Shown here: positions 1 to 64,000 of the stretch, in pieces | Position numbering within the stretch: the first letter of the stretch is position 1 | How the letters are laid out: every line of letters starts with the position of its first letter | Assembly (NCBI GenBank): GCA_016234495.1 | Contig: JACRBI010000040.1 | Span: 186,001-250,000 of the forward strand | Reading direction: 5' to 3' | Origin: Chloroflexota bacterium | Lineage (GTDB): Bacteria; Chloroflexota; Anaerolineae; Anaerolineales; Villigracilaceae | DNA: 64,000 bases | Notes under the pieces: model-generated | The model's database searches: none | Told to the model about the DNA's origin: nothing | Seen by the model: the letters and a program-made list of their open reading frames with translations, nothing else | Made by a program: the position numbers and the translations under genes

Positions 1-1277
1 ACTTTCTCTTTCTCCTGGATTACTTTTTCCCTTTCCTGGATTGTCTTCTCCCTTTCCTGGATTGTCTTCTCCCTTTCCTGGATTGTCTTCTCCCTTTCCT
101 GGATTACGCTCTCTCCTTCAGCAAGTTTTATCTGAAGCCAGTTCTGCAATTTGATCATTTGTTTTTGGAGCTTGATAATCTCACGATTTTGCGAAACAAT
201 CATTTGCTCTTTTGCAACAACCGACCCTACAAGGGTCTTATTCTCCGTATTTATTGCCTGAAGAACCTTTTCCTTTTCATCGGCCACATTCAACAAATTA
301 ATAACGGTGACTTGTGCATTTTGCCTCCCCCAATCAGCTACCCGTGTATCTAAAACAAGCTCCTTATATTTCAGGTTTTTTTCGACAATCTTGATTAATG
401 GCCTTTCGCCAAAACCCTTGTTTAATCCCAGCCCGTTTAACTGATTTTCACATTCCTGTTCAAGATCAGCAAACCAACTCTCGGTCTGGTACTCCTTCCA
501 AACATTCATGGGGTGCTTTACTATGAGCTTACAGCATTTAACCAAATTTTCGCGGGTATCAAGCCCGCCCAACTCCAACAATTGCTTAATATATTTTTGG
601 GGATCAAAAAGCAGGTCTTCATATGCGAGCGAGAAATCAGCACAATGTTTTCCCATGAGGTAACTCAACTTCCACAGGTAATAGTAGCGCTGATAAGGGT
701 GACGGATAAGCGGGGAAGCTAAAAAGGGGAATTGTCGAATTAGATCCCGCGACCAGGTCGTAATTCGATAGGGGTCGCTGTCAATATCCTGGTCGATGTT
801 TCCAGGGAATCCTTGAATTGTGGAAATCCATTGATCGCGCGGCGAACGGTGCAAATGAACAAGAATTGCTGCGGGGAAGTTTGATCTGATCCACGGAAGC
901 CTGAAGTCGATCCGATTTTCCTGAAGCACAACCGTTTTATTCTGCGGGGGGTATGAAATGAGATAGTTAAAATAATCTTTCATTCCCTGATGCTGGTCAT
1001 TTGCCTCTAAAAATAAACGATGCACCCCAAATTCACTTTTATGAAACCGCCTTAATTGCTCAACATTTGGGTATTGATCGAAATAAGATTCCACAAAAAA
1101 ATGTCTGGTTTGCGGTGGAATTTCCAGCTTGATTAGCTCTGGCAGCTGCTCGTGCAGGGGCTCATAATACGCATGCGCGCCCGCCGCATTGCGGAAGATA
1201 TTCCATAAGAGTGTTGATCCTGAGCGGAATCTTGCGGTGATAAAAATCGGCTTATTCAAAGAGGCATATCCTACCAA
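1..1277 (-). CDS. Sulfotransferase-like protein with C-terminal heptad-repeat coiled coil (3' end outside window)
   Basis: The minus strand is open from a TTG at 1277 to the left edge with no stop in about 425 codons, read codon by codon. The N-terminus (TARFRSGSTLLWNIFR) resembles the 5'-phosphosulfate-binding loop of PAPS-dependent sulfotransferases, and VHLHRSPRDQW resembles the 3'-phosphate site, so sulfate transfer from PAPS to a carbohydrate or other acceptor is likely. The last visible part is a Lys/Gln/Glu-rich coiled coil ending in tandem IQEREKT heptads. There is no ATG at the front. TTG 1277 overlaps the upstream stop as TTGGTAG, and a second in-frame TTG at 1259 has AGGA eight bases before it. 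It is the third sulfotransferase gene in the run. The acceptor cannot be told from sequence. Confidence 0.8.
   Translation of the reverse strand, partial: MVGYASLNKPIFITARFRSGSTLLWNIFRNAAGAHAYYEPLHEQLPELIKLEIPPQTRHFFVESYFDQYPNVEQLRRFHKSEFGVHRLFLEANDQHQGMKDYFNYLISYPPQNKTVVLQENRIDFRLPWIRSNFPAAILVHLHRSPRDQWISTIQGFPGNIDQDIDSDPYRITTWSRDLIRQFPFLASPLIRHPYQRYYYLWKLSYLMGKHCADFSLAYEDLLFDPQKYIKQLLELGGLDTRENLVKCCKLIVKHPMNVWKEYQTESWFADLEQECENQLNGLGLNKGFGERPLIKIVEKNLKYKELVLDTRVADWGRQNAQVTVINLLNVADEKEKVLQAINTENKTLVGSVVAKEQMIVSQNREIIKLQKQMIKLQNWLQIKLAEGESVIQEREKTIQEREKTIQEREKTIQEREKVIQEKEK
14..118 (-). repeat. 21-bp tandem repeat encoding heptads
   Basis: Five 21-base units begin at 14, 35, 56, 77 and 98 (plus-strand unit cctggattgtcttctcccttt). 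The middle three are identical and the outer two have a few changes. On the minus strand each encodes the heptad I-Q-E-R-E-K-T/V, continuing a predicted coiled coil past the window edge. The period is exactly seven codons and the frame stays open, so this is a coding minisatellite. Confidence 0.9.
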
Positions 1278-2161
1278 TGGAGGTCTTTCTCATAACCAGT
1301 ATCAATCAAGACCTGACCATATTTTTTTTTAAATTCTTCCTTAACCCTGTCCGTAAAGTGATTTTTCCAATCGCCAACGATCCCTTTTCGATAATGGGAA
1401 GTGACATCTTCTTCCCCACGCTTGCGGCCGCTGGCAGATTCGAATTGATTGCCAGAAATGATGTCGTGCAATTTCTCATGCCCGACATTAATTTCGCAGA
1501 AGTTTATCATTTTCTCAAACTCGGAGAATGGGTCTTTGATCAACTCCTCGTATTTGAAGCGCAGCACATTAATATCACCCAGCCATGAGGTCTGTATCTT
1601 GGCCAGTTGTACTCTGTCTTTTATTAAATAGATAAGCCCATCTTCTTCGCTCGTGTGATTCAGGGTATCACGAAAGTTCTTCATTCCTTCATGCACAAGA
1701 GTATGGCTGATTTTCTCGCTGAAGTAAAGCGATACCATGGTATCCCGCAAATCGCGAATCACAAAGAAGCATTTGTAGGGAAGTTTCCTGACGCCGAACT
1801 GCCACCAATTACCGACCACACGGCGCGGATAATGGATCAACTCACTTAGGTAAGTTTTAGGGGCAATCCTGTTATAAACGAGGTGTTCGAAATATTCACG
1901 ATCTGTATAAACTGTTCCATAGATCCCGCCCGGCAGGACAGGTTCAACTCGCATTTGCTGATTATTGGGATCCATAAAAACCTGATAACGTGTTGTCCTG
2001 CGGACTAGTTTTCCAGCAAACAGGAGGCGCGTAGGTGCGGGGTTTACCCTCGCCGGAACGAACCGCTCAGGCGCGCATTGCTTCAGGATCTCAGCCACCC
2101 ATTGGGAACCCGCCTTCCAGTGGGTAATGTGAAAAATAGTCGGAAGAGGTGCGCCTACCAA
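1271..2161 (-). CDS. Sulfotransferase domain protein
   Basis: This 296-residue protein has IFHITHWKAGSQWV at the N-terminus (PAPS 5'-phosphosulfate loop) and FFVIRDLRDTMVSLYFS (3'-phosphate-binding RDxRD...S segment), the two signatures of the sulfotransferase superfamily. The C-terminal RKGIVGDWKNHFT segment resembles the family's RKGxxGDW motif. It probably sulfates a glycan or small acceptor with PAPS. It starts at TTG 2161, overlapping the stop of the preceding gene by seven bases (TTGGTAG), which suggests translational coupling. It is paralogous to the preceding gene, sharing the ITH-K-GSQWV and VIRD-RD-SLYFS blocks and the ending YGQxLIDTGYEKDxxW. It has no signal peptide or membrane segment, so it should act in the cytoplasm before export. 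Confidence 0.85.
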   Translation of the reverse strand: MVGAPLPTIFHITHWKAGSQWVAEILKQCAPERFVPARVNPAPTRLLFAGKLVRRTTRYQVFMDPNNQQMRVEPVLPGGIYGTVYTDREYFEHLVYNRIAPKTYLSELIHYPRRVVGNWWQFGVRKLPYKCFFVIRDLRDTMVSLYFSEKISHTLVHEGMKNFRDTLNHTSEEDGLIYLIKDRVQLAKIQTSWLGDINVLRFKYEELIKDPFSEFEKMINFCEINVGHEKLHDIISGNQFESASGRKRGEEDVTSHYRKGIVGDWKNHFTDRVKEEFKKKYGQVLIDTGYEKDLHW

Positions 2162-2994
2162 TTCATGTCCTTTTCATAACCGGTATCGATCAACAGTTGA
2201 CCATAGCGCAGCTTGACCTCTTCTTTTATCTTGTCAGTGAAATAATTCCGCCAATCTCCAACGATGCCCTTTCGATGGTGCGCTGTGACATCCTCCTCGC
2301 CTTTGTGGCGGCCGGTCATTTTCTCGAAGGAGTTGCGCTCGACCACATTACGCACGTGCATTGGGTTAATTTCCATTTGACAATAGCCGAGTATTTTTGA
2401 AAAAGTAACAAGCTCATCTGCAACCAGTTCTTCATAGCGTATCAACAGCGCATCACCCTTTTGCCAGACAGGCAGCCATGTCCTTTGTATATCGCTGATG
2501 GCGCTGCCTCTCTGGCTGATCAGATACAAAAAGCCATCTTCAAAGTTTAGTTCATTCAGGGCTTTCCTTCCATCGCCTACGTTGCTTGCGGCAAGGACGG
2601 GATGACTGACCTTCAGGCTGAAGTATAGCGATACAAGCGCGTCGCGAATATCACGAATAACAACGAACTGGCGTCTTGGTTCTTTTTTAATGTGAAAGTT
2701 GTACCAGTTTTTTAGCAAGGCGCGCGTTCCCGGACCTTCCTTATACAGCCGTAATCTGAGTATAAAAATATAAGAAACAAGCACCAAATCCAGGCGGTGT
2801 TTTGGGATATATAACGTAGGATAAATTGCGCCGGGAACTAACGGTCCTGATTTTAAATGACCTACTCCCACCTTTGGATCAATTAATCTTTCAGGAGCGC
2901 ATTCTTTAAGAACCTGCATTACCCATTGTGAACCTGATTTTACATGAGTAATATGAAAGATTGTTGGATTAAACGGGTTAATTGTTTTTTTCAT
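2155..2994 (-). CDS. Sulfotransferase domain protein (paralogue)
   Basis: Start ATG 2994 (MKKTINPFNPTIFHITH) gives 279 residues. The frame is open further upstream, but that would overlap the exporter ATPase gene and add unrelated sequence. IFHITHVKSGSQWV and FVVIRDIRDALVSLYFS are the two PAPS-binding blocks, and the RKGIVGDWRNYFT block is also present. The role is inferred to be PAPS-dependent sulfation of an acceptor. It lies 28 bases downstream of the Wzt-like ATPase stop, on the same strand, and is the closest paralogue of the next gene. The context links sulfation to an exported glycan. Confidence 0.87.
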   Translation of the reverse strand: MKKTINPFNPTIFHITHVKSGSQWVMQVLKECAPERLIDPKVGVGHLKSGPLVPGAIYPTLYIPKHRLDLVLVSYIFILRLRLYKEGPGTRALLKNWYNFHIKKEPRRQFVVIRDIRDALVSLYFSLKVSHPVLAASNVGDGRKALNELNFEDGFLYLISQRGSAISDIQRTWLPVWQKGDALLIRYEELVADELVTFSKILGYCQMEINPMHVRNVVERNSFEKMTGRHKGEEDVTAHHRKGIVGDWRNYFTDKIKEEVKLRYGQLLIDTGYEKDMNW

Positions 2995-3022
2995 TTTATT
3001 TCCGGGCATACACGCCTCAAAA

Positions 3023-4444
3023 TTATTGGGACGGAATTTGCCGCGTCCTTTCATTGACTGCCTGAAATTCGAACTTCCCCGGCAGAGATGCGAGCCCGCC
3101 AAACAATTGTTCAGGTTTTTCAACGATTGGCGGCATTAAATGAATGGCAAGCACACCTTCAGCCCTGCAAAGGCGTTTCATCCCCCGGATCAACCCAACA
3201 TAGGAGCCATCCAGAATTAAATTATCAATGACTTCCGAGGAGGCAGTGAACAGGTCCAGGTTGATAATATAACTTTGGGCCGCAAGGTCCAGTTTGATCG
3301 CATGGTGGAAGCGCACTAAATATCCTTTTGGAAGAATTGACGGCAAACTGGCAATATCCTGCAAGGATAATTTGCTGTGTAGGAGGAGATTCCGCTCATC
3401 TCGAATCTCCACCTGGGCGACAGGTAATTCAACTGTCTCGAGAAGCTCAAACTCGAAATAAAAATGCATAGTTTCGCCCTGCCGGAAAACCAGCGAGGCA
3501 TCCCCTTTTTCGTCGAGCACGGCAAATTGAGCCAGGCTGGCGCTGCCTCCCTGGTTTTGTTTCTTTGCAAGAGTAAGCGCGCGCGGCCAGAAACCCGGCT
3601 CTTTCTGGTTTTCGATAAATTCAGCGGCGTATTTTTCAACATCACTTTCCGGAACTCCACTTTCCAATAACTCCTGAGAGACAACCTGCGCGACCTGTCT
3701 GGCCTGTGACTGGCCGCGTAGTTTGGTAAATGCCCGGATCGCCACGACGGGATCTCCATCGTGGATGATGCATCCCGCATTCATCAGGACGACCCTGTCA
3801 CAGTAACGCTGAATAATGCCCATGCTGTGCGTCACCAAAATAATGGCTGTCTCTTTTTTTATCAGGTCGTCAAGCCGTGCAAAACATTTTTGTTTAAAAA
3901 AGATATCACCGACAGCCAGCACTTCGTCAAGAATCAAGATGTCACAGTCAATAAATGCGAACATTGAAAAGGAAAGACGGGTGCGCATGCCGGTGGAATA
4001 CATGCTGATTGGACGGTCAAAGAATTCCCCGAGTTCTGAAAACTCCCTGATCTCCTCAAGGCGTTCCTCCACGTACCCCTGGGGCAGTTCCAAAAGCTGC
4101 GCGCTCCGCAGCACATTTTCCCGCCCAGTAAGCTCCAGATCCAAACCAGAACCAAGTTCAAGCAGGGAAAGCACCCGCCCGCTTGTGTTATACCGTCCCA
4201 TGGTCGGCGTTAACACACCTGTGATCATTTTTAGCAGGGTACTTTTTCCGGCACCATTCGGGCCAATAATGCCGAGGAATTCGCCTTTATGAACATTAAG
4301 TGAGACATTCCTTACGGCCCAAAAATCCTTGTGATAGTCCTGCCGGCCAAATGTCATCCATTCCTTCATTCGATCCCATGGATTGGGGTATATTTTGAAT
4401 CGTTTTCCCAGATCTTCAATGCTCAGAGCCACTTCCTTTTTCAT
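3023..4444 (-). CDS. Polysaccharide/teichoic-acid-type ABC exporter ATPase with Wzt-like C-terminal domain
   Basis: This 473-residue protein starts at ATG 4444, which shares ATGA with the permease stop. Residues 1-250 are an ABC ATPase: Walker A GPNGAGKST (about 61-69), signature YSTGMRTRLSF (about 149-159), Walker B DILILDEVLAVGD, and a switch His in VTHSMG. This YSTGM-type signature and the KxYxxPxDRxKEW start are typical of the Wzt/TagH/KpsT group. Residues about 300-460 form a beta-rich Wzt-type C-terminal domain, which in the O-antigen system recognises the modified end of the exported glycan. With the adjacent permease it should move a lipid-linked glycan across the inner membrane. Downstream sulfotransferases could modify that glycan. 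Confidence 0.9.
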   Translation of the reverse strand: MKKEVALSIEDLGKRFKIYPNPWDRMKEWMTFGRQDYHKDFWAVRNVSLNVHKGEFLGIIGPNGAGKSTLLKMITGVLTPTMGRYNTSGRVLSLLELGSGLDLELTGRENVLRSAQLLELPQGYVEERLEEIREFSELGEFFDRPISMYSTGMRTRLSFSMFAFIDCDILILDEVLAVGDIFFKQKCFARLDDLIKKETAIILVTHSMGIIQRYCDRVVLMNAGCIIHDGDPVVAIRAFTKLRGQSQARQVAQVVSQELLESGVPESDVEKYAAEFIENQKEPGFWPRALTLAKKQNQGGSASLAQFAVLDEKGDASLVFRQGETMHFYFEFELLETVELPVAQVEIRDERNLLLHSKLSLQDIASLPSILPKGYLVRFHHAIKLDLAAQSYIINLDLFTASSEVIDNLILDGSYVGLIRGMKRLCRAEGVLAIHLMPPIVEKPEQLFGGLASLPGKFEFQAVNERTRQIPSQ

Positions 4445-5223
4445 AGAGAATCCTTTATGTCTGAGTAAAGTTTCGTTGCTGTGAAAATACCGGCCATTGA
4501 AAAAAGGATGACCCAAAAAACCATAAATCCCCAAGCGGTTGCAGAAGGTACACTCTGTTCCGTCAATATTTCACGAAAGGATGTGATGAAATAATATGGG
4601 GGATTCCAGCGCAGGAGTGGGCGGACAAATTCCGGAAAAATATCATCCTTAAACAGGATTGGCAGAGTCCAGCGCCAAAGCTGTAGAATCGGATTAAGAA
4701 TTTCGCCAACATCCGGAATCAGTGTGTGCAAATGTGAAAGAGTTAATGAAATGCCCATCCCCATCAGTTGGAATAAGAATCCGATCACAGGAATTAAGAG
4801 TAATGTCCAATTAAGTCTATTGCCAAACAGAAGGACAACTGGTATCAGGATCACAGAATAGATCAACAATGTAAAATAGGACAGCAATGAATTTTTTGCA
4901 ACGAAGACCGCGGGGGGCATTGCAAGCCGGTTCAAATACAGGCGGTTGGCTATCAAGACCGTCGCGCCTTTGTTCAGGTTTTCAACAAAAGCAAGCCAGG
5001 GAAACAATCCCGTGCAAAGAAAGATAACATAATCAGAAGGGCGCTGGCCGCCAGTGCGCAGATTGATCACATAGGAGAAGACAACCGTGTAAACAAGGAC
5101 TTCAAGCAATGGGTTGACAAAAAACCAGAAGAAGCCCACTGTAGTGCCTGCATATCTGTAACGTAATTCAGTCCAGAAGGAACCGAGCAGGTAACGCCGA
5201 TACCGTGAAAGGGAGTTGATCAT
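4441..5223 (-). CDS. ABC-2 type polysaccharide export permease (Wzm/TagG-like)
   Basis: This 260-residue protein has an amphipathic N-terminus (SLSRYRRYLLGSFWTELRYRYAG) and six hydrophobic segments, the usual ABC-2 layout, including VGFFWFFVNPLLEVLVYTVVFSYVINLR near the front. In this family the permease forms the channel for a lipid-linked polysaccharide and pairs with the ATPase encoded directly downstream with a 4-base ATGA overlap. A TATACT hexamer ends six bases before the ATG, so the operon may begin with a leaderless message. The gene order (permease, ATPase, sulfotransferases) supports a glycan export operon. Confidence 0.9.
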   Translation of the reverse strand: MINSLSRYRRYLLGSFWTELRYRYAGTTVGFFWFFVNPLLEVLVYTVVFSYVINLRTGGQRPSDYVIFLCTGLFPWLAFVENLNKGATVLIANRLYLNRLAMPPAVFVAKNSLLSYFTLLIYSVILIPVVLLFGNRLNWTLLLIPVIGFLFQLMGMGISLTLSHLHTLIPDVGEILNPILQLWRWTLPILFKDDIFPEFVRPLLRWNPPYYFITSFREILTEQSVPSATAWGFMVFWVILFSMAGIFTATKLYSDIKDSL

Positions 5224-5229
5224 TTTTTT

Positions 5230-5235
5230 AGTATA
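5230..5235 (-). promoter_or_regulatory. -10 element of the exporter operon (leaderless)
   Basis: TATACT on the minus strand, preceded by GG, ends exactly six bases (all A) before the ATG at 5223. Transcription would start at or next to the start codon. No ribosome-binding site fits in that space. Confidence 0.55.
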
Positions 5236-5287
5236 CCAAAATCCCCCCGTATGGCAGTTTGAATTCAGGAATATTCAAAGCCACGGC

Positions 5288-5321
5288 AAAGCGGGCGCTC
5301 ATTGTTGAACGCCCGCTTTGT
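5288..5321 (-). terminator. Hairpin after the large subtilase gene
   Basis: AAAGCGGGCG and CGCCCGCTTT form a perfect 10-bp stem around a loop of about 12 bases, just past the stop of the minus-strand protease gene and before the exporter operon. The U-tract is only the three T of the stem, so it is a modest intrinsic terminator. Confidence 0.6.
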
Positions 5322-5332
5322 GTTACTTGACC

Positions 5333-7963
5333 TTATGGAGCCCACTGTAAACTGGCCAGGTCAAACCAGGCTGTTCCAGAACTTTTCCCATAGGTTAGGT
5401 AATATTCGATGCGGGTATAGTTTGCCATGGCCGTGTATGGAATCGACAGTCGTTTGTTTTCATAAGTCCCCGGCTTAAGCACAATAGTACGCCTATCCAT
5501 TACAGTTGTCCCATCAAAGAATTTTATCTGAACACGATATGGATCGGCATCATCAGGAACATTACTGCCTTTAGAGACAACAAATATCTGGAAATCATCT
5601 CCGGCAACTCCGCTCTTGTTGATGACTTGATATAAATGTTTTAGGGTGCCATCTCCCACCAACCTCATGGAATTTGTAAGGTGGAATGCCCAAATTGAAT
5701 CCACCGCATTCAAACCGCCGGGGTTGATCAATGTCCGTGACCAGATTGTAGGCAATAGATCAGCCGTATAGGATTCAAATGAACGATTCGTCAATAATTG
5801 AGATCCCGGTATGGCATTGCCATTCACATACAGGGTAAACGGTGAGTTAGGGGCATCACTTGGCAAATTTATGATTCCAGTATCCGTCCCCAACTCCGGC
5901 GACAGGTAGGTAACATTAAAAGTACATGTTTGCCCGGCAGGAATCACAGCATTACTGCACAAATCGTTACCGATAATAAAATCAGGGTTTGTACCAGAAA
6001 CAACACCCATGGTTAAAGGTCCGGCAGTTGTGTTGGTAACTGTGGCGATCTGTGGCGGATTTGATGTGCGGTACATCTGATTGCCAAAATTCATTTCGGT
6101 CGGGGCCATGTTCGGGCTGGGCAGGGGCGTTCCATACAAAATCAATTCCCAATTATCAAACGTGCCATTACCGGTGCCGCCAGATTCATCCGTCACAGCC
6201 AAGGTCCATGTTCCAGCAGATGATTCTCCCCAATCTCGGATGCTCATAAACTTCCAGTTGGTAAAATTAGAGCCAGAGTCATTGAGACGAGGCGCTGCCA
6301 GGGTACTTATAATGCCTGAAGGAGCGGTAAGTGTCACCCTCAGGTCACCGCGAAAATCATGCGTGGAATTAAATACGACCTCTACATGTTCCAGCTTTAT
6401 ATTCTGAGGAACGTTAAAAGTGCTTGTAACAGGATAATATACGACCACTGGCGGATCGCTTGGATTTAAAAGGGGCTCATTTACTGGTATTACCCCCGAT
6501 GAAATGGCATATGCAGGCCCAACATTAGTCCAGGTTTTTGCCATAGTAACTGCTGCTGCAGCATCTACTATTCCAAAGCCATATTGGTGATTTAGATAAT
6601 AACCAGCATTATTGATCGCCCAGGAAACTCCAGAGATATTATGATTTGCTGTTTGGGCGAGAATGTGCTGAACATCGCGCCAGCCAAGGTTTGGGTTGGC
6701 TTGCAGCATCAAAGCTACGACACCGGACACAAGCGGGGCTGCGGATGAAGTACCGCCAAAAGTGCTTGTACAATTGCCGGCTGTTCCAGCCGCCGTGTTG
6801 TACCCTACATTTCCAGCAAGGTCAGTAGTGGTAATACCTGTGGTATTTCCACTACTGGGAGCCATAATAAACAAAGCCGCACCTGGTTCGCTGTAATAGG
6901 ATTGAATACCAGCATCATCCACGGCGCCAATAGCAATGGTATAACGGGAATTAGCGTAACCATCAAAATTCACATTATCGTTATCAACCTTTCCATTTCC
7001 AGCCGCCCAAACATAAATGGAGCCTTTACCGTTGCGGCCGGTGGTGATTCCGCTTTCCAAAGCCGCCAAGGTTAATGGCCCGGGTCCCTGCAATGTCACC
7101 CCATCGTCATACGGTCCCCAGCTATTACTGTAAATCGAATTTGTATTGGGCGCATATGTGAGAGCGGATGCTTCCTGGGCATCTGTTGTTGCCTCAGCAA
7201 TCAACCGGATGCCAGCCAGCCCCGCATCATAAGCGACGCCAACGCCGCAAGATGAGCCGTCATTGTTGGCAGCAGCCACACCAGAGGCAGCTGTGCCATG
7301 ATTATCAGGGCATGAATATATAAATCCAGTGGCTGCATCAGTGCAAGTGTTATTCGGGTCAGGCATAGGGTCGTTGTCACCCGGGTAAATCCCCACGAAA
7401 CCATCAGGGCCATTAAAATCCCAACTGCCGGCGGAAACATATTGCGCCGAAAGGTCTGGGTGGGTGTATTGCAAGCCGTCATCCACCACAGCAATGGTGA
7501 CGCCGCTGCCGGTGTAGCCGGTATCCAGCGCCCAGGCGGACGGTACATTCGCGTCTGCCAGATGCCATTGATTGGGATACAACGGGTCGGTGATGACACG
7601 CTTGCTTTGCTGGCGCGCGATCTGCTGATTGAACCATACCACCTGCGAGCTTGCGGCAAACACATCCGCCGCCGCAGTGGCTTCGGCGTCACTGCCCGGA
7701 ATGCGGAACAGATAATAGTCGGTCAGTGAGCCGATCTGACCTAAATTCTCCGCGCCCATTTGCTGCGCCAGTTGATTCGGGTCTGCGCCCGGCGCCACCT
7801 GCACCGCCCAGGTATCAGTGACAGTGCCCGTGCCGGTCTGCTGGGCAAGCGGCTGCGCCTTCACTGAAGCGGCGGGAGCCACGCTGGTTCCCAGTACCGA
7901 GATCAACACGAAAAAAGCGCAAAGAATCCGCGCTGTTGACTTTGATGGTAGAAGTCTGCTCAT
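5333..7963 (-). CDS. Secreted subtilisin-like serine protease (S8) with P-domain and surface domains
   Basis: This 876-residue protein has a signal peptide (about 1-36, cleavage near VKA-QP), a propeptide (about 50-122, ending RQQSKR), then the S8 catalytic domain: Asp161 in VVDDG, His in NHGTAASG (about 222) and Ser in GGTSSAAPLVSG (about 405). This kexin-like catalytic domain is followed by a P/Homo-B domain (VPQNIKLEHVEVVFNSTHDFRGDL) and an ASPM/SPD-2/Hydin-like beta domain (NMAPTEMNFGNQ). The C-terminal about 150 residues look like another beta domain. It should be an exported endoprotease. The upstream lipoprotein gene resembles its propeptide and may act on it. The C-terminal domains may bind cell surface or substrate. 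Confidence 0.93.
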   Translation of the reverse strand: MSRLLPSKSTARILCAFFVLISVLGTSVAPAASVKAQPLAQQTGTGTVTDTWAVQVAPGADPNQLAQQMGAENLGQIGSLTDYYLFRIPGSDAEATAAADVFAASSQVVWFNQQIARQQSKRVITDPLYPNQWHLADANVPSAWALDTGYTGSGVTIAVVDDGLQYTHPDLSAQYVSAGSWDFNGPDGFVGIYPGDNDPMPDPNNTCTDAATGFIYSCPDNHGTAASGVAAANNDGSSCGVGVAYDAGLAGIRLIAEATTDAQEASALTYAPNTNSIYSNSWGPYDDGVTLQGPGPLTLAALESGITTGRNGKGSIYVWAAGNGKVDNDNVNFDGYANSRYTIAIGAVDDAGIQSYYSEPGAALFIMAPSSGNTTGITTTDLAGNVGYNTAAGTAGNCTSTFGGTSSAAPLVSGVVALMLQANPNLGWRDVQHILAQTANHNISGVSWAINNAGYYLNHQYGFGIVDAAAAVTMAKTWTNVGPAYAISSGVIPVNEPLLNPSDPPVVVYYPVTSTFNVPQNIKLEHVEVVFNSTHDFRGDLRVTLTAPSGIISTLAAPRLNDSGSNFTNWKFMSIRDWGESSAGTWTLAVTDESGGTGNGTFDNWELILYGTPLPSPNMAPTEMNFGNQMYRTSNPPQIATVTNTTAGPLTMGVVSGTNPDFIIGNDLCSNAVIPAGQTCTFNVTYLSPELGTDTGIINLPSDAPNSPFTLYVNGNAIPGSQLLTNRSFESYTADLLPTIWSRTLINPGGLNAVDSIWAFHLTNSMRLVGDGTLKHLYQVINKSGVAGDDFQIFVVSKGSNVPDDADPYRVQIKFFDGTTVMDRRTIVLKPGTYENKRLSIPYTAMANYTRIEYYLTYGKSSGTAWFDLASLQWAP

Positions 7964-8160
7964 TCTGTCTCCTTATGATTGCACGATCAATTTCAAAAAT
8001 TCTCTGCCGCACATTTTTTCTTTTACCGCGAAGAAGCGAAGAACGCAAAATTTTTAAGGATTTTTTGGTTTCCTCACCGCACTGGCGCAAGCGGCTTTGC
8101 CTTGGCGGACTTCGCGGTGAGAATTCTTAATTTGTACGGTAGCCAAATGAAAAAAAAACT
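7964..8160. repeat. Imperfect inverted-repeat spacer
   Basis: This is a spacer between the protease and the propeptide-like lipoprotein. Its core (about 8024-8114) starts TTTTACCGCGAAG and ends CTTCGCGGTGAGAA, forming a long imperfect hairpin with partly matching inner arms. The same wording (TTACCGCGAAGA...GCAAAG) recurs at 62530-62612. I see no gene in it. Confidence 0.55.
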
Positions 8161-8553
8161 TTAGTTACACGCGTCCGCAGGCTGTTCATTTTGATCGCCG
8201 TTCCGTTTGTTTTGCTGGCGGGGAATCTGCCGCTCCAGCCAGAGCACGCGTTCATCGTTTGCCATTGGGTCAAGCCCGTCTTCGTTCAGGATTTTACATG
8301 CCCGGCGGAACAAATATGTATCCTGCAAAGTTCCTATCTGCCCGAGGTTCTCGGCGCCGTATTCAAGGGCAAGCTGATCAGGGTCAACACCAGTTGCCAG
8401 ACGGACAGCCCACTCGTTGGTGATTATCGGTTCTGTTATCTGCTCCAGAGGTTGTGACGGCGAATTATCCTGCGAGTTTGGCGTTGATCGAATCGTCGAA
8501 CAGCCCGATAAAAATAATAACGCAAATCCCAGCAGAACACATTGAAACTTCAT
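8161..8553 (-). CDS. Lipoprotein consisting of a stand-alone subtilase propeptide-like domain
   Basis: This 130-residue protein starts at ATG 8553. A hydrophobic signal ends in the lipobox LSGC (Cys18), so it should be lipidated and cell-surface anchored. After a Pro/Ser/Gln-rich linker, residues 46-117 match residues 50-122 of the neighbouring large subtilase: over the first 38 aligned positions 25 are identical (for example GAENLGQIG). The match ends at QQNKR, where the protease begins its catalytic domain. No catalytic residues follow. In subtilases the propeptide folds and inhibits its enzyme, so this may be a membrane-tethered inhibitor or folding helper. The alternative is a remnant of a duplicated protease. 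A TATAAT at 8575-8580 suggests its own promoter. Confidence 0.75.
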   Translation of the reverse strand: MKFQCVLLGFALLFLSGCSTIRSTPNSQDNSPSQPLEQITEPIITNEWAVRLATGVDPDQLALEYGAENLGQIGTLQDTYLFRRACKILNEDGLDPMANDERVLWLERQIPRQQNKRNGDQNEQPADACN

Positions 8554-8574
8554 GACGCAGAAACTCTCATTCGC

Positions 8575-8580
8575 ATTATA
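8575..8580 (-). promoter_or_regulatory. -10 element for the propeptide-like lipoprotein
   Basis: TATAAT (TTGTATAATGCG) on the minus strand lies 21 bases before ATG 8553. This leaves a short 5' leader with a weak GAGAG Shine-Dalgarno-like stretch. It suggests expression separate from the subtilase upstream. Confidence 0.45.
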
Positions 8581-8624
8581 CAATGCCGAAACCAGCTTGT
8601 TTGCGTACAGAATTGTCAGGGCGT

Positions 8625-10253
8625 TTACAGCTTTGTTTGCCGTTGTGAAAAGCGCCAAAGGAATAATCCCGCCAGAATCAGCGCCAGCGCGCCGCACGGA
8701 TAGGGAGATAACAACACCTGCCATTGCTCAGATCGACGGGATGGCACGGACGTGGCTGTGGGCGTCTGCGTTGGCGCGGGGGACGGTGAAATTATCAGCG
8801 GCGTGGATGTCTGGGACGGCGGAGCAATTGTCGGCGTGCGCGAAGCGAGAGGCGTAGATGTCAATGACGGGGTCAGGCTGACCGTGGGCAGGATCAGCCC
8901 ACTTGAGTTTGCTCCTGTCTTCGAGCGGTCATCCACAAAAGCAGTTGGCGTAGGCGGAAGCAAAAGCGCGATGGCTGAGTCCATTTGGATCAGCCCGGCG
9001 CCGGAATAAAGATCCCAGCCAGCCGGGCCGACATCCAGCGTAGTGGCTTCAATTGTATTTCTCACAACGCCGGCATTATTCGTGAATGAAAAAAGGACAG
9101 CAGCCAGCCCGCTGACATGGGCGCTGGACATCGAAGTTCCGCTTTTGGTTAAGTATCCGCCGGGGGCGAGGCTGTAAATATTTTCGCCGGGCGCGGCTAC
9201 ATCCACCTCGGGGCCGTAATTGGAGAACGAAGCCGGCTGGTTCGAAAAATTTGTCGCGCCAACCGCCATCACCTGCGGATAGCGCGCCGGGTACAGCACC
9301 TGATTGCCGCCATTATTTCCGCTGGCCGCCACTACAAGCAGCCCCTTGTTATAGGCATAAACGACGGCGGCTTCCAAAGTGACCGAAGGCGATGCGCCGC
9401 CCAGACTTAAATTGATGATCTGCGCGCCGTGGTCTGCCGCCCAAACAATGGCCGCCGCCACGTTGGCGTAAGTGCCCCCGCCGGTTGAATTCAAAACCTT
9501 GAGCGGCATAACCTTCGCTCCCCACGAAACACCCGCGATGCCTGTACCATTATTTCCCTGAGCCGCGGCGATGCCGGCCACATGCGTACCGTGCCCAAAA
9601 TCATCCTGCGGGGTGTTGTCATCATTTACAAAGTCGTAGCCGCCCGTGATCTTGCCGGCCAGGTCGGCATGACTCATGTCCACGCCGCTATCAACGATTG
9701 CAACGGTCACGTTGCCTGAGCCGGTGGATAAGCCCCAACCCTGCGGCGCACGGATCGCGTTCAAGCCGGGCTGTAAACCCCAGCCCGGGTCGTTGGGAAT
9801 CACATCGGCAGCCTGAACGGAATAATTCGGTTCAACAAAGGCCACACCTGTCAACTCATGCAGTTCGCGCATCTTTTCTTCTATTTGAGCCGCAGGGATT
9901 TCAAGCAGGATGACACCCAGTTTGTTCAATTCCTCCAACTCGATCACCCGGCCATATGGATTGAGTCTAGGTTGAACTCTGCTGACATGCGCATTGGGTG
10001 TTATCTTGACGAGTACCTGTGCAACCTGCGCATCTTCTTTGGCGGGTGCGGCTGTTTCTGTTACAAAGACAGTCGGCGACTCTGCGGGCGTGACCTGAGT
10101 CTCCGTTGTGGCAGTTTCGGTCGTATCAAGAGTCGGTGTCGGCTCCTGTGCAAATCCGCGCCGGGTCCCGCTTAAAAACAAAACGAGCATGCCGGTCAAA
10201 AGCAGGGCATAAGCTCGTTTGTTGGGAGCTTGAATTCGATTTTTTTGATTCAT
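8625..10253 (-). CDS. Secreted, membrane-anchored subtilisin-like serine protease (S8)
   Basis: Starting at ATG 10253, the protein has 542 residues. It carries a signal sequence (about 13-36), a Thr/Glu/Pro-rich linker and a propeptide (about 75-150, LVKITPNAHVSRVQPRLNPYG), then the catalytic domain: Asp188 (VDSGVDMSH), His221 (HGTHVAG) and Ser374 (GTSMSSAH), with Asn in SGNNGG. A Thr/Pro/Ser-rich stretch of about 80 residues leads to a C-terminal hydrophobic helix (CGALALILAGLFLWRF) followed by RQTKL, which fits membrane anchoring with the protease outside. A TTG at 10283 in the same frame would overlap the recN stop, but ATG 10253 gives the better signal peptide. It differs from the other subtilase here in domain make-up. 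Confidence 0.92.
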   Translation of the reverse strand: MNQKNRIQAPNKRAYALLLTGMLVLFLSGTRRGFAQEPTPTLDTTETATTETQVTPAESPTVFVTETAAPAKEDAQVAQVLVKITPNAHVSRVQPRLNPYGRVIELEELNKLGVILLEIPAAQIEEKMRELHELTGVAFVEPNYSVQAADVIPNDPGWGLQPGLNAIRAPQGWGLSTGSGNVTVAIVDSGVDMSHADLAGKITGGYDFVNDDNTPQDDFGHGTHVAGIAAAQGNNGTGIAGVSWGAKVMPLKVLNSTGGGTYANVAAAIVWAADHGAQIINLSLGGASPSVTLEAAVVYAYNKGLLVVAASGNNGGNQVLYPARYPQVMAVGATNFSNQPASFSNYGPEVDVAAPGENIYSLAPGGYLTKSGTSMSSAHVSGLAAVLFSFTNNAGVVRNTIEATTLDVGPAGWDLYSGAGLIQMDSAIALLLPPTPTAFVDDRSKTGANSSGLILPTVSLTPSLTSTPLASRTPTIAPPSQTSTPLIISPSPAPTQTPTATSVPSRRSEQWQVLLSPYPCGALALILAGLFLWRFSQRQTKL

Positions 10254-10279
10254 TGCTATGAGACAACACAAACCACGGT

Positions 10280-12007
10280 TCAACTCTTTATCGTCTGTCT
10301 TGCGATCTGCAGAAGTTCATGCGCGGAACGCAGAGTCCCTTCGCCGACTTCGCCAAGCATCTGCGATAGTTCGAGCAGACGCGACTCGCCGTCGAGGTTT
10401 TCGACGCGAGTCAGCGTGCGGCCGTTATCCACCAGTTTTTGCACCTGATAATGCTGGTCGCCAAAGACCGCCAGCTGCGGAAGGTGCGTCACACAAAAAA
10501 CCTGATGCGTGCGCGATAGATTCCAAAGCTTATGGCCGACCACCATGCCCACCCGCCCGCCGATACCCTGGTCAATTTCATCGAAGATCAGCGACGGCAC
10601 TTCGTCGGCGCGCGCCATGACATTCTTCAAGCCGAGCATCAGGCGCGAGGTCTCTCCGCCGGAAGCGATCTTTGCCAGCGGCTTCAATCCTTCGCCGGGA
10701 TTGGGGGCGATCAAAAACTCCACGCGGTCGAATCCGTTCTGGTCAAATGCGATGCGTGTGCCATCGGGCATCGGCGCGCCGTTCAGATCGGGTTTGGTTT
10801 GGAAGTCCACGCCGAAGCGCGCAGACTGCATCTTCAAGTCGCCGAGTTCGGTTTCGATTCCCTTACCCATCGTGATTGCGGCAGATTTGCGTTTTTCAGA
10901 GAGAGCCGCGCCCTGCTTCGCCAGTTTTTCAAGCAGTTTCGCTTCTTGCATTTCGAGGTCAGCGATGCGTTCCGCCGCGCCGGTGATGGTCTCCAGTTGT
11001 TTGCGCGCGTCTGCGCCGTAAGCGATGACCGCCGGAATATTCCCGCCATATTTGCGCGTCAGCGAGTGGATCAAATCCAGCCGTTCTTCCACGGCTTCGA
11101 GCCGCTTCGGGTTAAATTCGATCTCCTCGAGATAATCGCGCAAACTATGGATGATATCCGAAATGGTATCGAGCAAAAGTTCGGCCTGATCCGCCAATTC
11201 CGCCTGGCCGGCATCTATCTTCGCAAGCGCTGCCAGCGCCTGCGCCGCCTGTCCGACGAGGTCAGTTGCAGCAGGCATTTCAGGCGAGCCTTCATCCAAA
11301 ACAGCCAAGGCCTCCTGCGCGTTCTGTGCAAGAGATTCCGCGTTGGCCAAGCGGTCACGCTCCTTGCGCAGTTCGTCATCTTCGCCGGGTTTCAACCGCG
11401 CCGATTCAATTTCCTCGGCTTGATAGGTGAGCATTTCAATGCGGCGGTCAGAGTCCGACTGCGCCTTGCGCAGGTCTGCGAGTTCGCGGCGCAAATTCAT
11501 CAGCGACTGATATGTCTGGCGGTAACTGCCAAGGGGCTGGTCAACTTCCGCGTAGCGATCGAGCAGGCCAAGGTGCGCGCGCGGATCGAGCAGGGAAAGA
11601 TGTTCCGCCTGTCCGTGGATGTCGATCAGCAGCGCGCCCAACTCCTTCAACAATCCAACATTCACCGTGCGGCCATTGATGCGCGCCACACTGCGCCCCT
11701 CCTTGCGGACTTCGCGCATGAGCGTGACGTAATTCGGATCATCCATTAATTCCTCGCGGTTGAGGATGAAGTTCACCGCTTCTTTTTCTGGACCTGTGAG
11801 TTGGAACACCGCTTCGACAAATGCGGCGTCTGAATCAGTGCGCACAAAAGTCGTATCGGCCTTGCCGCCGATCAGCATCACAACGGCATCAAGGATGATG
11901 GATTTGCCCGCGCCCGTTTCACCGGTCAGGATGATGAGCCCGGAATCAAAACGCAGATCGAGTTTGTCAATGATGGCAAAGTTTTGGATGTGAAGTTCGG
12001 TGAGCAT
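10280..12007 (-). CDS. recN: DNA repair protein RecN
   Basis: This 575-residue SMC-like ATPase has the RecN N-terminus MLTELHIQNFAIIDKLDL with Walker A GETGAGKSIILDA (about 31-43), two long coiled-coil arms in the middle, the signature LKPLAKIASGGETSRLMLGLK and Walker B SLIFDEIDQGIGG near the C-terminus. RecN tethers broken DNA ends and helps recombination repair at double-strand breaks. The length is normal. It is the third gene of a nadK / zinc-finger membrane protein / recN run, the same nadK-recN neighbourhood seen in many bacteria. The preceding gene stops only four bases upstream. Confidence 0.97.
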   Translation of the reverse strand: MLTELHIQNFAIIDKLDLRFDSGLIILTGETGAGKSIILDAVVMLIGGKADTTFVRTDSDAAFVEAVFQLTGPEKEAVNFILNREELMDDPNYVTLMREVRKEGRSVARINGRTVNVGLLKELGALLIDIHGQAEHLSLLDPRAHLGLLDRYAEVDQPLGSYRQTYQSLMNLRRELADLRKAQSDSDRRIEMLTYQAEEIESARLKPGEDDELRKERDRLANAESLAQNAQEALAVLDEGSPEMPAATDLVGQAAQALAALAKIDAGQAELADQAELLLDTISDIIHSLRDYLEEIEFNPKRLEAVEERLDLIHSLTRKYGGNIPAVIAYGADARKQLETITGAAERIADLEMQEAKLLEKLAKQGAALSEKRKSAAITMGKGIETELGDLKMQSARFGVDFQTKPDLNGAPMPDGTRIAFDQNGFDRVEFLIAPNPGEGLKPLAKIASGGETSRLMLGLKNVMARADEVPSLIFDEIDQGIGGRVGMVVGHKLWNLSRTHQVFCVTHLPQLAVFGDQHYQVQKLVDNGRTLTRVENLDGESRLLELSQMLGEVGEGTLRSAHELLQIARQTIKS

Positions 12008-12010
12008 GGG

Positions 12011-12532
12011 CTATCTCGACAATTGAATTCCGGAAAGCCGGGTGTAAACGAGCGGCACGGCAATCACAAGATAGATGGCTTGAAAGGCAATTCCAAAAAG
12101 GTTCATGGTCAATAATTGAAACAAAGCCACAGGCAGTGCGCCAACTGCGACGGCAACGGCGACAGTGGTGAACAAATTTTTCGAGCGGCGGCGGCGAGTG
12201 ACAAGGCGAACACTTTCAGCAATGGCGGCGCCGGCAACCGGCGCGCCGGCTGCAATCAGAAACCAGCCAAAGAACCCGATGCCGCCAATCAACGTGACGA
12301 GGAACGCCGCCACTGCCGAAAGAAATGAGGCGGTGATGAAACCCAGTGCATAGTCGTACCATTCAGCGGTGTCAAAGGATTTTTGATGTGAACGAACACA
12401 CTCCCTGCACAAATAGCCGGTGGGGGTGCGCTGGGCACAGGAGGCGCAGATCGGTTTTTCACAACGCTTGCAGCGCAGGGCGGTTTCCCGGTCAGGGTGG
12501 ATGTAACAATAAGTTGCGGTTGATTCGGTCAT
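12011..12532 (-). CDS. B-box-type zinc-finger membrane protein
   Basis: This 173-residue protein has a Cys/His-rich N-terminal segment (CYIHPDRETALRCKRC, then ICASCAQRTPTGYLCRECVRSHQ) with the spacing of a B-box zinc-binding module, followed by about four hydrophobic segments (about 55-170). Proteins of this layout are usually annotated as B-box zinc-finger membrane proteins of unknown function, and I cannot assign a role. Its ATG overlaps the nadK stop (ATGA) and its stop lies four bases before recN, so it is cotranscribed with both. Confidence 0.8.
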   Translation of the reverse strand: MTESTATYCYIHPDRETALRCKRCEKPICASCAQRTPTGYLCRECVRSHQKSFDTAEWYDYALGFITASFLSAVAAFLVTLIGGIGFFGWFLIAAGAPVAGAAIAESVRLVTRRRRSKNLFTTVAVAVAVGALPVALFQLLTMNLFGIAFQAIYLVIAVPLVYTRLSGIQLSR

Positions 12533-13392
12533 CGAGGAAATCCCAAAGAGTTTTCATTCATGTGTGCGGTCAGGTTGCGGTAGAAATAACCCGGGTCGCC
12601 AAAGCGGACAAATTGCGCGGTGACATCTGCGACGGTCACTTTGACCTGGTCGTCTTCCATCAACGGCGTCGGCAATTGACCGTCCACGCTCAGGACGGAG
12701 TTCTCGCTTTTTACAACGATGCTGACTGACGAGCCTTCTGACAGGACAACTGCGCGATCCACAGAAAGATGCGGCGCAATAGGCACGAGTAAAATATTTC
12801 TAAGCTCCGGCGGCAGAATCGGTCCGCCAGCCGCAAGCGCATAAGCCGTGGAGCCTGTGGCTGTTGAAGCGATGATTCCATCCGCAACGTAACTTGTCAG
12901 GCGGCGCCCGTCCACCGAAGCGGTCAAACGCACGGGACGCAGACTCTGTCCGCGGGCAACGACGACTTCATTGAGCGCGTTCGAACTGCCGAGGCTTTCG
13001 CCTGCGCGGATATGTTCCGCGTGGAGCATCATGCGGTTTTCGATCCACGCTTCGCCGTTGAATAATTTTTCAAGGTACTCGCGCCATTCATTGCGGTCAA
13101 TTTGGATTAAAAAACCCAGACGCCCAAGATTCACGCCGAGGATCGGTACGCCGCACGGAGCACATAAATGTCCCGCGCGCAGCACGCCCCCGTCGCCGCC
13201 GACAGCGATCAGCATGTCGAACTCGCCCTGCTTTACCCGTTTGCGGAGGTCTTCGTTGTACAAAGAATCGCACGGGGCATCAATGCCTTTTTCTTTTAAG
13301 TAGGCGGCCATCGCCTCCGCTTCTGCAAAGGCTTGCGGCATTTTTGGATAAGCCGTTACTACCAGTCGTGTGGGTATGAATGGTGCAGACAT
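12529..13392 (-). CDS. nadK: NAD kinase
   Basis: This 287-residue protein has the NAD-kinase GGDG motif in AVGGDGGVLRAG (about 62-73), the NLGRLGFL block, the NE/D block LNEVVVARG and the TGSTAYALAAGGPI block that contacts NAD. The enzyme phosphorylates NAD with ATP or polyphosphate to give NADP and is the sole NADP source in most bacteria. Length and motifs are normal. It is the first gene of the nadK / B-box / recN run. A TATAAT at 13402-13407 lies nine bases before the ATG, so its 5' leader is very short. Confidence 0.96.
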   Translation of the reverse strand: MSAPFIPTRLVVTAYPKMPQAFAEAEAMAAYLKEKGIDAPCDSLYNEDLRKRVKQGEFDMLIAVGGDGGVLRAGHLCAPCGVPILGVNLGRLGFLIQIDRNEWREYLEKLFNGEAWIENRMMLHAEHIRAGESLGSSNALNEVVVARGQSLRPVRLTASVDGRRLTSYVADGIIASTATGSTAYALAAGGPILPPELRNILLVPIAPHLSVDRAVVLSEGSSVSIVVKSENSVLSVDGQLPTPLMEDDQVKVTVADVTAQFVRFGDPGYFYRNLTAHMNENSLGFPR

Positions 13393-13519
13393 GATAAGGC
13401 GATTATAGTTGAAAGTTGCAGGTTCAAGGTTTGAAGGTTACACGAGTTTAAAAGTTTAATGGGTGGAAAGTTAAGGGCTTTCGGCTTGCCAACCTGCCAA
13501 TGTGTAAACTTGCAAACCC
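13393..13519. repeat. Inverted-repeat spacer of the GTTGAAAGTT/AACCTGC word family
   Basis: Besides the nadK -10 element (TATAAT on the minus strand, 13402-13407) the spacer has GTTGAAAGTTGCAGGTTCAAGGTTTGAAGGTT and, further on, AACCTGCCAATGTGTAAACTTGCAAACC, which pair imperfectly. The same words in reverse complement occur just before pyrC (about 35713-35738). No gene is seen. Confidence 0.5.
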
Positions 13520-14032
13520 TCAAGCCAGAGTCTGATCACACGTGTTTCTGTATCCGCATTTTGCGCAGCGACCAGCCTGTTCATGTGAACGATGAACTTC
13601 TTTTTTGTGTTCATCGCGTTTCATTTCCACTAAAAGATCGGTCAGGGAATTTTCCAATTCAGGGGTGTAGTCTATCGCAAAGTCACGGTTTTCATAGTGA
13701 ATGATTCCATACGGTGGGCGCATGTCATAGGTCTTTTCCACAAGGAGACAATACGCCGCGAGCTGATAAATATGCGAATCATAGGGCGCTTCCGGTGCGC
13801 GGCCTGATTTGACTTCCACGGGAATGATCCTGTCGTTTTGCTGAATGAGATAATCCGGCTTGCCCGTTAAATTCAACGCGGGGTAAAAAAGCGGCTTCTC
13901 CACTTTTCCCCAACCATGCGTATCGGTGTAGATGATCCGTCCGCCGGGCAGGCCGGCTTCCTTCCGCTGGACAGAGGATTTGCGAAAGAAGAAGAGCGCA
14001 AAGACGAACAAAATAAGGGCAAGGTAGAGCAT
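13520..14032 (-). CDS. Cas4/Dna2-like PD-(D/E)XK nuclease, C-terminal half with membrane segment
   Basis: This 170-residue protein begins with a hydrophobic helix (LALILFVFALFFF). It then has the nuclease core: GKPDYLI (catalytic Asp), IIPVEVKSG (Glu and Lys), QLAAYCLLVE (motif IV), and three C-terminal cysteines in CAKCGYRNTC. In Cas4/Dna2-type (DUF83) nucleases three C-terminal Cys plus one N-terminal Cys bind a 4Fe-4S cluster. Here the N-terminal Cys and the motif-I His are missing from this protein but present in the gene two places upstream. The start lies eight bases after the HEAT-like gene's stop with no clear Shine-Dalgarno, suggesting coupling. It is probably one subunit of a split enzyme. 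The substrate is unknown. Confidence 0.72.
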   Translation of the reverse strand: MLYLALILFVFALFFFRKSSVQRKEAGLPGGRIIYTDTHGWGKVEKPLFYPALNLTGKPDYLIQQNDRIIPVEVKSGRAPEAPYDSHIYQLAAYCLLVEKTYDMRPPYGIIHYENRDFAIDYTPELENSLTDLLVEMKRDEHKKEVHRSHEQAGRCAKCGYRNTCDQTLA

Positions 14033-14040
14033 TTCAGTAA

Positions 14041-14685
14041 TCAGTGAACAGGTTGGATTTTTTCTGCGAGCCTGATGATTCTACCCAAGCGTGTGAATGC
14101 CGCGCCGGAGAGGTCATCATTTCTTTTTTTGAGGGTTTTGATAAACTGGTCTTTGTTGGATTCGTCGACGGCGGGCAGTGTCCTTTCTGCATGTTGCGGG
14201 ACTTCCTTGGGGCGGCAGGTTGATAAATGTTTGAGCAAATATGGGAAGATGACCTTGTTGTATTCCTCATTGGCTGCGGCGGTATGCGCCAGCGCGGAAA
14301 TGGAATTATCAATGGTGATAACCGAGCCTGCTTCCTTGGCTTTCTTGATTTCATCCAGGTGTTTAAATATAAAATCGGGATTTACTTTGGCAATTTCAGC
14401 GAGCGCGGTCATTGCGCCCCAGACCATGTTATTGTGTTTGCTTTTCAGCAGTTTTATAAAATCTTCAGCATACGGCGTGATAAGCTGCGGGTCAATCACG
14501 CCAATTTCATACATGACATGAATGCAATCCCAGTGGATATTTTTATTTTCATTCCACATATTTTTGGCGATCTCGCGAATGCCGTCCACGTCTTCCCGCG
14601 CGGCAAGGTCACGCGCCAGGTCAAGGTTGGGTGTTCGGTCGCGACGGGTTTGCAAATAGCCAAGACGATTTAATAAGCTGGACAT
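14041..14685 (-). CDS. HEAT-like alpha-helical repeat protein
   Basis: Starting at ATG 14685 (MSSLLNRLGYLQ), 214 residues remain. TAGGAA sits six bases upstream, made partly of the preceding gene's stop. The sequence is a run of paired helices (IREIAKNMWNENKNIHWDCIHV, YAEDFIKLLKSKHNNMVWGAMT, further pairs to the end), the look of a HEAT/armadillo-type solenoid, perhaps distantly AlkD-like. No catalytic motif is seen. Solenoids usually act as protein- or DNA-binding scaffolds. It is lodged between the two halves of the Cas4-like nuclease with gaps of seven and eight bases, so it may work with that enzyme. Confidence 0.6.
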   Translation of the reverse strand: MSSLLNRLGYLQTRRDRTPNLDLARDLAAREDVDGIREIAKNMWNENKNIHWDCIHVMYEIGVIDPQLITPYAEDFIKLLKSKHNNMVWGAMTALAEIAKVNPDFIFKHLDEIKKAKEAGSVITIDNSISALAHTAAANEEYNKVIFPYLLKHLSTCRPKEVPQHAERTLPAVDESNKDQFIKTLKKRNDDLSGAAFTRLGRIIRLAEKIQPVH

Positions 14686-14692
14686 GGGATTC

Positions 14693-14926
14693 CTATATTT
14701 GCGCCGTACAAAATGCCACCAGTGTGAGAATGGCCGCCAAAAGCAGGACCATGCCCACGGTCCGCAGTAGAAGCGCAGAGAGAGTTTTTCGTCCGTGTTG
14801 GCGGTGCAGTTCAGTGCCGGCGGAAAGTTCGGTTTGATTCTCCGACTCCACACCCAGCCTGCGGTAGCGCCAAGCACGGCGGCAGTAGAGATAACTTCCA
14901 ATTTCAGAGGCGCGGATGATCGGCAC
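14693..14926 (-). CDS. Cas4/Dna2-like nuclease, N-terminal half with membrane segment
   Basis: A GTG at 14926 gives 77 residues (VPIIRASEIGSYLYCRRAWRY). A TTG at 14944 is an alternative start. SYLYCRRAW carries the lone N-terminal cysteine and GTELHRQHG the motif-I histidine of Cas4/Dna2-type nucleases. A hydrophobic helix (LRTVGMVLLLAAILTLVAF) precedes the stop. All catalytic Asp/Glu/Lys and the other three cysteines are absent here but present in the gene at 13520-14032, which opens with a second hydrophobic helix. The two together make about 250 residues, a sensible full length with a membrane hairpin. TATACT ends six bases before the GTG. Confidence 0.68.
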   Translation of the reverse strand: MPIIRASEIGSYLYCRRAWRYRRLGVESENQTELSAGTELHRQHGRKTLSALLLRTVGMVLLLAAILTLVAFCTAQI

Positions 14927-14932
14927 GGGCAG

Positions 14933-14938
14933 AGTATA
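14933..14938 (-). promoter_or_regulatory. Extended -10 element before the split nuclease operon (leaderless GTG)
   Basis: TGCTATACT on the minus strand is an extended -10 (TGnTATACT) ending six bases before GTG 14926. That is the same six-base spacing as several other genes in the window, and it supports GTG rather than the upstream TTG as the start. Confidence 0.5.
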
Positions 14939-15027
14939 GCACAAATTTTCTAAACACTAAAAGCATAAATGCCGCCCCAAGTTATGATAAACTACCCGCG
15001 GAAAAAATTTCCCTGCGGAGGAAAGCC

Positions 15028-15579
15028 ATGACAAAACGCAAAACCTATTCGATTGAAATTGCCGGCATAAAACGCGAACTTACTTTATTTGAGATCAAAC
15101 CCGGTTTGCAGATCGCGATCTTGAACATCCTCGGAGATACTGAGCTGGTGCAGGCGTGCGCGCGCGAACTCGCAAAAAAACTTGCTGAAGTTGAATATGA
15201 CATCCTTGTAACGGCGGAAGCCAAGTCTATTCCGCTGGCGTATGCGCTCTCGGTTGAGACAGGCAAACCATACCTGGTGCTGCGCAAAACCTACAAGCCT
15301 TACATGGGCGATGCGCTCAAGGCGGAAACGCTTTCCATCACAACCGGCCAGCCGCAGTTGTTGATCCTGGACGAGAAAGACCTTGATTTCATTAAGGGTA
15401 AAAAAGCGGTCATCCTCGATGATGTGATCAGCACCGGCTCGACCCTGCAGGGGATGCGGATGATTCTCGACAAGGCAAATGCAAGCGTGGCGGCGGAGGC
15501 GGCCATTCTCACCGAAGGCGACCGCGCACAGTGGATGCATATTTATGCTCTTGGGCATCTGCCGTTGTTTACGGAGTAA
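15028..15579 (+). CDS. apt: Adenine phosphoribosyltransferase-like PRTase
   Basis: This 183-residue protein has the PRPP-binding signature AVILDDVISTGSTL (about 128-141) and the type I PRTase fold, with AEAKSIPLAYALSVETGKPY in the position of the conserved pyrophosphate/base loop of Apt. The enzyme would turn adenine (or a related purine) plus PRPP into AMP. The family is clear, but exact base preference is not provable from sequence. GGAGGAAAG stands seven bases before the ATG. It is monocistronic with a strong terminator behind it. Confidence 0.8.
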   Translation: MTKRKTYSIEIAGIKRELTLFEIKPGLQIAILNILGDTELVQACARELAKKLAEVEYDILVTAEAKSIPLAYALSVETGKPYLVLRKTYKPYMGDALKAETLSITTGQPQLLILDEKDLDFIKGKKAVILDDVISTGSTLQGMRMILDKANASVAAEAAILTEGDRAQWMHIYALGHLPLFTE

Positions 15580-15593
15580 TGAATGCAGGAACG

Positions 15594-15628
15594 AAAAAGC
15601 CCGGGAAAATTCCCGGGCTTTTTTTTAT
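15594..15628. terminator. Strong bidirectional intrinsic terminator
   Basis: AAAAAGCCCGGGAA and TTCCCGGGCTTTTT pair perfectly. A T-run follows on the plus strand and an A-run precedes it, so it can terminate both apt (plus) and the convergent GIY-YIG gene (minus). Confidence 0.92.
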
Positions 15629-15876
15629 TTGTTTGCACTTTCAATCAATCTGCTTTTTTGAACCCGCTTCATCTTTTTGATCGCAAGTTCGCGCTTCATC
15701 GCAGCGGCGCGGTCTGATTGCTCTTCCAGATAAACCAGTTTCACCGGACGGCGCGTGCTGGTGTACTTTGCACCGATTCCTTTGTTATGTTGTTTGACTC
15801 GCCGCCCGGGGTCGGTGGTCCAGCCGGTGTAAAAGGTTCCGTCTGAACATTCGAGGATGTAACAATAGCAGGTCAT
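15625..15876 (-). CDS. GIY-YIG domain protein (UPF0213/YhbQ-like)
   Basis: This 83-residue single-domain protein opens CYCYILECSDGTFYTGWT, the GIY-YIG beta hairpin (YIL...YTG), followed by RRVKQHN and a Glu in YLEEQ, as in the small YhbQ/UPF0213 group. These act on DNA ends or structures, and some members have weak nuclease activity. The real cellular role is uncertain. It overlaps the tyrA stop by four bases (ATGA) and is followed by the shared terminator. Confidence 0.87.
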   Translation of the reverse strand: MTCYCYILECSDGTFYTGWTTDPGRRVKQHNKGIGAKYTSTRRPVKLVYLEEQSDRAAAMKRELAIKKMKRVQKSRLIESANK

Positions 15877-16850
15877 TTCTTGTCTTTGGACGGGCGGGTC
15901 AGCATGGTGCCGAACAATCTTTCCTTCAACGGTGTTTTTTCCAGCGGCGGGGCTTTCTTGTCGGCCCAGGCTGCGGAAAAACGATCATTCAGCCATTCTT
16001 CGCGGCCCTTGTGTGCGGCCTGCAAAAGCTTCTTCACAGCCTCGTCATTTCCGTCTTCGATTTCGTCTCGAAGATCAACCAGGGAACTGATCATCGCATT
16101 CAGCACGCGCACGGCGTTTTCGCGATTATGCAAGGATAGCATCTGCAATGATTCAGGGTCGTCCCGCACGGATGTAACGGCGTGATAGGCGCGCTCTGCC
16201 ACCTTGCGGGCTTCCTTCCAGCCGGGTTGATTCATGGTCGCGTTCAACAAAGCCGCGGAAACCAGTTGCGGCAGAAGGTATGTGGACGCCATCAAACCGT
16301 CTGACTCGGCAATATCGGCGATCATGATCGTTGCGCCGGCCAGTCCTACAAAGTTTGTAACCAGTTGCAAGGCTTCGCCCGGGGTACCGGAAGGAGCATC
16401 CACGAGGAAAATGCTGTTTTTGAAAAGAACAGCCCGGGCTGAGTCCAGACCCGTCTCCGTCTCGTTTAAAAATTCAGCGGCAATGGTGGGGATAAGTCCC
16501 ACATAATAACAGCCCCTGGGAAGAATATCCCTTGCCCAATTTGCCACTTCAGATTTGATCGGAGAGGTATCCACAACAACCGTGCCCGGCACGAGGTCGG
16601 GAGCGATAAATTCCAAAGTCTCGCGCACCTGATGCACCGGCAAAGCCAGCAGTACCAGTCGCGCATCCTTCACGGCAGTGGGGAGGTTATGTTCGGTTTT
16701 ATCCACAGCGCCTTTTTGCTGCGCGGCGCGCTCAATTGAAAAATCCTTGTCATGTCCCACGCAAAAGACGCTATCCTTGTGAGCAGCAAGCGCCAGCCCC
16801 AACGAAGCGCCCACCTGACCAAGACCGATGATTGTAATTTGTACAGGCAT
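15873..16850 (-). CDS. tyrA: Prephenate (or arogenate) dehydrogenase family protein
   Basis: Starting at ATG 16850 with GAGGG seven bases before it, the protein has 325 residues. The N-terminal Rossmann motif is ITIIGLGQVGASLGLALAA (about 4-22), followed by VLLALPVHQVRETL and VVDTSPIKS, the pattern of TyrA-type dehydrogenases. The C-terminal half is helical, as in the family. The enzyme would convert prephenate or arogenate to a tyrosine precursor with NAD(P). No chorismate mutase domain or ACT domain is visible. An in-frame ATG at 16898 lacks a ribosome site. TATAAT at 16879-16884 is a likely -10. Confidence 0.82.
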   Translation of the reverse strand: MPVQITIIGLGQVGASLGLALAAHKDSVFCVGHDKDFSIERAAQQKGAVDKTEHNLPTAVKDARLVLLALPVHQVRETLEFIAPDLVPGTVVVDTSPIKSEVANWARDILPRGCYYVGLIPTIAAEFLNETETGLDSARAVLFKNSIFLVDAPSGTPGEALQLVTNFVGLAGATIMIADIAESDGLMASTYLLPQLVSAALLNATMNQPGWKEARKVAERAYHAVTSVRDDPESLQMLSLHNRENAVRVLNAMISSLVDLRDEIEDGNDEAVKKLLQAAHKGREEWLNDRFSAAWADKKAPPLEKTPLKERLFGTMLTRPSKDKK

Positions 16851-16913
16851 GTTACCCTCGCAATAGTTTGATGACGCGATTATACTGCCAATATCCACGG
16901 CCTTTTAAACGCC

Positions 16914-16942
16914 GAGAACCGCGGACGCCGACCGCGGTTCTC
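16914..16942. other. Strong GC-rich hairpin in the tyrA-ogt divergent spacer
   Basis: GAGAACCGCGG and CCGCGGTTCTC form a perfect 11-bp stem with a 7-base loop. It lies between two divergent genes, upstream of both, with no T-run, so it is not an obvious terminator. AAAGGAGGAG follows at once, which looks like a ribosome site, but I find no credible ORF behind it. Confidence 0.55.
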
Positions 16943-17007
16943 TTTGAAAGGAGGAGAAGAGAAATCACCTTACGCAGGTAAATTTATCATGGTTGTCCTA
17001 ATAGTAC

Positions 17008-17037
17008 TTGACGCTAAACCTACGATTGCCCTACGAT
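17008..17037 (+). promoter_or_regulatory. Promoter candidate for ogt
   Basis: TTGACG (17008-17013) and TACGAT (17032-17037) are spaced 18 bases apart, upstream of the GGAGG and ATG of the next gene. The words CCTACGATTG/CCCTACGATTG are directly repeated here. Confidence 0.45.
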
Positions 17038-17099
17038 TGTTGGACAATTAACAAGATTGCAAACGATTTGGCGCTTTTTTTCTTGTGGAGGACTACAAG

Positions 17100-17624
17100 A
17101 TGGCATTCTCTCCCCTCAAAATTTTTCTTGGCGAATTAAATGGCACTCCCCTTGGAGATTTACGCATCGCCGCCTCTGACCTTGGGCTGGTCGCCGTTGA
17201 ATGGGCAGACTCTCAGCTTTTGCTGGACAAATACCTTCTGCGGCTCAAGCGGCCTGTTGAGCCAAACCAAAAGAAGGCTCAACCATACGCAAAAGAACTT
17301 CGCGCCTATTTAAAAGGCTCGCTTCATAATTTCACCATCCCGATTGACTGGTCATCGCTGCGTCCATTTCAATTGAAAACATTGAAGGCGGTCTACCAAA
17401 TCCCATACGGCGAGACGCGCACCTACGCCGAGATCGCCGCGCAGATCGGGTATCCCAACGCCTATCGCGCAGTCGGGCGCGCCAATGCCACCAACCCCAT
17501 GCCGCTCGTCATTCCATGTCACCGTGTGATCGGCAAAGATGGCAAACTCCACGGCTACGGCGGCGGAGACGGTCTGCCCACCAAGGAATGGCTGCTTAAA
17601 ATGGAAGGTGCGTTGATCGCGTAG
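17100..17624 (+). CDS. ogt: Methylated-DNA--protein-cysteine methyltransferase
   Basis: Start ATG 17100 follows GGAGG at seven to eight bases (an in-frame GTG at 17085 would bury that site), giving 174 residues. The C-terminal half has the helix-turn-helix region YGETRTYAEIAAQIGYPNAYRAVGRA and the active site PLVIPCHRVIGKDG with the acceptor cysteine. The protein takes the methyl group from O6-methylguanine (or O4-methylthymine) onto that cysteine in a suicide reaction. Length and motifs are those of Ogt rather than the Ada fusion. Confidence 0.95.
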   Translation: MAFSPLKIFLGELNGTPLGDLRIAASDLGLVAVEWADSQLLLDKYLLRLKRPVEPNQKKAQPYAKELRAYLKGSLHNFTIPIDWSSLRPFQLKTLKAVYQIPYGETRTYAEIAAQIGYPNAYRAVGRANATNPMPLVIPCHRVIGKDGKLHGYGGGDGLPTKEWLLKMEGALIA

Positions 17625-17723
17625 AAAATATGCCTGACAAAAAAATTAACAAATGATTAGAGCGATTCCTTCGAGGTATAAGATGAAACCAAAGCGCCGT
17701 CCAATATCGAAGGAGAAAATTAA

Positions 17724-18254
17724 ATGAAAAGAATAACTTTATTGGTTTTAGTTTTATTGGTCATGATTGTTGCATCCGCCTGCGGAAGCCCCGCGCCGGC
17801 AGCAACCGAAGTTCCCGCAACAGAGCCGATTGCCCAAGCAACAGAGCCGCCCGTTCAACCGTCCGCCACCGAAGCGCCCACCCTGCCCACCGCGACTGAA
17901 TCAGCCCCATCTGCGAACAGCATCGAAGTGATAGTCACTCTGGAAGACAACACCATCACCTCATCAATGACCGAATTCAAAGTCGGCGTACCATACAAGT
18001 TTGTGATCACCAATGCCGGAAATCATGGACATAACTTTAACATCGCCCAGCCTGTTTCCGTGGTCGGCAGCCTCAACGCAGCCCTGAGCGGCGCACTGCT
18101 TGCCGTACCGAAGAGTCAATTAGGCGAAGGCGCGCAGGTCACCGTTGAATACACATTCCCTGAGTCCGCCCTCACAACCCAACTCGAACTTTCCTGTCTC
18201 ATCACAAGGCATTATCAAGACGGAATGTTTTTAGCCATTACCGTTACGCAATAA
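17724..18254 (+). CDS. Cupredoxin-like lipoprotein
   Basis: This 176-residue protein has a lipobox ending VASAC (Cys20), so it is a predicted lipoprotein. A Pro/Thr/Ala/Glu-rich linker (about 21-70) leads to a beta-sandwich domain. NAGNHGHNF supplies a His, and LSCLITRHYQDGMF supplies Cys, His and Met in the order and spacing of a type 1 copper site (C-x4-H-x4-M). It could carry electrons outside the membrane or bind copper. AAGGAGAAAAT stands before the ATG. It is single, with a strong terminator behind it. Confidence 0.82.
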   Translation: MKRITLLVLVLLVMIVASACGSPAPAATEVPATEPIAQATEPPVQPSATEAPTLPTATESAPSANSIEVIVTLEDNTITSSMTEFKVGVPYKFVITNAGNHGHNFNIAQPVSVVGSLNAALSGALLAVPKSQLGEGAQVTVEYTFPESALTTQLELSCLITRHYQDGMFLAITVTQ

Positions 18255-18274
18255 AGCCTTGTTGATTCTGTAAT

Positions 18275-18309
18275 AAAAAAATCGCGCCGGCTATGGCGCG
18301 ATTTTTTTA
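18275..18309. terminator. Bidirectional terminator between cupredoxin gene and sdhB
   Basis: AAAAAATCGCGCC and GGCGCGATTTTTT pair around a short loop, with A- and T-runs on both sides. It can stop both converging transcripts. Confidence 0.9.
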
Positions 18310-18313
18310 TTAT

Positions 18314-19153
18314 TCATTTAACCACAGTGCGCGGCGGCGGAGCGAACTCATCAATTGCCTTGACCACATCAGCCAAAGGCATGACCTTCGCGACCGATGA
18401 TTTCTTTTTGCCGAATCCGATGTTATCCAAAACCAAAGCGCGTTTGAGCAGTTGAATGCCGAAGGCCGGGTCGACGCCTTTCGGACAGGCCTGCGAACAT
18501 GCGCCCGCCAGGTGACATTGATATGGTCCGTGGAAAATATCTATCGCTTCGATGCGATCCTTCATTCCGCAGTCGCGGTTGTCGGCTGTGTAACGATACG
18601 CCTGCGCCAATGCCTGAGGTCCGAGGAAGAGCGGATCAGTGGCAACGGTCGGGCAGGCCGCGAGGCACAATCCGCATTTGATGCAATGCGTGAACTGACT
18701 GAATTCTTCGCGCTGGTCAGGAGTTTGAATGAACTCACCAGTCGGCTCGTCAATTTCAATCTGGTCGAGATAAATAATGTAAGGTTTGACTGAGGCATGT
18801 TTTTCGATTAACGGCGCAAGGTCAGGCACAAGGTCTTTCACGTTGTCATAATTTGGAAGCGGCGCAATCGTAACTACATCCGTTCCCAAATGCAGAACCT
18901 GAGTTTGACAGGCAAGCATCGGAAGTTCATTGACGAACATGCCGCACGAACCGCAGACTCCCATGCGGCAGGAGGATCGCCACGACAGGGTCGGTTCCTG
19001 CTCCGCTTTGAGCTGGTGCAGCGCTTCAAGCACGGTCATCCCGTCGTGGACGTGCTGACGGTACTCGCTCCAATGCGGCGCGGAATCCACATCGGGGTCA
19101 AAGCGGCGGACGCGGAAGGTGATCTCGCGCGGGGTAATTGTCTTGTCACTCAT
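18314..19153 (-). CDS. sdhB: Succinate dehydrogenase/fumarate reductase iron-sulfur subunit
   Basis: Start ATG 19153 with GGAGG upstream gives 279 residues. The cysteines of all three clusters are visible: CRMGVCGSC...LAC for 2Fe-2S, CIKCGLCLAACPT for 4Fe-4S, and CHLAGACSQACPKGVDP for 4Fe-4S/3Fe-4S. The subunit passes electrons from the flavoprotein to quinone in complex II. It is the last gene of sdhA-C-D-B, five bases after the second anchor gene. The frame is open further upstream, but that part overlaps the anchor gene and is not protein-like. Confidence 0.95.
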   Translation of the reverse strand: MSDKTITPREITFRVRRFDPDVDSAPHWSEYRQHVHDGMTVLEALHQLKAEQEPTLSWRSSCRMGVCGSCGMFVNELPMLACQTQVLHLGTDVVTIAPLPNYDNVKDLVPDLAPLIEKHASVKPYIIYLDQIEIDEPTGEFIQTPDQREEFSQFTHCIKCGLCLAACPTVATDPLFLGPQALAQAYRYTADNRDCGMKDRIEAIDIFHGPYQCHLAGACSQACPKGVDPAFGIQLLKRALVLDNIGFGKKKSSVAKVMPLADVVKAIDEFAPPPRTVVK

Positions 19154-19158
19154 AAGGT

Positions 19159-19527
19159 CTATCCTCCGATCTTGAAGCTGAACGTCCACCAGGTGACGTA
19201 GGTGCCGAATGCGAAGATGAAAAGCCCGAGGCCGATAATGGACATGTCCACGATCTTTCCGAGCGCGGGGCTCATGGGCAATTCGCGGATGATGCCGCGC
19301 AGTCCGTACAAGCCGTGGTACAGCGCCGCGGCCAGCAATAAAATATAAAGCACAAATTGGGTGATGCTTTTTCCGCGCTCGATCATTGTCTCGAACTCGC
19401 GCGCCTTTTCCACACTCACGCCGTAAAAGACCGGCGCATAGTGCATGACTGCAAAGTGCGCCCCCAACAATACAATGATGATCGGTATCACCAGCAAATG
19501 CCATGACCATAAACGTGTTTCGCGCAT
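19159..19527 (-). CDS. sdhD: Succinate dehydrogenase second membrane anchor (SdhD-like)
   Basis: This 122-residue protein has three hydrophobic segments (HLLVIPIIIVLLGAHFAVM, QFVLYILLLAAALYHGLYGL, VDMSIIGLGLFIFAFGTYVTWW). The LYHGLYGLR block has the His that binds heme in SdhD-type anchors. It sits in the membrane with SdhC and helps form the quinone site. The first residues (MRETRLWSWHL) fit a true start. It is placed between sdhC and sdhB. Confidence 0.88.
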   Translation of the reverse strand: MRETRLWSWHLLVIPIIIVLLGAHFAVMHYAPVFYGVSVEKAREFETMIERGKSITQFVLYILLLAAALYHGLYGLRGIIRELPMSPALGKIVDMSIIGLGLFIFAFGTYVTWWTFSFKIGG

Positions 19528-19545
19528 GATGAATTCTCCTAATTT

Positions 19546-19634
19546 TTAACCACAGATAAACACGGATGAACACCGACATTTTGGTGAATGGCAGATGAAA
19601 TCCTTTTTATCTGTGTTCATCTGTGGTGAATTAA
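19546..19634. repeat. Long imperfect hairpin spacer inside the sdh operon
   Basis: TTAACCACAGATAAACACGGATGAACAC and ATCTGTGTTCATCTGTGGTGAATTAA are near-complementary arms around a loop of about 35 bases. It lies between sdhC and sdhD and belongs to the window's recurring word-like spacer family. It may be an mRNA-stability or attenuation hairpin within the operon. Confidence 0.6.
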
Positions 19635-19637
19635 GTC

Positions 19638-20075
19638 CTACGGAAAGAACAAACTCGAACCGCCGAGAATGATGATCAACCCGGCCAGCGCCATGATGAT
19701 ATAGGTCAACGGGCGGTGGCGTTTGATGGAAGATGAATACGGATAGACAGGCTCTTTGGGTTTGCCAAGAAAGAATCCCAACTCTGTCATCAGCAAACGC
19801 ACACCGTTCAGCGCATGGAAGACCGCCGCGGCAAAGAGCAAATACTCAATGATCTTGAACGGCCACGACGCAAACAAGCCCATCAATTCTTCCCAGGCTT
19901 CCACGCCGCGCATGCGGTTCGCTGTTTCAATAATGTGCAGCAGCATGTAAGCGATCAAGCCCATGCCTGTCAGGCGATGCCCCAGATATAAGTATCGTTC
20001 GAAGGTATATTTCCCTGCATATACCCAGCCCTTGAGTCCAAGACGGTTGTTGTACGCTGGTTTATTTGAGTTCAT
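19638..20075 (-). CDS. sdhC: Succinate dehydrogenase cytochrome b-type membrane anchor
   Basis: This 145-residue protein has three hydrophobic segments. LGHRLTGMGLIAYMLLHIIE holds the conserved HR-TG and second His typical of SdhC heme and quinone binding, and FHALNGVRLL is the second anchor motif. It ties SdhA/B to the membrane in complex II. AGGAG lies eight bases before the ATG, and the sdhA stop is nine bases upstream. Confidence 0.92.
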   Translation of the reverse strand: MNSNKPAYNNRLGLKGWVYAGKYTFERYLYLGHRLTGMGLIAYMLLHIIETANRMRGVEAWEELMGLFASWPFKIIEYLLFAAAVFHALNGVRLLMTELGFFLGKPKEPVYPYSSSIKRHRPLTYIIMALAGLIIILGGSSLFFP

Positions 20076-20084
20076 AATTTACTC

Positions 20085-21797
20085 CTAATACTTCCTCTCC
20101 ACCGGCTTCCACATGGAGATGTCAACAGGGATGTAATCCAGTTTGGGTCCCTCAGGCGTGAAGTTCGCCATCGTGTGCTTCAACCAATTCTCATCGTCGC
20201 GAACTTTGTAATCGCGCCGCGCATGTCCGCCGCGCGATTCGGTGCGGGTCAATGCGCCGAGCGTAGCAACCTCAGCCACATCGATCATGAAGCCGGTCTC
20301 GATCGCGCGCTCCATGTCTGTGTTGTAGCGCAGGCTCTTATCCTTAAGATGAATATGCTTGTAGCTTTCCTTCAACTCGCGGATCTTATCCAAGCCGGCC
20401 TGCATCTGCTCGCCCGTGCGGAAGACGCCCATATTGACATCCAGCGTGCGGCGCAGTTCAGCGCGGATCTGATAATGGTCTTCGGTGCCTGTGGATTTGA
20501 CCAGCGCATCAATTCTTGACCATTCAGCTTGCGCGGCTGCAACCGGCGACTCTGCCGCGGTGGCATTCTTGCAATAACGCGCCGCTTCTTCGCCGGTCAC
20601 ACGCCCCCAAACAAGGCATTCCGCCGTGGAGTTCGAGCCGAGTCGATTCGCTCCATGCAGAGACACGCAGGATACTTCTCCCGCCGCCCAGATATTTTCC
20701 ACCGGAGTGTGTCCCTTAATATCGGTATGCACACCGCCCATCGAATAATGCGCCACCGCGCGGATCGGGATCGGCTTTTCAATTGGATCAAGCCCAATGT
20801 GTTTGATCGTCACTTCGCGGATGAGCGGGAGTCTCTCAAGGATTTGATCCCTGCCCAAATGCCGCAGATCAAGATGGAGGTAGTCCAGACCGCCGGGGCC
20901 AGGGAAGCCGCGCCCGGCTTCGATCTCGGTCATCTCTGAGCGGGAGACCATGTCACGCGGAGCGAGTTCCAGTTTGCTGGGGGCGTAATTGCTCATGAAA
21001 CGCTCGCCCTTGTTGTTGAGCAGGTATCCGCCTTCGCCGCGGCAGGCTTCGGTCATGAGGATGCCGCTGGGAATTAAACCGGTCGGGTGGAATTGAACGA
21101 ATTCCATATCTTTGAGCGCAAGGCCTGCGCGATAAGACATCGCGAGTCCGTCGCCGGTGACTGTTTCGGAGTAGGTGGTGAAGCCGAATATCTGGCCTGC
21201 GCCGCCGGTGGCGATGATTAACGCCTTGCCGCGGATCAGAACATAGCGGCCATTGATCATGTCAATCATGGTCAGGCCGGCGAAACGTCCGTTCTCGATA
21301 ATAATGGAAGTGACAAAGCCTTCATCGTAACGGTTGATTTTTTTTGTGTGCTTCATCAAGGTATCGTACAGAGTTTGCATTTCGAGGAAGCCGGTTTTGT
21401 CAGAGGCGAAAACTGCCCGGGGATACGAGTGCCCGCCAAACGGTCGCTGTGCGATGTGCCCGTCTTCCGTCCGCGACCAGGGAATGCCCCAGTGATCGAG
21501 ATGCAGAATCTCCTTCGGCATCTCATGCACGAAGAAATCCACCACATCCTGGTCGGCTAAAAAGTCGGAGCCTTTGACCGTGTCCCAGGCGTGCAGTTCG
21601 AAGCTGTCACCTTTGTCCTGGCGCATGACTGCGGCGGTGCCGCCCTCAGCGGCGACCGAATGTGCGCGCATCAGTTGAAGTTTTGAAACTAAAGCGATGT
21701 CCAGTTCCCCTTTGCTTTGCTGTGTGGCTTCAAGCGCGGCGCGTAAGCCTGCCAAGCCGGTGCCCAAAATGATCAGATCGTGATTGTAGACTTCCAT
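20085..21797 (-). CDS. sdhA: Succinate dehydrogenase/fumarate reductase flavoprotein subunit
   Basis: ATG 21797 (MEVYNHDLIILGTGLAGLRA), with AAGGAG nine bases ahead, gives 570 residues. An in-frame ATG at 21878 has no ribosome site. FAD-binding GTGLAGLRAAL, AHSVAAEGG with the histidine that carries covalent FAD, EFVQFHPTGLIPSG, the catalytic-Arg region EACRGEGG, HYSMGGVHTD and GANRLGSNSTAE are all in place. It oxidises succinate to fumarate (or the reverse) on the cytoplasmic side. It is the first gene of sdhA-C-D-B. Confidence 0.96.
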   Translation of the reverse strand: MEVYNHDLIILGTGLAGLRAALEATQQSKGELDIALVSKLQLMRAHSVAAEGGTAAVMRQDKGDSFELHAWDTVKGSDFLADQDVVDFFVHEMPKEILHLDHWGIPWSRTEDGHIAQRPFGGHSYPRAVFASDKTGFLEMQTLYDTLMKHTKKINRYDEGFVTSIIIENGRFAGLTMIDMINGRYVLIRGKALIIATGGAGQIFGFTTYSETVTGDGLAMSYRAGLALKDMEFVQFHPTGLIPSGILMTEACRGEGGYLLNNKGERFMSNYAPSKLELAPRDMVSRSEMTEIEAGRGFPGPGGLDYLHLDLRHLGRDQILERLPLIREVTIKHIGLDPIEKPIPIRAVAHYSMGGVHTDIKGHTPVENIWAAGEVSCVSLHGANRLGSNSTAECLVWGRVTGEEAARYCKNATAAESPVAAAQAEWSRIDALVKSTGTEDHYQIRAELRRTLDVNMGVFRTGEQMQAGLDKIRELKESYKHIHLKDKSLRYNTDMERAIETGFMIDVAEVATLGALTRTESRGGHARRDYKVRDDENWLKHTMANFTPEGPKLDYIPVDISMWKPVERKY

Positions 21798-21914
21798 TGG
21801 CTGTTCGTCTCCTTGCGGAATTTCAATTCGAGATTTATTGTAGTCTTTATCCTTTTTTTGGTTAGTGATAATTGTCATGGAATGGGCGGAGTGTAGTCAC
21901 CGGAACCGGGGAAT

Positions 21915-21948
21915 CAAAAAAGCCGAGACGAGGTCATCCCGGCTTTTT
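21915..21948 (-). terminator. Intrinsic terminator after the DUF1304 gene
   Basis: AAAAAGCCG and CGGCTTTTT flank a loop of about 14 bases with A/T runs on both sides. It lies past the DUF1304 stop and before sdhA, separating the two minus-strand units. Confidence 0.8.
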
Positions 21949-22015
21949 GCTTGATACTGGAGCGCAGAATTTAGTCTGCCTCTTTTGCTTCTTGCGGACA
22001 AAAGCCCGCACTCCA

Positions 22016-22363
22016 TCATGTCACCACAAGAAGCACCAACCCAATCAAAGCAGGCAATGCTTGAATATAAAATATCCGCTTGCTGACGGTGTATGCGCCG
22101 AAGAGTCCGGCAATGATCACGCAGCTTAAGAAGAAAATTTTCACCGCATCGTCTGCAAAAATTCCCCAGATCAATCCTGCGGAGAGGAAGCCGTTGTACA
22201 GTCCTTGATTCGCCGCGAGCGTCTTGGACTGCGCCGCAAATTCCACAGTGGTACGGAAGGACTTGCGACCAGCGGGTTTGTCCCACAGGAACATTTCAAG
22301 TATGAGGAAGTACCCATGCAAAAGCGCGACGATACCGATAATGATGTTTATGATGATGTTCAT
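22016..22363 (-). CDS. DUF1304 family membrane protein
   Basis: This 115-residue protein has four hydrophobic segments and the DUF1304 pattern: LILEMFLWDKP, then AANQGLYNGFLSAGLIWG and a final IQALPALIGLVLL helix. The family is widespread and uncharacterised (probably a small integral membrane protein). A ribosome-binding AAGGAGAAAA stands before the ATG. It is single, flanked by terminators. Confidence 0.88.
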   Translation of the reverse strand: MNIIINIIIGIVALLHGYFLILEMFLWDKPAGRKSFRTTVEFAAQSKTLAANQGLYNGFLSAGLIWGIFADDAVKIFFLSCVIIAGLFGAYTVSKRIFYIQALPALIGLVLLVVT

Positions 22364-22420
22364 TTTTTCTCCTTAATAAAGTTGTTTGCTTATTACCAGA
22401 GTGATGATACCCCACAAAAT

Positions 22421-22452
22421 AAAAGTCGGAACCGAATTGGCTCCGACTTTTG
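22421..22452 (-). terminator. Intrinsic terminator after icd
   Basis: AAAAGTCGGA(A)CC and GG-CTCCGACTTTT pair around a short AATT loop just past the isocitrate dehydrogenase stop. Confidence 0.85.
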
Positions 22453-22477
22453 ACATTCGACCTTCTCTAACTATTAT

Positions 22478-23878
22478 TTACATGTGCTTGATGATCGCGT
22501 CGCCAAACTCGGAGCACTTGATCTCTTTCGCGCCATCCATCAGACGGGCGAAATCGTAGGTGACGGTCTTGGCTTCGACAGCGGCTTCCATGCCCTTCAC
22601 GATCAAATCTGCAGCTTCGCCCCAGCCCATGTAGCGCAGCATCATCTCACCCGAAAGGATGACCGAGCCGGGGTTGACCTTGTCGAGGTCGGCATATTTC
22701 GGGGCTGTCCCGTGAGTGGCTTCAAAGATGGCGTGACCGGTCTCGTAGTTGATGTTGGCTCCGGGCGCGATTCCGATTCCTCCGACCTGGGCGGCGAGCG
22801 CGTCGGAGAGATAATCGCCGTTGAGATTCAGCGTGGCGATCACGTCGTAATCGCGGGCGCGGATGATAGTGAACTGTAACGAAACATCGGCGATGGAATC
22901 TTTGATGAGCAGCATTTTCTTCCACTTGCCGCCGCCGTGGGTATCCCACAACTTCAAGGCTTCTTCCACTTCCTGTTTGATGTCATTCTGCTGTGCAGGA
23001 CTCATCATGTCAAAGCCGGGGTCGATCTGCTTGGCGTTCTCCTCAACTGTCAAATTGGGATTGGCTTCCTTGTTGCCGAGGATCCAGGTCTCGCGTTCGG
23101 TCACGATGCGCCCGCGGAATTCGCGCTTGGCAAGGGTGTAGCCCCAATCCTTGAACGCGCCTTCGGTGAACTTCATGATGTTGCCCTTGTGGACGAAGTT
23201 CACGCTGCGGCGGTTGTTATCCAAAGACCATTGGATCGCGGCGCGCACAAGTCGCTCGGTGCCTTCAACGGAAACCGGCTTGATGCCAATGCCCGCCGTA
23301 TCGGGGAAGCGCATCTTGGCGTATTCCTTCGGGAAGGCTTCCTTGAATAATTCCTTGAACTTCTTGTTTTCTTCCGTGCCATATTGGAACTCGATACCGG
23401 TATAAATATCTTCGGTGTTCTCGCGGAAGATGACCATGTCCACATATTCGGGATGAGTGACCGGCGAGGGCACGCCCTTGTACCAGCGCACCGGGCGCTG
23501 GCAGACGTACAGGTCAAGCAGTTTGCGCAGCGCCACATTCAACGAGCGGATGCCGCCGCCGATGGGTGTGGTGAGCGGTCCTTTGATGCCGACCAAAAAT
23601 TCCTTGAACGCTTCGACCGTCTCATCCGGCAGCCAGTTCTGGAACATCTTGAAAGGCTTCTCGCCCGCATACACTTCCATCCAATGAATTTTGCGTGTGC
23701 CGCCATAAGCCTTCTCCACCGCCGCATCGAACACGCGCACAGATGCGCGCCAGATGTCGCGGCCGGTGCCGTCGCCTTCCACAAACGGGATGATCGGGTT
23801 GCTTGGGACGTTCAGTTTCCCGTTTTCAATTGTGATCTTCGCCCCGCCTGCGGGAACTGTTACTTGTGTGTATGCCAT
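22478..23878 (-). CDS. icd: Isocitrate dehydrogenase (probably NADP-dependent)
   Basis: This 466-residue protein has the bacterial homodimeric Icd layout: [38 protein letters not shown] (substrate Arg cluster), [14 protein letters not shown], and the C-terminal [34 protein letters not shown] block. The length is a little above the E. coli enzyme, with an insert near 245-315. It decarboxylates isocitrate to 2-oxoglutarate. AGGAGAAAG is six bases before the ATG, and TATAAT at 23908-23913 is a likely -10. Together with sdh and gdhA it places oxidative TCA steps in the window. Confidence 0.95.
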
Positions 23879-24177
23879 TGTCTTTCTCCTTTGAATTATT
23901 TTGGCAAATTATAACAGCGGACATTTCATCCTTTCAGTGACGATTGTCACGACATCCCGCTTCATTACCCGCCCTGGGAGTGTTTAAACAGTGGGCAAAA
24001 AACTCCCACCACGGAGCACACTGAGTTCACAGAGGTTTTCAAAAGTATTCTCCGTGATCTCAGTGGCCTCCGTGGTTAAATCTTTGGTTGTCGAGACATT
24101 AGTAAACGAGCTCATTTATCCCCTTCCTCTCCGTATGAGTGCATCTCTGAAATTTTTTACGGCTATAATTCAGGCAA
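23879..24177. repeat. Divergent spacer: icd promoter, inverted repeat, kinase promoter
   Basis: From the left it has the icd ribosome site and -10 (TATAAT on the minus strand, 23908-23913). Then comes an imperfect inverted repeat CACCACGGAGCACACTGAG...CTCAGTGGCCTCCGTGGTTAAA (about 24005-24080) of the recurring spacer type. Last is TATAAT on the plus strand at 24164-24169, eight bases before the kinase ATG. I see no gene. Confidence 0.6.
24164..24169 (+). promoter_or_regulatory. -10 element of the histidine kinase gene
   Basis: GGCTATAATTC ends eight bases before ATG 24178. No Shine-Dalgarno fits between them, so the message probably begins at or just before the start codon. Confidence 0.5.
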
Positions 24178-27100
24178 ATGAGTTTTATTTCCACGCTTTT
24201 ATCCGGCGTCGCCTTTCCCGCCCCGCCTACAGTCACAGGCTGGCTGGTTTGGGCTTTTTTTCTGGGGATGCTGATTTATGCGCTGGTAAAATGGCGAAAT
24301 CATCAGCCTGTCTGGACTAAACGCGAATGGGGATTTTTCATCGCCTTCCTGATTCTGATTCCACTCACAAGCCTTTTCATAGGGATAAGACTCGCATCCG
24401 CCTCCGCCCGACCTTTGCCCGGGCTGCCCGCCAATGCGCCGGGTTCAGCGCTGATGGTTTTTTCCGCCATCCCGTGGACTCTGGCCGGCGGACTGCTCGG
24501 CCCGCTCGGCGCGGCGGCGCTCGGCGCGCTCTCCGGTCTTTTGCGCGGCGTATGGAATTCATATTCGCTTTTTTCACTGCTTGAGTTCGCGCTGATGAGC
24601 GCGTGGTATTCAGTGAACATGCGCCAACGCTACCGCACCCGAGTCTATGGATATTTGCGTCAGCCTTTGGTTGGCGCAATCCTGTTAATTCCCGTGCATT
24701 TACTATTTTATGTCATCAGTTCATTGTTCACGCAATGGGGACTGGACGTTTCCGCTACACCCGCAGCACGGCTTGACTTTGCATTAAGCAACGCAGGCGT
24801 GGTCACCTTTGCATTCGGCGGAGAAATGCTCGCGGCCGGCCTCGTGGCACAGATCATCTCGATGGCATTCCCCGCATTGTGGGGCGGGCAGCAATCCTTG
24901 CAGCCGTCACCGGGCGAAAAGAGTCTCGAGTCGCGTTTTCTTTTTGCAACAGGCACGTTTATTTCCCTCCTGCTTTTAACCCTGCTGGTCGGCGACTGGA
25001 TCGTGGCAGGTCGCGCCGCGCGTGAAATGCTGGCAGACCGACTGTCGAGCGTTGGCGAATCCGCCGCGCACAGCATTCCCTTCTTCCTTGAAACAGGACA
25101 GAACCTCGCTGTGCAATTGGCCGCCGAACCGCGCCTGCTGGAAGACAGCGGCGACAAATTGAAATCCTTCCTTCAATTGCGGATGCAGTCCGCGCCGTAC
25201 TTCGACCAGTTCCTTGTGCTGGACGCCGCCGATAAATCTTTTATCGCGGGCTATCCTGACTCAAGTTTCAATCTTTATCCAGATGAAGATGCGGGAATGC
25301 TGCTGGCATCCAACGGTGTGCTGACTCAGGTCTATTCGCTCGCGCCGGACTCCGTAAATGATGCGCCGCGCGTTTCATTCATGATCGCCATTATTGATTC
25401 ATCGAATACCGTCCAGCGCGTGCTGATCGGGCGCACAACTCTCGAAACCAATCCGCTGACCTTGCCGCTGATCAAAAGCCTCGACGATATGCGCGACCTC
25501 GGCGGCACAGGCATTTTATTAAATGAAAATAATCAGGTTGTTTATCATTCAGACAAAACCCAGCTTCTGACAACTTATAACGGTCAACAGGGGAATGAAG
25601 CTTTCTTTTACGACGACACCGGGGCAGACGGCACGCGGCAGTTGGTTTATTACCAACCCGTGATCGGGCATCCGTGGGCTATTGTGCTGACAGTCCCGTC
25701 ACAGCAGGCACAGCAGATCGCGCTCGATATTGCCATGCCGCTTTCATTGATGATCGTCTTCCTTGCGCTGGCGGCGCTGATCTTTTTGCGGGTGGGTCTG
25801 CGCGTGATAACCAATTCGCTGCAAAGCCTGGCAGTGGAAGCCAATCGAATCGCGCAGGGCAGCCTCGACCATCCGCTTCAAATGGAAGGCGAAGACGAGG
25901 TTGGGCAACTGCGCCGCGCATTCGAACAGATGCGCTCCAGTTTGCAGGCGCGTCTCGAAGAGATCAACCGCCTTTTGCGGGTGAGTCAGGATGTGGCATC
26001 CAGCCTCGAGATGCAGGATTCTGTCAAGCCGGTGCTGGATGCGATCCTCTCAACAGGCGCAAAATCTGTCAGCGTGGTACTCTCCCCCAGCATCCTGCCT
26101 GATACGTTTGTCGAATTGCCGTCGCGTTTTGCGCTTGGCAGCGTCCAAAATATTTACGCCCACCTCGACCATCAAATCCTCACGCTGGCACAGAAACAGG
26201 AAAGGATCATCATCCCGAACCTCAGCCGTTCGCGCGAATTGAACCTTGATCCAAAATTGCCGCAGCCGCTGGCCATGCTGGCGGTGGCGCTGCGGCATGA
26301 AAATAAATATTATGGCGTGGTCTGGGCGGGATACGAACAGGCGCGCATGTTCTCCGAATCGGACGTGCGTTTTGTGACGACTCTGGCCGGGCAGGCCGCG
26401 CTGGCAGTGGCGAACGCGCATTTGTTTTTGAACGTGGAAGCGTCCCGCCGTCAGCTGGAAGCAGTCCTCAACTCGACACCGGACCCGGTGCTGGTGACGG
26501 ATCATCGCAACCGGCTGCTGCTGACCAATCGCGCCGCCGCCGCGGCTCTCGGTCAAAACGTGACTGGGAGCAGCGGCGAAAAAACTGAAAAAGTTATCAA
26601 GCTGAGGCCTTTGCTGGAACTACTCCAGGCTGCCACGACCGAGGATCAATCTGCCGAGGTGGCGCTGGCTGATAAACGCACCTATCTGGCGACCGCGTCT
26701 TCGGTCATCGTGGAGGGGCGGCAGATCGGGCGCGTATGCATCATGCGCGATGTGACGCATTTCAAGGAATTGGATTCCCTAAAGTCAGAGTTCGTGGCAA
26801 CCGTCAGCCATGACCTGCGTTCTCCGCTGACGGTCATGCGCGGTTACGCCACCATGCTTGAAACAGTCGGCGAGTTGAACGAGCAGCAGCAGGGTTATGT
26901 CCGCAAGATCGTTTCCGGAGTGGAGAATATGTCGCGGCTGGTGAACAATCTGCTTGACCTTGGGCGGATCGAGATCGGCGTCGGGCTTCAAGTTGAGCAC
27001 GTCATGGTGCTGGATATCATCGAACGTGTAGCAGGCTCATTGCAGTTGCAGTCTGCCCAAAAGAATATCGCCATAAAAATTGACCTTCCAAAAGATATGC

Positions 27101-27477
27101 CTCATGCCCTCGAAGCGGATGAAGCGCTATTACAGCAGGCGCTCTACAATCTGGTGGAAAATGCCATTAAGTACACTCCAGACAACGGTCGGGTTGTGAT
27201 CCGCACTTCATCCCAGCCGGGACAGATAATTTTTTCAGTCGAAGACAGCGGCATCGGCATCGCAGCCGACGACTTGCCGCATCTGTTCGAAAAATTCTAT
27301 CGCGGCAAACAACGTGAGGCGCGCGCGCAAAGCGGCTCCGGACTGGGGCTTGCCATTGTGCATTCAATCGCTGTCAGTCACGGCGGCCGTGTGTGGGCGG
27401 AAAGTTCGATCGGCAAGGGCAGCGCCTTCCATTTACAAATCCCATTGAAACAAAACAACGACTCCAAGTCCGCGTAA
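24178..27477 (+). CDS. Large membrane sensor histidine kinase (multi-TM, extracellular sensor, HAMP, GAF, PAS, HisKA, HATPase)
   Basis: In this 1099-residue protein the first about 250 residues hold several membrane helices (MASE/5TMR-like). A further helix (LLLLTLLVGDWIVAG) is followed by an extracellular sensor of about 230 residues (Cache-like), a second helix (LSLMIVFLALAALIFL, about 520), a HAMP region, a GAF-like domain (about 610-755) and a PAS-like domain (about 765-865). HisKA follows with the phospho-acceptor in SHDLRSPLTV (about 879), then HATPase with N-box VENAIKYTP, EDSGIGIAADDL and GSGLGLAIV. It autophosphorylates in response to an unknown signal. No response regulator gene is adjacent, so it is an orphan. 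The ATG is eight bases after TATAAT. Confidence 0.9.
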   Translation: MSFISTLLSGVAFPAPPTVTGWLVWAFFLGMLIYALVKWRNHQPVWTKREWGFFIAFLILIPLTSLFIGIRLASASARPLPGLPANAPGSALMVFSAIPWTLAGGLLGPLGAAALGALSGLLRGVWNSYSLFSLLEFALMSAWYSVNMRQRYRTRVYGYLRQPLVGAILLIPVHLLFYVISSLFTQWGLDVSATPAARLDFALSNAGVVTFAFGGEMLAAGLVAQIISMAFPALWGGQQSLQPSPGEKSLESRFLFATGTFISLLLLTLLVGDWIVAGRAAREMLADRLSSVGESAAHSIPFFLETGQNLAVQLAAEPRLLEDSGDKLKSFLQLRMQSAPYFDQFLVLDAADKSFIAGYPDSSFNLYPDEDAGMLLASNGVLTQVYSLAPDSVNDAPRVSFMIAIIDSSNTVQRVLIGRTTLETNPLTLPLIKSLDDMRDLGGTGILLNENNQVVYHSDKTQLLTTYNGQQGNEAFFYDDTGADGTRQLVYYQPVIGHPWAIVLTVPSQQAQQIALDIAMPLSLMIVFLALAALIFLRVGLRVITNSLQSLAVEANRIAQGSLDHPLQMEGEDEVGQLRRAFEQMRSSLQARLEEINRLLRVSQDVASSLEMQDSVKPVLDAILSTGAKSVSVVLSPSILPDTFVELPSRFALGSVQNIYAHLDHQILTLAQKQERIIIPNLSRSRELNLDPKLPQPLAMLAVALRHENKYYGVVWAGYEQARMFSESDVRFVTTLAGQAALAVANAHLFLNVEASRRQLEAVLNSTPDPVLVTDHRNRLLLTNRAAAAALGQNVTGSSGEKTEKVIKLRPLLELLQAATTEDQSAEVALADKRTYLATASSVIVEGRQIGRVCIMRDVTHFKELDSLKSEFVATVSHDLRSPLTVMRGYATMLETVGELNEQQQGYVRKIVSGVENMSRLVNNLLDLGRIEIGVGLQVEHVMVLDIIERVAGSLQLQSAQKNIAIKIDLPKDMPHALEADEALLQQALYNLVENAIKYTPDNGRVVIRTSSQPGQIIFSVEDSGIGIAADDLPHLFEKFYRGKQREARAQSGSGLGLAIVHSIAVSHGGRVWAESSIGKGSAFHLQIPLKQNNDSKSA

Positions 27478-27492
27478 AATTTGGATTTGGAC

Positions 27493-27523
27493 TATAATCG
27501 CCCTTTGCCCTGACAGAAAGGGC
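27493..27523 (+). promoter_or_regulatory. -10 element and small hairpin before the KimA-like gene
   Basis: TATAAT (27493-27498) is followed by GCCCTTT...AAAGGGC (27502-27523), a 7-bp hairpin, and then a T-rich stretch. It could end the kinase transcript or structure the short leader of the permease gene. The 5' leader is under 60 bases, too short for a ydaO/c-di-AMP riboswitch. Confidence 0.4.
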
Positions 27524-27551
27524 ATATATTTTTGTTTGCAAGCTGGTATTT

Positions 27552-29513
27552 ATGATCAATCACGAAAACAATTCACAAACATCCATCATTGAACGCACCA
27601 CCGACCACACCCCCCAAAAAAACTGGCAATCATGGTTTATCGGGCGGCCACTGTCAACAGCAGATGCCTCCCACCAAACGATCGGCAAGACTGTCGGTCT
27701 TGCCGTGTTCGCGTCGGACGCGCTTTCATCCACTGCCTACGCCACACAGGAGATTCTCGTCATCCTCGCCGCAGCGGGTACGATGGCCTTTGGTATTGTC
27801 GTGCCGATCTCCATTGCGATCGTTATTTTGCTTGCCATCGTCACTATTTCGTATGAGCAGACCATTCATGCCTATCCGGATGGAGGCGGCGCGTACATTG
27901 TGGCGCGCGATAACCTTGGCGAATTTCCAGCTCTCATAGCCGGCGCCTCCCTGTTGACCGATTACATTCTCACGGTTTCAGTTTCGATCGCGTCCGGTGT
28001 TGCGCAGATCACATCCGCGATCCCGGCCCTGCACGATTACCGCGTTGCGCTGTCGGTGGGATTCATCATGTTCGTCATGTTGATGAATTTGCGCGGCGTC
28101 AAGGAATCGGGCACTGCGTTTGCCATCCCGACCTACTTCTTTGTGGTGTTGATGCTTATCGCCGTCGGGACAGGTCTTTTCCGCCTATTTGTCGCAGGTT
28201 CACTCGGAACCGTAATAGATCCGCCCGAATTGCTGGCGCATGGCGTTTCAGCCATTACCCCGTTCCTAATCCTGCACGCTTTTGCCAGCGGCACCACCGC
28301 CCTGACAGGCGTGGAGGCGATCTCGAACGGCATCACAGCCTTCAAGGAGCCGCGCAGCAAGAACGCCGGCATCACCCTGGTTTGGATGTCGCTGATTCTC
28401 GGCTCGCTATTTCTTGGAATTTCATACCTCACAAAAGCCATTGCCGCAGTTCCATCGGAAAGCGAAACTGTGATCTCCCAATTGGGACGCACCATTTTTG
28501 ATGGACGCGGCACCCTGTACCTGATGTTGATCGGCGCCACCACGGTGATTCTTATCATGGCGGCAAACACAGCTTTTGCCGATTTTCCGCGTTTGGGAGC
28601 CCTGGTTGCGAAAGATGGATTCCTTCCCCGCCAGCTAACCTATCGCGGCAGCCGACTCGTTTACTCGCGCGGCATTGTCGCTCTGGCATTGATCGCATCC
28701 CTGCTTCTTATAATATTCAACGCCAGCGTGACACGGCTCATCCCCCTGTATGCGATCGGCGTATTCCTGTCATTCACGCTTTCACAGGGAGGCATGGCTC
28801 TGCGCTGGTATAAGATCGGCAAACTTAAGCCGGGAGAAGAAAAGGTTGAGCGTGGTTCAACCCTGCGCTTCGTAAAAGATTGGCCAATCAAAATGCTCGT
28901 CAATGGATTCGGATCAATTTGTACCGCCGTTGTCATGATGGTTTTTGCCGTGACCAAATTTCAGGATGGCGCGTGGGTTGTATTGATCCTTATCCCTGTT
29001 CTGGTTGCAGGATTCTGGCTCATTCACCGCCATTACAACAACCTCGCAAAAAAACTTTCGCTTGATAACTTTGGAATTATCCCGCCGCATACCATGCGTC
29101 ACCGCGTCATCATGCCGGTCAGCGGCGTGCATCAGGGGACCCTGGCCGCCCTGCGCTATGCTCGCATGTTATCAGACGATGTAACGGCCGTTCACGTGGT
29201 CATCGAACCGGCAGATGCCGAAAAGGTGCGCGGCAAGTGGGAAACCTGGGGCGAAGGCGTGCGCATGGTACTGCTGGATTCCCCGTATCGTCTATTCATC
29301 GAACCGATATTGGGATACATTTCCGAGATCGCCGATAAACGCCAGCCGGGCGAAACCATCACCATCGTCGTACCGGAATTCGTTTCAAACAACCGGCTGG
29401 CCGGCGCACTGCACACAAACACCGCGAATATTTTGCGTGAACAGTTGAAGAACAAACACGGTATCGTGATCACAAATGTGCCTTATCATGTTAATGAAGA
29501 AGGCGAAGAGTAG
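27552..29513 (+). CDS. kimA: KimA-like (YdaO-type) potassium/APC-family transporter
   Basis: This 653-residue protein has about twelve membrane helices (about 45-500). Blocks SSTAYATQEILVILA, YPDGGGAYIVARDNLGE, LLTDYILTVSVSIASG, TSAIPALHDYRV and GVEAISNGITAFKEPRSKNA match the KimA branch of the APC superfamily (recalled from B. subtilis KimA). The C-terminal about 140 residues (HRVIMPVSGVHQGTLAALRYA...TNVPYHVNEE) form the cytosolic domain KimA also has. KimA is a high-affinity proton-coupled K+ importer that is inhibited by c-di-AMP in Firmicutes. The two following genes encode RCK proteins, supporting a potassium function. Confidence 0.86.
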   Translation: MINHENNSQTSIIERTTDHTPQKNWQSWFIGRPLSTADASHQTIGKTVGLAVFASDALSSTAYATQEILVILAAAGTMAFGIVVPISIAIVILLAIVTISYEQTIHAYPDGGGAYIVARDNLGEFPALIAGASLLTDYILTVSVSIASGVAQITSAIPALHDYRVALSVGFIMFVMLMNLRGVKESGTAFAIPTYFFVVLMLIAVGTGLFRLFVAGSLGTVIDPPELLAHGVSAITPFLILHAFASGTTALTGVEAISNGITAFKEPRSKNAGITLVWMSLILGSLFLGISYLTKAIAAVPSESETVISQLGRTIFDGRGTLYLMLIGATTVILIMAANTAFADFPRLGALVAKDGFLPRQLTYRGSRLVYSRGIVALALIASLLLIIFNASVTRLIPLYAIGVFLSFTLSQGGMALRWYKIGKLKPGEEKVERGSTLRFVKDWPIKMLVNGFGSICTAVVMMVFAVTKFQDGAWVVLILIPVLVAGFWLIHRHYNNLAKKLSLDNFGIIPPHTMRHRVIMPVSGVHQGTLAALRYARMLSDDVTAVHVVIEPADAEKVRGKWETWGEGVRMVLLDSPYRLFIEPILGYISEIADKRQPGETITIVVPEFVSNNRLAGALHTNTANILREQLKNKHGIVITNVPYHVNEEGEE

Positions 29514-29524
29514 GAGTAAAGAAT

Positions 29525-30181
29525 ATGTTTTTTATTGTCATAGGCTGTGGCAGGGTCGGAGCGGAACTTTCCTTCCGCCTGTTCAAAAACGGACATCAGG
29601 TCGTCGTAGTGGATAACGACAAAAAATCCTTCAACCGCCTCCACCCGGACTTTCGCGGGCGCACCGTTGAAGGAGAAGCCCTCTCCGCTGACACATTCGA
29701 GCGCGCCGGCATGGACAAAGCCGACGGCGTGGCCATCGTCACCAATTTGGACACCATGAACGCCGTCATCGGACAGGCAGTGCGGGTGCATTATCCGCAG
29801 GTCAGGCAGGTCATTGTCCGCAATTATGACCCGGCCATGCGCGAGATGCTCGAAGCGTTTGGATTACAGATCGTCAGCTCCACCGCCTGGGGCGCAGAAC
29901 GCGTGCAGGAATTGTTGATCGATCCATCTTTCCGCGCGGTGTTCTCCGCCGGGAATGGTGAAGTGGAACTTTACGAAATGTCCATCACCCCCAAATGGGA
30001 AGGCAAGACCATTGCCGAACTTCTCGGTGACTGCAAGGATACAGTCTGCGCTGCGCTCACCCGTGCTGGCCGCGCCGAACTGCCCAGCCCGTCCAGCACG
30101 TTGAAAAGCGGCGACATGTTAACCGTCAGCGCCACGCTGGACGGCGTAAAGATCCTGCGCTCCCGCATTCAGGAAGGATAG
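29525..30181 (+). CDS. TrkA-type RCK regulatory protein 1
   Basis: This 218-residue protein has an N-terminal Rossmann RCK domain (IVIGCGRVGAELSFRLFKNGHQVVVVDND, about 4-30, nucleotide-binding Gly-x-Gly-x-x-Gly) and a C-terminal RCK_C domain (about 145-215, WEGKTIAELLGDCKDTVCAALTR). Such proteins bind NAD(H), ATP or c-di-nucleotides and gate potassium channels or transporters. It lies 11 bases after the KimA-like gene and is followed by a second RCK gene nine bases later. No TrkH/KtrB channel is present. Confidence 0.9.
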   Translation: MFFIVIGCGRVGAELSFRLFKNGHQVVVVDNDKKSFNRLHPDFRGRTVEGEALSADTFERAGMDKADGVAIVTNLDTMNAVIGQAVRVHYPQVRQVIVRNYDPAMREMLEAFGLQIVSSTAWGAERVQELLIDPSFRAVFSAGNGEVELYEMSITPKWEGKTIAELLGDCKDTVCAALTRAGRAELPSPSSTLKSGDMLTVSATLDGVKILRSRIQEG

Positions 30182-30190
30182 GAGAAGACC

Positions 30191-30871
30191 ATGTTTGTAT
30201 TTATTGCCGGGGGCGGCCGCACCGGCGCCCAGCTTGCTTCACAATTAATCGCACAAAATTACGAGGTGCGTTTGGTCGAACATCGCCGCGAATTGCTCGC
30301 CTTGCTTCACCATGAAATCCCAACCGAGGTGATCTACGAAGGCAACGCCACCGACCCGTCTGTTTTGAAACAGGCTGGTCTGGATAAGGCCAATGTCGTA
30401 GTCGCCTGCACCAAGGATGACGCCTCAAACCTGGTCATCTGCTATCTGGCACGCACCCTCTTCAAGGTCAGGCGCACTGTGGCGCGCATCAATAATCCGC
30501 GCAATGCATGGCTGTTCGACAAAAACTTCCACGTGGATGAAACCATCAATCAAGCCGATGTGATGGCGCATCTCATTCAAGAGGAAATGTCGCTCGGCGA
30601 CATGATGACCCTGCTCAAACTTCGCCGCGGACGGTATGCGCTGGTGGAAGAAAAGGTTCCCGCCGGCGCAAAGGCTGTCGGTATGACGCTGAAAGATTTG
30701 GGATTGCCCGATCAGTGCGTGATCGCCGCCATCATCCGCCACGGACAGGTGACCCTGCCGCGCGGCACGACCAAACTCGAAGAGTTTGACGAGGTGCTCG
30801 CCATCACAGACGAGGAAGGCGCAAAGCGCCTGGCCGTTTTGCTCGAACCGCCGGATCGCTCGATTTTATAA
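30191..30871 (+). CDS. TrkA-type RCK regulatory protein 2
   Basis: This 226-residue protein has the Rossmann start FIAGGGRTGAQLASQLIAQNYEVRLVEHR, a conserved D in the NATDPSVLKQAGLDKANVVVACT block, and a C-terminal RCK_C domain (about 140-222, VPAGAKAVGMTLKDLGLPDQCVIAAII). It is paralogous to the preceding gene, so the pair may form a hetero-oligomeric RCK ring. It is the last gene of the three-gene potassium set. The spacer after it has an inverted repeat. Confidence 0.9.
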   Translation: MFVFIAGGGRTGAQLASQLIAQNYEVRLVEHRRELLALLHHEIPTEVIYEGNATDPSVLKQAGLDKANVVVACTKDDASNLVICYLARTLFKVRRTVARINNPRNAWLFDKNFHVDETINQADVMAHLIQEEMSLGDMMTLLKLRRGRYALVEEKVPAGAKAVGMTLKDLGLPDQCVIAAIIRHGQVTLPRGTTKLEEFDEVLAITDEEGAKRLAVLLEPPDRSIL

Positions 30872-30881
30872 AACAACCGTC

Positions 30882-30957
30882 CACTAATCTTCACTAATCC
30901 GCGCTAATTTTTTAAATTCGCGAAGATTGGCGTGGATTAGTGGACTTTTTTCTTTTA
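30882..30957. repeat. Imperfect inverted-repeat spacer between converging units
   Basis: CCACTAATCTTCACTAATCCGCGCTAATTTTTTAAA is matched by a complementary arm ending GGATTAGTGGAC. It sits between convergent RCK2 and the ABC exporter gene and may terminate both. It belongs to the recurring spacer family. Confidence 0.55.
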
Positions 30958-30961
30958 AGTC

Positions 30962-32776
30962 CTACTTACTCACCATCTCTTTCACCTGCTCGATGTACGC
31001 CAGACTTTGATGCCTGAAATACGTGTTGTACAACTCGGCGTAATGACCGTTTTGATTTAATAACCCATCATGATTGCCCTGTTCGATGATGGCTCCTTTT
31101 TGCATGACGACGATGCGGTCTGCGGCTTTGACCGTTGAGAGGCGATGCGCGATCAGGATGCTGGTGGTGTTTTTCAGAATCAGATTCAACGCCTGCTGGA
31201 TCTGCCATTCGGTGAACGGGTCAATACTGGCGGTGGCTTCGTCCAAAATAAAAATGGCGGGATTTTGAACCAGCACGCGCATCAACGCCACGAGCTGACG
31301 CTGCCCCATTGAGAGCCTGTTGCCGCGCTCGCCGACTTCGGTATGCAGGCCGTCGGGCAAAGTCTCCAGCCATTCGCCGCCGCCGATTCTTTTCGCGAGT
31401 TTGAGCATTTCCACTTCAGGCACACCGGGGACAGCATAGCGAATGTTTTCGATCACGGTCCCTGAAAATAAAAACGGAACCTGCGAGACAATTCCCAACT
31501 GGCGGCGGTATTGACTCAAGTCAAAGGCGCGGATGTCGCGGCCATCGATCAGCAAATTCCCTTTTTGAAATTCGTAAAAGCGCGCGATCAATTTTGCAAT
31601 GGATGATTTACCCGCGCCGGTGTGTCCCACCAGCGCAAGAGTCTCTCCGGGTTTTATGAGCAGATTGAAGTTCGTCAGGATCGGTTCCTTATCCGAATAA
31701 CTGAAATCGAAACCCTCGAATTTAATTTCGCCCTTCAATCGCGGCACATCCTGTTTTTCTTTTTGAATCACATTCGGGTCGGCATCGATCAAGGCAAAGA
31801 CACGCTCAGCGGCAGACAGGCCGCCCTGAATTTGCGCCCAGAACGCGGTGAGATTTAAAACGGGAAAGAAAAACTGGTCGAGGCTCATGATGAACAGATA
31901 CCACGCGCCAATGCTGACCAGACCCTGCTCGGCGCTCATGCCGCCGGCATAGATCAACACACCGACAAAAATGCCCGCGAGCGCGTTGAGCGTGGGAAAG
32001 ACCAGCGACAACACGAAGCCGCGCCGAATGTTGACGTGGTACGACTGCTGGTTCGATTCGTCGAAGGATTTGAAAATGCTTTCTTCCTGGCGGAAATTTT
32101 TCGCAATCGAAATTCCGCTGATGGTTTCCTTGATCGCGGCATTCACGTCAGCCATGGCTTTCATGCCGCGCTTGGTAACGATGCGCGCCAAGGCGCGAAA
32201 ACCTGAAGCCACGCCGAAGATGACCGGCATGAAAGCCAGCAGCAGCAGCGACAAACGCCATTCAGCGCGAAAGAGTACGATGCCAAGAATCAGCGCTTGC
32301 AGCATTTGCGAAACGACATCAGTGATGATAACGATCAACTGACCAAAATCATTCGTGTCGGATGTGATGCGCGAGACGATTCTGCCCGACGAGAATTGAT
32401 CGTAGAACGAGAGATCGTGTTCAGCGGCGGCGCGGAATGCGCGCGTGCGCAGCTCGAGGACGACATCGCCCACCGCGCGCACGATCAGACTCCGCCGAAT
32501 CCAGTTCAGTCCCCACAAGCCGACTCCAACCCCCAGCAGGGCAGCGCCAACCAACGCGATGGCCTGCAGCGTCAGACGGTCACGCAACATGTCCATCATA
32601 CGGCTGACGATGACAGGCAATGCCGCGCCGATGAAGGCGAGGATGATGATAATGATGGATGAATACACAAGCCGCGTGACCTGTGTGCGGAAAAAGTCAG
32701 CGATACGCCGCGTGAGTTCGCGGTCGGTATACTGGCGGTCATATTTTTCGTCGTTTAGTCCGGCAAAGAAACCCAT
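30962..32776 (-). CDS. ABC exporter half-transporter (type IV), catalytic-Glu subunit
   Basis: This 604-residue protein has six membrane helices (about 45-330) and a C-terminal ATPase: Walker A GHTGAGKSSIAKL, Q-loop, signature LSMGQRQLVALMRV (canonical LSGGQ has become LSMGQ), Walker B AIFILDEATASID with the catalytic Glu present, and switch His IAHRLST. With the preceding gene it makes the kind of asymmetric pair seen in heterodimeric exporters (for example TM287/288, BmrCD and TmrAB). It lies downstream of its partner with a 77-base spacer. The substrate (drug, lipid or peptide) is unknown. Confidence 0.92.
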   Translation of the reverse strand: MGFFAGLNDEKYDRQYTDRELTRRIADFFRTQVTRLVYSSIIIIILAFIGAALPVIVSRMMDMLRDRLTLQAIALVGAALLGVGVGLWGLNWIRRSLIVRAVGDVVLELRTRAFRAAAEHDLSFYDQFSSGRIVSRITSDTNDFGQLIVIITDVVSQMLQALILGIVLFRAEWRLSLLLLAFMPVIFGVASGFRALARIVTKRGMKAMADVNAAIKETISGISIAKNFRQEESIFKSFDESNQQSYHVNIRRGFVLSLVFPTLNALAGIFVGVLIYAGGMSAEQGLVSIGAWYLFIMSLDQFFFPVLNLTAFWAQIQGGLSAAERVFALIDADPNVIQKEKQDVPRLKGEIKFEGFDFSYSDKEPILTNFNLLIKPGETLALVGHTGAGKSSIAKLIARFYEFQKGNLLIDGRDIRAFDLSQYRRQLGIVSQVPFLFSGTVIENIRYAVPGVPEVEMLKLAKRIGGGEWLETLPDGLHTEVGERGNRLSMGQRQLVALMRVLVQNPAIFILDEATASIDPFTEWQIQQALNLILKNTTSILIAHRLSTVKAADRIVVMQKGAIIEQGNHDGLLNQNGHYAELYNTYFRHQSLAYIEQVKEMVSK

Positions 32777-32854
32777 AAGTTCAGCCTTTAGCTATTAGCT
32801 TTTAGCGGTTGGCGGTTGGCTTTTAGCTAAACGCTAATCGCTAACAGCTAATCA
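32777..32854. repeat. TTAGCTATTAGC-type repetitive spacer
   Basis: The spacer between the two exporter genes consists of the recurring words TTAGC, GCTAA and TAGC in near-inverted order. GCTAATCGCTAACAGCTA at 32833-32850 is identical to 50441-50458. Confidence 0.75.
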
Positions 32855-34618
32855 CTATTCCCTAAAAATTCTCGAATATGCTTCGGAGGTTTTCATCAAC
32901 TCGTCGTGTGTGCCAATGGCGGCGATGCGGCCTTTGCGCATGACGATGATCAAGTCGGCCCAGCGGATCTGCGACAGGCGGTGCGTGATGATAAAAGTTG
33001 TGCGTCCGCGGGCGGCGTTGGAGATGGCGCGCTGGATTTTGTCCTCGGTGGCTGAGTCAATCGCGGAGGTGGAATCATCCAGCACGAGAATGCGCGGGTC
33101 GGTGAGAAATGCGCGGGCAAGCGCGATGCGCTGGCGCTGTCCGCCGGAGAGAGTCACTCCGCGCTCGCCAACGACGGTGGCATAGCCCTGGTCAAACTCA
33201 AGGATAAAGTCATGCGCCTGCGATGCAACAGACGCGGCAGTAATTTCATCTTTTGAGGCGGATGGTTTTCCAAAAGCAATGTTGTCGCTTAGTGAGCGCG
33301 AGAACAAAAAGATATCCTGCTCGATGATGGAGATCTGCGAACGGAGCGCGGCAAGATTCCATTCGCGCACATCCACGCCGTCGATCAACACTTGACCCGA
33401 AGTAATGTCGTAGGTGCGGTTGATCAATTTTGCCAGCGATGTCTTTCCCGCGCCGGTCTGACCGACGATGGCGACGGTCTGTCCCTGTTTGATCTTGAAG
33501 GACACATCTTGAATGACAGGCTCGCCGGCGGGGTAACTGAACGAGACACCGCGAAACTCAACTTCGCCGCGCATGTCCGAGGTCAGGCCGGATGCGTTTT
33601 GATCGAGTCGTGTTTCCATGTTGATGAGTTCCAAAATTCGGCGCGCGCTCGACATGCCCGAAGAAATCTGCGAATAAGCCCAGGTGGAAGTGAAGGTCGG
33701 GAATTCCAGCAAACGCAAAAGACCGAAATAGGCGATGACCGCGCCGAGGTCAATTGTGCCCGCGCGGAAAAGCAAAAGCGCATGGACAAGTCCGCCCGCG
33801 TAGGCTGCGCCAAGAATCAGCATGGCAATGTAGCGGCCTTCGAGGTCTCCCTGACTGACAAAGGAGTCGCGCACGCGCCGCGCATTGGAGACGAAACGGT
33901 CCACTTCCGCGCCTTCCTGCGCCGCGCCTTTCATCACTTCCACACCGTCCAGTGATTCAGATAGATGAGTGTTCATGTCGCCGAACGTTGCCCGCACTTC
34001 ATCGGTGATGGGCGCGAGTGTTTTGAGATAACGCGCCAGCGCAACGAAATAAATGATCGTAAAAATTGTGGGCGTGATCAGCAGGGATGGATGGTAGCGC
34101 GGCGTGGCGGCAAACAACATCACAATGAACATGAACGAACCAACCACCAGGTTCACGCCGGGGTTGAACATGAAATTCACTTCGCGCACATCGTTCGTGG
34201 CGCGCGCCATCGTATCGCCAACAGGCTGTAAATTGTGGAAGGTCATGCTCTTGCCAAGCAGGGAAAGATATAACTCATCGCGGATGTCACGCTCCATGTA
34301 CTGCGCCATGAGCTCCGCGCCGAAGTTCCGCCCAAGCTGCAGCACGCCGCGGATGATCTGCGATACGCCGATAATGATGGCGAGCGGCAATAACACCGAG
34401 GTGTCCGGCGGAAGTTGAATCATCGCGTTGAACGCATCGCCGGTCAGCACGGGCACATAAGCCGCCAGCGCTGCGTTGCCGATCGCGCCGACGATGATCA
34501 TCACGATGATCCATAAATATGGGCGCGCGTGCGAAACAATCCATTGATTGGCGTTGGTATGGTTATAAATATTTTTTCGATGCAGTGTAAATTCTGCGGG
34601 GATTGAAATGGAAGACAT
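32855..34618 (-). CDS. ABC exporter half-transporter (type IV), non-catalytic-site subunit
   Basis: This 587-residue protein has six membrane helices (about 30-310) and an ATPase with Walker A GQTGAGKTSLAKLI, normal signature LSGGQRQRIALARA, Walker B RILVLDDSTSAID, where Asp replaces the catalytic Glu, and switch His ITHRLSQIRWAD. The Asp here and the degenerate signature in the partner put both defects in the same composite site, while the other site keeps Glu and LSGGQ. A TACAAT hexamer ends six bases before the ATG. It is cotranscribed with the next gene. Confidence 0.92.
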   Translation of the reverse strand: MSSISIPAEFTLHRKNIYNHTNANQWIVSHARPYLWIIVMIIVGAIGNAALAAYVPVLTGDAFNAMIQLPPDTSVLLPLAIIIGVSQIIRGVLQLGRNFGAELMAQYMERDIRDELYLSLLGKSMTFHNLQPVGDTMARATNDVREVNFMFNPGVNLVVGSFMFIVMLFAATPRYHPSLLITPTIFTIIYFVALARYLKTLAPITDEVRATFGDMNTHLSESLDGVEVMKGAAQEGAEVDRFVSNARRVRDSFVSQGDLEGRYIAMLILGAAYAGGLVHALLLFRAGTIDLGAVIAYFGLLRLLEFPTFTSTWAYSQISSGMSSARRILELINMETRLDQNASGLTSDMRGEVEFRGVSFSYPAGEPVIQDVSFKIKQGQTVAIVGQTGAGKTSLAKLINRTYDITSGQVLIDGVDVREWNLAALRSQISIIEQDIFLFSRSLSDNIAFGKPSASKDEITAASVASQAHDFILEFDQGYATVVGERGVTLSGGQRQRIALARAFLTDPRILVLDDSTSAIDSATEDKIQRAISNAARGRTTFIITHRLSQIRWADLIIVMRKGRIAAIGTHDELMKTSEAYSRIFRE

Positions 34619-34624
34619 TTCTGA

Positions 34625-34630
34625 ATTGTA
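34625..34630 (-). promoter_or_regulatory. -10 element of the ABC exporter pair (leaderless)
   Basis: GGTACAAT on the minus strand ends exactly six bases before ATG 34618, matching the spacing of other leaderless candidates in the window. Confidence 0.5.
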
Positions 34631-34642
34631 CCAGTATGGTCT

Positions 34643-35656
34643 TTATTTTATTTCGGAAAACATTTCCGCGCACCAGAGCGGATACTCGCCGCCTGTGCCA
34701 TCGTCCTGCATATCCCACCAGGCAGAAAGGACAGCATGAGCCGTTGCCCAGTTAAGGATGGATTCCTGATCCCAGCCCAATCTCTCCGCGAGGATGCTCA
34801 TCCGCCTCTTTGTCTGCGCCTTGAACCCTTCGATCGAACTCAGGGCAGGTCTGACTCCGTCCGAAAGGCTGCCCCACGGATTGATCATCAACGGACCGAT
34901 CTCGTAGCCCACAGGACCAACGACTCCCTTCGGGTCAATTGCCAGCCAGCCGCGGTCAGACAATAGGATATTGAAATGGTGAAAGTCGCCGTGAAGTAAT
35001 TGCAGAGGCATTGCATACATCGCCTCTGCAAGAAATGATTCCACGCCTTCCAAAAGTTTTTTCGGAAAGGGTCCCGTCCCGTCAAAATGCAGGCGGATTT
35101 TTTTCAAGGCGGCGAACCAATCTGACAGTTTAATGAAGTTGTTATCCACGGGTGCATCCCGCCAAAGATGAGACATCACATTCACGGCAATGTGTGTGCG
35201 CTCATCGTCATTCTCCAATTCAGACAGCATCTTTCCGGGTTTGAGTCTTTCCAGCAATAAAAATCCACGTCCTTCATCACAGTCAACTAAACGGCAAGCG
35301 CCGTCTCCGTTGAATAGTTTTAACGCTTCCATTTCACTGGTCAATTCCGGGTTGGGCACGCCAATTTTGAGGATGACATTATGATCATATGTCTCTCTGA
35401 GGGAGCGCAGCGACCGAAGAGTCTTTTTATCATTACCATCAAGACCCTTCGCTTCGCTCAGGGTGACATTGCTTTGTTTCGCAAACGCCACAAAGTTATA
35501 AGACAGATTCGGAACAGGCTGCACTTCAAAAAGTCCCCATCGTTGAGAAGCCTCGTTAATCAATCGTGGGAGGTTGGCGAGAAATTCTCCTCCTTCTTCT
35601 TCAAAAGAGTTTTGGATGTTTTTGATGAAATCAAGGGGCAGGTTTAACTCATCCAT
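34643..35656 (-). CDS. Aminoglycoside/hydroxyurea antibiotic-resistance-type kinase (APH(6)-like)
   Basis: ATG 35656 with AAAGGAAA nine bases ahead gives 337 residues. The motif LLHGDFHHFNILLSDRGWLAIDPKGVVGPVGYEIG (broken by positions, His-Gly-Asp...His...Asn, then Asp) is the APH catalytic loop. The DPKG form is typical of the streptomycin-6-phosphotransferase / hydroxyurea group (PF04655). It would phosphorylate a small hydroxyl substrate with ATP. Real resistance is not proven, as many such genes have housekeeping roles. Two in-frame repeat-element-like inserts are visible (about 34819-34850 and 35391-35480). It precedes the ABC exporter genes. Confidence 0.8.
   Translation of the reverse strand: MDELNLPLDFIKNIQNSFEEEGGEFLANLPRLINEASQRWGLFEVQPVPNLSYNFVAFAKQSNVTLSEAKGLDGNDKKTLRSLRSLRETYDHNVILKIGVPNPELTSEMEALKLFNGDGACRLVDCDEGRGFLLLERLKPGKMLSELENDDERTHIAVNVMSHLWRDAPVDNNFIKLSDWFAALKKIRLHFDGTGPFPKKLLEGVESFLAEAMYAMPLQLLHGDFHHFNILLSDRGWLAIDPKGVVGPVGYEIGPLMINPWGSLSDGVRPALSSIEGFKAQTKRRMSILAERLGWDQESILNWATAHAVLSAWWDMQDDGTGGEYPLWCAEMFSEIK
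34819..34850 (-). repeat. Small repeat-element-like insert inside APH-like gene (copy 2)
   Basis: GAACCCTTCGATCGAACTCAGGGCAGGTC resembles the CCCTGAGCNNNGCGAAGGG family of short dispersed palindromes seen in many environmental genomes. It is read in frame as PALSSIEGFKAQ. Confidence 0.5.
35391..35480 (-). repeat. Small repeat-element-like insert inside APH-like gene (copy 1)
   Basis: CTCTGAGGGAGCGCAGCGACCGAAGAGTC and, 20 bases on, AAGACCCTTCGCTTCGCTCAGGGTGACAT form two imperfect palindromic arms of the dispersed GAGCGAAGCGAAGGG type. It is read in frame on the minus strand as part of a charged stretch (LSEAKGLDGNDKKTLRSLRS), an unusual insertion for an APH fold. Confidence 0.6.
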
Positions 35657-35741
35657 TAAAACATTTCCTTTCAAGGTTTTCATTGTAGTATCATCCATCC
35701 AATTCAACAACAACCTGCCAACTTTCAAACCTTCAACCCCT

Positions 35742-36806
35742 ATGATAAAACTCCCCGGCTTAATTGACCCCCATGTCCACATGCGCGAACCCGGCGCAAC
35801 CCACAAGGAAGACTTCGACTCGGGCACATCCGCTGCGCTGGCAGGCGGATTCACCATCGTGCTGACCATGCCCAACACCAAGCCTCCCATCTTCGACGCA
35901 GAGACACTTGACCTCGCTCTGGATTCCGCCAAACAAAAAGCCCGCTGCGACTATGCCCAGTTCATCGGAGCTGGCCCCAACAATGCGGACAAGGCCGCAT
36001 CGCTGGCAGGGAAAGCGGCCGGGCTAAAGATGTACCTAGACTCCACCTTTGGGGAACTCCGCCTCGACGACATGACCTTGTGGCAGCCGCACTTTGAAAA
36101 ATACCCGAAAAATTATCCCATCGTGGCACACTCTGAAAGCCGCAGCATGGCTGCCGCAATATTATTCGCCGCCATATATGACCGACCAGTCCATATTGCG
36201 CATATCTCGCTAAAAGAAGAAGTCCTGCTCATTAAAGCCGCCAAAGAGCGCGGGATTAAAGTGACCTGTGAGGTCTGTCCGCATCATTTATTTCTGACCA
36301 AGGATGATATTCCATCGATCGCGCACGGGCATCCTGGTCGTGGAGAAGTCCGCCCGCGGCTGGCAACAAAAGAGGATGTGGATGCCCTGTGGACAAATTT
36401 GGATGTCATTGACTGCTTCGCCACCGACCACGCACCGCACACGCTGGAGGAAAAGGATTCAGACAATCCGCCGCCCGGCTTCCCCGGGCTGGAGACAGCT
36501 CTGCCATTGCTCCTGACCGCCGTATCAGAATCGCGCCTCACACTGACTGATATTATCGAGAAAATGCACACCAACCCTAAGAAGATTTTCAATCTGCCCG
36601 ACCAGCCTGAAACCTGGGTCGAGGTGGATGAAAAGGCTTCCTACGAAATAAAAGCAGCGGATCAATTTACACGCTGTAAATGGACTCCGTTTGAAGGCTG
36701 GCAGGTGAGAGGAAGAATCCGCAAGGTGTTTTTGCGCGGAGCGACAGCCTTTGAAGATGGGAAGATTCTCGCCCCGGCTGGGTATGGCAGGAATGTCAGG
36801 GGATAA
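35742..36806 (+). CDS. pyrC: Dihydroorotase (CAD-like type)
   Basis: This 354-residue protein starts at ATG 35742. DPHVHMREPGATHKED (metal-binding His pair), the candidate carboxylated lysine in AGLKMYLD, IVAHSES, VHIAHIS, CEVCPHHLFLTKDD and FATDHAPHTLEEK are all present. The order and wording match the dihydroorotase domain of animal CAD (recalled sequence) more than the short E. coli PyrC. It closes carbamoyl-aspartate to dihydroorotate. There is no ribosome site before the ATG. It is divergent from the APH-like gene by 85 bases and next to the putative origin. Confidence 0.93.
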   Translation: MIKLPGLIDPHVHMREPGATHKEDFDSGTSAALAGGFTIVLTMPNTKPPIFDAETLDLALDSAKQKARCDYAQFIGAGPNNADKAASLAGKAAGLKMYLDSTFGELRLDDMTLWQPHFEKYPKNYPIVAHSESRSMAAAILFAAIYDRPVHIAHISLKEEVLLIKAAKERGIKVTCEVCPHHLFLTKDDIPSIAHGHPGRGEVRPRLATKEDVDALWTNLDVIDCFATDHAPHTLEEKDSDNPPPGFPGLETALPLLLTAVSESRLTLTDIIEKMHTNPKKIFNLPDQPETWVEVDEKASYEIKAADQFTRCKWTPFEGWQVRGRIRKVFLRGATAFEDGKILAPAGYGRNVRG

Positions 36807-36979
36807 AAATCATGGCTCATCTGTAAAGGATGTAGCAGCCATCCGACATGGTGCAGAAATTCTTAACGCGAATGGCGCATGTCTGCATGTTTACTTTTGC
36901 TCGTTCCCGTAAAAATCGGAAGGGATTCAGCTTTCTACAGGAATTTTTGGAAATCTGCCTTTCTACTATCCGAAATATC
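36807..36979. other. Noncoding spacer after pyrC
   Basis: I see no gene or clear terminator between pyrC and the DnaA-box cluster. It is ordinary-composition sequence with no clear box matches. Confidence 0.5.
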
Positions 36980-37400
36980 TTATCACCCTCCCACATTTAG
37001 GGGTCGTTGTTCAGACAAGTGTTTCGGTAAAACAACCAATCTGTGGATAAGTGCGTCTAATCTGTGGAGAACTACCCTCACCTGTGGACAATATGTACAA
37101 TTGTTCCAAAAATGGTGTTATTTTCCCTAAAACAATACCCCCATATATGGGGGCTAATAATAGGCTCAGCCAACATATGGAAAACGTAAAATTGCGTGGA
37201 TAAACGTAGTTTTTTGTGGATAAGTTGTCCAAGTTATTTCCACAGGGAGAGAATGACAGGAAACCGGAGCCAGCCTAAGGTATGGCGCGAAGCGGGTTTA
37301 CATCCCCACCTGTGGTGTTAAGATAGTTTTATCCACACTATCCACAAGTCCTACTACTATTACGAATCCATATAAATATATATACACTACTTGAATCTAT
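36980..37400. other. Candidate chromosomal replication origin (oriC)
   Basis: A 660-base noncoding stretch lies between pyrC and spoVS. DnaA-box-like 9-mers: TGTGGATAA (37042-37050), TGTGGAGAA (37063-37071), TGTGGACAA (37083-37091), CGTGGATAA (37196-37204), TGTGGATAA (37215-37223), ATTTCCACA (37236-37244), TTATCCACA (37329-37337) and CTATCCACA (37338-37346). The last two abut. Four bases later is CTA-CTA-CTA-TTA (37351-37362), which on the other strand reads 3'-GAT GAT GAT AAT-5', the DnaA-trio pattern. An AT-rich run (ccatataaatatatatacac, about 37367-37387) follows. Box pair, trio and AT-rich stretch are the layout of a basal unwinding system. dnaA itself is not in the window. Confidence 0.8.
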
Positions 37401-37419
37401 TAAAGGTATCCTGTACAAT
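37391..37419 (+). promoter_or_regulatory. Promoter of the spoVS-like gene
   Basis: TTGAAT (37391-37396), a 17-base spacer and TACAAT (37414-37419) precede GGGAGG and ATG 37465. Transcription would start near 37426, just outside the putative origin. Confidence 0.65.
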
Positions 37420-37464
37420 TCAATAAAAGTGCGTTCCCTTCTTTATCAACCTTGGGAGGTTGCC

Positions 37465-37725
37465 ATGGATATAATCAAAGTTTCAGCCAACTCCCGTACC
37501 TCTGCAGTTGCCGGGGCGATCGCTGGTGTGGTCCGTGAACATAAACGTGCTGAAGTTCAAGCCATTGGAGCTGGAGCCGTAAACCAGGCGTTGAAGGCTT
37601 TGGTGCTCGCCACTGGCTACCTGAAAGCAGACGGTGTGGATGTAGTCTGCGTCCCTGAGTTTGTGGAAGTGCAAATCGATGATAAGGTGCGGACTGCCAT
37701 AAAAATGGTGGTTGAGCCGCGTTAG
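37465..37725 (+). CDS. spoVS: Stage V sporulation protein S-like (SpoVS)
   Basis: Start ATG 37465 with GGGAGG seven bases ahead gives 86 residues, the exact usual SpoVS length. The whole sequence fits: IIKVSANSRTSAVAGAIAGV at the start, VQAIGAGAVNQALKAL in the middle, and IDDKVRTAIKMVVEPR at the end. The family has an Alba-like fold and may bind nucleic acid. SpoVS is also common in non-sporulating Chloroflexota and thermophiles, so the name does not imply sporulation here. It stands directly beside the putative origin. Confidence 0.95.
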   Translation: MDIIKVSANSRTSAVAGAIAGVVREHKRAEVQAIGAGAVNQALKALVLATGYLKADGVDVVCVPEFVEVQIDDKVRTAIKMVVEPR

Positions 37726-37767
37726 TGAATGACCTTATTTTCATAGACAATCGAACGCAGGGTGGCT

Positions 37768-37773
37768 TATAAT
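37768..37773 (+). promoter_or_regulatory. -10 element for the lamin-tail-domain surface protein
   Basis: GCTTATAATC lies about 80 bases before ATG 37854, giving the gene a leader of about 75 bases. No good ribosome site precedes the ATG. Confidence 0.4.
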
Positions 37774-37853
37774 CTTTGTTGTGGATATTGCGCTCCGCGC
37801 GTAACGTTGAATTGGTTCACGTGCCAGGCAGAATCCACACTTTATTATTTCCT

Positions 37854-40800
37854 ATGACCCGGTTAAAGAGTTTTTCCCGTTTCCTCCTTGTACCTGCCTT
37901 GCTGATCAGCCTGCTGGCAGGGATTTCCGCGCCTGCTTTTGTGAACGCCGCGCCAAAGCTACAAGTGGCGACGAGTATCGTGATTAGCGAGTTTAGGACA
38001 ACAGGTCCAAATGGCGGGAGTGACGAGTTCATAGAGCTTTACAATCCGACAAATTCAGAAATCGACCTCAGTGGCTGGAAACTAAAAAAATCTGCAGATT
38101 GCGGAGCCGCTTCAGCAACGCCTTTATATACCTTTTTAGCTGGAACCTCTCTCGCATCCGGTCAGCATCTTTTAGTTAAAGGCTCCAATTTTTCAGGGGT
38201 TTTTGATTTCTCTGCCACATTAAGTATTGCGGATACAGGCGGGATTGCGGTCACAAACGCGGCGGACATTCTCGTGGATGCGGTGGGAATGTGTAATACA
38301 ACTGAGTTTGTGGAAGGAAATAGTTTAAATCCTTTATCTGGAACTGCAAACCAGAGTTATGAACGAAAAGATAATGGATGTACCGATGCCGATAATAATT
38401 CCACTGATTTTATTTGGAATCAAACGTCAAGCAACCCACAGAATTTGGAGGTTCTTCCCGTCCCATGCCTTGGCGTTACAAACGTCACCGCAGATATTTC
38501 GGCGGATGGCACGCACACTACAACTGTAAATCCCCTTATTCCGATCACAGTAACATTTAGCAACAACGTGGATGTTACCGGCGCACCTCAACTCCTGCTG
38601 GAAACCGGGACTACAGATAGAAGCGCAGTCTACGCAAGCGGGAGCGGCACCAACACGCTGACATTCAACTACACCGTGCAGACAAATGATGTTTCCAGTG
38701 ATCTGGATTATGTAAGCACCACTTCATTGTCTCTGAACGGCGGTACGATAATCGGCGCGGTGGGAAATGCCAATTTGACCTTACCAAGCCCGGGAACGAC
38801 AGGTTCTCTTGGCGCGAATAGAAACATAATTATTGATAATCAAATTATTCCAAGTACGATTTCTTTCAAACGCCAGGACCCGCTTTCGATTAATACAAAT
38901 GCGAACAGCATCATATTTCGCGTCACTTTTAGCGAGGCAGTACTTAATGTAGATGCGGCTGACTTCACCATAAGTGGCGCTTCTGGAACAATTGCTGTCG
39001 CTCCAGTGAACACCAGCACCTACGATGTGACTATCTCCAACGGAAATCTTGCAAATTTAAACGGTAATGTCGGCTTGAATTTGAGCGGAACACAAAACAT
39101 CACAGATGCAGTCCTTAATTCTTTGCCTGCCACAGAACCGGCGACTGATGAATTTTATACACTGGATAATTTCAGCCCGTCCGTGGCGATTAATCAAGCA
39201 GCAGGACAGGTCGATCCCGCCAATACAACACCGGTAAACTTTACTGTCGAGTTCGATGAGCCAATTGATGTCAGTACTTTTACATCCTCCGTCATTACCC
39301 AGACAGGAATTGCATCATCTCTGGTGACCTGGAGTATTACAGACATTTCAGTTGACCACACAGTCTTTACCCTCTCCGCGACATCTGTGGCTGACACTGG
39401 AGATTATTTACAGCCATCCATTGCTGTCGGAAAAGTGAAAGACCTTGCAGGTAATGGCAACAATGCCAGCACAAGCACAAACTTAGATTCTAGTAGGGTG
39501 TTCTATAACGACAACGTCTCCCCAACTGTAACCATAAACCAGTCCTCCACTCAAACCGACCCGACAGGTATATTGCCGGTTAAATTCACCGTTGTATTTT
39601 CCGAACCCATCATTGCCAGCATCTTCACCCCGTCAGACATCACTCAAAGCGGCACAGCGACTGGAATTACCTGGAGCATTGCCGATTCAGGCGACCACAA
39701 GACCTTTACCCTATCTGCGACTGCGGTGACCGGCAGAGGAACCTTGATTCCATCCATTGCCGCAAACCGGGTGACGGATTTTGTCGGTAACAACAATACC
39801 GCCAGCACAAGCGCCGATAACACTGTAACTTATGAAACCACCGCGCCGACGGTGACCGTGAATCAAGCTGTTGGTCAGGCAGACCCGACGAGCGCGCTGC
39901 CGATCAACTTCACGGTTGTATTCTCTGAACCGATCGTTGTCAGCACATTTACAACGGCGGATATCTCCCAAACAGGGACGGCAACCGGAGTCACATGGAA
40001 CATCGTGGACTCGGGCAATCACATGACCTTTACCCTGTCAGCTTCGTCATTGACAGGCAGCGGCACTCTGATCCCATCCATTTCCTCCAACAAAGTGACA
40101 GACCTGGCTGGCAATAACAATCAGGCGAGTACCAGCACCGATAATATAGTTACGAACACAGGGATATTTCCCACCCCCACGAAAACTGCCACCCCCACGC
40201 GGACAGTATCTCCGACTTCAACCACGGTTGCGACTCTTACCCTCCTAATCAATGAAGTTGCCTGGGGTGGTACAACGTCTTCATCCGAGGATGAGTGGAT
40301 AGAACTTTATAATCCAGGAACAGCCGATATTGATTTGCGGAATTATGTCCTCAAAACAGATAGTGATAATGTTAGAATTTCATGGGATGTAACTGATGAG
40401 GATTTTGTTATTGAAGCAGGTACTTATTACTTGATAGAAAAAGGGGCAGATGATTTTGCGGTTAGTGATATTCATTACGATAAATATTTTACAGGCAATA
40501 TTATCGATGCCAACGAAACTTTACGTTTGATCCATATCCCAACTAACCAATTGGTAGATATTGTTAACGCTGACGGAGGGGCATGGCCCGCTGGTTTTCC
40601 AATCACAATTGGCACTACAACCATCAAAGCTAGCATGGAACGCTACGGCACGCGGCAGGATGGACCCGCTTCATGGGTGACCAACACCGGCGTGGTCAAG
40701 AATGGTTTGGATGCAGGTTTTCCAAACGGATGTACGATAACAGGCACCACCTGTACCACGGCCCCGCGCGCCATCAATGGCACTCCAAGACAGGCAAATT

Positions 40801-41537
40801 GGGCCAGCATCGTCACGGTAACACCCTCCCGTACACCCACTGCCACCAGCAGGGCGCCCACCCCCTTCCGCTCAGCGACCCCGGCCGTCCGCCTTGTTGG
40901 ACGCCCCATCATCAATGAATTCCTCGCCCGCCCCGGCTTTGACTGGAACCAGGACGGCAAGGTGGATGTCTTCGATGAATTCATCGAGATCAAGAATGTC
41001 GGTCCTGTGGATATCAGCCTCAGCGGCTGGCGGCTGGACGACGAAGCCAACATCGGCTCGAACCCGTTTACATTGCCCAACATCATTCTGAAACCATTCG
41101 AGCGCATTGTATTCTATGGGCTTGCAACCAACATCCTGCTCAGCGACGGCGGCGACACCGTGCGCCTGCTCAACCCAAGCGGGCAGATCTACGACTCCTA
41201 TACCTACCCTGTTGCCAAGACCGAAGACCAATCCATCTGCCGCCTGCCTGACGGAGACAACAACGATTTTGGATTTGGCGAATGGTTCACTGATTGCATT
41301 CCCACGCCCAACATCGTCAACACGCGCGAGGGCACTGTCCCATCCGCGCCCGGCGGTGAAACTTTCGAACCCGCCATCTGCCCCCTGCCCGATACCCTCC
41401 CCGCAGATTTTCTCTTTGCCGAGTGCCGCGGTTACGGCTCAAACATTTGGAACACATTCTATTGGGATCAGCCCGGCTGGCAGGGCGAGCAATACGTCCC
41501 TGAAAATATGAGCAAGTGGGAAACGTTTGTCAAGTAA
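37854..41537 (+). CDS. Large secreted protein with three lamin-tail domains and Ig-like repeats
   Basis: From ATG 37854 this is 1227 residues with a signal peptide (about 1-33, ending VNA-AP). Lamin-tail domain (LTD) 1 begins SIVISEFRTTGPNGGSDEF. Four Ig-like units follow, of which three carry the TDPT...LPVxFTVxFSEPI wording. A PTPTKTATPTRT linker leads to LTD 2 (LLINEVAWGGTTSSSEDEW), then a second Thr/Pro linker (TPSRTPTATSRAPTP), then LTD 3 (PIINEFLARPGFDWNQDG, with a DxNxDGxxD calcium-loop-like stretch). LTDs occur in bacterial surface and extracellular enzymes and may bind cell wall or DNA. No enzyme domain is seen, so it may be an adhesin or surface scaffold. Confidence 0.85.
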   Translation: MTRLKSFSRFLLVPALLISLLAGISAPAFVNAAPKLQVATSIVISEFRTTGPNGGSDEFIELYNPTNSEIDLSGWKLKKSADCGAASATPLYTFLAGTSLASGQHLLVKGSNFSGVFDFSATLSIADTGGIAVTNAADILVDAVGMCNTTEFVEGNSLNPLSGTANQSYERKDNGCTDADNNSTDFIWNQTSSNPQNLEVLPVPCLGVTNVTADISADGTHTTTVNPLIPITVTFSNNVDVTGAPQLLLETGTTDRSAVYASGSGTNTLTFNYTVQTNDVSSDLDYVSTTSLSLNGGTIIGAVGNANLTLPSPGTTGSLGANRNIIIDNQIIPSTISFKRQDPLSINTNANSIIFRVTFSEAVLNVDAADFTISGASGTIAVAPVNTSTYDVTISNGNLANLNGNVGLNLSGTQNITDAVLNSLPATEPATDEFYTLDNFSPSVAINQAAGQVDPANTTPVNFTVEFDEPIDVSTFTSSVITQTGIASSLVTWSITDISVDHTVFTLSATSVADTGDYLQPSIAVGKVKDLAGNGNNASTSTNLDSSRVFYNDNVSPTVTINQSSTQTDPTGILPVKFTVVFSEPIIASIFTPSDITQSGTATGITWSIADSGDHKTFTLSATAVTGRGTLIPSIAANRVTDFVGNNNTASTSADNTVTYETTAPTVTVNQAVGQADPTSALPINFTVVFSEPIVVSTFTTADISQTGTATGVTWNIVDSGNHMTFTLSASSLTGSGTLIPSISSNKVTDLAGNNNQASTSTDNIVTNTGIFPTPTKTATPTRTVSPTSTTVATLTLLINEVAWGGTTSSSEDEWIELYNPGTADIDLRNYVLKTDSDNVRISWDVTDEDFVIEAGTYYLIEKGADDFAVSDIHYDKYFTGNIIDANETLRLIHIPTNQLVDIVNADGGAWPAGFPITIGTTTIKASMERYGTRQDGPASWVTNTGVVKNGLDAGFPNGCTITGTTCTTAPRAINGTPRQANWASIVTVTPSRTPTATSRAPTPFRSATPAVRLVGRPIINEFLARPGFDWNQDGKVDVFDEFIEIKNVGPVDISLSGWRLDDEANIGSNPFTLPNIILKPFERIVFYGLATNILLSDGGDTVRLLNPSGQIYDSYTYPVAKTEDQSICRLPDGDNNDFGFGEWFTDCIPTPNIVNTREGTVPSAPGGETFEPAICPLPDTLPADFLFAECRGYGSNIWNTFYWDQPGWQGEQYVPENMSKWETFVK
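39180..40150 (+). repeat. Tandem Ig-like units within the surface protein gene
   Basis: Units starting near 39187, 39535 and 39850 share amino-acid blocks (VxINQ...DPT..LPV.FTVVFSEPI, ITQxGTATG(I/V)TW, DSGxHxTFTLSA, LIPSI...VTD..GN). DNA identity is partial, so these are diverged duplications. Confidence 0.75.
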
Positions 41538-41543
41538 AATATA

Positions 41544-41572
41544 GACCCTAAAGGTTTCAAACCTTTAGGGTC
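41544..41572 (+). terminator. Hairpin after the lamin-tail protein gene
   Basis: GACCCTAAAGGTTT and AACCTTTAGGGTC pair almost perfectly with a tiny loop just past the stop. The T-run after it is short. Confidence 0.75.
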
Positions 41573-41594
41573 TTACTTTGAATCAAGGAAACTC

Positions 41595-42434
41595 ATGGAA
41601 ACCTTTTTCTCTTTTTTGGAAAGAAGAGTCGACGACTGCTCCTCGCTTTTATGCATTGGACTCGACCCGCACATCCCCGACCTGAATGAACCAACCGCCG
41701 CATCTGCTCTGGACTTTTGCCTGACTCTGATAAAGCAGACAGCCCCCTACGCTGCGGCATTCAAACCCAACGCTGCGTTCTTCGAAGTCTTTGGCGCAGA
41801 AGGATGGACGGCGCTCAAGCAGGTCATCGAAGCCATCAGCGAAGAATCAAACCGATTGGGTTCGCGCATCCCGGTCATCCTGGATTCGAAGCGCGGAGAC
41901 ATTGCCTCAACCGCCGAAGCCTACTCCCAATCCGCATTTGAAACCCTCGGCGCAGACTGCATCACCTTGAATCCATATCTCGGGCATGACTCAGTCGAGC
42001 CGTTTATCAGCAATCCGGAGAAAGGTGTTTTTCTGCTCTGCAAAACATCCAACGCCGGGTCAATGGATTTGCAAAACCTGCTCGTCCTGCCGATGGGGTC
42101 AGATAGCCCGTCGCCGCTTTATATTTATGTCGCGCAGCTCGCGCAGCAATGGAACGTGAACAATAACATCGGTATCGTGGTCGGCGCGACTCACCCGCAA
42201 ATCATGGGCATGATTCGCGCCGCCGTGCCGGACTTGTGGTTCTTATCTCCCGGCGTTGGAGCGCAAGGCGGCGAGTTGGAATTGGCGTTGAAGTCGGGAT
42301 TGCGCAAAGACGGCAAAGGAATTTTGATCCCCGTTTCTCGCGGTATTTCCCGCGCCGCGAACCCTGCCAAAGCCGCCGCCGAATTCCGCGACCAAATTGT
42401 GAATATCAAACGCGACATCTTTGAACGCGGATAA
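41595..42434 (+). CDS. pyrF: Orotidine-5'-phosphate decarboxylase (type II)
   Basis: This 279-residue protein has the signature VILDSKRGDIASTAEAY (Lys-x-x-Asp active site), CIGLDPHIPDL at the start, ITLNPYLGHDSVEPF and FLSPGVGAQGGE near the end, the longer type II PyrF pattern. It decarboxylates OMP to UMP, the last step of pyrimidine synthesis. The next genes are pyrE and pyrD. Confidence 0.95.
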   Translation: METFFSFLERRVDDCSSLLCIGLDPHIPDLNEPTAASALDFCLTLIKQTAPYAAAFKPNAAFFEVFGAEGWTALKQVIEAISEESNRLGSRIPVILDSKRGDIASTAEAYSQSAFETLGADCITLNPYLGHDSVEPFISNPEKGVFLLCKTSNAGSMDLQNLLVLPMGSDSPSPLYIYVAQLAQQWNVNNNIGIVVGATHPQIMGMIRAAVPDLWFLSPGVGAQGGELELALKSGLRKDGKGILIPVSRGISRAANPAKAAAEFRDQIVNIKRDIFERG

Positions 42435-42516
42435 CACGAATGGGATGGATTACTTTAAAAAATATCCGCGAGTGTCCGTGTGATCCGTAAAATCCGTGTA
42501 CAGAAAAGGTAAAACC
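42435..42516. repeat. Recurring spacer words before pyrE
   Basis: The words GGATTACTTT, ATCCGCGAGTGTCCGTG, GATCCGTAAAATCCGTG belong to the same spacer family as 19546-19634. Pairing is weaker here. The pyrE ribosome site (AAAAGGTAAAACC) ends the spacer. Confidence 0.45.
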
Positions 42517-43122
42517 ATGACAAAACTCAATCCATCCCAATCCGCTCTTGCTGACGGACTGCTCAACGCAGGCTGCATAAAATTTGGGAGTTTTACTTTG
42601 AAGTCGGGACTCACTTCCCCGATCTACATTGACCTGCGCCGAATTATCTCCTTTCCAAAATTGCTTGAGCGAATTGGCGCGGCTTATTTGCCAATTCTCC
42701 AAAGCTTGAAATTTGAGCGGCTCGCAGGCTTGCCCTATGCTGCCATTCCCATTGCAACAGCAGTTTCATTGCAAGGTGACTATCCCATGATCTATCCGCG
42801 CAAGGAAGTGAAGACCTACGGCACAAAAGCCGAGATCGAGGGTGAGTTCAATGCCGGCGAAACAGCCCTCGTCATTGATGATCTCGCCACCACGGGCGGA
42901 AGTAAATTCGAAGCCATCGAAAAATTAACCGCAGTCGGGCTGGTTGTAAAAGACATCGTCGTTTTGGTAGACCGTCAATCCGGCGCGAAAGAATCTCTGG
43001 AACAGGCTGGTTACTCCATGCACGCTGTATTGACCATCACGCAATTGCTGGATTATTGGGAGGAAAATGGAAAAGTTGAAAAGGATAAGATTGAAGAGAC
43101 GAGACGATTTTTAGAACGTTAG
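42517..43122 (+). CDS. pyrE: Orotate phosphoribosyltransferase
   Basis: Start ATG 42517 with AAAAGG upstream gives 201 residues. GCIKFGSFTLKSGLTSPIYIDLR is the PyrE N-terminal block, MIYPRKEVKTYGTKAEIEG the flexible-loop region, and LVIDDLATTGGSKFEA the PRPP-binding signature. The enzyme joins orotate and PRPP to OMP, the substrate of PyrF just upstream. Confidence 0.95.
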   Translation: MTKLNPSQSALADGLLNAGCIKFGSFTLKSGLTSPIYIDLRRIISFPKLLERIGAAYLPILQSLKFERLAGLPYAAIPIATAVSLQGDYPMIYPRKEVKTYGTKAEIEGEFNAGETALVIDDLATTGGSKFEAIEKLTAVGLVVKDIVVLVDRQSGAKESLEQAGYSMHAVLTITQLLDYWEENGKVEKDKIEETRRFLER

Positions 43123-43159
43123 AATGATTACACGTTCAAACGTTTGGTGCCGAGTTTAT

Positions 43160-43624
43160 ATGCCTAGAAAATACACTTTCACAGCCATAATCCAAAACGC
43201 AGGCGGAGGCGGCGCTTTTGTGGAAATCCCCTTCGGTGTGGAGCAGGCTTTTGGTTCGAAGAAGCCCAAGGTCAAGGCCATGATCGAGGGAGTTCCGTAT
43301 CGCGGCACATTGGTTCGCATGGGGAGCGAATGTCACATGCTGCTTATCCTTAAAGGCATCCGTGAACAGATCGGAAAAACTTTCGGCGACGAGATCAAAA
43401 TCACGGTCGAGGCAGATACCGAGCCGCGTGTGGTTGAGATTCCAGCGGAGTTGAAGAAGGCCTTTAAAGTTGAGAAGGAAGCGAAGAAATTTTTTGACAG
43501 ACTGGCTTACACTCACCAGCGTGAATACGTGATGTGGATCAATGAAGCCAAAAAGGATGCGACTCGACAGAGTCGCATCCTCAAAACAATTGAAATGTTG
43601 AAACAGAATAAAAAAGAAAAATAA
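43160..43624 (+). CDS. DUF1905/YdeI (OmdA)-like protein
   Basis: Start ATG 43160 gives 154 residues. The N-terminal half (YTFTAIIQNAGGGGAFVEIPFGVEQAFG, GTLVRMGSECHMLLILKGIREQIGKTFGD) is a DUF1905 barrel. The C-terminal half (PAELKKAF...FFDRLAYTHQREYVMWINEAKK...R) is the YdeI/OmdA-like helical domain. The family is linked by annotation to bacteriocin protection, but the real role is unknown. It is embedded between pyrE and pyrD, so it is probably cotranscribed with them. Confidence 0.82.
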   Translation: MPRKYTFTAIIQNAGGGGAFVEIPFGVEQAFGSKKPKVKAMIEGVPYRGTLVRMGSECHMLLILKGIREQIGKTFGDEIKITVEADTEPRVVEIPAELKKAFKVEKEAKKFFDRLAYTHQREYVMWINEAKKDATRQSRILKTIEMLKQNKKEK

Positions 43625-43630
43625 TCCGCC

Positions 43631-44719
43631 TTGTATAACCTCCTTCGTCCCTACCTCTTCCGCCTCGACCCCGAACGCGCCCATGCGCTCACTCTACACG
43701 CTTTACGCATCACGGGCAATTTTGCTCCTTTGCGCTGGATTTTCACGCAGCAATTCAAAGCCCCTTCAAAACCAGTGGAAGCATTTGGATTAACTTTCAA
43801 GAACCCTGTTGGTCTTGCGGCGGGATACGATAAAGACGGCATTGCCATTCGCGGACTCGCCGCCCTGGGATTCAGTCACATCGAAATAGGAACGGTCACA
43901 CCCCGCCCTCAGGCTGGGAATCCGTCCCCGCGCATTTTCCGCCTGTTGGAAGATGAAGCCGTGATCAACCGCATGGGCTTTCCAAGCAAAGGATCGGAGT
44001 TTGTCCAACTCAAGTTGAATCCATCTTTGCGCTCAGGCTGGTTTGAAAATGTTTATGGCATTCAGCCGCGCAGCAAAAAAAAGAAGATCACATCCATTCA
44101 TAAAGGCGGCGCGATCCTCGGAGTCAATCTCGGTAAAAATAAAGACACTCCCAATGAAGAGGCCGTGTTGGATTATTTGGAACTGCTGCAAAACTTTGCG
44201 GGCTACGCCGATTACCTGGCGATCAACGTCAGTTCGCCGAATACAGTGGGACTGCGCGATTTGCAGGGACGCGCCGCGCTCGAAAACCTGCTGACTCACT
44301 TGCATCAACAGCGTTTGATTGAGGAAATGAAACTAGAAAAGAGAATCCCCATCCTCGTAAAACTTGCGCCTGATCTTTCTGTTTCAGAGTTGGATGATTC
44401 CATCGAAGCGATTCTGCGCTCAAAGATGGACGGCATCATTGTCACGAACACGACTCTGTCGCGCGAGGGATTGAGGTCAAGCCTGAAAGGCGAATCAGGC
44501 GGCTTGAGCGGCAGTCCGCTCACGGCTAGGAGTGAAGCGGTTCTTCATCAAACATTAAAGCGTGTGAATGGAGAAGTCCCTGTGGTGAGCGTGGGCGGCA
44601 TCATGCATCCAGATGATGCAAAACGCCGCCTCGAGATGGGCGCGGCGCTGGTGCAGGTTTATACCGGGCTGATCTATCACGGGCCGGGGCTGGTGCGTGA
44701 GATCGTGAAGGCGTTTTGA
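43631..44719 (+). CDS. pyrD: Dihydroorotate dehydrogenase (class 2, quinone-dependent)
   Basis: This 362-residue protein starts at TTG 43631, because YNLLRPYLFRLDPERAHALTLHALR is the normal start of class 2 enzymes and no ATG fits. NPVGLAAGYDKDG (FMN site), GFSHIEIGTVTPRPQ, NVSSPNTVGLRDLQG, VTNTTLSREGL and VPVVSVGGI follow. Class 2 enzymes lie on the inner membrane and pass electrons to quinone. It ends one base before the stop of the convergent kinase gene. Confidence 0.94.
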   Translation: MYNLLRPYLFRLDPERAHALTLHALRITGNFAPLRWIFTQQFKAPSKPVEAFGLTFKNPVGLAAGYDKDGIAIRGLAALGFSHIEIGTVTPRPQAGNPSPRIFRLLEDEAVINRMGFPSKGSEFVQLKLNPSLRSGWFENVYGIQPRSKKKKITSIHKGGAILGVNLGKNKDTPNEEAVLDYLELLQNFAGYADYLAINVSSPNTVGLRDLQGRAALENLLTHLHQQRLIEEMKLEKRIPILVKLAPDLSVSELDDSIEAILRSKMDGIIVTNTTLSREGLRSSLKGESGGLSGSPLTARSEAVLHQTLKRVNGEVPVVSVGGIMHPDDAKRRLEMGAALVQVYTGLIYHGPGLVREIVKAF

Positions 44720-46795
44720 TTATTTTTGTACAGGCCGCAATGCGGGCATGGGGGCATCGTCACGTTTCGTAAAAAAATCATCGGGCAAGGGCAGCGGTTG
44801 AAGATTTCCGCCGGTGGTCAGCGCGTCAATGGGGACGTAATACAAGGCAATCGGATTATTGGTAAGGCGGATATCCTGGAAGGCAAATATGACGAACGAT
44901 CCATCCGGGCTAAAGGTGGGGTCACGGTAACAGCAGTTGCCGTCAAATGGGGCAAGTTTTTCACCCTTGTGCGTGGATGAATTGTAAAAGGCAAGGTCTC
45001 CAAAACCGGCGTTGCGCACATTGCTGTTCATTAGGAATAGCAGGTCGCCATCCCAATCAAAACTGACAAGCGTGCCGCTGAACGGGAAACGCCCGAGCGG
45101 GAATTCATCCAGCCGCGCAGGTTCGGCTTCATTGCAGAGGTGAATATCAATGATGCGCAGGGTTTCCGCCGCGACGTTGCCTGCGGGCGCCAGATACTTC
45201 ATTGTGAGCTTCTGCCCGTCATCTGACCAGATCGCATCGAGCACGCCAAATTTTTTATAGAAGATGCAGCCCTTCATTTCGAGCAGGGAACTCTTTTTTG
45301 TCACGCTCTTCAAAACTTCAATGTCAAATGGGACAACATGCAGTTCGCGTCCGAGGCTGATCGCCGCCTGTTTGCCATCCGGGGATACATGAAAAGATTC
45401 GAAATATTCTGAAGACGAAAAATTGGTAATGGTCTCTTCGCGTTGTGTGGTGATGTCAATCGTCTTGATCGTTTTGCCGGTAATGTAAAGCAGGGTGTTG
45501 CCGTCGGGCAGCCACTCAAGATTGAACTTTGCGCCGCCGTCTTTTGTGAGCGGGATCAAGTCGCTGCCATCCACGTTCATGATCCAGATGTCGTTGTTGC
45601 GCAGGAAGGCGATCTTGTCGGCCCCGCCCAATGTGGGAAATAACGGGGCAGCCAGTGTGGGCGTGCCCGTCGCCGCCTGTGGGGTGATAGTCGCTGTTTC
45701 AGTGGCGATGGATTTCGTCTCTGTTGGCTTGATCTCAATTGTGGATGTTTTTGTGGGCGGAGGAGATGTGAATGTGCTTGAAGGCGCTTCGCCTCCAAAC
45801 GGAAGGCTGGGACCGTTTAATAAATAGATTCCACTCCCGATCAGTCCAACCAGCACTACAGGTATGATCGCCACGAGCGGATTGAATCGCTTCTTTCCCT
45901 TGACAGGCTTTACAGTGATGGTTTTATTAAATGGCGAAAGCTTTTGTGTTCTTTTGCTTTCAGGCAGAGTGGGCTGTTCGCCGCGCTGAAAAGCCTTAAT
46001 CGTATCCGTCATCTCAACTGCGGTCGAGAAGCGGTCGTTTCTATCCTTTGCCATCGCCGTGGAAATGATCTTCTCCATCCACTGCGGCAGGGAAGGGTTG
46101 GCATCCAAAATATGCGGCACGGGTTCAGTGACATGCTTGATCGCAACCCCCAGCGGAGTATCTGCCTCATAGGGTTGCTTCCCTGTCAGCATCTCGTAGA
46201 GCAGCACGCCCAGCGCGTAAATATCCGCGCGGCCATCCATGCCATCTCCGGAGGCTTGTTCGGGCGCCATGTAGGCGGGCGTGCCGATGATACTGCTGCC
46301 TGTTACATTGGATTCCTCGGCCATTGTAATCTTGGCAATGCCAAAATCAGAAATGTTGGGAATATCCCTGTTATCGAACAGGATGTTGCCGGGTTTCAGG
46401 TCGCGGTGGATGATTCCCTTGGAGTGTGCTTCATCCAACCCCGGCGCGATGTGCTCAAGAATACGGATTGACTCTTCAATGCTGAAGGTGCTTTTTTTGA
46501 TGCGGTCTGAGAGCGAGCCGCCGCCCATGTAGCGCATGACGAAATAAGGCTGATCGTTTTCCTCGCCCACGTCATATACCGGCACAATGGAACGGTGCTC
46601 GAGCTGGGCAATGATCTTGGCTTCGCGTTCGAAGCGCACCCTGAAATGAGGGTCTGCGTGAAGCATTTCAGGCGGCAGGACTTTGATGGCAACCTCGCGT
46701 TCGAAGCGTGGATCGTATCCACGATAGACAGTTGCCATGCCCCCGCGTCCCAGTTCAGATTTTATTTCGTAGCGGCCGATTTTCTCAGGTTTCAT
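44720..46795 (-). CDS. Membrane Ser/Thr protein kinase with extracytoplasmic propeller-like domain
   Basis: In this 691-residue protein the kinase domain (about 1-270) has GRGGMATVYRG, AIKVLPPEM, HRDLKPGNILFD, SDFGIAKI and APEQASG, all functional signatures. A Pro/Thr-rich segment flanks the membrane helix VAIIPVVLVGLIGSGIYLL (about 310). The outside part (about 390-690) has repeated blade-like motifs (DKIAFLRNNDIWIMNVDGSDLIPLT, SPDGKQAAISL, SPDGSFVIFAF), as in TolB/WD40 propellers. It may sense a ligand and signal inward. No PASTA domains are seen. TATACT ends six bases before the ATG. It is convergent with pyrD with no gap. Confidence 0.9.
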   Translation of the reverse strand: MKPEKIGRYEIKSELGRGGMATVYRGYDPRFEREVAIKVLPPEMLHADPHFRVRFEREAKIIAQLEHRSIVPVYDVGEENDQPYFVMRYMGGGSLSDRIKKSTFSIEESIRILEHIAPGLDEAHSKGIIHRDLKPGNILFDNRDIPNISDFGIAKITMAEESNVTGSSIIGTPAYMAPEQASGDGMDGRADIYALGVLLYEMLTGKQPYEADTPLGVAIKHVTEPVPHILDANPSLPQWMEKIISTAMAKDRNDRFSTAVEMTDTIKAFQRGEQPTLPESKRTQKLSPFNKTITVKPVKGKKRFNPLVAIIPVVLVGLIGSGIYLLNGPSLPFGGEAPSSTFTSPPPTKTSTIEIKPTETKSIATETATITPQAATGTPTLAAPLFPTLGGADKIAFLRNNDIWIMNVDGSDLIPLTKDGGAKFNLEWLPDGNTLLYITGKTIKTIDITTQREETITNFSSSEYFESFHVSPDGKQAAISLGRELHVVPFDIEVLKSVTKKSSLLEMKGCIFYKKFGVLDAIWSDDGQKLTMKYLAPAGNVAAETLRIIDIHLCNEAEPARLDEFPLGRFPFSGTLVSFDWDGDLLFLMNSNVRNAGFGDLAFYNSSTHKGEKLAPFDGNCCYRDPTFSPDGSFVIFAFQDIRLTNNPIALYYVPIDALTTGGNLQPLPLPDDFFTKRDDAPMPALRPVQK

Positions 46796-46801
46796 GCGTC
46801 A

Positions 46802-46807
46802 AGTATA
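46802..46807 (-). promoter_or_regulatory. -10 element of the Ser/Thr kinase gene (leaderless)
   Basis: TATACT on the minus strand is followed by TTGACGC (six bases before the ATG). The start codon is the expected transcript start. Confidence 0.55.
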
Positions 46808-46866
46808 CCCATCCAAAAATATGAACACAAGCATTAATACATTACAGTTTGGTAGTTTTGATTGAA

Positions 46867-47493
46867 TTACGGCATATACAATCCGCCCGTGGATTCCATC
46901 CACTCGGCTATTTTTTCTGTGGCTGATTCGATGTTGTTGTCCGAAACGTCCAGCACAAGCATGGGCAGAATTGATTCGCCTGCCAGCCTGCGGATTAATT
47001 TCTGTTCCTCGATGAAAAGCTTCAAGTCATCATATTGCGACGGATTACCGGAGACCTTGAGTCTTTCAGCGCGGGCGGATTCAAACGATTCTGGCGAGCG
47101 GGTCAGCAGCACAAGGCGAAAATTCAGCGGAAGCAGCCGCTCCTCGAGCCAGCGAAAATCATAATCCTTGTTGTATGTCATCAACTGGTACATGCGCGTG
47201 GACAAATGAAAGCGGTCAACGATCCACGAATAATAGCGCTGGAGTTCAAACAGTTTTACCCATGTGGCGTATGTCTCCAGCGCAAGGGCTTCCTCTTGCG
47301 GCTCAAAGTTGATCAGTCCGCGCCCCCAGGGGAAGTTGGTAAAAGCGCACCACTCGCCCGAGATGAGCGGCGAATGATATTTATATTTGCGCAGACCCAC
47401 CACTCGCGGATGCTCGTTGAGCGCAAAGGCAATGTCGGTTTTAAAGGTCAGGCGTGTGCCTTCGAGGATGATCTTCGGGGTGAGTTTGGACAT
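46867..47493 (-). CDS. P-loop kinase-like protein with altered Walker A
   Basis: In this 208-residue protein the start KIILEGTRLTFKTDIAFAL has the shape of a nucleotide-kinase P-loop, but the canonical Gly before Lys is Phe (G-TRLT-F-K-T). A Walker B-like FRLVLLTRSPESF follows after RWLEERLLP, and a C-terminal beta-alpha end as in dTMP/dNK-type kinases. Nucleotide binding is likely but unproven and the substrate is unknown. TATAAT ends six bases before the ATG. It has no operon partner. Confidence 0.6.
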   Translation of the reverse strand: MSKLTPKIILEGTRLTFKTDIAFALNEHPRVVGLRKYKYHSPLISGEWCAFTNFPWGRGLINFEPQEEALALETYATWVKLFELQRYYSWIVDRFHLSTRMYQLMTYNKDYDFRWLEERLLPLNFRLVLLTRSPESFESARAERLKVSGNPSQYDDLKLFIEEQKLIRRLAGESILPMLVLDVSDNNIESATEKIAEWMESTGGLYMP

Positions 47494-47499
47494 GACTCA

Positions 47500-47505
47500 A
47501 TTATA
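47500..47505 (-). promoter_or_regulatory. -10 element of the P-loop protein gene (leaderless)
   Basis: GACTATAAT on the minus strand ends six bases before ATG 47493, the same geometry as the other leaderless candidates. Confidence 0.55.
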
Positions 47506-47590
47506 GTCAGCACAGGCCGAAAAACTCTAATAAGATTCTGAAACAAATTCACACCATAGTTGTGGTATATTCCCGCATTACAGGTAACCA

Positions 47591-47956
47591 ATGGAAGATA
47601 AAATCACGATCATCGAAGGCCCCGCGCCGATTTTTGAACAAGTCAATGACGGCTGGGCATTGGGTTTGAATGAAAGCCCAAATCTCTTTGTCCCCGCGCT
47701 TACGCGGCTGCGCACATTTAACGGCCCCGCGCTTGTCGAAAGGTGTTACGCCGCCTGGCATAGAAAAGCGTCCATTCATTTGCACTATCGCGCTGAATCT
47801 GGACTCGAGGAAACTGCCCCCATTCTCGCCGCCCGCAATGTCGAAACCCCCGAAGGCCATGTCCTGCTGCTCTGGGTATTTCTCGATGGCGACGGCGTGG
47901 AATATGAAATGGACTCAGGCGACGACGATCAAATGGATGATTATCCTGACGAGTAG
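47591..47956 (+). CDS. Conserved hypothetical acidic protein
   Basis: This 121-residue soluble protein has a very acidic C-terminus (DSGDDDQMDDYPDE). I do not recognise a family. Compact alpha/beta composition (FEQVNDGWALGLNES, VERCYAAWHRKASIHLHYR) fits a small regulatory or binding protein. It is single, with a strong hairpin terminator behind it. Confidence 0.6.
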   Translation: MEDKITIIEGPAPIFEQVNDGWALGLNESPNLFVPALTRLRTFNGPALVERCYAAWHRKASIHLHYRAESGLEETAPILAARNVETPEGHVLLLWVFLDGDGVEYEMDSGDDDQMDDYPDE

Positions 47957-47963
47957 GATTTTC

Positions 47964-48000
47964 AAAAGTGACAGTCACATTTAATGTGACTGTCACTTTT
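47964..48000 (+). terminator. Long perfect hairpin terminator
   Basis: AAAAGTGACAGTCACAT and ATGTGACTGTCACTTTT form a perfect 17-bp stem with a three-base loop and a T-run, between the acidic protein and the hydratase gene. Confidence 0.9.
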
Positions 48001-48015
48001 CTTAATTGAGGAATC

Positions 48016-48780
48016 ATGACAACGCTTCTTACATCGACCCAGGCTGGCTCAGTGGTTCTGACGCTGAATCGCCCCGAACGCGCCAACTCCTTTAACTTTG
48101 AGATGGTCAACGAACTGAGAAATGCCCTCGCCGATGCCGAGCAGAATCCGCAGGTGCGCTGCGTGGTCATCACAGGCGGCGGGAAGGTCTTCAGCGCCGG
48201 GCAGGACATTTCCGAAATGAAGCAAGCGGAGGAAATTTCCTACCGTGGGCATTTGGAGAAAACTTACAACCCGTTGATTCTGCAAATCCGCGGGATGGGC
48301 AAGCCGGTCGTGGCGGCGGTCAATGGCCCATGTGCGGGAGCGGCGTTTGGCGTGGCGCTTGCCTGTGACTTGCGGATCGCAAAGCCCAGCGCTTATTTTG
48401 TGGTCGGCTTTGGCGGCATTGCACTCGCGCCCGATTCGGGAGTCTCGTTGTTGCTTCCAACTTATATTGGTCTGGGACGGGCGCAGGAATATTTTTATTC
48501 CAACAAACCCATTACGGCTCAACAGGCTTATCAATGGGGCATGGTTAATCAAATAGGTGGATTCAACTTTCAGGCGCTGGTCAGGCAGGTTGCGGATGAT
48601 CTGGCCTCAGGTCCGCCTGAAGCGTTTGCCGCAGGGAAGAAGGCTTTTAATCATGCCATCCTTCCAAATTTGGAGGAATCTCTCACACATGAAGGAATCC
48701 TACAAGAAGCAGCCGGGAAAACTGCCGAACATCACGAAGGTGTGGCGGCGTTTTTGGCGAAAAGGAAACCAAATTTCTAA
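48016..48780 (+). CDS. Enoyl-CoA hydratase/isomerase family protein
   Basis: This 254-residue crotonase-fold protein has GKVFSAGQDISEM (oxyanion hole), VNGPCAGAAFGVALACDLRIA and GLAPDSG with the acidic residue expected in PaaG/EchA-like members. These act on CoA esters in beta-oxidation or aromatic breakdown. No close gene defines the substrate, but the nearby glutaryl-CoA dehydrogenase would yield crotonyl-CoA, a classic crotonase substrate. Confidence 0.9.
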   Translation: MTTLLTSTQAGSVVLTLNRPERANSFNFEMVNELRNALADAEQNPQVRCVVITGGGKVFSAGQDISEMKQAEEISYRGHLEKTYNPLILQIRGMGKPVVAAVNGPCAGAAFGVALACDLRIAKPSAYFVVGFGGIALAPDSGVSLLLPTYIGLGRAQEYFYSNKPITAQQAYQWGMVNQIGGFNFQALVRQVADDLASGPPEAFAAGKKAFNHAILPNLEESLTHEGILQEAAGKTAEHHEGVAAFLAKRKPNF

Positions 48781-48831
48781 AACGCTCAAAAATCATCATT
48801 GATAATCAAAAACATGTTGATTTTTGTCATA

Positions 48832-48860
48832 TTGACGTCAATCTGATTCTCGTGTAAAGT
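48832..48860 (+). promoter_or_regulatory. Promoter of gdhA
   Basis: TTGACG (48832-48837), a 17-base spacer and TAAAGT (48855-48860), about 130 bases before the ATG. Confidence 0.55.
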
Positions 48861-48927
48861 TTGAGGGTAATTGTGATTTAGTGGATAATATTTCTTATGG
48901 CTCAGTGCTTTGACATAATTTGTGCTT

Positions 48928-48960
48928 AAAGCGGGCGTCCCAAGTCTGGGATGCCCGCTT
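48928..48960 (+). other. Stable leader hairpin upstream of gdhA
   Basis: AAAGCGGGCGTCCCA and TGGGATGCCCGCTT pair around AGTC with one wobble, followed by ATATTTTC. It lies between the gdhA promoter and its ribosome site, so it looks like a terminator or attenuator in the leader. No leader peptide is obvious. Confidence 0.6.
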
Positions 48961-48992
48961 ATATTTTCTCAAAACTCTTTTAGGAGAACAAC

Positions 48993-50291
48993 ATGTCAGG
49001 ACAAATCAATGCTTTTGAAATGGCACAGAAACAATTCGATGGCGTCGCCAAACAATTGAAACTTGATGCTGGCGTAGCCGAAGTGTTGCGCTGGCCGATG
49101 CGCGAATTTTCATTCCGCATTCCCGTGCGTTTGGACGACGGCTCGCTGAAGGTCTTTCAGGGCTTCCGCGTTCAGCATAACGATGCGCGCGGCCCCAACA
49201 AAGGTGGCATCCGTTTTGCCGCGAACGAAACCATGGACACAGTGCGCGCGCTCGCCACATGGATGACATGGAAATGCGCCGTGGCGGATATTCCGCTCGG
49301 CGGCGGCAAAGGCGGAATCATTGTTGATCCGTCCACTCTCTCTGTCAATGAAAAAGAGGAAATGTGCCGCGGCTGGGTGCGCGCCATGTGGAAGAACATC
49401 GGTCCGCGCAACGATGTTCCCGCCCCGGATATTGGTACCACTCCTCAAATGATGGGCTGGATGATGGATGAATATTCCCGCCTCGTTGGCCAGTATACGC
49501 CCGGCGTGTTCACCGGCAAGCCGCTCGGCGGCGGCGGATCGCTCGGCCGCACCGAAGCCACCGGCTACGGCGTGATCTACACCGTGCGCGAAGCCATGAA
49601 GCACCTCAACATTGACGGCAAGAACTCCGTCGCGGCAATTCAAGGTTTCGGCAATGTGTCGCAATATGCGGCGGCCGGCTTCGTGGAAATGCTCGGCGGA
49701 CAGGTCGCCTGCGTTTCCTGTTGGGATCGCCACGACAAGAAGGCATACACCTACAGCAAGAAGGGCGGAGTTGATCCGCGCTTCCTGCTTACCATTGTGG
49801 ACGAGTACGGCACGATCGACAAGGCCAAGGCTCAAGATGCCGGATACACCATCGAAGACGGCGATGCCTGGATCACCAAGGACGCCAATGTCTTGATCCC
49901 CGCCGCGATGGAAGGTCAGGTCACCGCTGACACCGTCAACAAGATGTCCAAGGGCATCAAAATCGTGGCTGAAGGCGCGAACGGACCCTGCACACCCGAG
50001 GCGGATGAATTCTTCAAGAAGAACAACATCTTCGACATCCCCGACTTCCTGTGCAATGCCGGCGGCGTGACTACCTCCTACTTCGAACAGGTTCAGAACG
50101 ACATGAACTTCTACTGGAGCAAAGAAGAAGTGCTCGAACGCCTCGACCAGAAGATGACCTCCGCCTTCCACGGCGTGCTCGACCGCAGCGAAAAGGAGAA
50201 GGTTTACATGCGCGATGCGGCTTACATGGTCGCCATTGATCGTGTGGTGCAGGCCATGCACCTGCGCGGCTGGTTGACTGGAAATTCGTAA
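48993..50291 (+). CDS. gdhA: Glu/Leu/Phe/Val dehydrogenase (glutamate dehydrogenase)
   Basis: This 432-residue protein has a glutamate-binding region QGFRVQHNDARGPNKGGIRF and catalytic Lys in TWKCAVADIPLGGGKGGI, Asp in VPAPDIGT, and nucleotide-binding AAIQGFGNVSQYAA. The family interconverts glutamate and 2-oxoglutarate plus ammonia. AGGAGAAC precedes the ATG. It links nitrogen to the TCA block in this window. A stable leader hairpin may regulate it. Confidence 0.94.
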   Translation: MSGQINAFEMAQKQFDGVAKQLKLDAGVAEVLRWPMREFSFRIPVRLDDGSLKVFQGFRVQHNDARGPNKGGIRFAANETMDTVRALATWMTWKCAVADIPLGGGKGGIIVDPSTLSVNEKEEMCRGWVRAMWKNIGPRNDVPAPDIGTTPQMMGWMMDEYSRLVGQYTPGVFTGKPLGGGGSLGRTEATGYGVIYTVREAMKHLNIDGKNSVAAIQGFGNVSQYAAAGFVEMLGGQVACVSCWDRHDKKAYTYSKKGGVDPRFLLTIVDEYGTIDKAKAQDAGYTIEDGDAWITKDANVLIPAAMEGQVTADTVNKMSKGIKIVAEGANGPCTPEADEFFKKNNIFDIPDFLCNAGGVTTSYFEQVQNDMNFYWSKEEVLERLDQKMTSAFHGVLDRSEKEKVYMRDAAYMVAIDRVVQAMHLRGWLTGNS

Positions 50292-50323
50292 GAAGCAATT
50301 AGCGAATAGCAATTAGTTTTTAG

Positions 50324-50361
50324 AAAAAAAGAGGATGTGCTTCGCGGCGCATCCTCTTTTT
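50324..50361 (+). terminator. Intrinsic terminator after gdhA
   Basis: AAAAAGAGGATGTGC and GCGCATCCTCTTTTT pair around a short loop with a T-run. Confidence 0.9.
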
Positions 50362-50440
50362 CTTGGGCTTGCTTCTATTTTCTTGGACAGAAATCAATGC
50401 TCAAGCTTTTTGATACAATCATCATAAATCTCAACAAAAG

Positions 50441-50458
50441 GCTAATCGCTAACAGCTA
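50441..50458. repeat. 18-bp copy of the GCTAATCGCTAACAGCTA word
   Basis: It is identical to 32833-32850 and lies just before the glutaryl-CoA dehydrogenase start. The surrounding sequence (AGCTATTAGCTAAAATCG) belongs to the same repetitive wording. Confidence 0.8.
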
Positions 50459-50479
50459 TTAGCTAAAATCGAGGCACTC

Positions 50480-51655
50480 ATGACCAAACAAACTTTCAAA
50501 TGGGATGATCCCTTCCTGCTCAATGACCAGCTCACAGATGAAGAACGCATGATCCGCGACACGGCGCGCAAATACTGTCAGGATAAGTTAATGCCGCGCA
50601 TCCTCGAAGCGAATCGAAACGAAACATTCGACCGTTCCATCATGAACGAGATGGGCAGCATGGGCTTGTTGGGATCAACACTTCCTGAAGAATACGGCGG
50701 CTCGGAGTTGAATTATGTTTCCTACGGCTTGATCGCCCGCGAAGTGGAGCGCGTGGACAGCGGCTACCGCTCAGCGATGAGCGTGCAAAGCTCGCTGGTG
50801 ATGCATCCCATCAATGCCTATGGCACCGACGAACAAAAGAAAAAATACCTGCCCAAACTTGCCAGCGGCGAATGGGTCGGCTGCTTCGGGTTGACAGAGC
50901 CAAATCACGGCAGCGACCCCGGCAGCATGGAAACCCGCGCCAAAAAAGTGGAGGGCGGCTATATTTTGCACGGCAATAAAATGTGGATCACCAACTCGCC
51001 GATTGCAGATGTATTCATCGTCTGGGCAAAGTTGGATGGTGAGATTCGCGGCTTCATTCTGGAAAAAGGCATGAAAGGATTAAGCGCCCCGAAGATTCAT
51101 GGAAAGTTCAGTTTGCGAGCCAGCTCCACGGGCGAGATCGTGATGGACGAGGTCTTTGTGCCTGACGAAAATATTTTCCCTGAGGTCAAAGGGTTGAAAG
51201 GCCCGTTCGGATGTTTGAACAAGGCTCGTTACGGAATCGCTTGGGGTGCATTAGGCGCGGCGGAATTCTGCTGGCATGCGGCGCGGCAATACACGTTGGA
51301 TCGCCCGCAGTTTGGCAGGCCGCTTGCCGCGAACCAGATCATTCAACTGAAACTGGCAAACATGATGACCGAAATCACACTTGGCTTGCAGGGCTCCTTG
51401 CGGGTGGGACGATTGATGGACGATGGGAAGGTCGCTCCAGAGATGATCTCACTCATCAAACGCAACTCATGCGGCAAGGCGCTCGAGATCGCGCGTCATG
51501 CCCGTGACATGCACGGCGGTAACGGCATTTCAGATGAGTATCATGTCATCCGCCATGTGATGAATCTTGAAGCGGTGAATACCTATGAAGGCACGCATGA
51601 CATTCATGCTTTGATATTAGGAAGAGCGCAAACAGGGTTGCAGACATTTTCATAA
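50480..51655 (+). CDS. gcdH: Glutaryl-CoA dehydrogenase
   Basis: In this 391-residue acyl-CoA dehydrogenase the block [41 protein letters not shown], the Arg in YRSAMSV and the catalytic Glu in [17 protein letters not shown] match the GCDH group rather than other family members. It oxidatively decarboxylates glutaryl-CoA to crotonyl-CoA with FAD, a step in lysine and tryptophan breakdown. It is monocistronic. Confidence 0.88.
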
Positions 51656-51672
51656 TACTGGAAAAGCACTAA

Positions 51673-51727
51673 CCACGAAGGATCACAAAGGTTTTTTCTT
51701 TGTGATCCTTCGTGCCCTTTGTGGCTA
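51673..51727. terminator. Long inverted repeat between convergent gcdH and pepF
   Basis: ACGAAGGATCACAAAG (51675-51690) and CTTTGTGATCCTTCGT (51698-51713) pair perfectly with a T-rich loop, flanked by imperfect further pairing. It is likely a two-way terminator. It is another member of the spacer family. Confidence 0.75.
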
Positions 51728-51736
51728 TTTTTTATT

Positions 51737-53539
51737 TTACAACTCGCAATATCTTTCCACACGCTTGCCGATAATGGCAAGGCTGTCGGCCCAGAATTTC
51801 TTGGTGCGGATGTTGATGCCGAAGCGGTCGGCGAGTTCTGCGGCGCGGTCTTCGCCGGTGGTGGCGAGCAGGTTCTTGTAATCGGGCACGAAGTCTGCGC
51901 CGCGTTTTTGGTAGATGGCGTACAGCCCGGTTGCGAACAACAAGCCAAATGCGTAGGGGTAGTTGTAGAACGACAACCTTGGCTCGTAGTAATGCGGCTT
52001 CCAGGTCCACATGAATTTTTGCAGATACTTCTCGTCGAGGCCGTCGCCATAGGTGGCTTTCTGCGCGCGTTCCATGATGTCATTCAAATCGTCAGCAGAA
52101 AGTTCTGATTGTTCACGGCGTTCGAAGACTTCCTTCTCAAAGAGATACCGCGAATAAATATCCACGACCACGGCGGATGCGTTATTTATCTGCGCCTCCA
52201 GCACTGCCAGCTCTTCCTGCGGATCGGTGACCAGCGACAGGACTGCTTCAGTCACGATCGTCTCACACATGATGGAGGCAGTCTCTGCCAGCGTCATGGG
52301 GGTGATCTGCTGCAACTCGGTCTTGCCAGCTTGATAGGCACATTCGTTATGGAAGGCATGTCCAAGTTCGTGCGCCAGCGTGCTGACCTGATCGAATGAG
52401 CCGTCAAAGTTGCAGAGGATGCGGCTTTCTTTTACGCCCGGGACGCCCATGCAAAATGCTCCGCCGCGTTTTCCGTCGCGCTGTTCGGCGTCGATCCAGT
52501 TATTGTCAAAATTACGCTGGGCGAAAGCCCCGAGTTCGGGGGAGAATTTGTTGAAATTACTGACGATGAAATCGCGGGCTTCTTCAAAAGAGTAAACCTT
52601 GTCGGTCTTACCCATCGGGGCAGAGACATCCCACCACGCCAGTTTTTCCTTGCCGATTAATTTGGCCTTGTGCTTGAAATATTTTCTGAACATCGGGAAG
52701 GAGTCTTTCATCGCATCGAGCATGGCTTTGAGCGTGGCGCGATCCATACGGGAATTTTCAATCGATGAGTGGACTGCATCTTCGCGGCCGCGCTTTTTAT
52801 CCAAAGTCAGCGTTTCACCCTTGACCCCGTTCATGCAGGCGGCCAAAGTTTCTTTGACTCCCTCCCAGGCAATATTCTCCGCTTCGTATCCGCGGCGGCG
52901 GGTGGCTTCATCGGGATGCGAGCGCAGGTTGATCAGCGCGGGCATGGGTAATTTCTCAGTTTTTCCATCCAGTTCAAAGTCGACGGAAAGCTGCGAGGTT
53001 AAAGTCCCCTGCAATTTGCCGAAGGCATTGCCCCCGCTCAAAGTCAGCTCTGCAGCGAGTATTTCCTCCGCTTCACTCATCATGTATTTGGATTGTTCAA
53101 CCGCTTCATTGAGCGTAAACTCATGCGCCTTTGCGGAAGTGTTTGTTTTGGCGGCCTTCTTCACGGCGGCTTTGCCCAGTTTGCCCGCCCACGCCTGGAA
53201 TTTTGTGTTGAGGATGCTGGCCTGGACAGACATCTGCTCGAACTCCGAGAGCGCGCGCATGGCTTCCTTGTTGCGCGAGTCGGTGGTGACGTAGGCGTAA
53301 ATATATGAGCCTAGGGTGTTTGAGAGTTCGAAGAGAGTGTTGAAGCGGTCGACAGATTCGCCGAGCAATTTGCCGAGTTTCTTCGGCTCTGTTTTTGAAT
53401 CTGCTTTGCTGGCTTTTTTGAAGAATATCTCCATTTCATCCAGCAGGGATTTATATTTCTTGATGGCTGATTTAAATTCTTTGGATTCGAGAGAAGGATA
53501 GACGTTGGTCATATCCCAGCGGGGAGCGGAAAGGGTCAC
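51737..53539 (-). CDS. pepF: M3-family oligoendopeptidase F
   Basis: This 600-residue protein has zinc-binding HELGHAFHN (about 385) and the M3 pattern including EARDFIVSNFNKFSPELGAFAQR, YQAGKTELQQITPMTLAETASIMCE and YRIYAIYQ-like ends. It cleaves oligopeptides in the cytoplasm. It starts at GTG 53539 with AGGAG eight bases before it. The gene is single. Confidence 0.94.
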   Translation of the reverse strand: MTLSAPRWDMTNVYPSLESKEFKSAIKKYKSLLDEMEIFFKKASKADSKTEPKKLGKLLGESVDRFNTLFELSNTLGSYIYAYVTTDSRNKEAMRALSEFEQMSVQASILNTKFQAWAGKLGKAAVKKAAKTNTSAKAHEFTLNEAVEQSKYMMSEAEEILAAELTLSGGNAFGKLQGTLTSQLSVDFELDGKTEKLPMPALINLRSHPDEATRRRGYEAENIAWEGVKETLAACMNGVKGETLTLDKKRGREDAVHSSIENSRMDRATLKAMLDAMKDSFPMFRKYFKHKAKLIGKEKLAWWDVSAPMGKTDKVYSFEEARDFIVSNFNKFSPELGAFAQRNFDNNWIDAEQRDGKRGGAFCMGVPGVKESRILCNFDGSFDQVSTLAHELGHAFHNECAYQAGKTELQQITPMTLAETASIMCETIVTEAVLSLVTDPQEELAVLEAQINNASAVVVDIYSRYLFEKEVFERREQSELSADDLNDIMERAQKATYGDGLDEKYLQKFMWTWKPHYYEPRLSFYNYPYAFGLLFATGLYAIYQKRGADFVPDYKNLLATTGEDRAAELADRFGINIRTKKFWADSLAIIGKRVERYCEL

Positions 53540-53653
53540 GGTAATTCTCCTGTTTAGATGGTGTGACGAAAGTATACCAAAGGCTTTGAAATCTCCCTGC
53601 TTGCCATTTCATCTTTAACCTTATACAATCAATTCATCAAATGGAGGTGCTTT

Positions 53654-54127
53654 ATGAAACAGGATCGTTTTTTGGCGGGCATTTTGATCGGTATCGGTGC
53701 GCTGGTTCTTTTTGCGCTGGCGCTGTTCTTCATGCGAAAAGATACAAAGGAATATGTAGTTGCAGATTCCCCCTCGGCGGTGGTTTTTAATTACGCGCTC
53801 GCCGTCACCAACAAGGATTACAAAACAGCCTACTCCTACCTGGCAGATAAGGAATACAAACCCACCTACGAACAGTTCCGCCAATCCTTCTTTAATGGAA
53901 GTGTGAACGCCGATAATGTCGGCGTGGACGTGGGCGAAGCAGAAGTAGACGGAGAGGACGCGCTTGTGAATTTGACTCTGGTTTACAGCGCAAGCGACCC
54001 GTTCTCCGGTGGATACAGCAACACAGACCGCGCCCAACTTGTCCAACAAGACGGCGAGTGGAAGTTGACCTACATGCCTTACAACTTCTGGGGCTATGAT
54101 TGGTATCAGGAACCGATCAACCCGTGA
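53654..54127 (+). CDS. Single-pass membrane protein, NTF2-like/DUF4878-like extracellular domain
   Basis: This 157-residue protein has an N-terminal helix FLAGILIGIGALVLFALALFFM (about 6-27) then an outside domain (SPSAVVFNYALAVTNKDYKTAYSYLADKEYKPTYEQFRQSF...) of the NTF2-like or DUF4878 type that often senses or binds a small molecule. The role is unknown. GGAGGTGC precedes the ATG. Confidence 0.6.
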   Translation: MKQDRFLAGILIGIGALVLFALALFFMRKDTKEYVVADSPSAVVFNYALAVTNKDYKTAYSYLADKEYKPTYEQFRQSFFNGSVNADNVGVDVGEAEVDGEDALVNLTLVYSASDPFSGGYSNTDRAQLVQQDGEWKLTYMPYNFWGYDWYQEPINP

Positions 54128-54181
54128 TTGTGTGGCGCGACATGATGGTTTAAAAAAATATTCCTGTAATGTATTTGCGCA

Positions 54182-54225
54182 GGGCGCGTTCTCTTACGCG
54201 CCCGTCGGCGTGAGAGGACGCCGAC
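54182..54225. repeat. Two back-to-back hairpins
   Basis: GGGCGCGT...ACGCGCCC (54182-54203) abuts GTCGGCGT...ACGCCGAC (54204-54225), each an 8-bp stem with a 6-base loop. No T-run is present. It looks like a small mobile palindrome or an RNA element. Confidence 0.55.
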
Positions 54226-54288
54226 TACGCCGGATTACGTTATTTATTTTTTAATCTTCATAATGCCGCACTACGAAAGGACAATATC

Positions 54289-56208
54289 ATGAAAACAGTC
54301 CGCAGACTTTATTTTTACGCCATCGCCTTCATCAGCTTTGAAGTTGTCCTGTGGGGGGTGATCGGCTTGATCCGATCCATCGTCAACCCCAATCTCATCA
54401 CCGATAACGCGCAGGCATTGGCGCAGGCGCTCTCGCTTATTTTGGTGGGCGTGCCGATATTCCTCGTCCACTGGCTATGGGCGCAGCGCGCATCCGCCAA
54501 AGAGGAGGAGGAAAAGACCGCGACCCTGCGCGCTGTCTTTCTGTACGGAGCGCTCTTTGCCACCCTGATTCCCGCCGTACAAAATCTGCTGGCGCTGATC
54601 AATCGGACGTTTCTCGGCGCGGCGCGCATCTCGTATGAACGCGCCCTGTTAGGCGGCACCCAAAGCTGGCCTGACAACTTGATCGCGATCATTCTTAACC
54701 TGCTGCTGGCTTCTTATTTCTGGAGCATTCTCCGCGCCGAATGGCCGACCCTGCCCGACCTCGAAAACTTCAAAGACATCCGCCGCTTATACCGTTACCT
54801 GTGGGTGCTCTACGGCCTGTTGATGATCGTCTTTGGCGCACAGCAGATATTACGCTTCATCCTTTACATCCCCACAGATGTGATCGGCGACATCGGCCGC
54901 GAGACATTCATCAACGCGACGGCTTTGCTGGTGATCGGCGCGCCGATCTGGTTCTATGCCTGGCGCTTCGTTCAGGACTCCTTGCCTGATCCTGCTGAAA
55001 GCGGCTCGGTCATACGCCTTGTCATTCTCTACCTGCTCTCGCTCGGCGGGACGATCACTGTGCTGACGGCGGGCGGCAACCTCCTTTACATTCTGCTTGG
55101 CCGCCTCTTCGGCGAGTCAATTCCAACTCCCGATCTGATTCAAAAAATCAGCGGGCCGCTGTCTGTGGCAATTCCCTTCGGCGCGTTATGGGGCTATTAC
55201 GGCAACTGGTTAAACCTGCGCTTTGTATCTGAAGAAAATATTCCGCGCCGTTCCGGAATGAAGCGGATTTACTTCTATATTCTTTCTGCCATTGGTCTGA
55301 CGACCGCCTTCGTCGGCGCGAACATGCTGCTTTCTGTGGCGGTTGACTTGCTTGTAAAACCTTCCGAAACGATGGTCGGGGATGCATTTAGTTCTCAACT
55401 GGCTGCTGCGCTGGCTGTGACTATTGTGGGGCTGCCGCTCTGGTTGATGACGTGGCGTCCCGTGCAGGCTGACGCGCTGACTGACGGCGATGTTGGCGAC
55501 CATGCGCGGCGTTCCATTATCCGCAAGGCATATTTGTACCTTGCCTTGTTCGCGGCGGTGATCGGTGGCATGGCTTCGGCCGGTGGGTTGATATTTACGC
55601 TGATCAATGCCTTGCTGGGCGGCGATAAATCGGATTTTGTCAATTCGATCCTCAACACTCTGCAAACTCTGGTCTTGTTCGTGGTCTTGCTGCTCTATCA
55701 TCTCTCTGCGTTGCGAAAGGACGGCGCCGCGCGCGCTGATGCGCTGGAGGCGAAGCAGGAACAATTCAGTGTGCTGGTCTTTGATAATCACGGCGGCAGG
55801 TTTGGTGAGTCGGTCAAGGCTGCTTTCGCAAAACACGCGGCTAAAGTCCCGTTGAAGGTGGTCAGCGCAGGCGAAGCAATCCCAGCGGATTTGAAGGTCA
55901 GTGCGGTGATCATGCCGGGCTCACTGGCTGTGAACACGCCGGAAAATGTCGAGGTGTGGATGAACTCCTTTAACGGGAGCAGGCTCATCGTCACGGATGA
56001 TGCGGCGGGCGTTTTCTGGGTGAATGACCTTGGGCAGGCGGCTCAATCGGCGCGGGCACTGGCCGAAGGGCAGGAAGTCCGCCCGCAATCCGGGGCAAGA
56101 ACATCCTCTGTGTGGACGACTGTTGCTTATGTTTTCGCGGCATTGTTTGCATTGCAACTGGCTTTCATGCTGCTGATGTTTGGCGTGTCAATGGTCGCTG
56201 GTTTTTAA
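54289..56208 (+). CDS. DUF5671-type multi-pass membrane protein with internal repeats
   Basis: In this 639-residue protein about six similar units of two helices (RRLYFYAIAFISFEVVLWGVIGLIRSI, RAVFLYGALFATLIPAVQNLLALI, RRLYRYLWVLYGLLMIVFGAQQILRFIL, and further) repeat with arginine or lysine at the start of each, matching the DUF5671 pattern. The C-terminal 150 residues form a soluble part (SVLVFDNHGGRFGESVKAAFAKHA) and a final membrane helix (about 615-635). The function is unknown. It is encoded just before dnaN. Confidence 0.8.
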   Translation: MKTVRRLYFYAIAFISFEVVLWGVIGLIRSIVNPNLITDNAQALAQALSLILVGVPIFLVHWLWAQRASAKEEEEKTATLRAVFLYGALFATLIPAVQNLLALINRTFLGAARISYERALLGGTQSWPDNLIAIILNLLLASYFWSILRAEWPTLPDLENFKDIRRLYRYLWVLYGLLMIVFGAQQILRFILYIPTDVIGDIGRETFINATALLVIGAPIWFYAWRFVQDSLPDPAESGSVIRLVILYLLSLGGTITVLTAGGNLLYILLGRLFGESIPTPDLIQKISGPLSVAIPFGALWGYYGNWLNLRFVSEENIPRRSGMKRIYFYILSAIGLTTAFVGANMLLSVAVDLLVKPSETMVGDAFSSQLAAALAVTIVGLPLWLMTWRPVQADALTDGDVGDHARRSIIRKAYLYLALFAAVIGGMASAGGLIFTLINALLGGDKSDFVNSILNTLQTLVLFVVLLLYHLSALRKDGAARADALEAKQEQFSVLVFDNHGGRFGESVKAAFAKHAAKVPLKVVSAGEAIPADLKVSAVIMPGSLAVNTPENVEVWMNSFNGSRLIVTDDAAGVFWVNDLGQAAQSARALAEGQEVRPQSGARTSSVWTTVAYVFAALFALQLAFMLLMFGVSMVAGF

Positions 56209-56251
56209 TGATATACTTTCGAAAAATTTTTATCACCGAGGGCGATAACCT

Positions 56252-57385
56252 ATGAAAGTAACAGTGCTTCAAGAGAACCTTGCACGCGGTTTGAGTGTAG
56301 TATCCCGCGCTGTTTCGCCGCGCAGTACGCTTCCCGTTCTTTCCAACATTTTGATTGCAACCGACGAAGGCCGCTTGCGACTCTCTGCAACCAACCTTGA
56401 GTTGGGCATTACTTGTTGGATCGCGGCGCGTATTGATGAAGAGGGTTCTACCACTGTGCCGGCGCGCACCTTCGGTGACCTGGTGAATACCCTGCCCGGC
56501 GATCAGGTGCAGTTGTCTCTGGATGTAAAAACCCAAAACCTGCATGTCAAAGGCGGAACCTCGAACAACGACATCAAGTGCATAGACGCTCAGGAATTCC
56601 CACCATTGCCCACGCCTGAAATGGAAGGCGCGATGCAGTTGAATGTGGCTGATTTCAAAGAAATGATTCAGCAGGTGGTCTTTGCTGCTTCGACAGATGA
56701 ATCGCGCCCGGTGTTGATGGGTGTGCTGCTGCATGTCGAAAAAGACAAATTGACCATGGCCGCAGCGGACGGTTTCCGTCTTTCTGTGCGCAAGGCTGTG
56801 CTGTCCAATCCGTCGGCGCACCCGTTGAATGTGATCATTCCGGCGCGGGCGTTGAGTGAGCTGGCGCGTGTGGCGACAGATCATGAAGAACCCATCTACA
56901 TGGTCGTGCCGAAAAATCGCGGACAGGTTTTGTTCCGCGTGAAAGATGTGGAAGTCGTCTCGCAGTTGATCGATGGAACTTTCCCCGATTATCAACAGAT
57001 CATTCCGCGCAATTACAAATCACGCACGTTGGTTTCGACCGCGTCTTTGTTGAAGGCTTGCAAGCAGGCGGAAATTTTTGCCCGCGAAGGTTCAAATGTT
57101 GCCCGCTTTGATATTAAGCAATCCAACGGAGAGATGCAGCCGAGCGAAGTTGAAATTTCCGCGACTTCAGAAGAGACTGGCAAGAACGAAACCATCGTCG
57201 AAGCCACAGTGGATGGCGGCAGCGTCTTGATCGCGTTCAATGTGAAGTTTTTACGTGAAGCATTGGAAGTCATCAAGACGCCAAACGTTGCGCTCGAAAC
57301 GTCCGCGGCGAATGCGCCCGGTGTGGTCAGGCCGGTGGGTGATGATAACTTCCTGCATGTCATCATGCCGATGCATTTGGGATAA
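56252..57385 (+). CDS. dnaN: DNA polymerase III beta sliding clamp
   Basis: This 377-residue protein is the full-length clamp. MKVTVLQENLARGLSVVSRAVSPRSTLPVLSNILI is the domain I start, and PVLMGVLLHVE...GFRLSVRKA, DVEVVSQLIDGTFPDYQQIIP and the C-terminal DNFLHVIMPMHL block follow. The clamp tethers polymerase to DNA. GAGGGCGATAACC precedes the ATG and TATACT lies at about 56212. It is about 19 kb from the putative origin. dnaA is not adjacent. Confidence 0.96.
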   Translation: MKVTVLQENLARGLSVVSRAVSPRSTLPVLSNILIATDEGRLRLSATNLELGITCWIAARIDEEGSTTVPARTFGDLVNTLPGDQVQLSLDVKTQNLHVKGGTSNNDIKCIDAQEFPPLPTPEMEGAMQLNVADFKEMIQQVVFAASTDESRPVLMGVLLHVEKDKLTMAAADGFRLSVRKAVLSNPSAHPLNVIIPARALSELARVATDHEEPIYMVVPKNRGQVLFRVKDVEVVSQLIDGTFPDYQQIIPRNYKSRTLVSTASLLKACKQAEIFAREGSNVARFDIKQSNGEMQPSEVEISATSEETGKNETIVEATVDGGSVLIAFNVKFLREALEVIKTPNVALETSAANAPGVVRPVGDDNFLHVIMPMHLG

Positions 57386-57408
57386 GAACGAATTAAAAGT
57401 TGCGAATG

Positions 57409-57442
57409 AAAAATCGCCGGTGAAAATGACCGGCGATTTTTT
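57409..57442 (+). terminator. Intrinsic terminator after dnaN
   Basis: AAAAATCGCCGG and CCGGCGATTTTTT pair around TGAAAATGA with a T-run. Confidence 0.9.
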
Positions 57443-57471
57443 GATCTGATTAATCAGAACATATGTTCTGT

Positions 57472-58260
57472 TTACAAGACTAGTAAAACGTGCAAAACAA
57501 TGTCGGCTGAGAAATGTGCGACCATTGCTGATTCAAGTCCGTGTTTTTGATAAAGCCAGCCAAACATGATGCCGCCTATCGAGTTCAGCGCCACCGTCCG
57601 TATTACAACCAACGTGGTTAGTGGAACAAGCGTGGAGACGGCTGGTAAATGCCCAAGCCCAAACAAGATTGCGGCAAGAATATTTGCTATCCAAAATATT
57701 ATGGTTGTCGGCTTTCTATCCTGTGTTTTGCTAATAAATGATCCAAGCCATGCCAGTAATGACATTACAAATAATCGCAGGAGGATCTCTTCTGCAATGC
57801 CGCCATAGAATGATGCAAGGAAACCTTTCCATGCGGCTGGCTGGGCGGTTGAATTTAGAGCCGTTGTATTTGATCCAAGTTCTTGAATTATTGCGGGTTG
57901 AAAGATGTATGCATCAAGTCCGATAATCAATAAAGATGCCAGCACGCCCAGTCCAATACTGATCGGTAAAAACGCACGTACTTTGTTAAATGTTGATTCG
58001 CCTCGAGTAACAGAATCCAGAATGGGCGCCCCAAGTCCGATGCGCTTTGCAAGAAGCATTCCTAAAAATATACAGACTGCGAAAAGCAATCCGTTTTGAA
58101 TGATCTGTATGGCAATAAAAAGAGGAAATGGAATTGGCAGGTCCAGTTGCTCAAGCGCGCCAGACTGAAGTTCAAGGGTATATGGCAGAATTGCGATGAC
58201 GGCAATAACTGATGCCACCCAAAGGATAAGAAACACCCGCCAATTAATGATCGTTTTCAT
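57472..58260 (-). CDS. CPBP-family intramembrane metalloprotease (Abi-type)
   Basis: Starting at ATG 58260 with AGGAG upstream, 262 residues have about eight membrane helices. GGIAEEILLRLFVMSLLAWLG supplies the EE-x3-R motif and FGLGHLPAV plus HFSADIVLHV the His residues of the CPBP active site. Members process prenylated or signal-type membrane substrates and often act in bacteriocin self-immunity. It is the last gene of the regulator/slipin/SdpI/DUF4177 run on the minus strand. Confidence 0.85.
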   Translation of the reverse strand: MKTIINWRVFLILWVASVIAVIAILPYTLELQSGALEQLDLPIPFPLFIAIQIIQNGLLFAVCIFLGMLLAKRIGLGAPILDSVTRGESTFNKVRAFLPISIGLGVLASLLIIGLDAYIFQPAIIQELGSNTTALNSTAQPAAWKGFLASFYGGIAEEILLRLFVMSLLAWLGSFISKTQDRKPTTIIFWIANILAAILFGLGHLPAVSTLVPLTTLVVIRTVALNSIGGIMFGWLYQKHGLESAMVAHFSADIVLHVLLVL

Positions 58261-58309
58261 TTTGCTCCTGTTTGATATATGCAGGGAGTCCTGCGCGATA
58301 TGGTTATTC

Positions 58310-58528
58310 TTATTGCGGCATCGAGCGGGCGCGTCTCGCCTCACGTGTCAGCGGACGTTTGGCAACGACGGTCACTTTACCGCTTCCTTCGGGAGTGTAA
58401 ACGTGAGTCACTTCCCAGCCCTCAACGCCCCAATCGTTCAGCATGGCTTCGATGTTTTCGTCTTTTGTGCCAAAGATGCTGCCGATTGTCTGCACGCGAT
58501 ATTCCCATTGTTTAAGTTCTTCGTTCAT
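58310..58528 (-). CDS. DUF4177 domain small protein
   Basis: This 72-residue protein (KQWEYRVQTIGSIFG..., ending with a GWEVTHVYT beta-hairpin) has the DUF4177 pattern, a small widespread fold often found near transport or regulatory genes. CAGGAG precedes the ATG. Its job is unknown. It lies between the SdpI-like gene (with the parS-like palindrome in the gap) and the CPBP protease. Confidence 0.8.
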   Translation of the reverse strand: MNEELKQWEYRVQTIGSIFGTKDENIEAMLNDWGVEGWEVTHVYTPEGSGKVTVVAKRPLTREARRARSMPQ

Positions 58529-58554
58529 TTCAACTCCTGTTTGGCAAAGGACCG

Positions 58555-58582
58555 CCCGCCGGTTTCACGTGAAACCGGCGGG
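58555..58582. promoter_or_regulatory. parS-like palindrome (candidate ParB site)
   Basis: CCCGCCGGTTTCACGTGAAACCGGCGGG is a perfect 28-bp palindrome. Its centre GTTTCACGTGAAAC matches the invariant core of the bacterial chromosomal parS site (consensus TGTTTCACGTGAAACA) in 14 of 16 bases (the outermost two differ). It is placed between the SdpI-like and DUF4177 genes, about 21 kb from the putative origin, within the range usual for parS. Confidence 0.7.
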
Positions 58583-58599
58583 ACAGGCTTCAGTTATTC

Positions 58600-59250
58600 C
58601 TACGCCTTTGTTTCGTTTCGATAGAGGAGATAGGAATAGACCATGAGGAACAACGTCGAGCCAATCAGCGGGACGAACATCAGCCAGAAAGCTGTCATAC
58701 CGCCGAAGAATCCTCCAGCGATGGCGAATGCTCCAGAAAGCATGAACAGGATCGAGCCAAGCTGATGCGTCTTGTCCCAGACGGTATCGCTGGAGAGAGT
58801 CCACGGGGTACGTATCCCGATGAAGAAGTTGCGCTTTGCCTTCCGCAGCAAATATCCGATGGCAAAGAATAACACTCCCATGAAGGGCAGCATGGCTGTG
58901 CTCATCTTGAAGCTCTGGTAACCGAGGCTCCAGGCCAGCGTCAGTTTGTGGACGTAAAGCATGAAGACGACGATCAGCACGATGAAGATGTTGAAGGCCT
59001 CACGGAATTGCGCAATGTTCGCCTTGAGTGGGTCGATGTTTGGAATGACGAGGAACAGAACCATCATTCCAAGCGTGACGAGCGGCATGAGGAACACGCC
59101 CCAGAATTTGGATATGTAACCATCCACTTCATCGTTGACGTTCCAATGCGAAGCCATCTGGTCGGGGAGTTGATTCCACAATACGACCCCGGCAATCAGG
59201 GCAATGACGATCAAGGTGAACCCAATTATGGTGGTGATTTTTGTAGTCAT
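58600..59250 (-). CDS. SdpI-like membrane protein (DUF1648 family)
   Basis: Starting at ATG 59250 with AAAAAGGAAAC ahead, 216 residues have six membrane helices. The block WNQLPDQMASHWNVNDEVDGYISKFWGVFLMPLV and the C-terminal FFIGIRTPWTLSSDTVWDKTH are the SdpI/DUF1648 signature. SdpI protects B. subtilis from its own SdpC toxin. Here no toxin gene is adjacent, so it may give protection from foreign peptides. It is the third gene of the GntR/slipin run. Confidence 0.87.
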   Translation of the reverse strand: MTTKITTIIGFTLIVIALIAGVVLWNQLPDQMASHWNVNDEVDGYISKFWGVFLMPLVTLGMMVLFLVIPNIDPLKANIAQFREAFNIFIVLIVVFMLYVHKLTLAWSLGYQSFKMSTAMLPFMGVLFFAIGYLLRKAKRNFFIGIRTPWTLSSDTVWDKTHQLGSILFMLSGAFAIAGGFFGGMTAFWLMFVPLIGSTLFLMVYSYLLYRNETKA

Positions 59251-59269
59251 TTTTGTTTCCTTTTTGAGT

Positions 59270-59285
59270 CGTTTCACATGAAACG
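59270..59285. promoter_or_regulatory. Second parS-like site (imperfect)
   Basis: CGTTTCACATGAAACG matches parS consensus TGTTTCACGTGAAACA except for one central G-to-A and the two end bases. It lies 690 bases from the perfect one, between the slipin and SdpI-like genes. Confidence 0.5.
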
Positions 59286-59287
59286 GA

Positions 59288-60229
59288 TTATTTTTCCTTG
59301 GGCAGGTTGTTTTGCGCCAGCGAGACCATGCCGCTCATTCCGCCGAGATTCATTGAGTCGACTGCGGAGGATGGGACGATCACCAGCGCGCCTTTTTCTT
59401 TCAGCCCTTCAAATAGCATGTTCATCGCGCGTAGATGCAGAGCGGTCGGGTTGTTGACATAAGCTTTTGACGCTTCCGCAAATGAGGCTGCGATCTGCTG
59501 TTCCGATTCGCCGAGGATTACGCGGGATTGTCGTTCGCGCTCAGCCTGCGCCTGACGCGACATCGCGTTTTCAAGGTCGGGCGGGATGATCACATCACGG
59601 ATTTCGACAGATTGCACGGTCACTCCCCAGGGAGTTGTTCGTTCGTCAATGATTTTTTGCAGGTCATCATCCATTTTGGCGCGGCCGATGAGGATGTCTG
59701 CCAGAGACATTTGGCCGATGATCTCGCGCAGCGCGGTCTGTGCCGCCCACGAAATTGCCGAGTTGTAATCGGTCACTTCGAGAGCGGCTTTTTCAGCATC
59801 CCACACGACCCAGAACAAAACTGCGTCCACATCCACTGGCACAGTGTCTTTTGTGAGCGTTTTTTCCGCCGAGAACGAAGTCACAGCCACGCGATGGTCA
59901 ATCCACATCACCGCAGTGTCAATGATTGGGATGATCCAGAACAGGCCGGGGCCTTTCAAACCGGTGAACTTGCCGAGTCTGAGCACCACCACTTTTTCCC
60001 ATTGCGATGCGACCTTCATCGCAAACAAAAAATAAATGCCGATGAACGTCCAGCCGAGCACCCAGGCACCGAGCACTGCGTCAGGATAGCGTCCGTCTCC
60101 CATGATCGCACCCAGGGTCGCGATGACCAGGAATACGCCGAACAATGCGCCGGCGACCGGCGCAATATGCTGGTCATCCTTTTTTGCCGCCTTTTTTTCG
60201 ATTGCTGACTTAAGAAATTTTGTGTTCAT
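59288..60229 (-). CDS. Slipin-type SPFH/stomatin membrane protein
   Basis: In this 313-residue protein two hydrophobic segments (about 22-75) are followed by the SPFH domain (VVVLRLGKFTGLKGPGLFWIIPIIDTAVMWIDHRVAV...) and the helical AEASKAYVNNPTALHLRAMNMLFEG end. Slipins form ring-like membrane assemblies and often pair with NfeD proteases. No nfeD is present here. GGAGAATG precedes the ATG. It is cotranscribed with the preceding regulator and the following SdpI-like gene. Confidence 0.88.
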   Translation of the reverse strand: MNTKFLKSAIEKKAAKKDDQHIAPVAGALFGVFLVIATLGAIMGDGRYPDAVLGAWVLGWTFIGIYFLFAMKVASQWEKVVVLRLGKFTGLKGPGLFWIIPIIDTAVMWIDHRVAVTSFSAEKTLTKDTVPVDVDAVLFWVVWDAEKAALEVTDYNSAISWAAQTALREIIGQMSLADILIGRAKMDDDLQKIIDERTTPWGVTVQSVEIRDVIIPPDLENAMSRQAQAERERQSRVILGESEQQIAASFAEASKAYVNNPTALHLRAMNMLFEGLKEKGALVIVPSSAVDSMNLGGMSGMVSLAQNNLPKEK

Positions 60230-60252
60230 TTTTACATTCTCCTGTTTTATAA

Positions 60253-60672
60253 CTATTCACTGTCGGTGATAATCGCTTCTTTCATGGACTTCAAATTGTC
60301 TCTGACCATCTGGCTGACTTCACGCTCTGAGAAGCCCAGCCGAAAGGCCTCATTGATGAATCTCTGTGTCAGCGCCGATAGCGATTCGTACCGTAATCGT
60401 ACACTGACTTCCGGCGGCGGAATCTCTGTAATGAATGTGCCTCTTCCTTGCTGCGTCGAAATGATGCGCTCTTCATCAAGTATGCGGTAGGCGCGCGCCA
60501 CAGTGTTGAAGTTGACTCGTAATTCCTGTGCCATTGCACGGACTGTTGGCAATTGGTCGCCGGGCTTGAGTATCCCATTTACCAGCTGGCTTTGGATCTG
60601 GTTTACGATCTGAGTGTATATCGGCAGTCCCGATCGGTCGTCTAAAAGTAGGGTGAGTTTTGCTTCTTCCAT
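60253..60672 (-). CDS. GntR-family regulator (YtrA-like)
   Basis: In this 139-residue protein the winged helix (LPIYTQIVNQIQSQLVNGILKPGDQLPTVRAMAQELRVNFNTVARAYRILDEERI, the standard GntR form) is followed only by a short helical tail, as in the YtrA subfamily, with no sugar- or aminotransferase-type effector domain. YtrA-like repressors often control genes against cell-wall antibiotics or membrane stress. It is the first gene of the module and probably autoregulates, using the repeated ATTGTA sites upstream. Confidence 0.9.
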   Translation of the reverse strand: MEEAKLTLLLDDRSGLPIYTQIVNQIQSQLVNGILKPGDQLPTVRAMAQELRVNFNTVARAYRILDEERIISTQQGRGTFITEIPPPEVSVRLRYESLSALTQRFINEAFRLGFSEREVSQMVRDNLKSMKEAIITDSE

Positions 60673-60985
60673 AAGTAACCTTTTATTGTACTAATTGTAT
60701 CATTGTAACAATTGTATCCCTTAGGCGCTTTTTGTCAAGGGGATTTTCCCCTGCAGATTCCCTAGGCGCTGACCCTGCTCTTCGGGCAGCATCAGTTTTC
60801 AGATTATGGAACGAGGCGCTTTATGTTTAGAGTCCTCTTATGATTTAAAGATTATCTGCATGGTAGAATTCATCCGCATAACAAGACCTTGTAGAGATAA
60901 TCAAATCAGATTAATATTTTTTACTTGCAATTTTTATCAGCAGGTTTAATGAGTTCTGCGCAGGCAGTAATTAAAGGAGTAGAAA
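60673..60985. promoter_or_regulatory. Divergent spacer: GntR operator and pdxS promoter
   Basis: After the ATTGTA repeats I see no gene. TTGTAG (60889-60894), a 17-base spacer and TAATAT (60912-60917) are a reasonable pdxS promoter. TAAAGGAG lies before the pdxS ATG. A short GGGGATTTTCCCC self-pairing stretch occurs near 60740. Confidence 0.45.
60685..60716 (-). promoter_or_regulatory. Fourfold ATTGTA operator/promoter region
   Basis: ATTGTA occurs at 60685-60690, 60694-60699, 60702-60707 and 60711-60716, spaced 8-9 bases. On the minus strand these read TACAAT and can act as -10-like hexamers. TTGTATCATTGTAACAA within it is near-palindromic. It lies just upstream of the GntR ATG. Confidence 0.6.
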
Positions 60986-61873
60986 ATGGAATCGAAAACT
61001 GGAACATGGATCGAGAAGAAGGGTTTAGCCCAAATGTTAAAAGGTGGCGTCATCATGGATGTGGTGAATGCCGAGCAAGCCAAAATTGCGGAAGATGCTG
61101 GTGCCTGTGCTGTGATGGCTTTGGAGCGCGTGCCTGCTGATATTCGCGCGGACGGCGGTGTGGCGCGTATGTCTGACCCCGATATGATCTTGAAGATCAT
61201 TGATGCGGTCAGCATTCCCGTGATGGCGAAGTGCCGCATCGGTCATTTTGTGGAGGCGCAAATTCTTGAAGCAATTGGCGTTGACTACATAGATGAGTCG
61301 GAAGTGTTGACGCCCGCCGATGAAGAGCATCATATTTTGAAGCACAACTTCAAAGTGCCGTTCGTTTGCGGCTGCCGAAACATTGGCGAAGCCTTGCGCC
61401 GCATCGGTGAAGGCGCGGCGATGATTCGCACCAAGGGCGAAGCAGGTACAGGCGACGTGGTTGAAGCGGTCCGCCATGCGCGGACAGTGATCGGCGCGAT
61501 TCGCCAACTGCAAACCATGGGCGATGAAGAGTTGATGACCTTCGCAAAGAATAATGGTGCGCCGTACGAACTTGTCAAAGAAGTGAAGTTAACAGGCCGA
61601 ATGCCGGTCGTGAATTTCGCGGCGGGCGGAGTTGCTACTCCGGCTGATGCGGCGTTGATGATGCAGCTCGGCGTGGACGGTGTATTTGTCGGCTCGGGTA
61701 TCTTCAAGAGCGGCGACCCAGCCCGCCGTGCTGCGGCGATCGTCAAGGCTGTGACGCATTATCAGGATGCATCCATTCTCGCAGAGGTCAGCAAGAACTT
61801 GGGCGAGGCAATGGTCGGACGCAATGTTTCGCAGATGCCCGAAGGTGAGAAGCTTGCCGGGCGTGGTTGGTAA
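60986..61873 (+). CDS. pdxS: Pyridoxal 5'-phosphate synthase lyase subunit
   Basis: This 295-residue protein has [39 protein letters not shown], the catalytic Lys region [38 protein letters not shown] and [13 protein letters not shown], the conserved PdxS blocks. It joins ribose 5-phosphate, glyceraldehyde 3-phosphate and ammonia to PLP. pdxT follows at once. GGAG precedes the ATG. Confidence 0.97.
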
Positions 61874-61875
61874 TT

Positions 61876-61942
61876 TTTGACCGTGGACGATGGACCATTG
61901 ACCGTTTACGGCGTACCGTCCATCGTCCACCGTTCATGGTCT
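61876..61942. repeat. Inverted-repeat spacer between pdxS and pdxT
   Basis: GACCGTGGACGATGGACCATTGACCG and CGTACCGTCCATCGTCCACCGTTCATGGTC are imperfectly complementary around the middle GTTTACGG. It lies within the pdxS-pdxT operon. It is another family of word-like spacer. Confidence 0.6.
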
Positions 61943-61946
61943 ATAT

Positions 61947-62528
61947 ATGAAAATCGGTGTCCTCGCCCTTCAGGGCGACTTTGCGGAACATATCTCCATG
62001 CTGAAAAAACTCGGCGTGTCTACGGCTGAAGTGCGTTTGCCAAAACATCTCGATGGCTTGGATGGGTTGATCATCCCCGGCGGCGAATCGACGACGATAG
62101 GAAAACTCGCTGTTGCTTATGATCTGATGCAGCCGCTGAAGCAGTTTGGCCAGAGACATGCGGTTTGGGGAACTTGCGCCGGCGCGATCTTCCTTTCAAA
62201 GGATATCAGCCGCAATGACCAGCCATTACTGGGATTGATGGATATCAAAGTCCAGCGCAATGCCTTTGGCCGCCAGGTTGATTCATTCGAGACCGATCTT
62301 GAAATTGACGAGTTGATGCGCGTGACCGGCACGGAGCATCCGTATCATGCGGTGTTCATCCGCGCTCCTTTGATTGAGTCGGTGCATGGAAATGCGAAGA
62401 TACTTTCCGCGCTTGATGATGGCCGAATTGTTGCGGCGCAGGAAGGCCATTTGCTTGCCACATCCTTCCACCCTGAGTTGACGAGTGACACGCGTTTCCA
62501 CGAATATTTTATTTCTTTGGCAAGTTAA
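61947..62528 (+). CDS. pdxT: Pyridoxal 5'-phosphate synthase glutaminase subunit
   Basis: This 193-residue class-I-type glutaminase has LALQGDFAEHISMLKKLGV, IIPGGESTTIGKLA, VWGTCAGAIFLSKD with the nucleophilic Cys, and FHPELTSDTRFHEYFI near the C-terminus. It frees ammonia from glutamine and channels it to PdxS. Confidence 0.96.
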   Translation: MKIGVLALQGDFAEHISMLKKLGVSTAEVRLPKHLDGLDGLIIPGGESTTIGKLAVAYDLMQPLKQFGQRHAVWGTCAGAIFLSKDISRNDQPLLGLMDIKVQRNAFGRQVDSFETDLEIDELMRVTGTEHPYHAVFIRAPLIESVHGNAKILSALDDGRIVAAQEGHLLATSFHPELTSDTRFHEYFISLAS

Positions 62529-62529
62529 A

Positions 62530-62612
62530 AAGAGACATTACCGCGAAGAGCACGAAGGTCGCAAAGAAAGGAAAAAAATCTTAGCGTTCTTAGCGGGCTT
62601 GGCGGCAAAAAC
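62530..62612. repeat. Inverted-repeat spacer of the TTACCGCGAAGA family
   Basis: The words ATTACCGCGAAGAGCACGAAGGTCGCAAAG and CTTAGCGTTCTTAGCGGGCTTGGCGGCAA pair weakly. The first closely resembles 8024-8055. Confidence 0.45.
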
Positions 62613-62614
62613 AA

Positions 62615-63541
62615 ATGACCATTCGCCCACTTGACCTGTTGGATATTCCCATCATTACCCGTTATCGAAACGACGTCATCACCCTCGATAGCGCGCGTGC
62701 CCTCACGCGCGGACATCCCCTCGGGGCGATGGGGCTGCTTGCTTATGTCAACCCGACGCGGCATTTATACGCGGCGATTGCCAATGGCGGAGACGCCGCG
62801 CTGCTGGGCGGAGTCATTCATACCCGTGGAGAAACCTTCGCAAAACTGTTATATCTTGCCCCATCTTCCCGCTTGGATGACCCCGAACTGCCGTCCCTGC
62901 TGGAACATCTTGTAATTCAAGCCGGTGAATGGAAAGCCTTTCACGTGATGGCCGAGGTGGATGAATCGAGTCATATTTTTCCAGCATTACGCACCGCAGG
63001 ATTCTCGGTCTATGCCTGGCAAAGATTATGGGATGTGAGTCAGCTTGAGAAAACAGGATCAACTTCCAGCTTAAGTTGGAAGCGCATGAATTCCATCGAC
63101 CTGCCTGTAGTGCAGAGTCTGCATTATCAAATTGTCCCGCCGTTGATGCATCCCGTTGAGCCTGCTCCAAATCGAGTGATCGGTTTTGTTCAAACGGAAA
63201 ATATGAAATGTTATGCAAGCGTGACGGCAGGCATGTATGGCATTGTGTTGACCCCGCTCATTCACCCCGATGAAAATAATGTCAGTGAAAAAATTTCGTC
63301 GCTGGTCGCAAACCTGCCGGACCGCCGCGGGCGGAAAGTGTATCTGAATGTTCGTTCATATCAAACCTGGCTCGAGCCGGTGTTGGAGGACCTCGGCGCG
63401 CAGGCTTCGCCGCGTCAGGCAGTGATGGTCAAACATCTTGTGCGTATGATTCCGGACGGCCAACTGGCGCGCGTTGTTCCGGCGAATGTCAACATCCAAC
63501 CTTCGCGTATCAGCAGAATGGATATTGACGAGTCATGTTGA
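62615..63541 (+). CDS. GNAT-like N-acetyltransferase-related protein
   Basis: This 308-residue protein starts TIRPLDLLDIPIITRYRND, like a GNAT N-terminus, followed by what could be two tandem GNAT-like domains. No clear Q/RxxGxG/A acetyl-CoA loop is seen, so activity is uncertain. It overlaps the following HAD gene by seven bases. Confidence 0.5.
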   Translation: MTIRPLDLLDIPIITRYRNDVITLDSARALTRGHPLGAMGLLAYVNPTRHLYAAIANGGDAALLGGVIHTRGETFAKLLYLAPSSRLDDPELPSLLEHLVIQAGEWKAFHVMAEVDESSHIFPALRTAGFSVYAWQRLWDVSQLEKTGSTSSLSWKRMNSIDLPVVQSLHYQIVPPLMHPVEPAPNRVIGFVQTENMKCYASVTAGMYGIVLTPLIHPDENNVSEKISSLVANLPDRRGRKVYLNVRSYQTWLEPVLEDLGAQASPRQAVMVKHLVRMIPDGQLARVVPANVNIQPSRISRMDIDESC

Positions 63542-64000
63542 AAGCGCTGATCTTTGATTTCGATGGGCTGATTCTCGACACCGAGACGCCCGAAGTTTTG
63601 GTGTGGCAATCCATTTATAAAGACCATGGATTTGAATTGCCTGTGCAGGAATGGGAGAAGACCATTGGCGGATACGGCATCTCAAACTTTGACGCCGCTG
63701 AACATCTCGCGCATCTTTCTTCGGGACGGCTGGATCCTGCTTCGTTGCGCATCCGCTACCGGAATGAGGCGGATGTCATCATCCATGCCAACCCCATTTT
63801 GCCCGGCGTGCTGGACATGATCGAGCAGGGGCGGCAGTCTGGTTTGCAGGTGGCAATCGGATCAAGTTCTCCGCATTCATGGGTGGATACACATGCGAAA
63901 CGTCTGGGAATATTCGAGCATTTTGACCGCATCATCTGTCAGGATGACGTGGCGCCCGGGCGGACAAAACCCAACCCGGATATCTACTTGAAGGCGCTGG
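63535..64000 (+). CDS. HAD-superfamily hydrolase (beta-phosphoglucomutase-like), truncated by window end
   Basis: From ATG 63535 the reading frame stays open to the right edge (155 codons). ALIFDFDGLILDTETPE is the HAD motif I (nucleophile Asp), AIGSSSPHSW motif II, and PGRTKPNPDIYLKAL motif III (Lys). This cap-type layout is that of phosphatases or phosphoglucomutases acting on small phosphates. The start overlaps the preceding stop (ATGTTGA). Confidence 0.88.
   Translation, partial: MLKALIFDFDGLILDTETPEVLVWQSIYKDHGFELPVQEWEKTIGGYGISNFDAAEHLAHLSSGRLDPASLRIRYRNEADVIIHANPILPGVLDMIEQGRQSGLQVAIGSSSPHSWVDTHAKRLGIFEHFDRIICQDDVAPGRTKPNPDIYLKAL

What the first reader, a model, noticed from the sequence alone, without database searches (positions are those of the whole stretch)
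13520..14938. Cas4/Dna2-like membrane nuclease split into two genes with a HEAT-like gene lodged between
The N-terminal gene (14693-14926) has the single Fe-S cysteine and motif-I His plus a membrane helix and then stops. The C-terminal gene (13520-14032) begins with a membrane helix and has the Asp/Glu-x-Lys, motif IV and three cysteines. Together they make one complete, four-cysteine, helix-hairpin nuclease. The gene between them (214 residues, solenoid-like) fits with gaps of only seven and eight bases. The break falls precisely in the loop between two membrane helices, so two halves could still pair in the membrane. This could be a new three-part nuclease complex, not a CRISPR adaptation gene.
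Basis: partly seen in the sequence, partly recalled or inferred. Interest (0 to 1): 0.85.

Follow-up and report, generated by a model that had tools for sequence, protein, structure and literature searches.

The report
Cas4-like membrane nuclease in two genes
Many bacteria of the phylum Chloroflexota, and a few plasmids of other phyla, appear to build one membrane-anchored DNA-cutting enzyme of the Cas4 kind from two separate proteins that each carry part of the active site, and the solenoid gene lodged between them in this genome looks like an optional passenger.

Summary
N (14926-14693) and C (14032-13520) match adjacent, non-overlapping parts of the Cas4 profile (positions 2-45 and 58-178 of 180). 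N ends in a membrane helix and C begins with one. It is not a sequencing error: N and C are separate genes in 50 of 54 relatives' loci (the other four are cut or lack N nearby), in 49 of 60 inspected strong loci across the phylum (the other 11 genomes have N elsewhere) and in 78 of 80 named loci (two cut). In 300 Chloroflexota genomes, strong C and strong N occur in the same 76. The same split, at the same membrane-hairpin loop, occurs on Bacillus subtilis and planctomycete plasmids. All 43 sampled split forms lie on one side of a supported branch from 28 complete Cas4s. A natural in-frame read-through is predicted to fold as Cas4 (pLDDT 88, Z 19.8) with an inserted helical hairpin. The HEAT/ARM gene is probably not a third subunit: it is in 6 of 300 genomes, changes state five or six times, and one genome has it without a C match. 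Most likely: an obligate two-chain, membrane-tethered Fe-S nuclease outside CRISPR. Activity, pairing and role are untested.

The parts
14693..14926 (-). N subunit gene (77 aa, GTG start): Cas4 N-terminal Fe-S cysteine (C15), motif-I His (H41), then a single C-terminal membrane helix
   Evidence: TIGR00372 positions 2-45; C15 and H41 invariant in 23 aligned sequences
13520..14032 (-). C subunit gene (170 aa): initial membrane helix, then the nuclease core (D60, E73, K75, Q90, Y94) and three Fe-S cysteines (C156, C159, C165)
   Evidence: (TIGR00372 positions 58-178, 70 bits; PF01930 42.3 bits)
14041..14685 (-). HEAT/ARM-type solenoid gene (214 aa) lodged between N and C; by distribution an optional passenger
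   Evidence: pLDDT 90.8; best rows are armadillo solenoids, Z 16.5
14686..14692 (-). 7-base gap N-H
14033..14040 (-). 8-base gap H-C
12529..13392 (-). NAD kinase, next gene downstream; same cluster near the locus in 9 of 51 neighbourhoods compared (context, not part of the nuclease)
10280..12007 (-). RecN-like gene further downstream on the same strand (context; the name RecN is recalled from the sequence, no family scan was run on it); cluster F1 in 11 of 51 neighbourhoods compared

Best explanation
N and C are the two obligate subunits of one membrane-anchored, Cas4-like Fe-S nuclease. Shown here: the sequence complementarity, the conserved break point, the co-inheritance even when the genes are unlinked, and a predicted joint fold. 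Inferred: N goes into the membrane with its soluble head in the cytoplasm and its C-terminus out, and C with its N-terminus out and its nuclease core in the cytoplasm. The two helices pair in the membrane as the hairpin does in the joined model. The heads close into one Cas4 fold in which the Fe-S cluster takes one cysteine from N and three from C, and the metal site takes His from N and Asp, Glu and Lys from C. Neither chain should be active alone. The enzyme would cut DNA, most likely single strands or ends, at the inner face of the cytoplasmic membrane. The role, processing or destroying DNA that enters or is exposed at the membrane, is a guess from location and relatives only. The HEAT/ARM gene between them in this genus is an optional insertion.
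For: Profile tiling: N matches TIGR00372 at 2-45, C at 58-178; the joined read-through of a relative scores 95.6 bits in two stretches. In the N profile's weak match to the solved Cas4 8d3l_I (E 0.057), the N cysteine and His fall on that protein's Cys and His. Invariants: N Cys15 and His41 in 23 of 23, C Asp, Glu, Lys and three Cys in 25 of 25 aligned relatives. Co-occurrence: strong C (E<1e-40) in 76 of 300 genomes, strong N (E<=1e-14) in the same 76. In 11 of the 60 strong loci fetched N is not in the locus but is elsewhere in the genome, on one contig with C in G247, G344 and G305. The N genes of 10 of these 11 were fetched; all 10 keep Cys, His and a terminal hydrophobic stretch. Break point. 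Charge: median 3 Lys+Arg on the presumed inner side of both helices, 0 after the N helix. Selection: median dN/dS 0.19 (N, 273 pairs) and 0.094 (C, 100 pairs). Fold: natural in-frame read-through of L183, pLDDT 88.2, pTM 0.83; Z 19.8, rmsd 2.6 over 180 residues to the Cas4 part of 7mi4, spanning model residues 1-252. Natural fusion L130. Same split on B. subtilis and planctomycete plasmids. One side of a 99/98 branch against 28 complete Cas4s.
Against: No experiment: pairing, Fe-S binding and activity are not shown. The structure was predicted from a read-through chain with N and C on one string, and 7 of its 74 alignment rows carry both halves, so it does not show that two chains meet. Against the solved sequences the joined profile does not score better than the C profile alone (8d3l_I: 23.5 bits, of which 4.6 in the N part; C profile 27.4), and the top match of the N profile is a designed helical protein matched through the hydrophobic helix. 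The N genes of the planctomycete plasmids have no or only marginal profile matches and are recognised by place, Cys, His and helix. Relatedness of genomes inflates the co-occurrence count. In a diverged second tier catalytic residues change (14 of 149 C-type matches lack Asp, Glu or Lys at a catalytic position; that set includes complete Cas4s and one truncated match, and six have Asp for Glu) and 10 of 129 N-type matches show no aligned His, so part of the group may not be a nuclease. Cas1 (E<1e-29) is commoner in genomes with strong C (54 of 76) than without (59 of 224); that is confounded by lineage, but a CRISPR link is not excluded. No gene neighbour is shared across lineages to point to a role.
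Confidence: 0.75

Rival explanations
1. Three-part complex: N, the HEAT/ARM protein and C act together.
For: Tight packing with 7 and 8 base gaps; a full-length H lies between N and C in 35 of the 80 nearest named loci; H is under purifying selection (median dN/dS 0.09, but only 9 usable pairs); a solenoid could be a binding scaffold.
Against: H matches in 6 of 300 phylum genomes and 21 of 61 relatives, while C is in 125 of 300 (76 strong) and 54 of 61. G053 has H without a C match. H changes state 6 times on the C tree, 5 if the cut locus L006 is not counted. Other genes fill the same slot in L035, L152 and L092.
Confidence: 0.08
2. Degenerating relic: a once fused nuclease broke, and N and C persist as decaying or separately reused pieces.
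For: Second-tier members have changed catalytic residues; one plasmid copy (L276) is broken beside an IS701 transposase.
Against: Invariant Cys, His, Asp, Glu and Lys across the order, low dN/dS, co-inheritance in 76 of 76 strong genomes, also when unlinked.
Confidence: 0.07
3. A membrane DNA-binding or sensing complex that kept the Fe-S fold but does not need catalysis; the nuclease motifs matter only in some lineages.
For: In L135 and L140 the E-x-K motif is changed while the three Cys stay.
Against: The 14 deviating sequences listed all lie in L122-L140 (second tier or complete Cas4s); no strong-group C in that set deviates at Asp, Glu or Lys.
Confidence: 0.1
4. CRISPR adaptation part: a dedicated membrane Cas4 working with Cas1-Cas2 encoded elsewhere.
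For: 54 of the 76 strong genomes have a strong Cas1 match (E<1e-29), 6 a weak one; the window's own genome has a weak one (E 2.4e-8); C is called cas4 by the equivalog model.
Against: 16 of 76 have no Cas1 match. No cas gene among the three neighbouring genes that were scanned. Several of the same genomes carry separate, complete Cas4s.
Confidence: 0.05

Closest known systems
CRISPR Cas4 (TIGR00372 / PF01930; solved examples 8d3l type I-C, 7mi4 Cas4/Cas1, 4ic1 SSO0001, 4r5q)
   Same: PD-(D/E)XK core, N-terminal Cys plus C-terminal CxxC...C, motif-I His, same predicted fold (Z 19.8 to 7mi4_A)
   Different: Two polypeptides, a membrane helix in each, no cas gene among the neighbours scanned, and a separate branch from the 28 complete Cas4s tested (99/98)
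solo-Cas4 (Hudaiberdiev et al. 2017, PMC5704561; abstract and passages seen)
   Same: Outside CRISPR loci, mainly vertical inheritance, reported in many Chloroflexi
   Different: The passages seen describe one family with four conserved cysteines, and the words split and transmembrane do not occur in the main text; whether their Chloroflexi solo-Cas4s include the C halves could not be checked (supplements not available)
Argonaute-associated Cas4-family protein ACE1 (PDB 9iac, 9iab; entry titles only)
   Same: Cas4-like fold (Z 11.8 and 11.3); Argonaute-associated by its title
   Different: Chains of 266-269 residues in the listing; no Argonaute gene among the three neighbouring genes scanned here
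AdnAB / AddAB / EXO5 / Dna2 nuclease domains
   Same: Same nuclease fold in the model comparison
   Different: Parts of helicases or eukaryotic repair enzymes; no membrane hairpin split (recalled knowledge)
HEAT/ARM solenoids (PF13646, DVU0298 family NF045662)
   Same: H is predicted as an ARM/HEAT solenoid
   Different: H scores below the curated cut-offs of all families found

Membership tests
Cas4 (TIGR00372 / PF01930) | Sequence match above the curated cut-off | tested here: met
   C of the window: TIGR00372 70.0 bits (cut-off 65), PF01930 42.3 (22.7); N alone is below the cut-offs (20.1 and 11.9). The plasmid C halves are below the TIGR00372 cut-off (58.7, 46.7, 44.6)
Cas4 (TIGR00372 / PF01930) | PD-(D/E)XK catalytic residues | tested here: met
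   D60, E73, K75 and Q90 invariant in 25 relatives; His41 of N invariant in 23
Cas4 (TIGR00372 / PF01930) | Four conserved cysteines in the protein (stated for all members in PMC5704561) | tested here: not met
   Three in C and one conserved in N; met only by the pair
Cas4 (TIGR00372 / PF01930) | One complete chain | tested here: not met
   Separate ORFs in 50 of 54 relatives' loci, the other 4 cut or without N in the locus, and in 78 of 80 named loci, the other 2 cut at contig ends
Cas4 (TIGR00372 / PF01930) | Cas4 fold | tested here: met
   Predicted only, on the joined read-through of L183: Z 19.8
Cas4 (TIGR00372 / PF01930) | Fe-S cluster and nuclease activity | not testable with these tools
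   Needs protein
CRISPR-associated Cas4 (CAS-Cas4) | Next to cas1/cas2 | tested here: not met
   The genes next to it are NAD kinase and an APRT-like gene, then a B-box gene
solo-Cas4 | cas4 gene outside CRISPR and other characterised contexts | tested here: met
solo-Cas4 | Belongs to the Chloroflexi solo-Cas4 clade of PMC5704561 | not testable with these tools
   Their tree is in supplements that were not available
HEAT_2 / DVU0298 (for H) | Score above the curated cut-off | tested here: not met
   HEAT_2 14.8 of 27.7; NF045662 21.6 of 75

The most novel reading that the evidence does not exclude
A distinct, ancient family of obligate two-chain nucleases, found so far in Chloroflexota and on Bacillota and Planctomycetota plasmids, in which two single-pass membrane proteins complete one Fe-S cluster and one active site across the subunit boundary. 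This makes a membrane-face DNA nuclease, possibly a gate on single-stranded DNA entering the cell, that works only once both halves are in the membrane.
Probability: 0.35. Interest if true: 0.87.

Novelty: new variant of a known kind. Interest (0 to 1): 0.72.

Why it matters
Solo-Cas4 genes are common in some groups and their function outside CRISPR is an open question (PMC5704561, abstract and passages). Here a whole group has its catalytic and Fe-S residues divided between two membrane proteins whose genes can even sit far apart and are still inherited together. If it holds, it gives a concrete, testable case of a Cas4-like enzyme fixed to the membrane, a natural two-part nuclease design, and a gene pair that automatic annotation can miss, because the N half is listed as a hypothetical protein in the four plasmid records with an intact pair that were fetched.

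Tried and rejected
Sequencing error or assembly frameshift as the cause of the split: rejected by the loci (one N, L026, does carry a frameshift of its own). Programmed frameshift joining N to C: not compatible with an insert of about 650 bases, with unlinked genes, or with the mixed relative frames. H as a subunit: see rivals. A competence link by co-distribution with ComEC (PF03772): uninformative, because ComEC is in 276 of 300 genomes. A shared gene neighbour: none across lineages in 51 neighbourhoods; NAD kinase, the B-box/TM gene and the RecN-like gene recur in Anaerolineales loci, RseP/CdsA-like genes in families f33, f43 and f66, a translin-like gene in three loci; these names are recalled except NAD kinase and B-box. 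Viral homologues: none confirmed in 4 scans of viral contigs, which look only for a few exact peptide patterns, and none in phage records for three C queries. Literature: searches (open-access papers only) listed no paper on a split or membrane Cas4 that I could recognise from title and abstract; PMC5704561, PMC10653904 and PMC4158269 were seen as abstract and/or passages, all others as listings. Solved-structure profile searches with the joined and the N profile gave no gain over C alone. Script errors: searches stopped part way; their printed parts were used and completed. In one search the mark FUSED at L086 rests on a 6-bit match and was set aside. One search recounts with L006 left out, because its contig ends just upstream and shows the tail of an H.
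Full report
What is there. On the minus strand the window has three genes in a row: N (14926-14693, 77 aa), H (14685-14041, 214 aa) and C (14032-13520, 170 aa), with gaps of 7 and 8 bases. A divergent adenine phosphoribosyltransferase-like gene lies upstream (15028-15579), and an NAD kinase, a B-box/membrane gene and a RecN-like gene follow downstream (the name RecN is recalled). N matches positions 2-45 and C positions 58-178 of the 180-position Cas4 profile TIGR00372; C alone passes the cut-off at 70 bits, N alone is far below it. C is the only PF01930 match at E<=1e-3 in the window's own genome.

It is not an error, and not young. In 61 genomes (the window's own and 60 relatives), C is found in 54. 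N is found as a separate gene at 50 of these 54 loci. In the other four it is cut by the edge of the locus or contig (L005, L041), lies beyond the contig end (L006), or was not found in the locus (L049; not sought elsewhere). One of the 50 (L026, a genome of 78% completeness) has a frameshift inside N. In 300 phylum genomes of at least 90% completeness, C matches at E<=1e-3 in 125 and strongly (E<1e-40) in 76. Of those 76 I fetched the loci of 60. N lies upstream in the same locus as a separate gene in 49 (partly cut in L062). In the other 11 (G089, G145, G198, G247, G288, G297, G302, G305, G316, G329, G344) it is not in the locus, but the genome has it elsewhere. The 16 strong genomes whose loci were not fetched also have N; in one of them, G310, the N matches are on a contig edge and with a stop inside. 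In the named collection, 78 of 80 loci have separate N and C (N partly cut in L222) and two are cut at contig starts. The 80 record titles name Anaerolineales, Anaerolineae, Chloroflexi/Chloroflexota, or genera and families that I recall as Chloroflexota; these are the best 80 of 406 that the scan confirmed.

Co-inheritance. Strong N (E<=1e-14) and strong C are present in the same 76 of 300 genomes (from the lists). The genomes are related, so the 300 are not independent. The unlinked cases are the better evidence. In G247, G344 and G305 both genes lie on one contig, about 180 kb or more apart. I read the N proteins of 10 of the 11 unlinked genomes; all keep the cysteine, the His and a terminal hydrophobic stretch. 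One divergent member, L130, is a natural fusion with both parts and hydrophobic stretches between.

The break point. Across 108 distinct N and 119 distinct C sequences, the N hydrophobic window ends a median 3 residues from the C-terminus (maximum 13) and the C window starts a median 0 residues from the start. Of the C sequences, 7 of 119 fall below a mean hydropathy of 1.6 and 6 of 119 have the window more than 8 residues in; no N falls below 1.6. Positive charge is on the presumed inner side of both helices. So the coding sequence is divided in the short outer loop of a helical hairpin. By contrast, the 28 complete Cas4 ORFs sampled carry the N-terminal cysteine region in the same ORF, and 27 of 28 show no window above 1.7; the exception is L298 at 2.26.

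Beyond the phylum. A protein search of plasmids with C found 17 records. The best were three Bacillus subtilis plasmids and Paludisphaera borealis PALBO2. In the two B. subtilis plasmids fetched and in PALBO2, the gene just before C is an annotated 'hypothetical protein' with Cys, His and a terminal helix. A second search with the PALBO2 C found two more planctomycete plasmids: Singulisphaera pSINAC03, typed as conjugative, has the same pair, and a copy in pPL62-2 is broken next to an IS701 transposase. The Bacillus N matches Cas4 profiles at their start (for example 21.4 bits, E 1.8e-4), but the planctomycete N proteins match only marginally (PALBO2, E 0.03 or worse in PADLOC) or not to Cas4 at all (pSINAC03), and the plasmid C proteins are below the TIGR00372 cut-off. 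The other matches were cas4 genes of Thermus (11) and Deinococcus (1), and one unannotated place. No phage or viral contig match was confirmed. A tree of the soluble nuclease part puts all 43 sampled split forms (40 Chloroflexota, 3 plasmid) on one side of a 99/98 branch against 28 complete Cas4s. Two rows have long branches (one of them the Bacillus plasmid C), the tree is unrooted, and the complete set came from matches to the C profile in this phylum plus two plasmids, so chromosomes of other phyla are not sampled.

Fold. For L183, a named relative whose N and C lie in the same frame with one stop and one codon between, I read through the stop with NCBI table 6 and modelled the chain. It gave mean pLDDT 88.2 and pTM 0.83, with two long helices, 31-78 and 84-107, between the N head and the nuclease core. 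Comparison with solved structures gave Z 19.8 (180 residues, 2.6 A) to the Cas4 part of 7mi4_A, 18.3 to 8d3l_I, then AdnA-AdnB, SSO0001 and human EXO5. Foldseek also ranks a Cas4 complex first (E 2.6e-6). The N profile on its own aligns, weakly (E 0.057), to the solved Cas4 8d3l_I with Cys on Cys and His on His, behind a designed helical protein matched through the hydrophobic part. The joined profile does not score better on 8d3l_I than the C profile alone (23.5 against 27.4 bits). The model has both halves on one chain, so it supports a shared fold, not a proven heterodimer.

Motifs. In 25 aligned C proteins Asp60, Glu73, Lys75, Gln90, Tyr94 and three cysteines are invariant; in 23 N proteins Cys15 and His41 are. 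In a wider set of 149 C-type matches, which includes diverged members, complete Cas4s and some genomes twice, Asp is kept in 141, Glu in 137 (six have Asp), Lys in 146 and each of the three cysteines in 147. All 14 sequences lacking Asp, Glu or Lys lie in L122-L140, the diverged or complete classes; one of them is a truncated match. Of 129 N-type matches 126 keep Cys (the 3 others are cut off) and 119 show His (10 do not, all diverged members). Median dN/dS within the genus is 0.19 for N (273 pairs), 0.094 for C (100 pairs) and 0.09 for H (9 pairs).

The middle gene. H is an ARM/HEAT-type solenoid by prediction (pLDDT 90.8; best structural rows are designed armadillo repeats, Z 16.5, an arrangement common to many solenoids). 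It matches in 21 of 61 relatives and 6 of 300 phylum genomes. Among genomes with kinship codes a full-length H lies between N and C only in the window's genus, with a short H-like stretch in G283; among the 80 nearest named loci 35 have a full-length one. It is doubled in G009 and G333 and occurs away from N-C in G040, G049, G053, G058 and G068; G053 has no C match. On the C tree its presence changes 6 times, 4 of them forced by well-supported branches; without L006, whose contig ends inside what looks like an H, it is 5. Other lineages have a different gene in the same slot (L035, L152, L092). It is therefore most likely a passenger in a tolerated insertion site, not a third subunit.

CRISPR and role. 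Of the 76 strong genomes, 54 have a strong Cas1 match (E<1e-29), 6 a weak one and 16 none; among the other 224, 59 have a strong one. So a CRISPR link is not needed but not fully excluded. ComEC is nearly universal (276 of 300) and tells nothing. A Cas4-like gene in Synechococcus elongatus was found to reduce transfer or maintenance of an RSF1010 plasmid (PMC10653904, abstract and passages), and solo-Cas4 is proposed to have unknown defence or repair roles (PMC5704561, abstract and passages). Together with the membrane helices this makes DNA entry or membrane-proximal repair the best guess, at low confidence.

Verdict. A real two-gene form of a Cas4-like nuclease that my literature searches did not find described (open-access papers only), ancient and conserved, with the solenoid gene as a probable bystander. 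Sequence and motif sharing are well supported; assembly, activity and role await experiment.

Noticed in passing
L130 (G222), minus strand ORF 1351-2490 of the reversed locus: A natural fusion of the N and C parts in a diverged lineage, with the catalytic Asp replaced by Ala.
   Followed up: partly
L135, L140, L124, L131: Diverged split pairs with changed catalytic residues (E-x-K changed in L135 and L140) but with the three cysteines kept; possible non-catalytic relatives.
   Followed up: partly
L092 921-1694; L152 4160-4609; L035 slot: Other genes sit between N and C: a YkuD-like (recalled) gene in L092, lipoprotein-like genes (recalled) in L152 and L035. The slot seems open to insertions.
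   Followed up: partly
L149 6673-7940; L161 6641-7915; G333:C13: The HEAT gene is doubled in tandem between N and C.
   Followed up: no
L276 2337-2836: Planctomycete plasmid copy of C broken into two frames, close to an IS701 transposase.
   Followed up: no
L275 (pSINAC03): The split pair lies on a conjugative planctomycete plasmid near a MobF relaxase and an N-6 DNA methylase.
   Followed up: partly
window 12011-12532: Gene with a marginal B-box zinc-finger match and hydrophobic stretches between NAD kinase and the RecN-like gene; its cluster recurs in 10 of 51 neighbourhoods compared.
   Followed up: partly
L268 4855-5511, L269 5876-6595, L272 132-1175: A translin-like gene (name recalled, no scan) lies upstream of the nuclease genes in three loci of other families.
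   Followed up: no
window 15625-15876: Small gene that looks like a GIY-YIG nuclease (recalled, no scan); it recurs near the locus in two other contigs (L151, L195).
   Followed up: no
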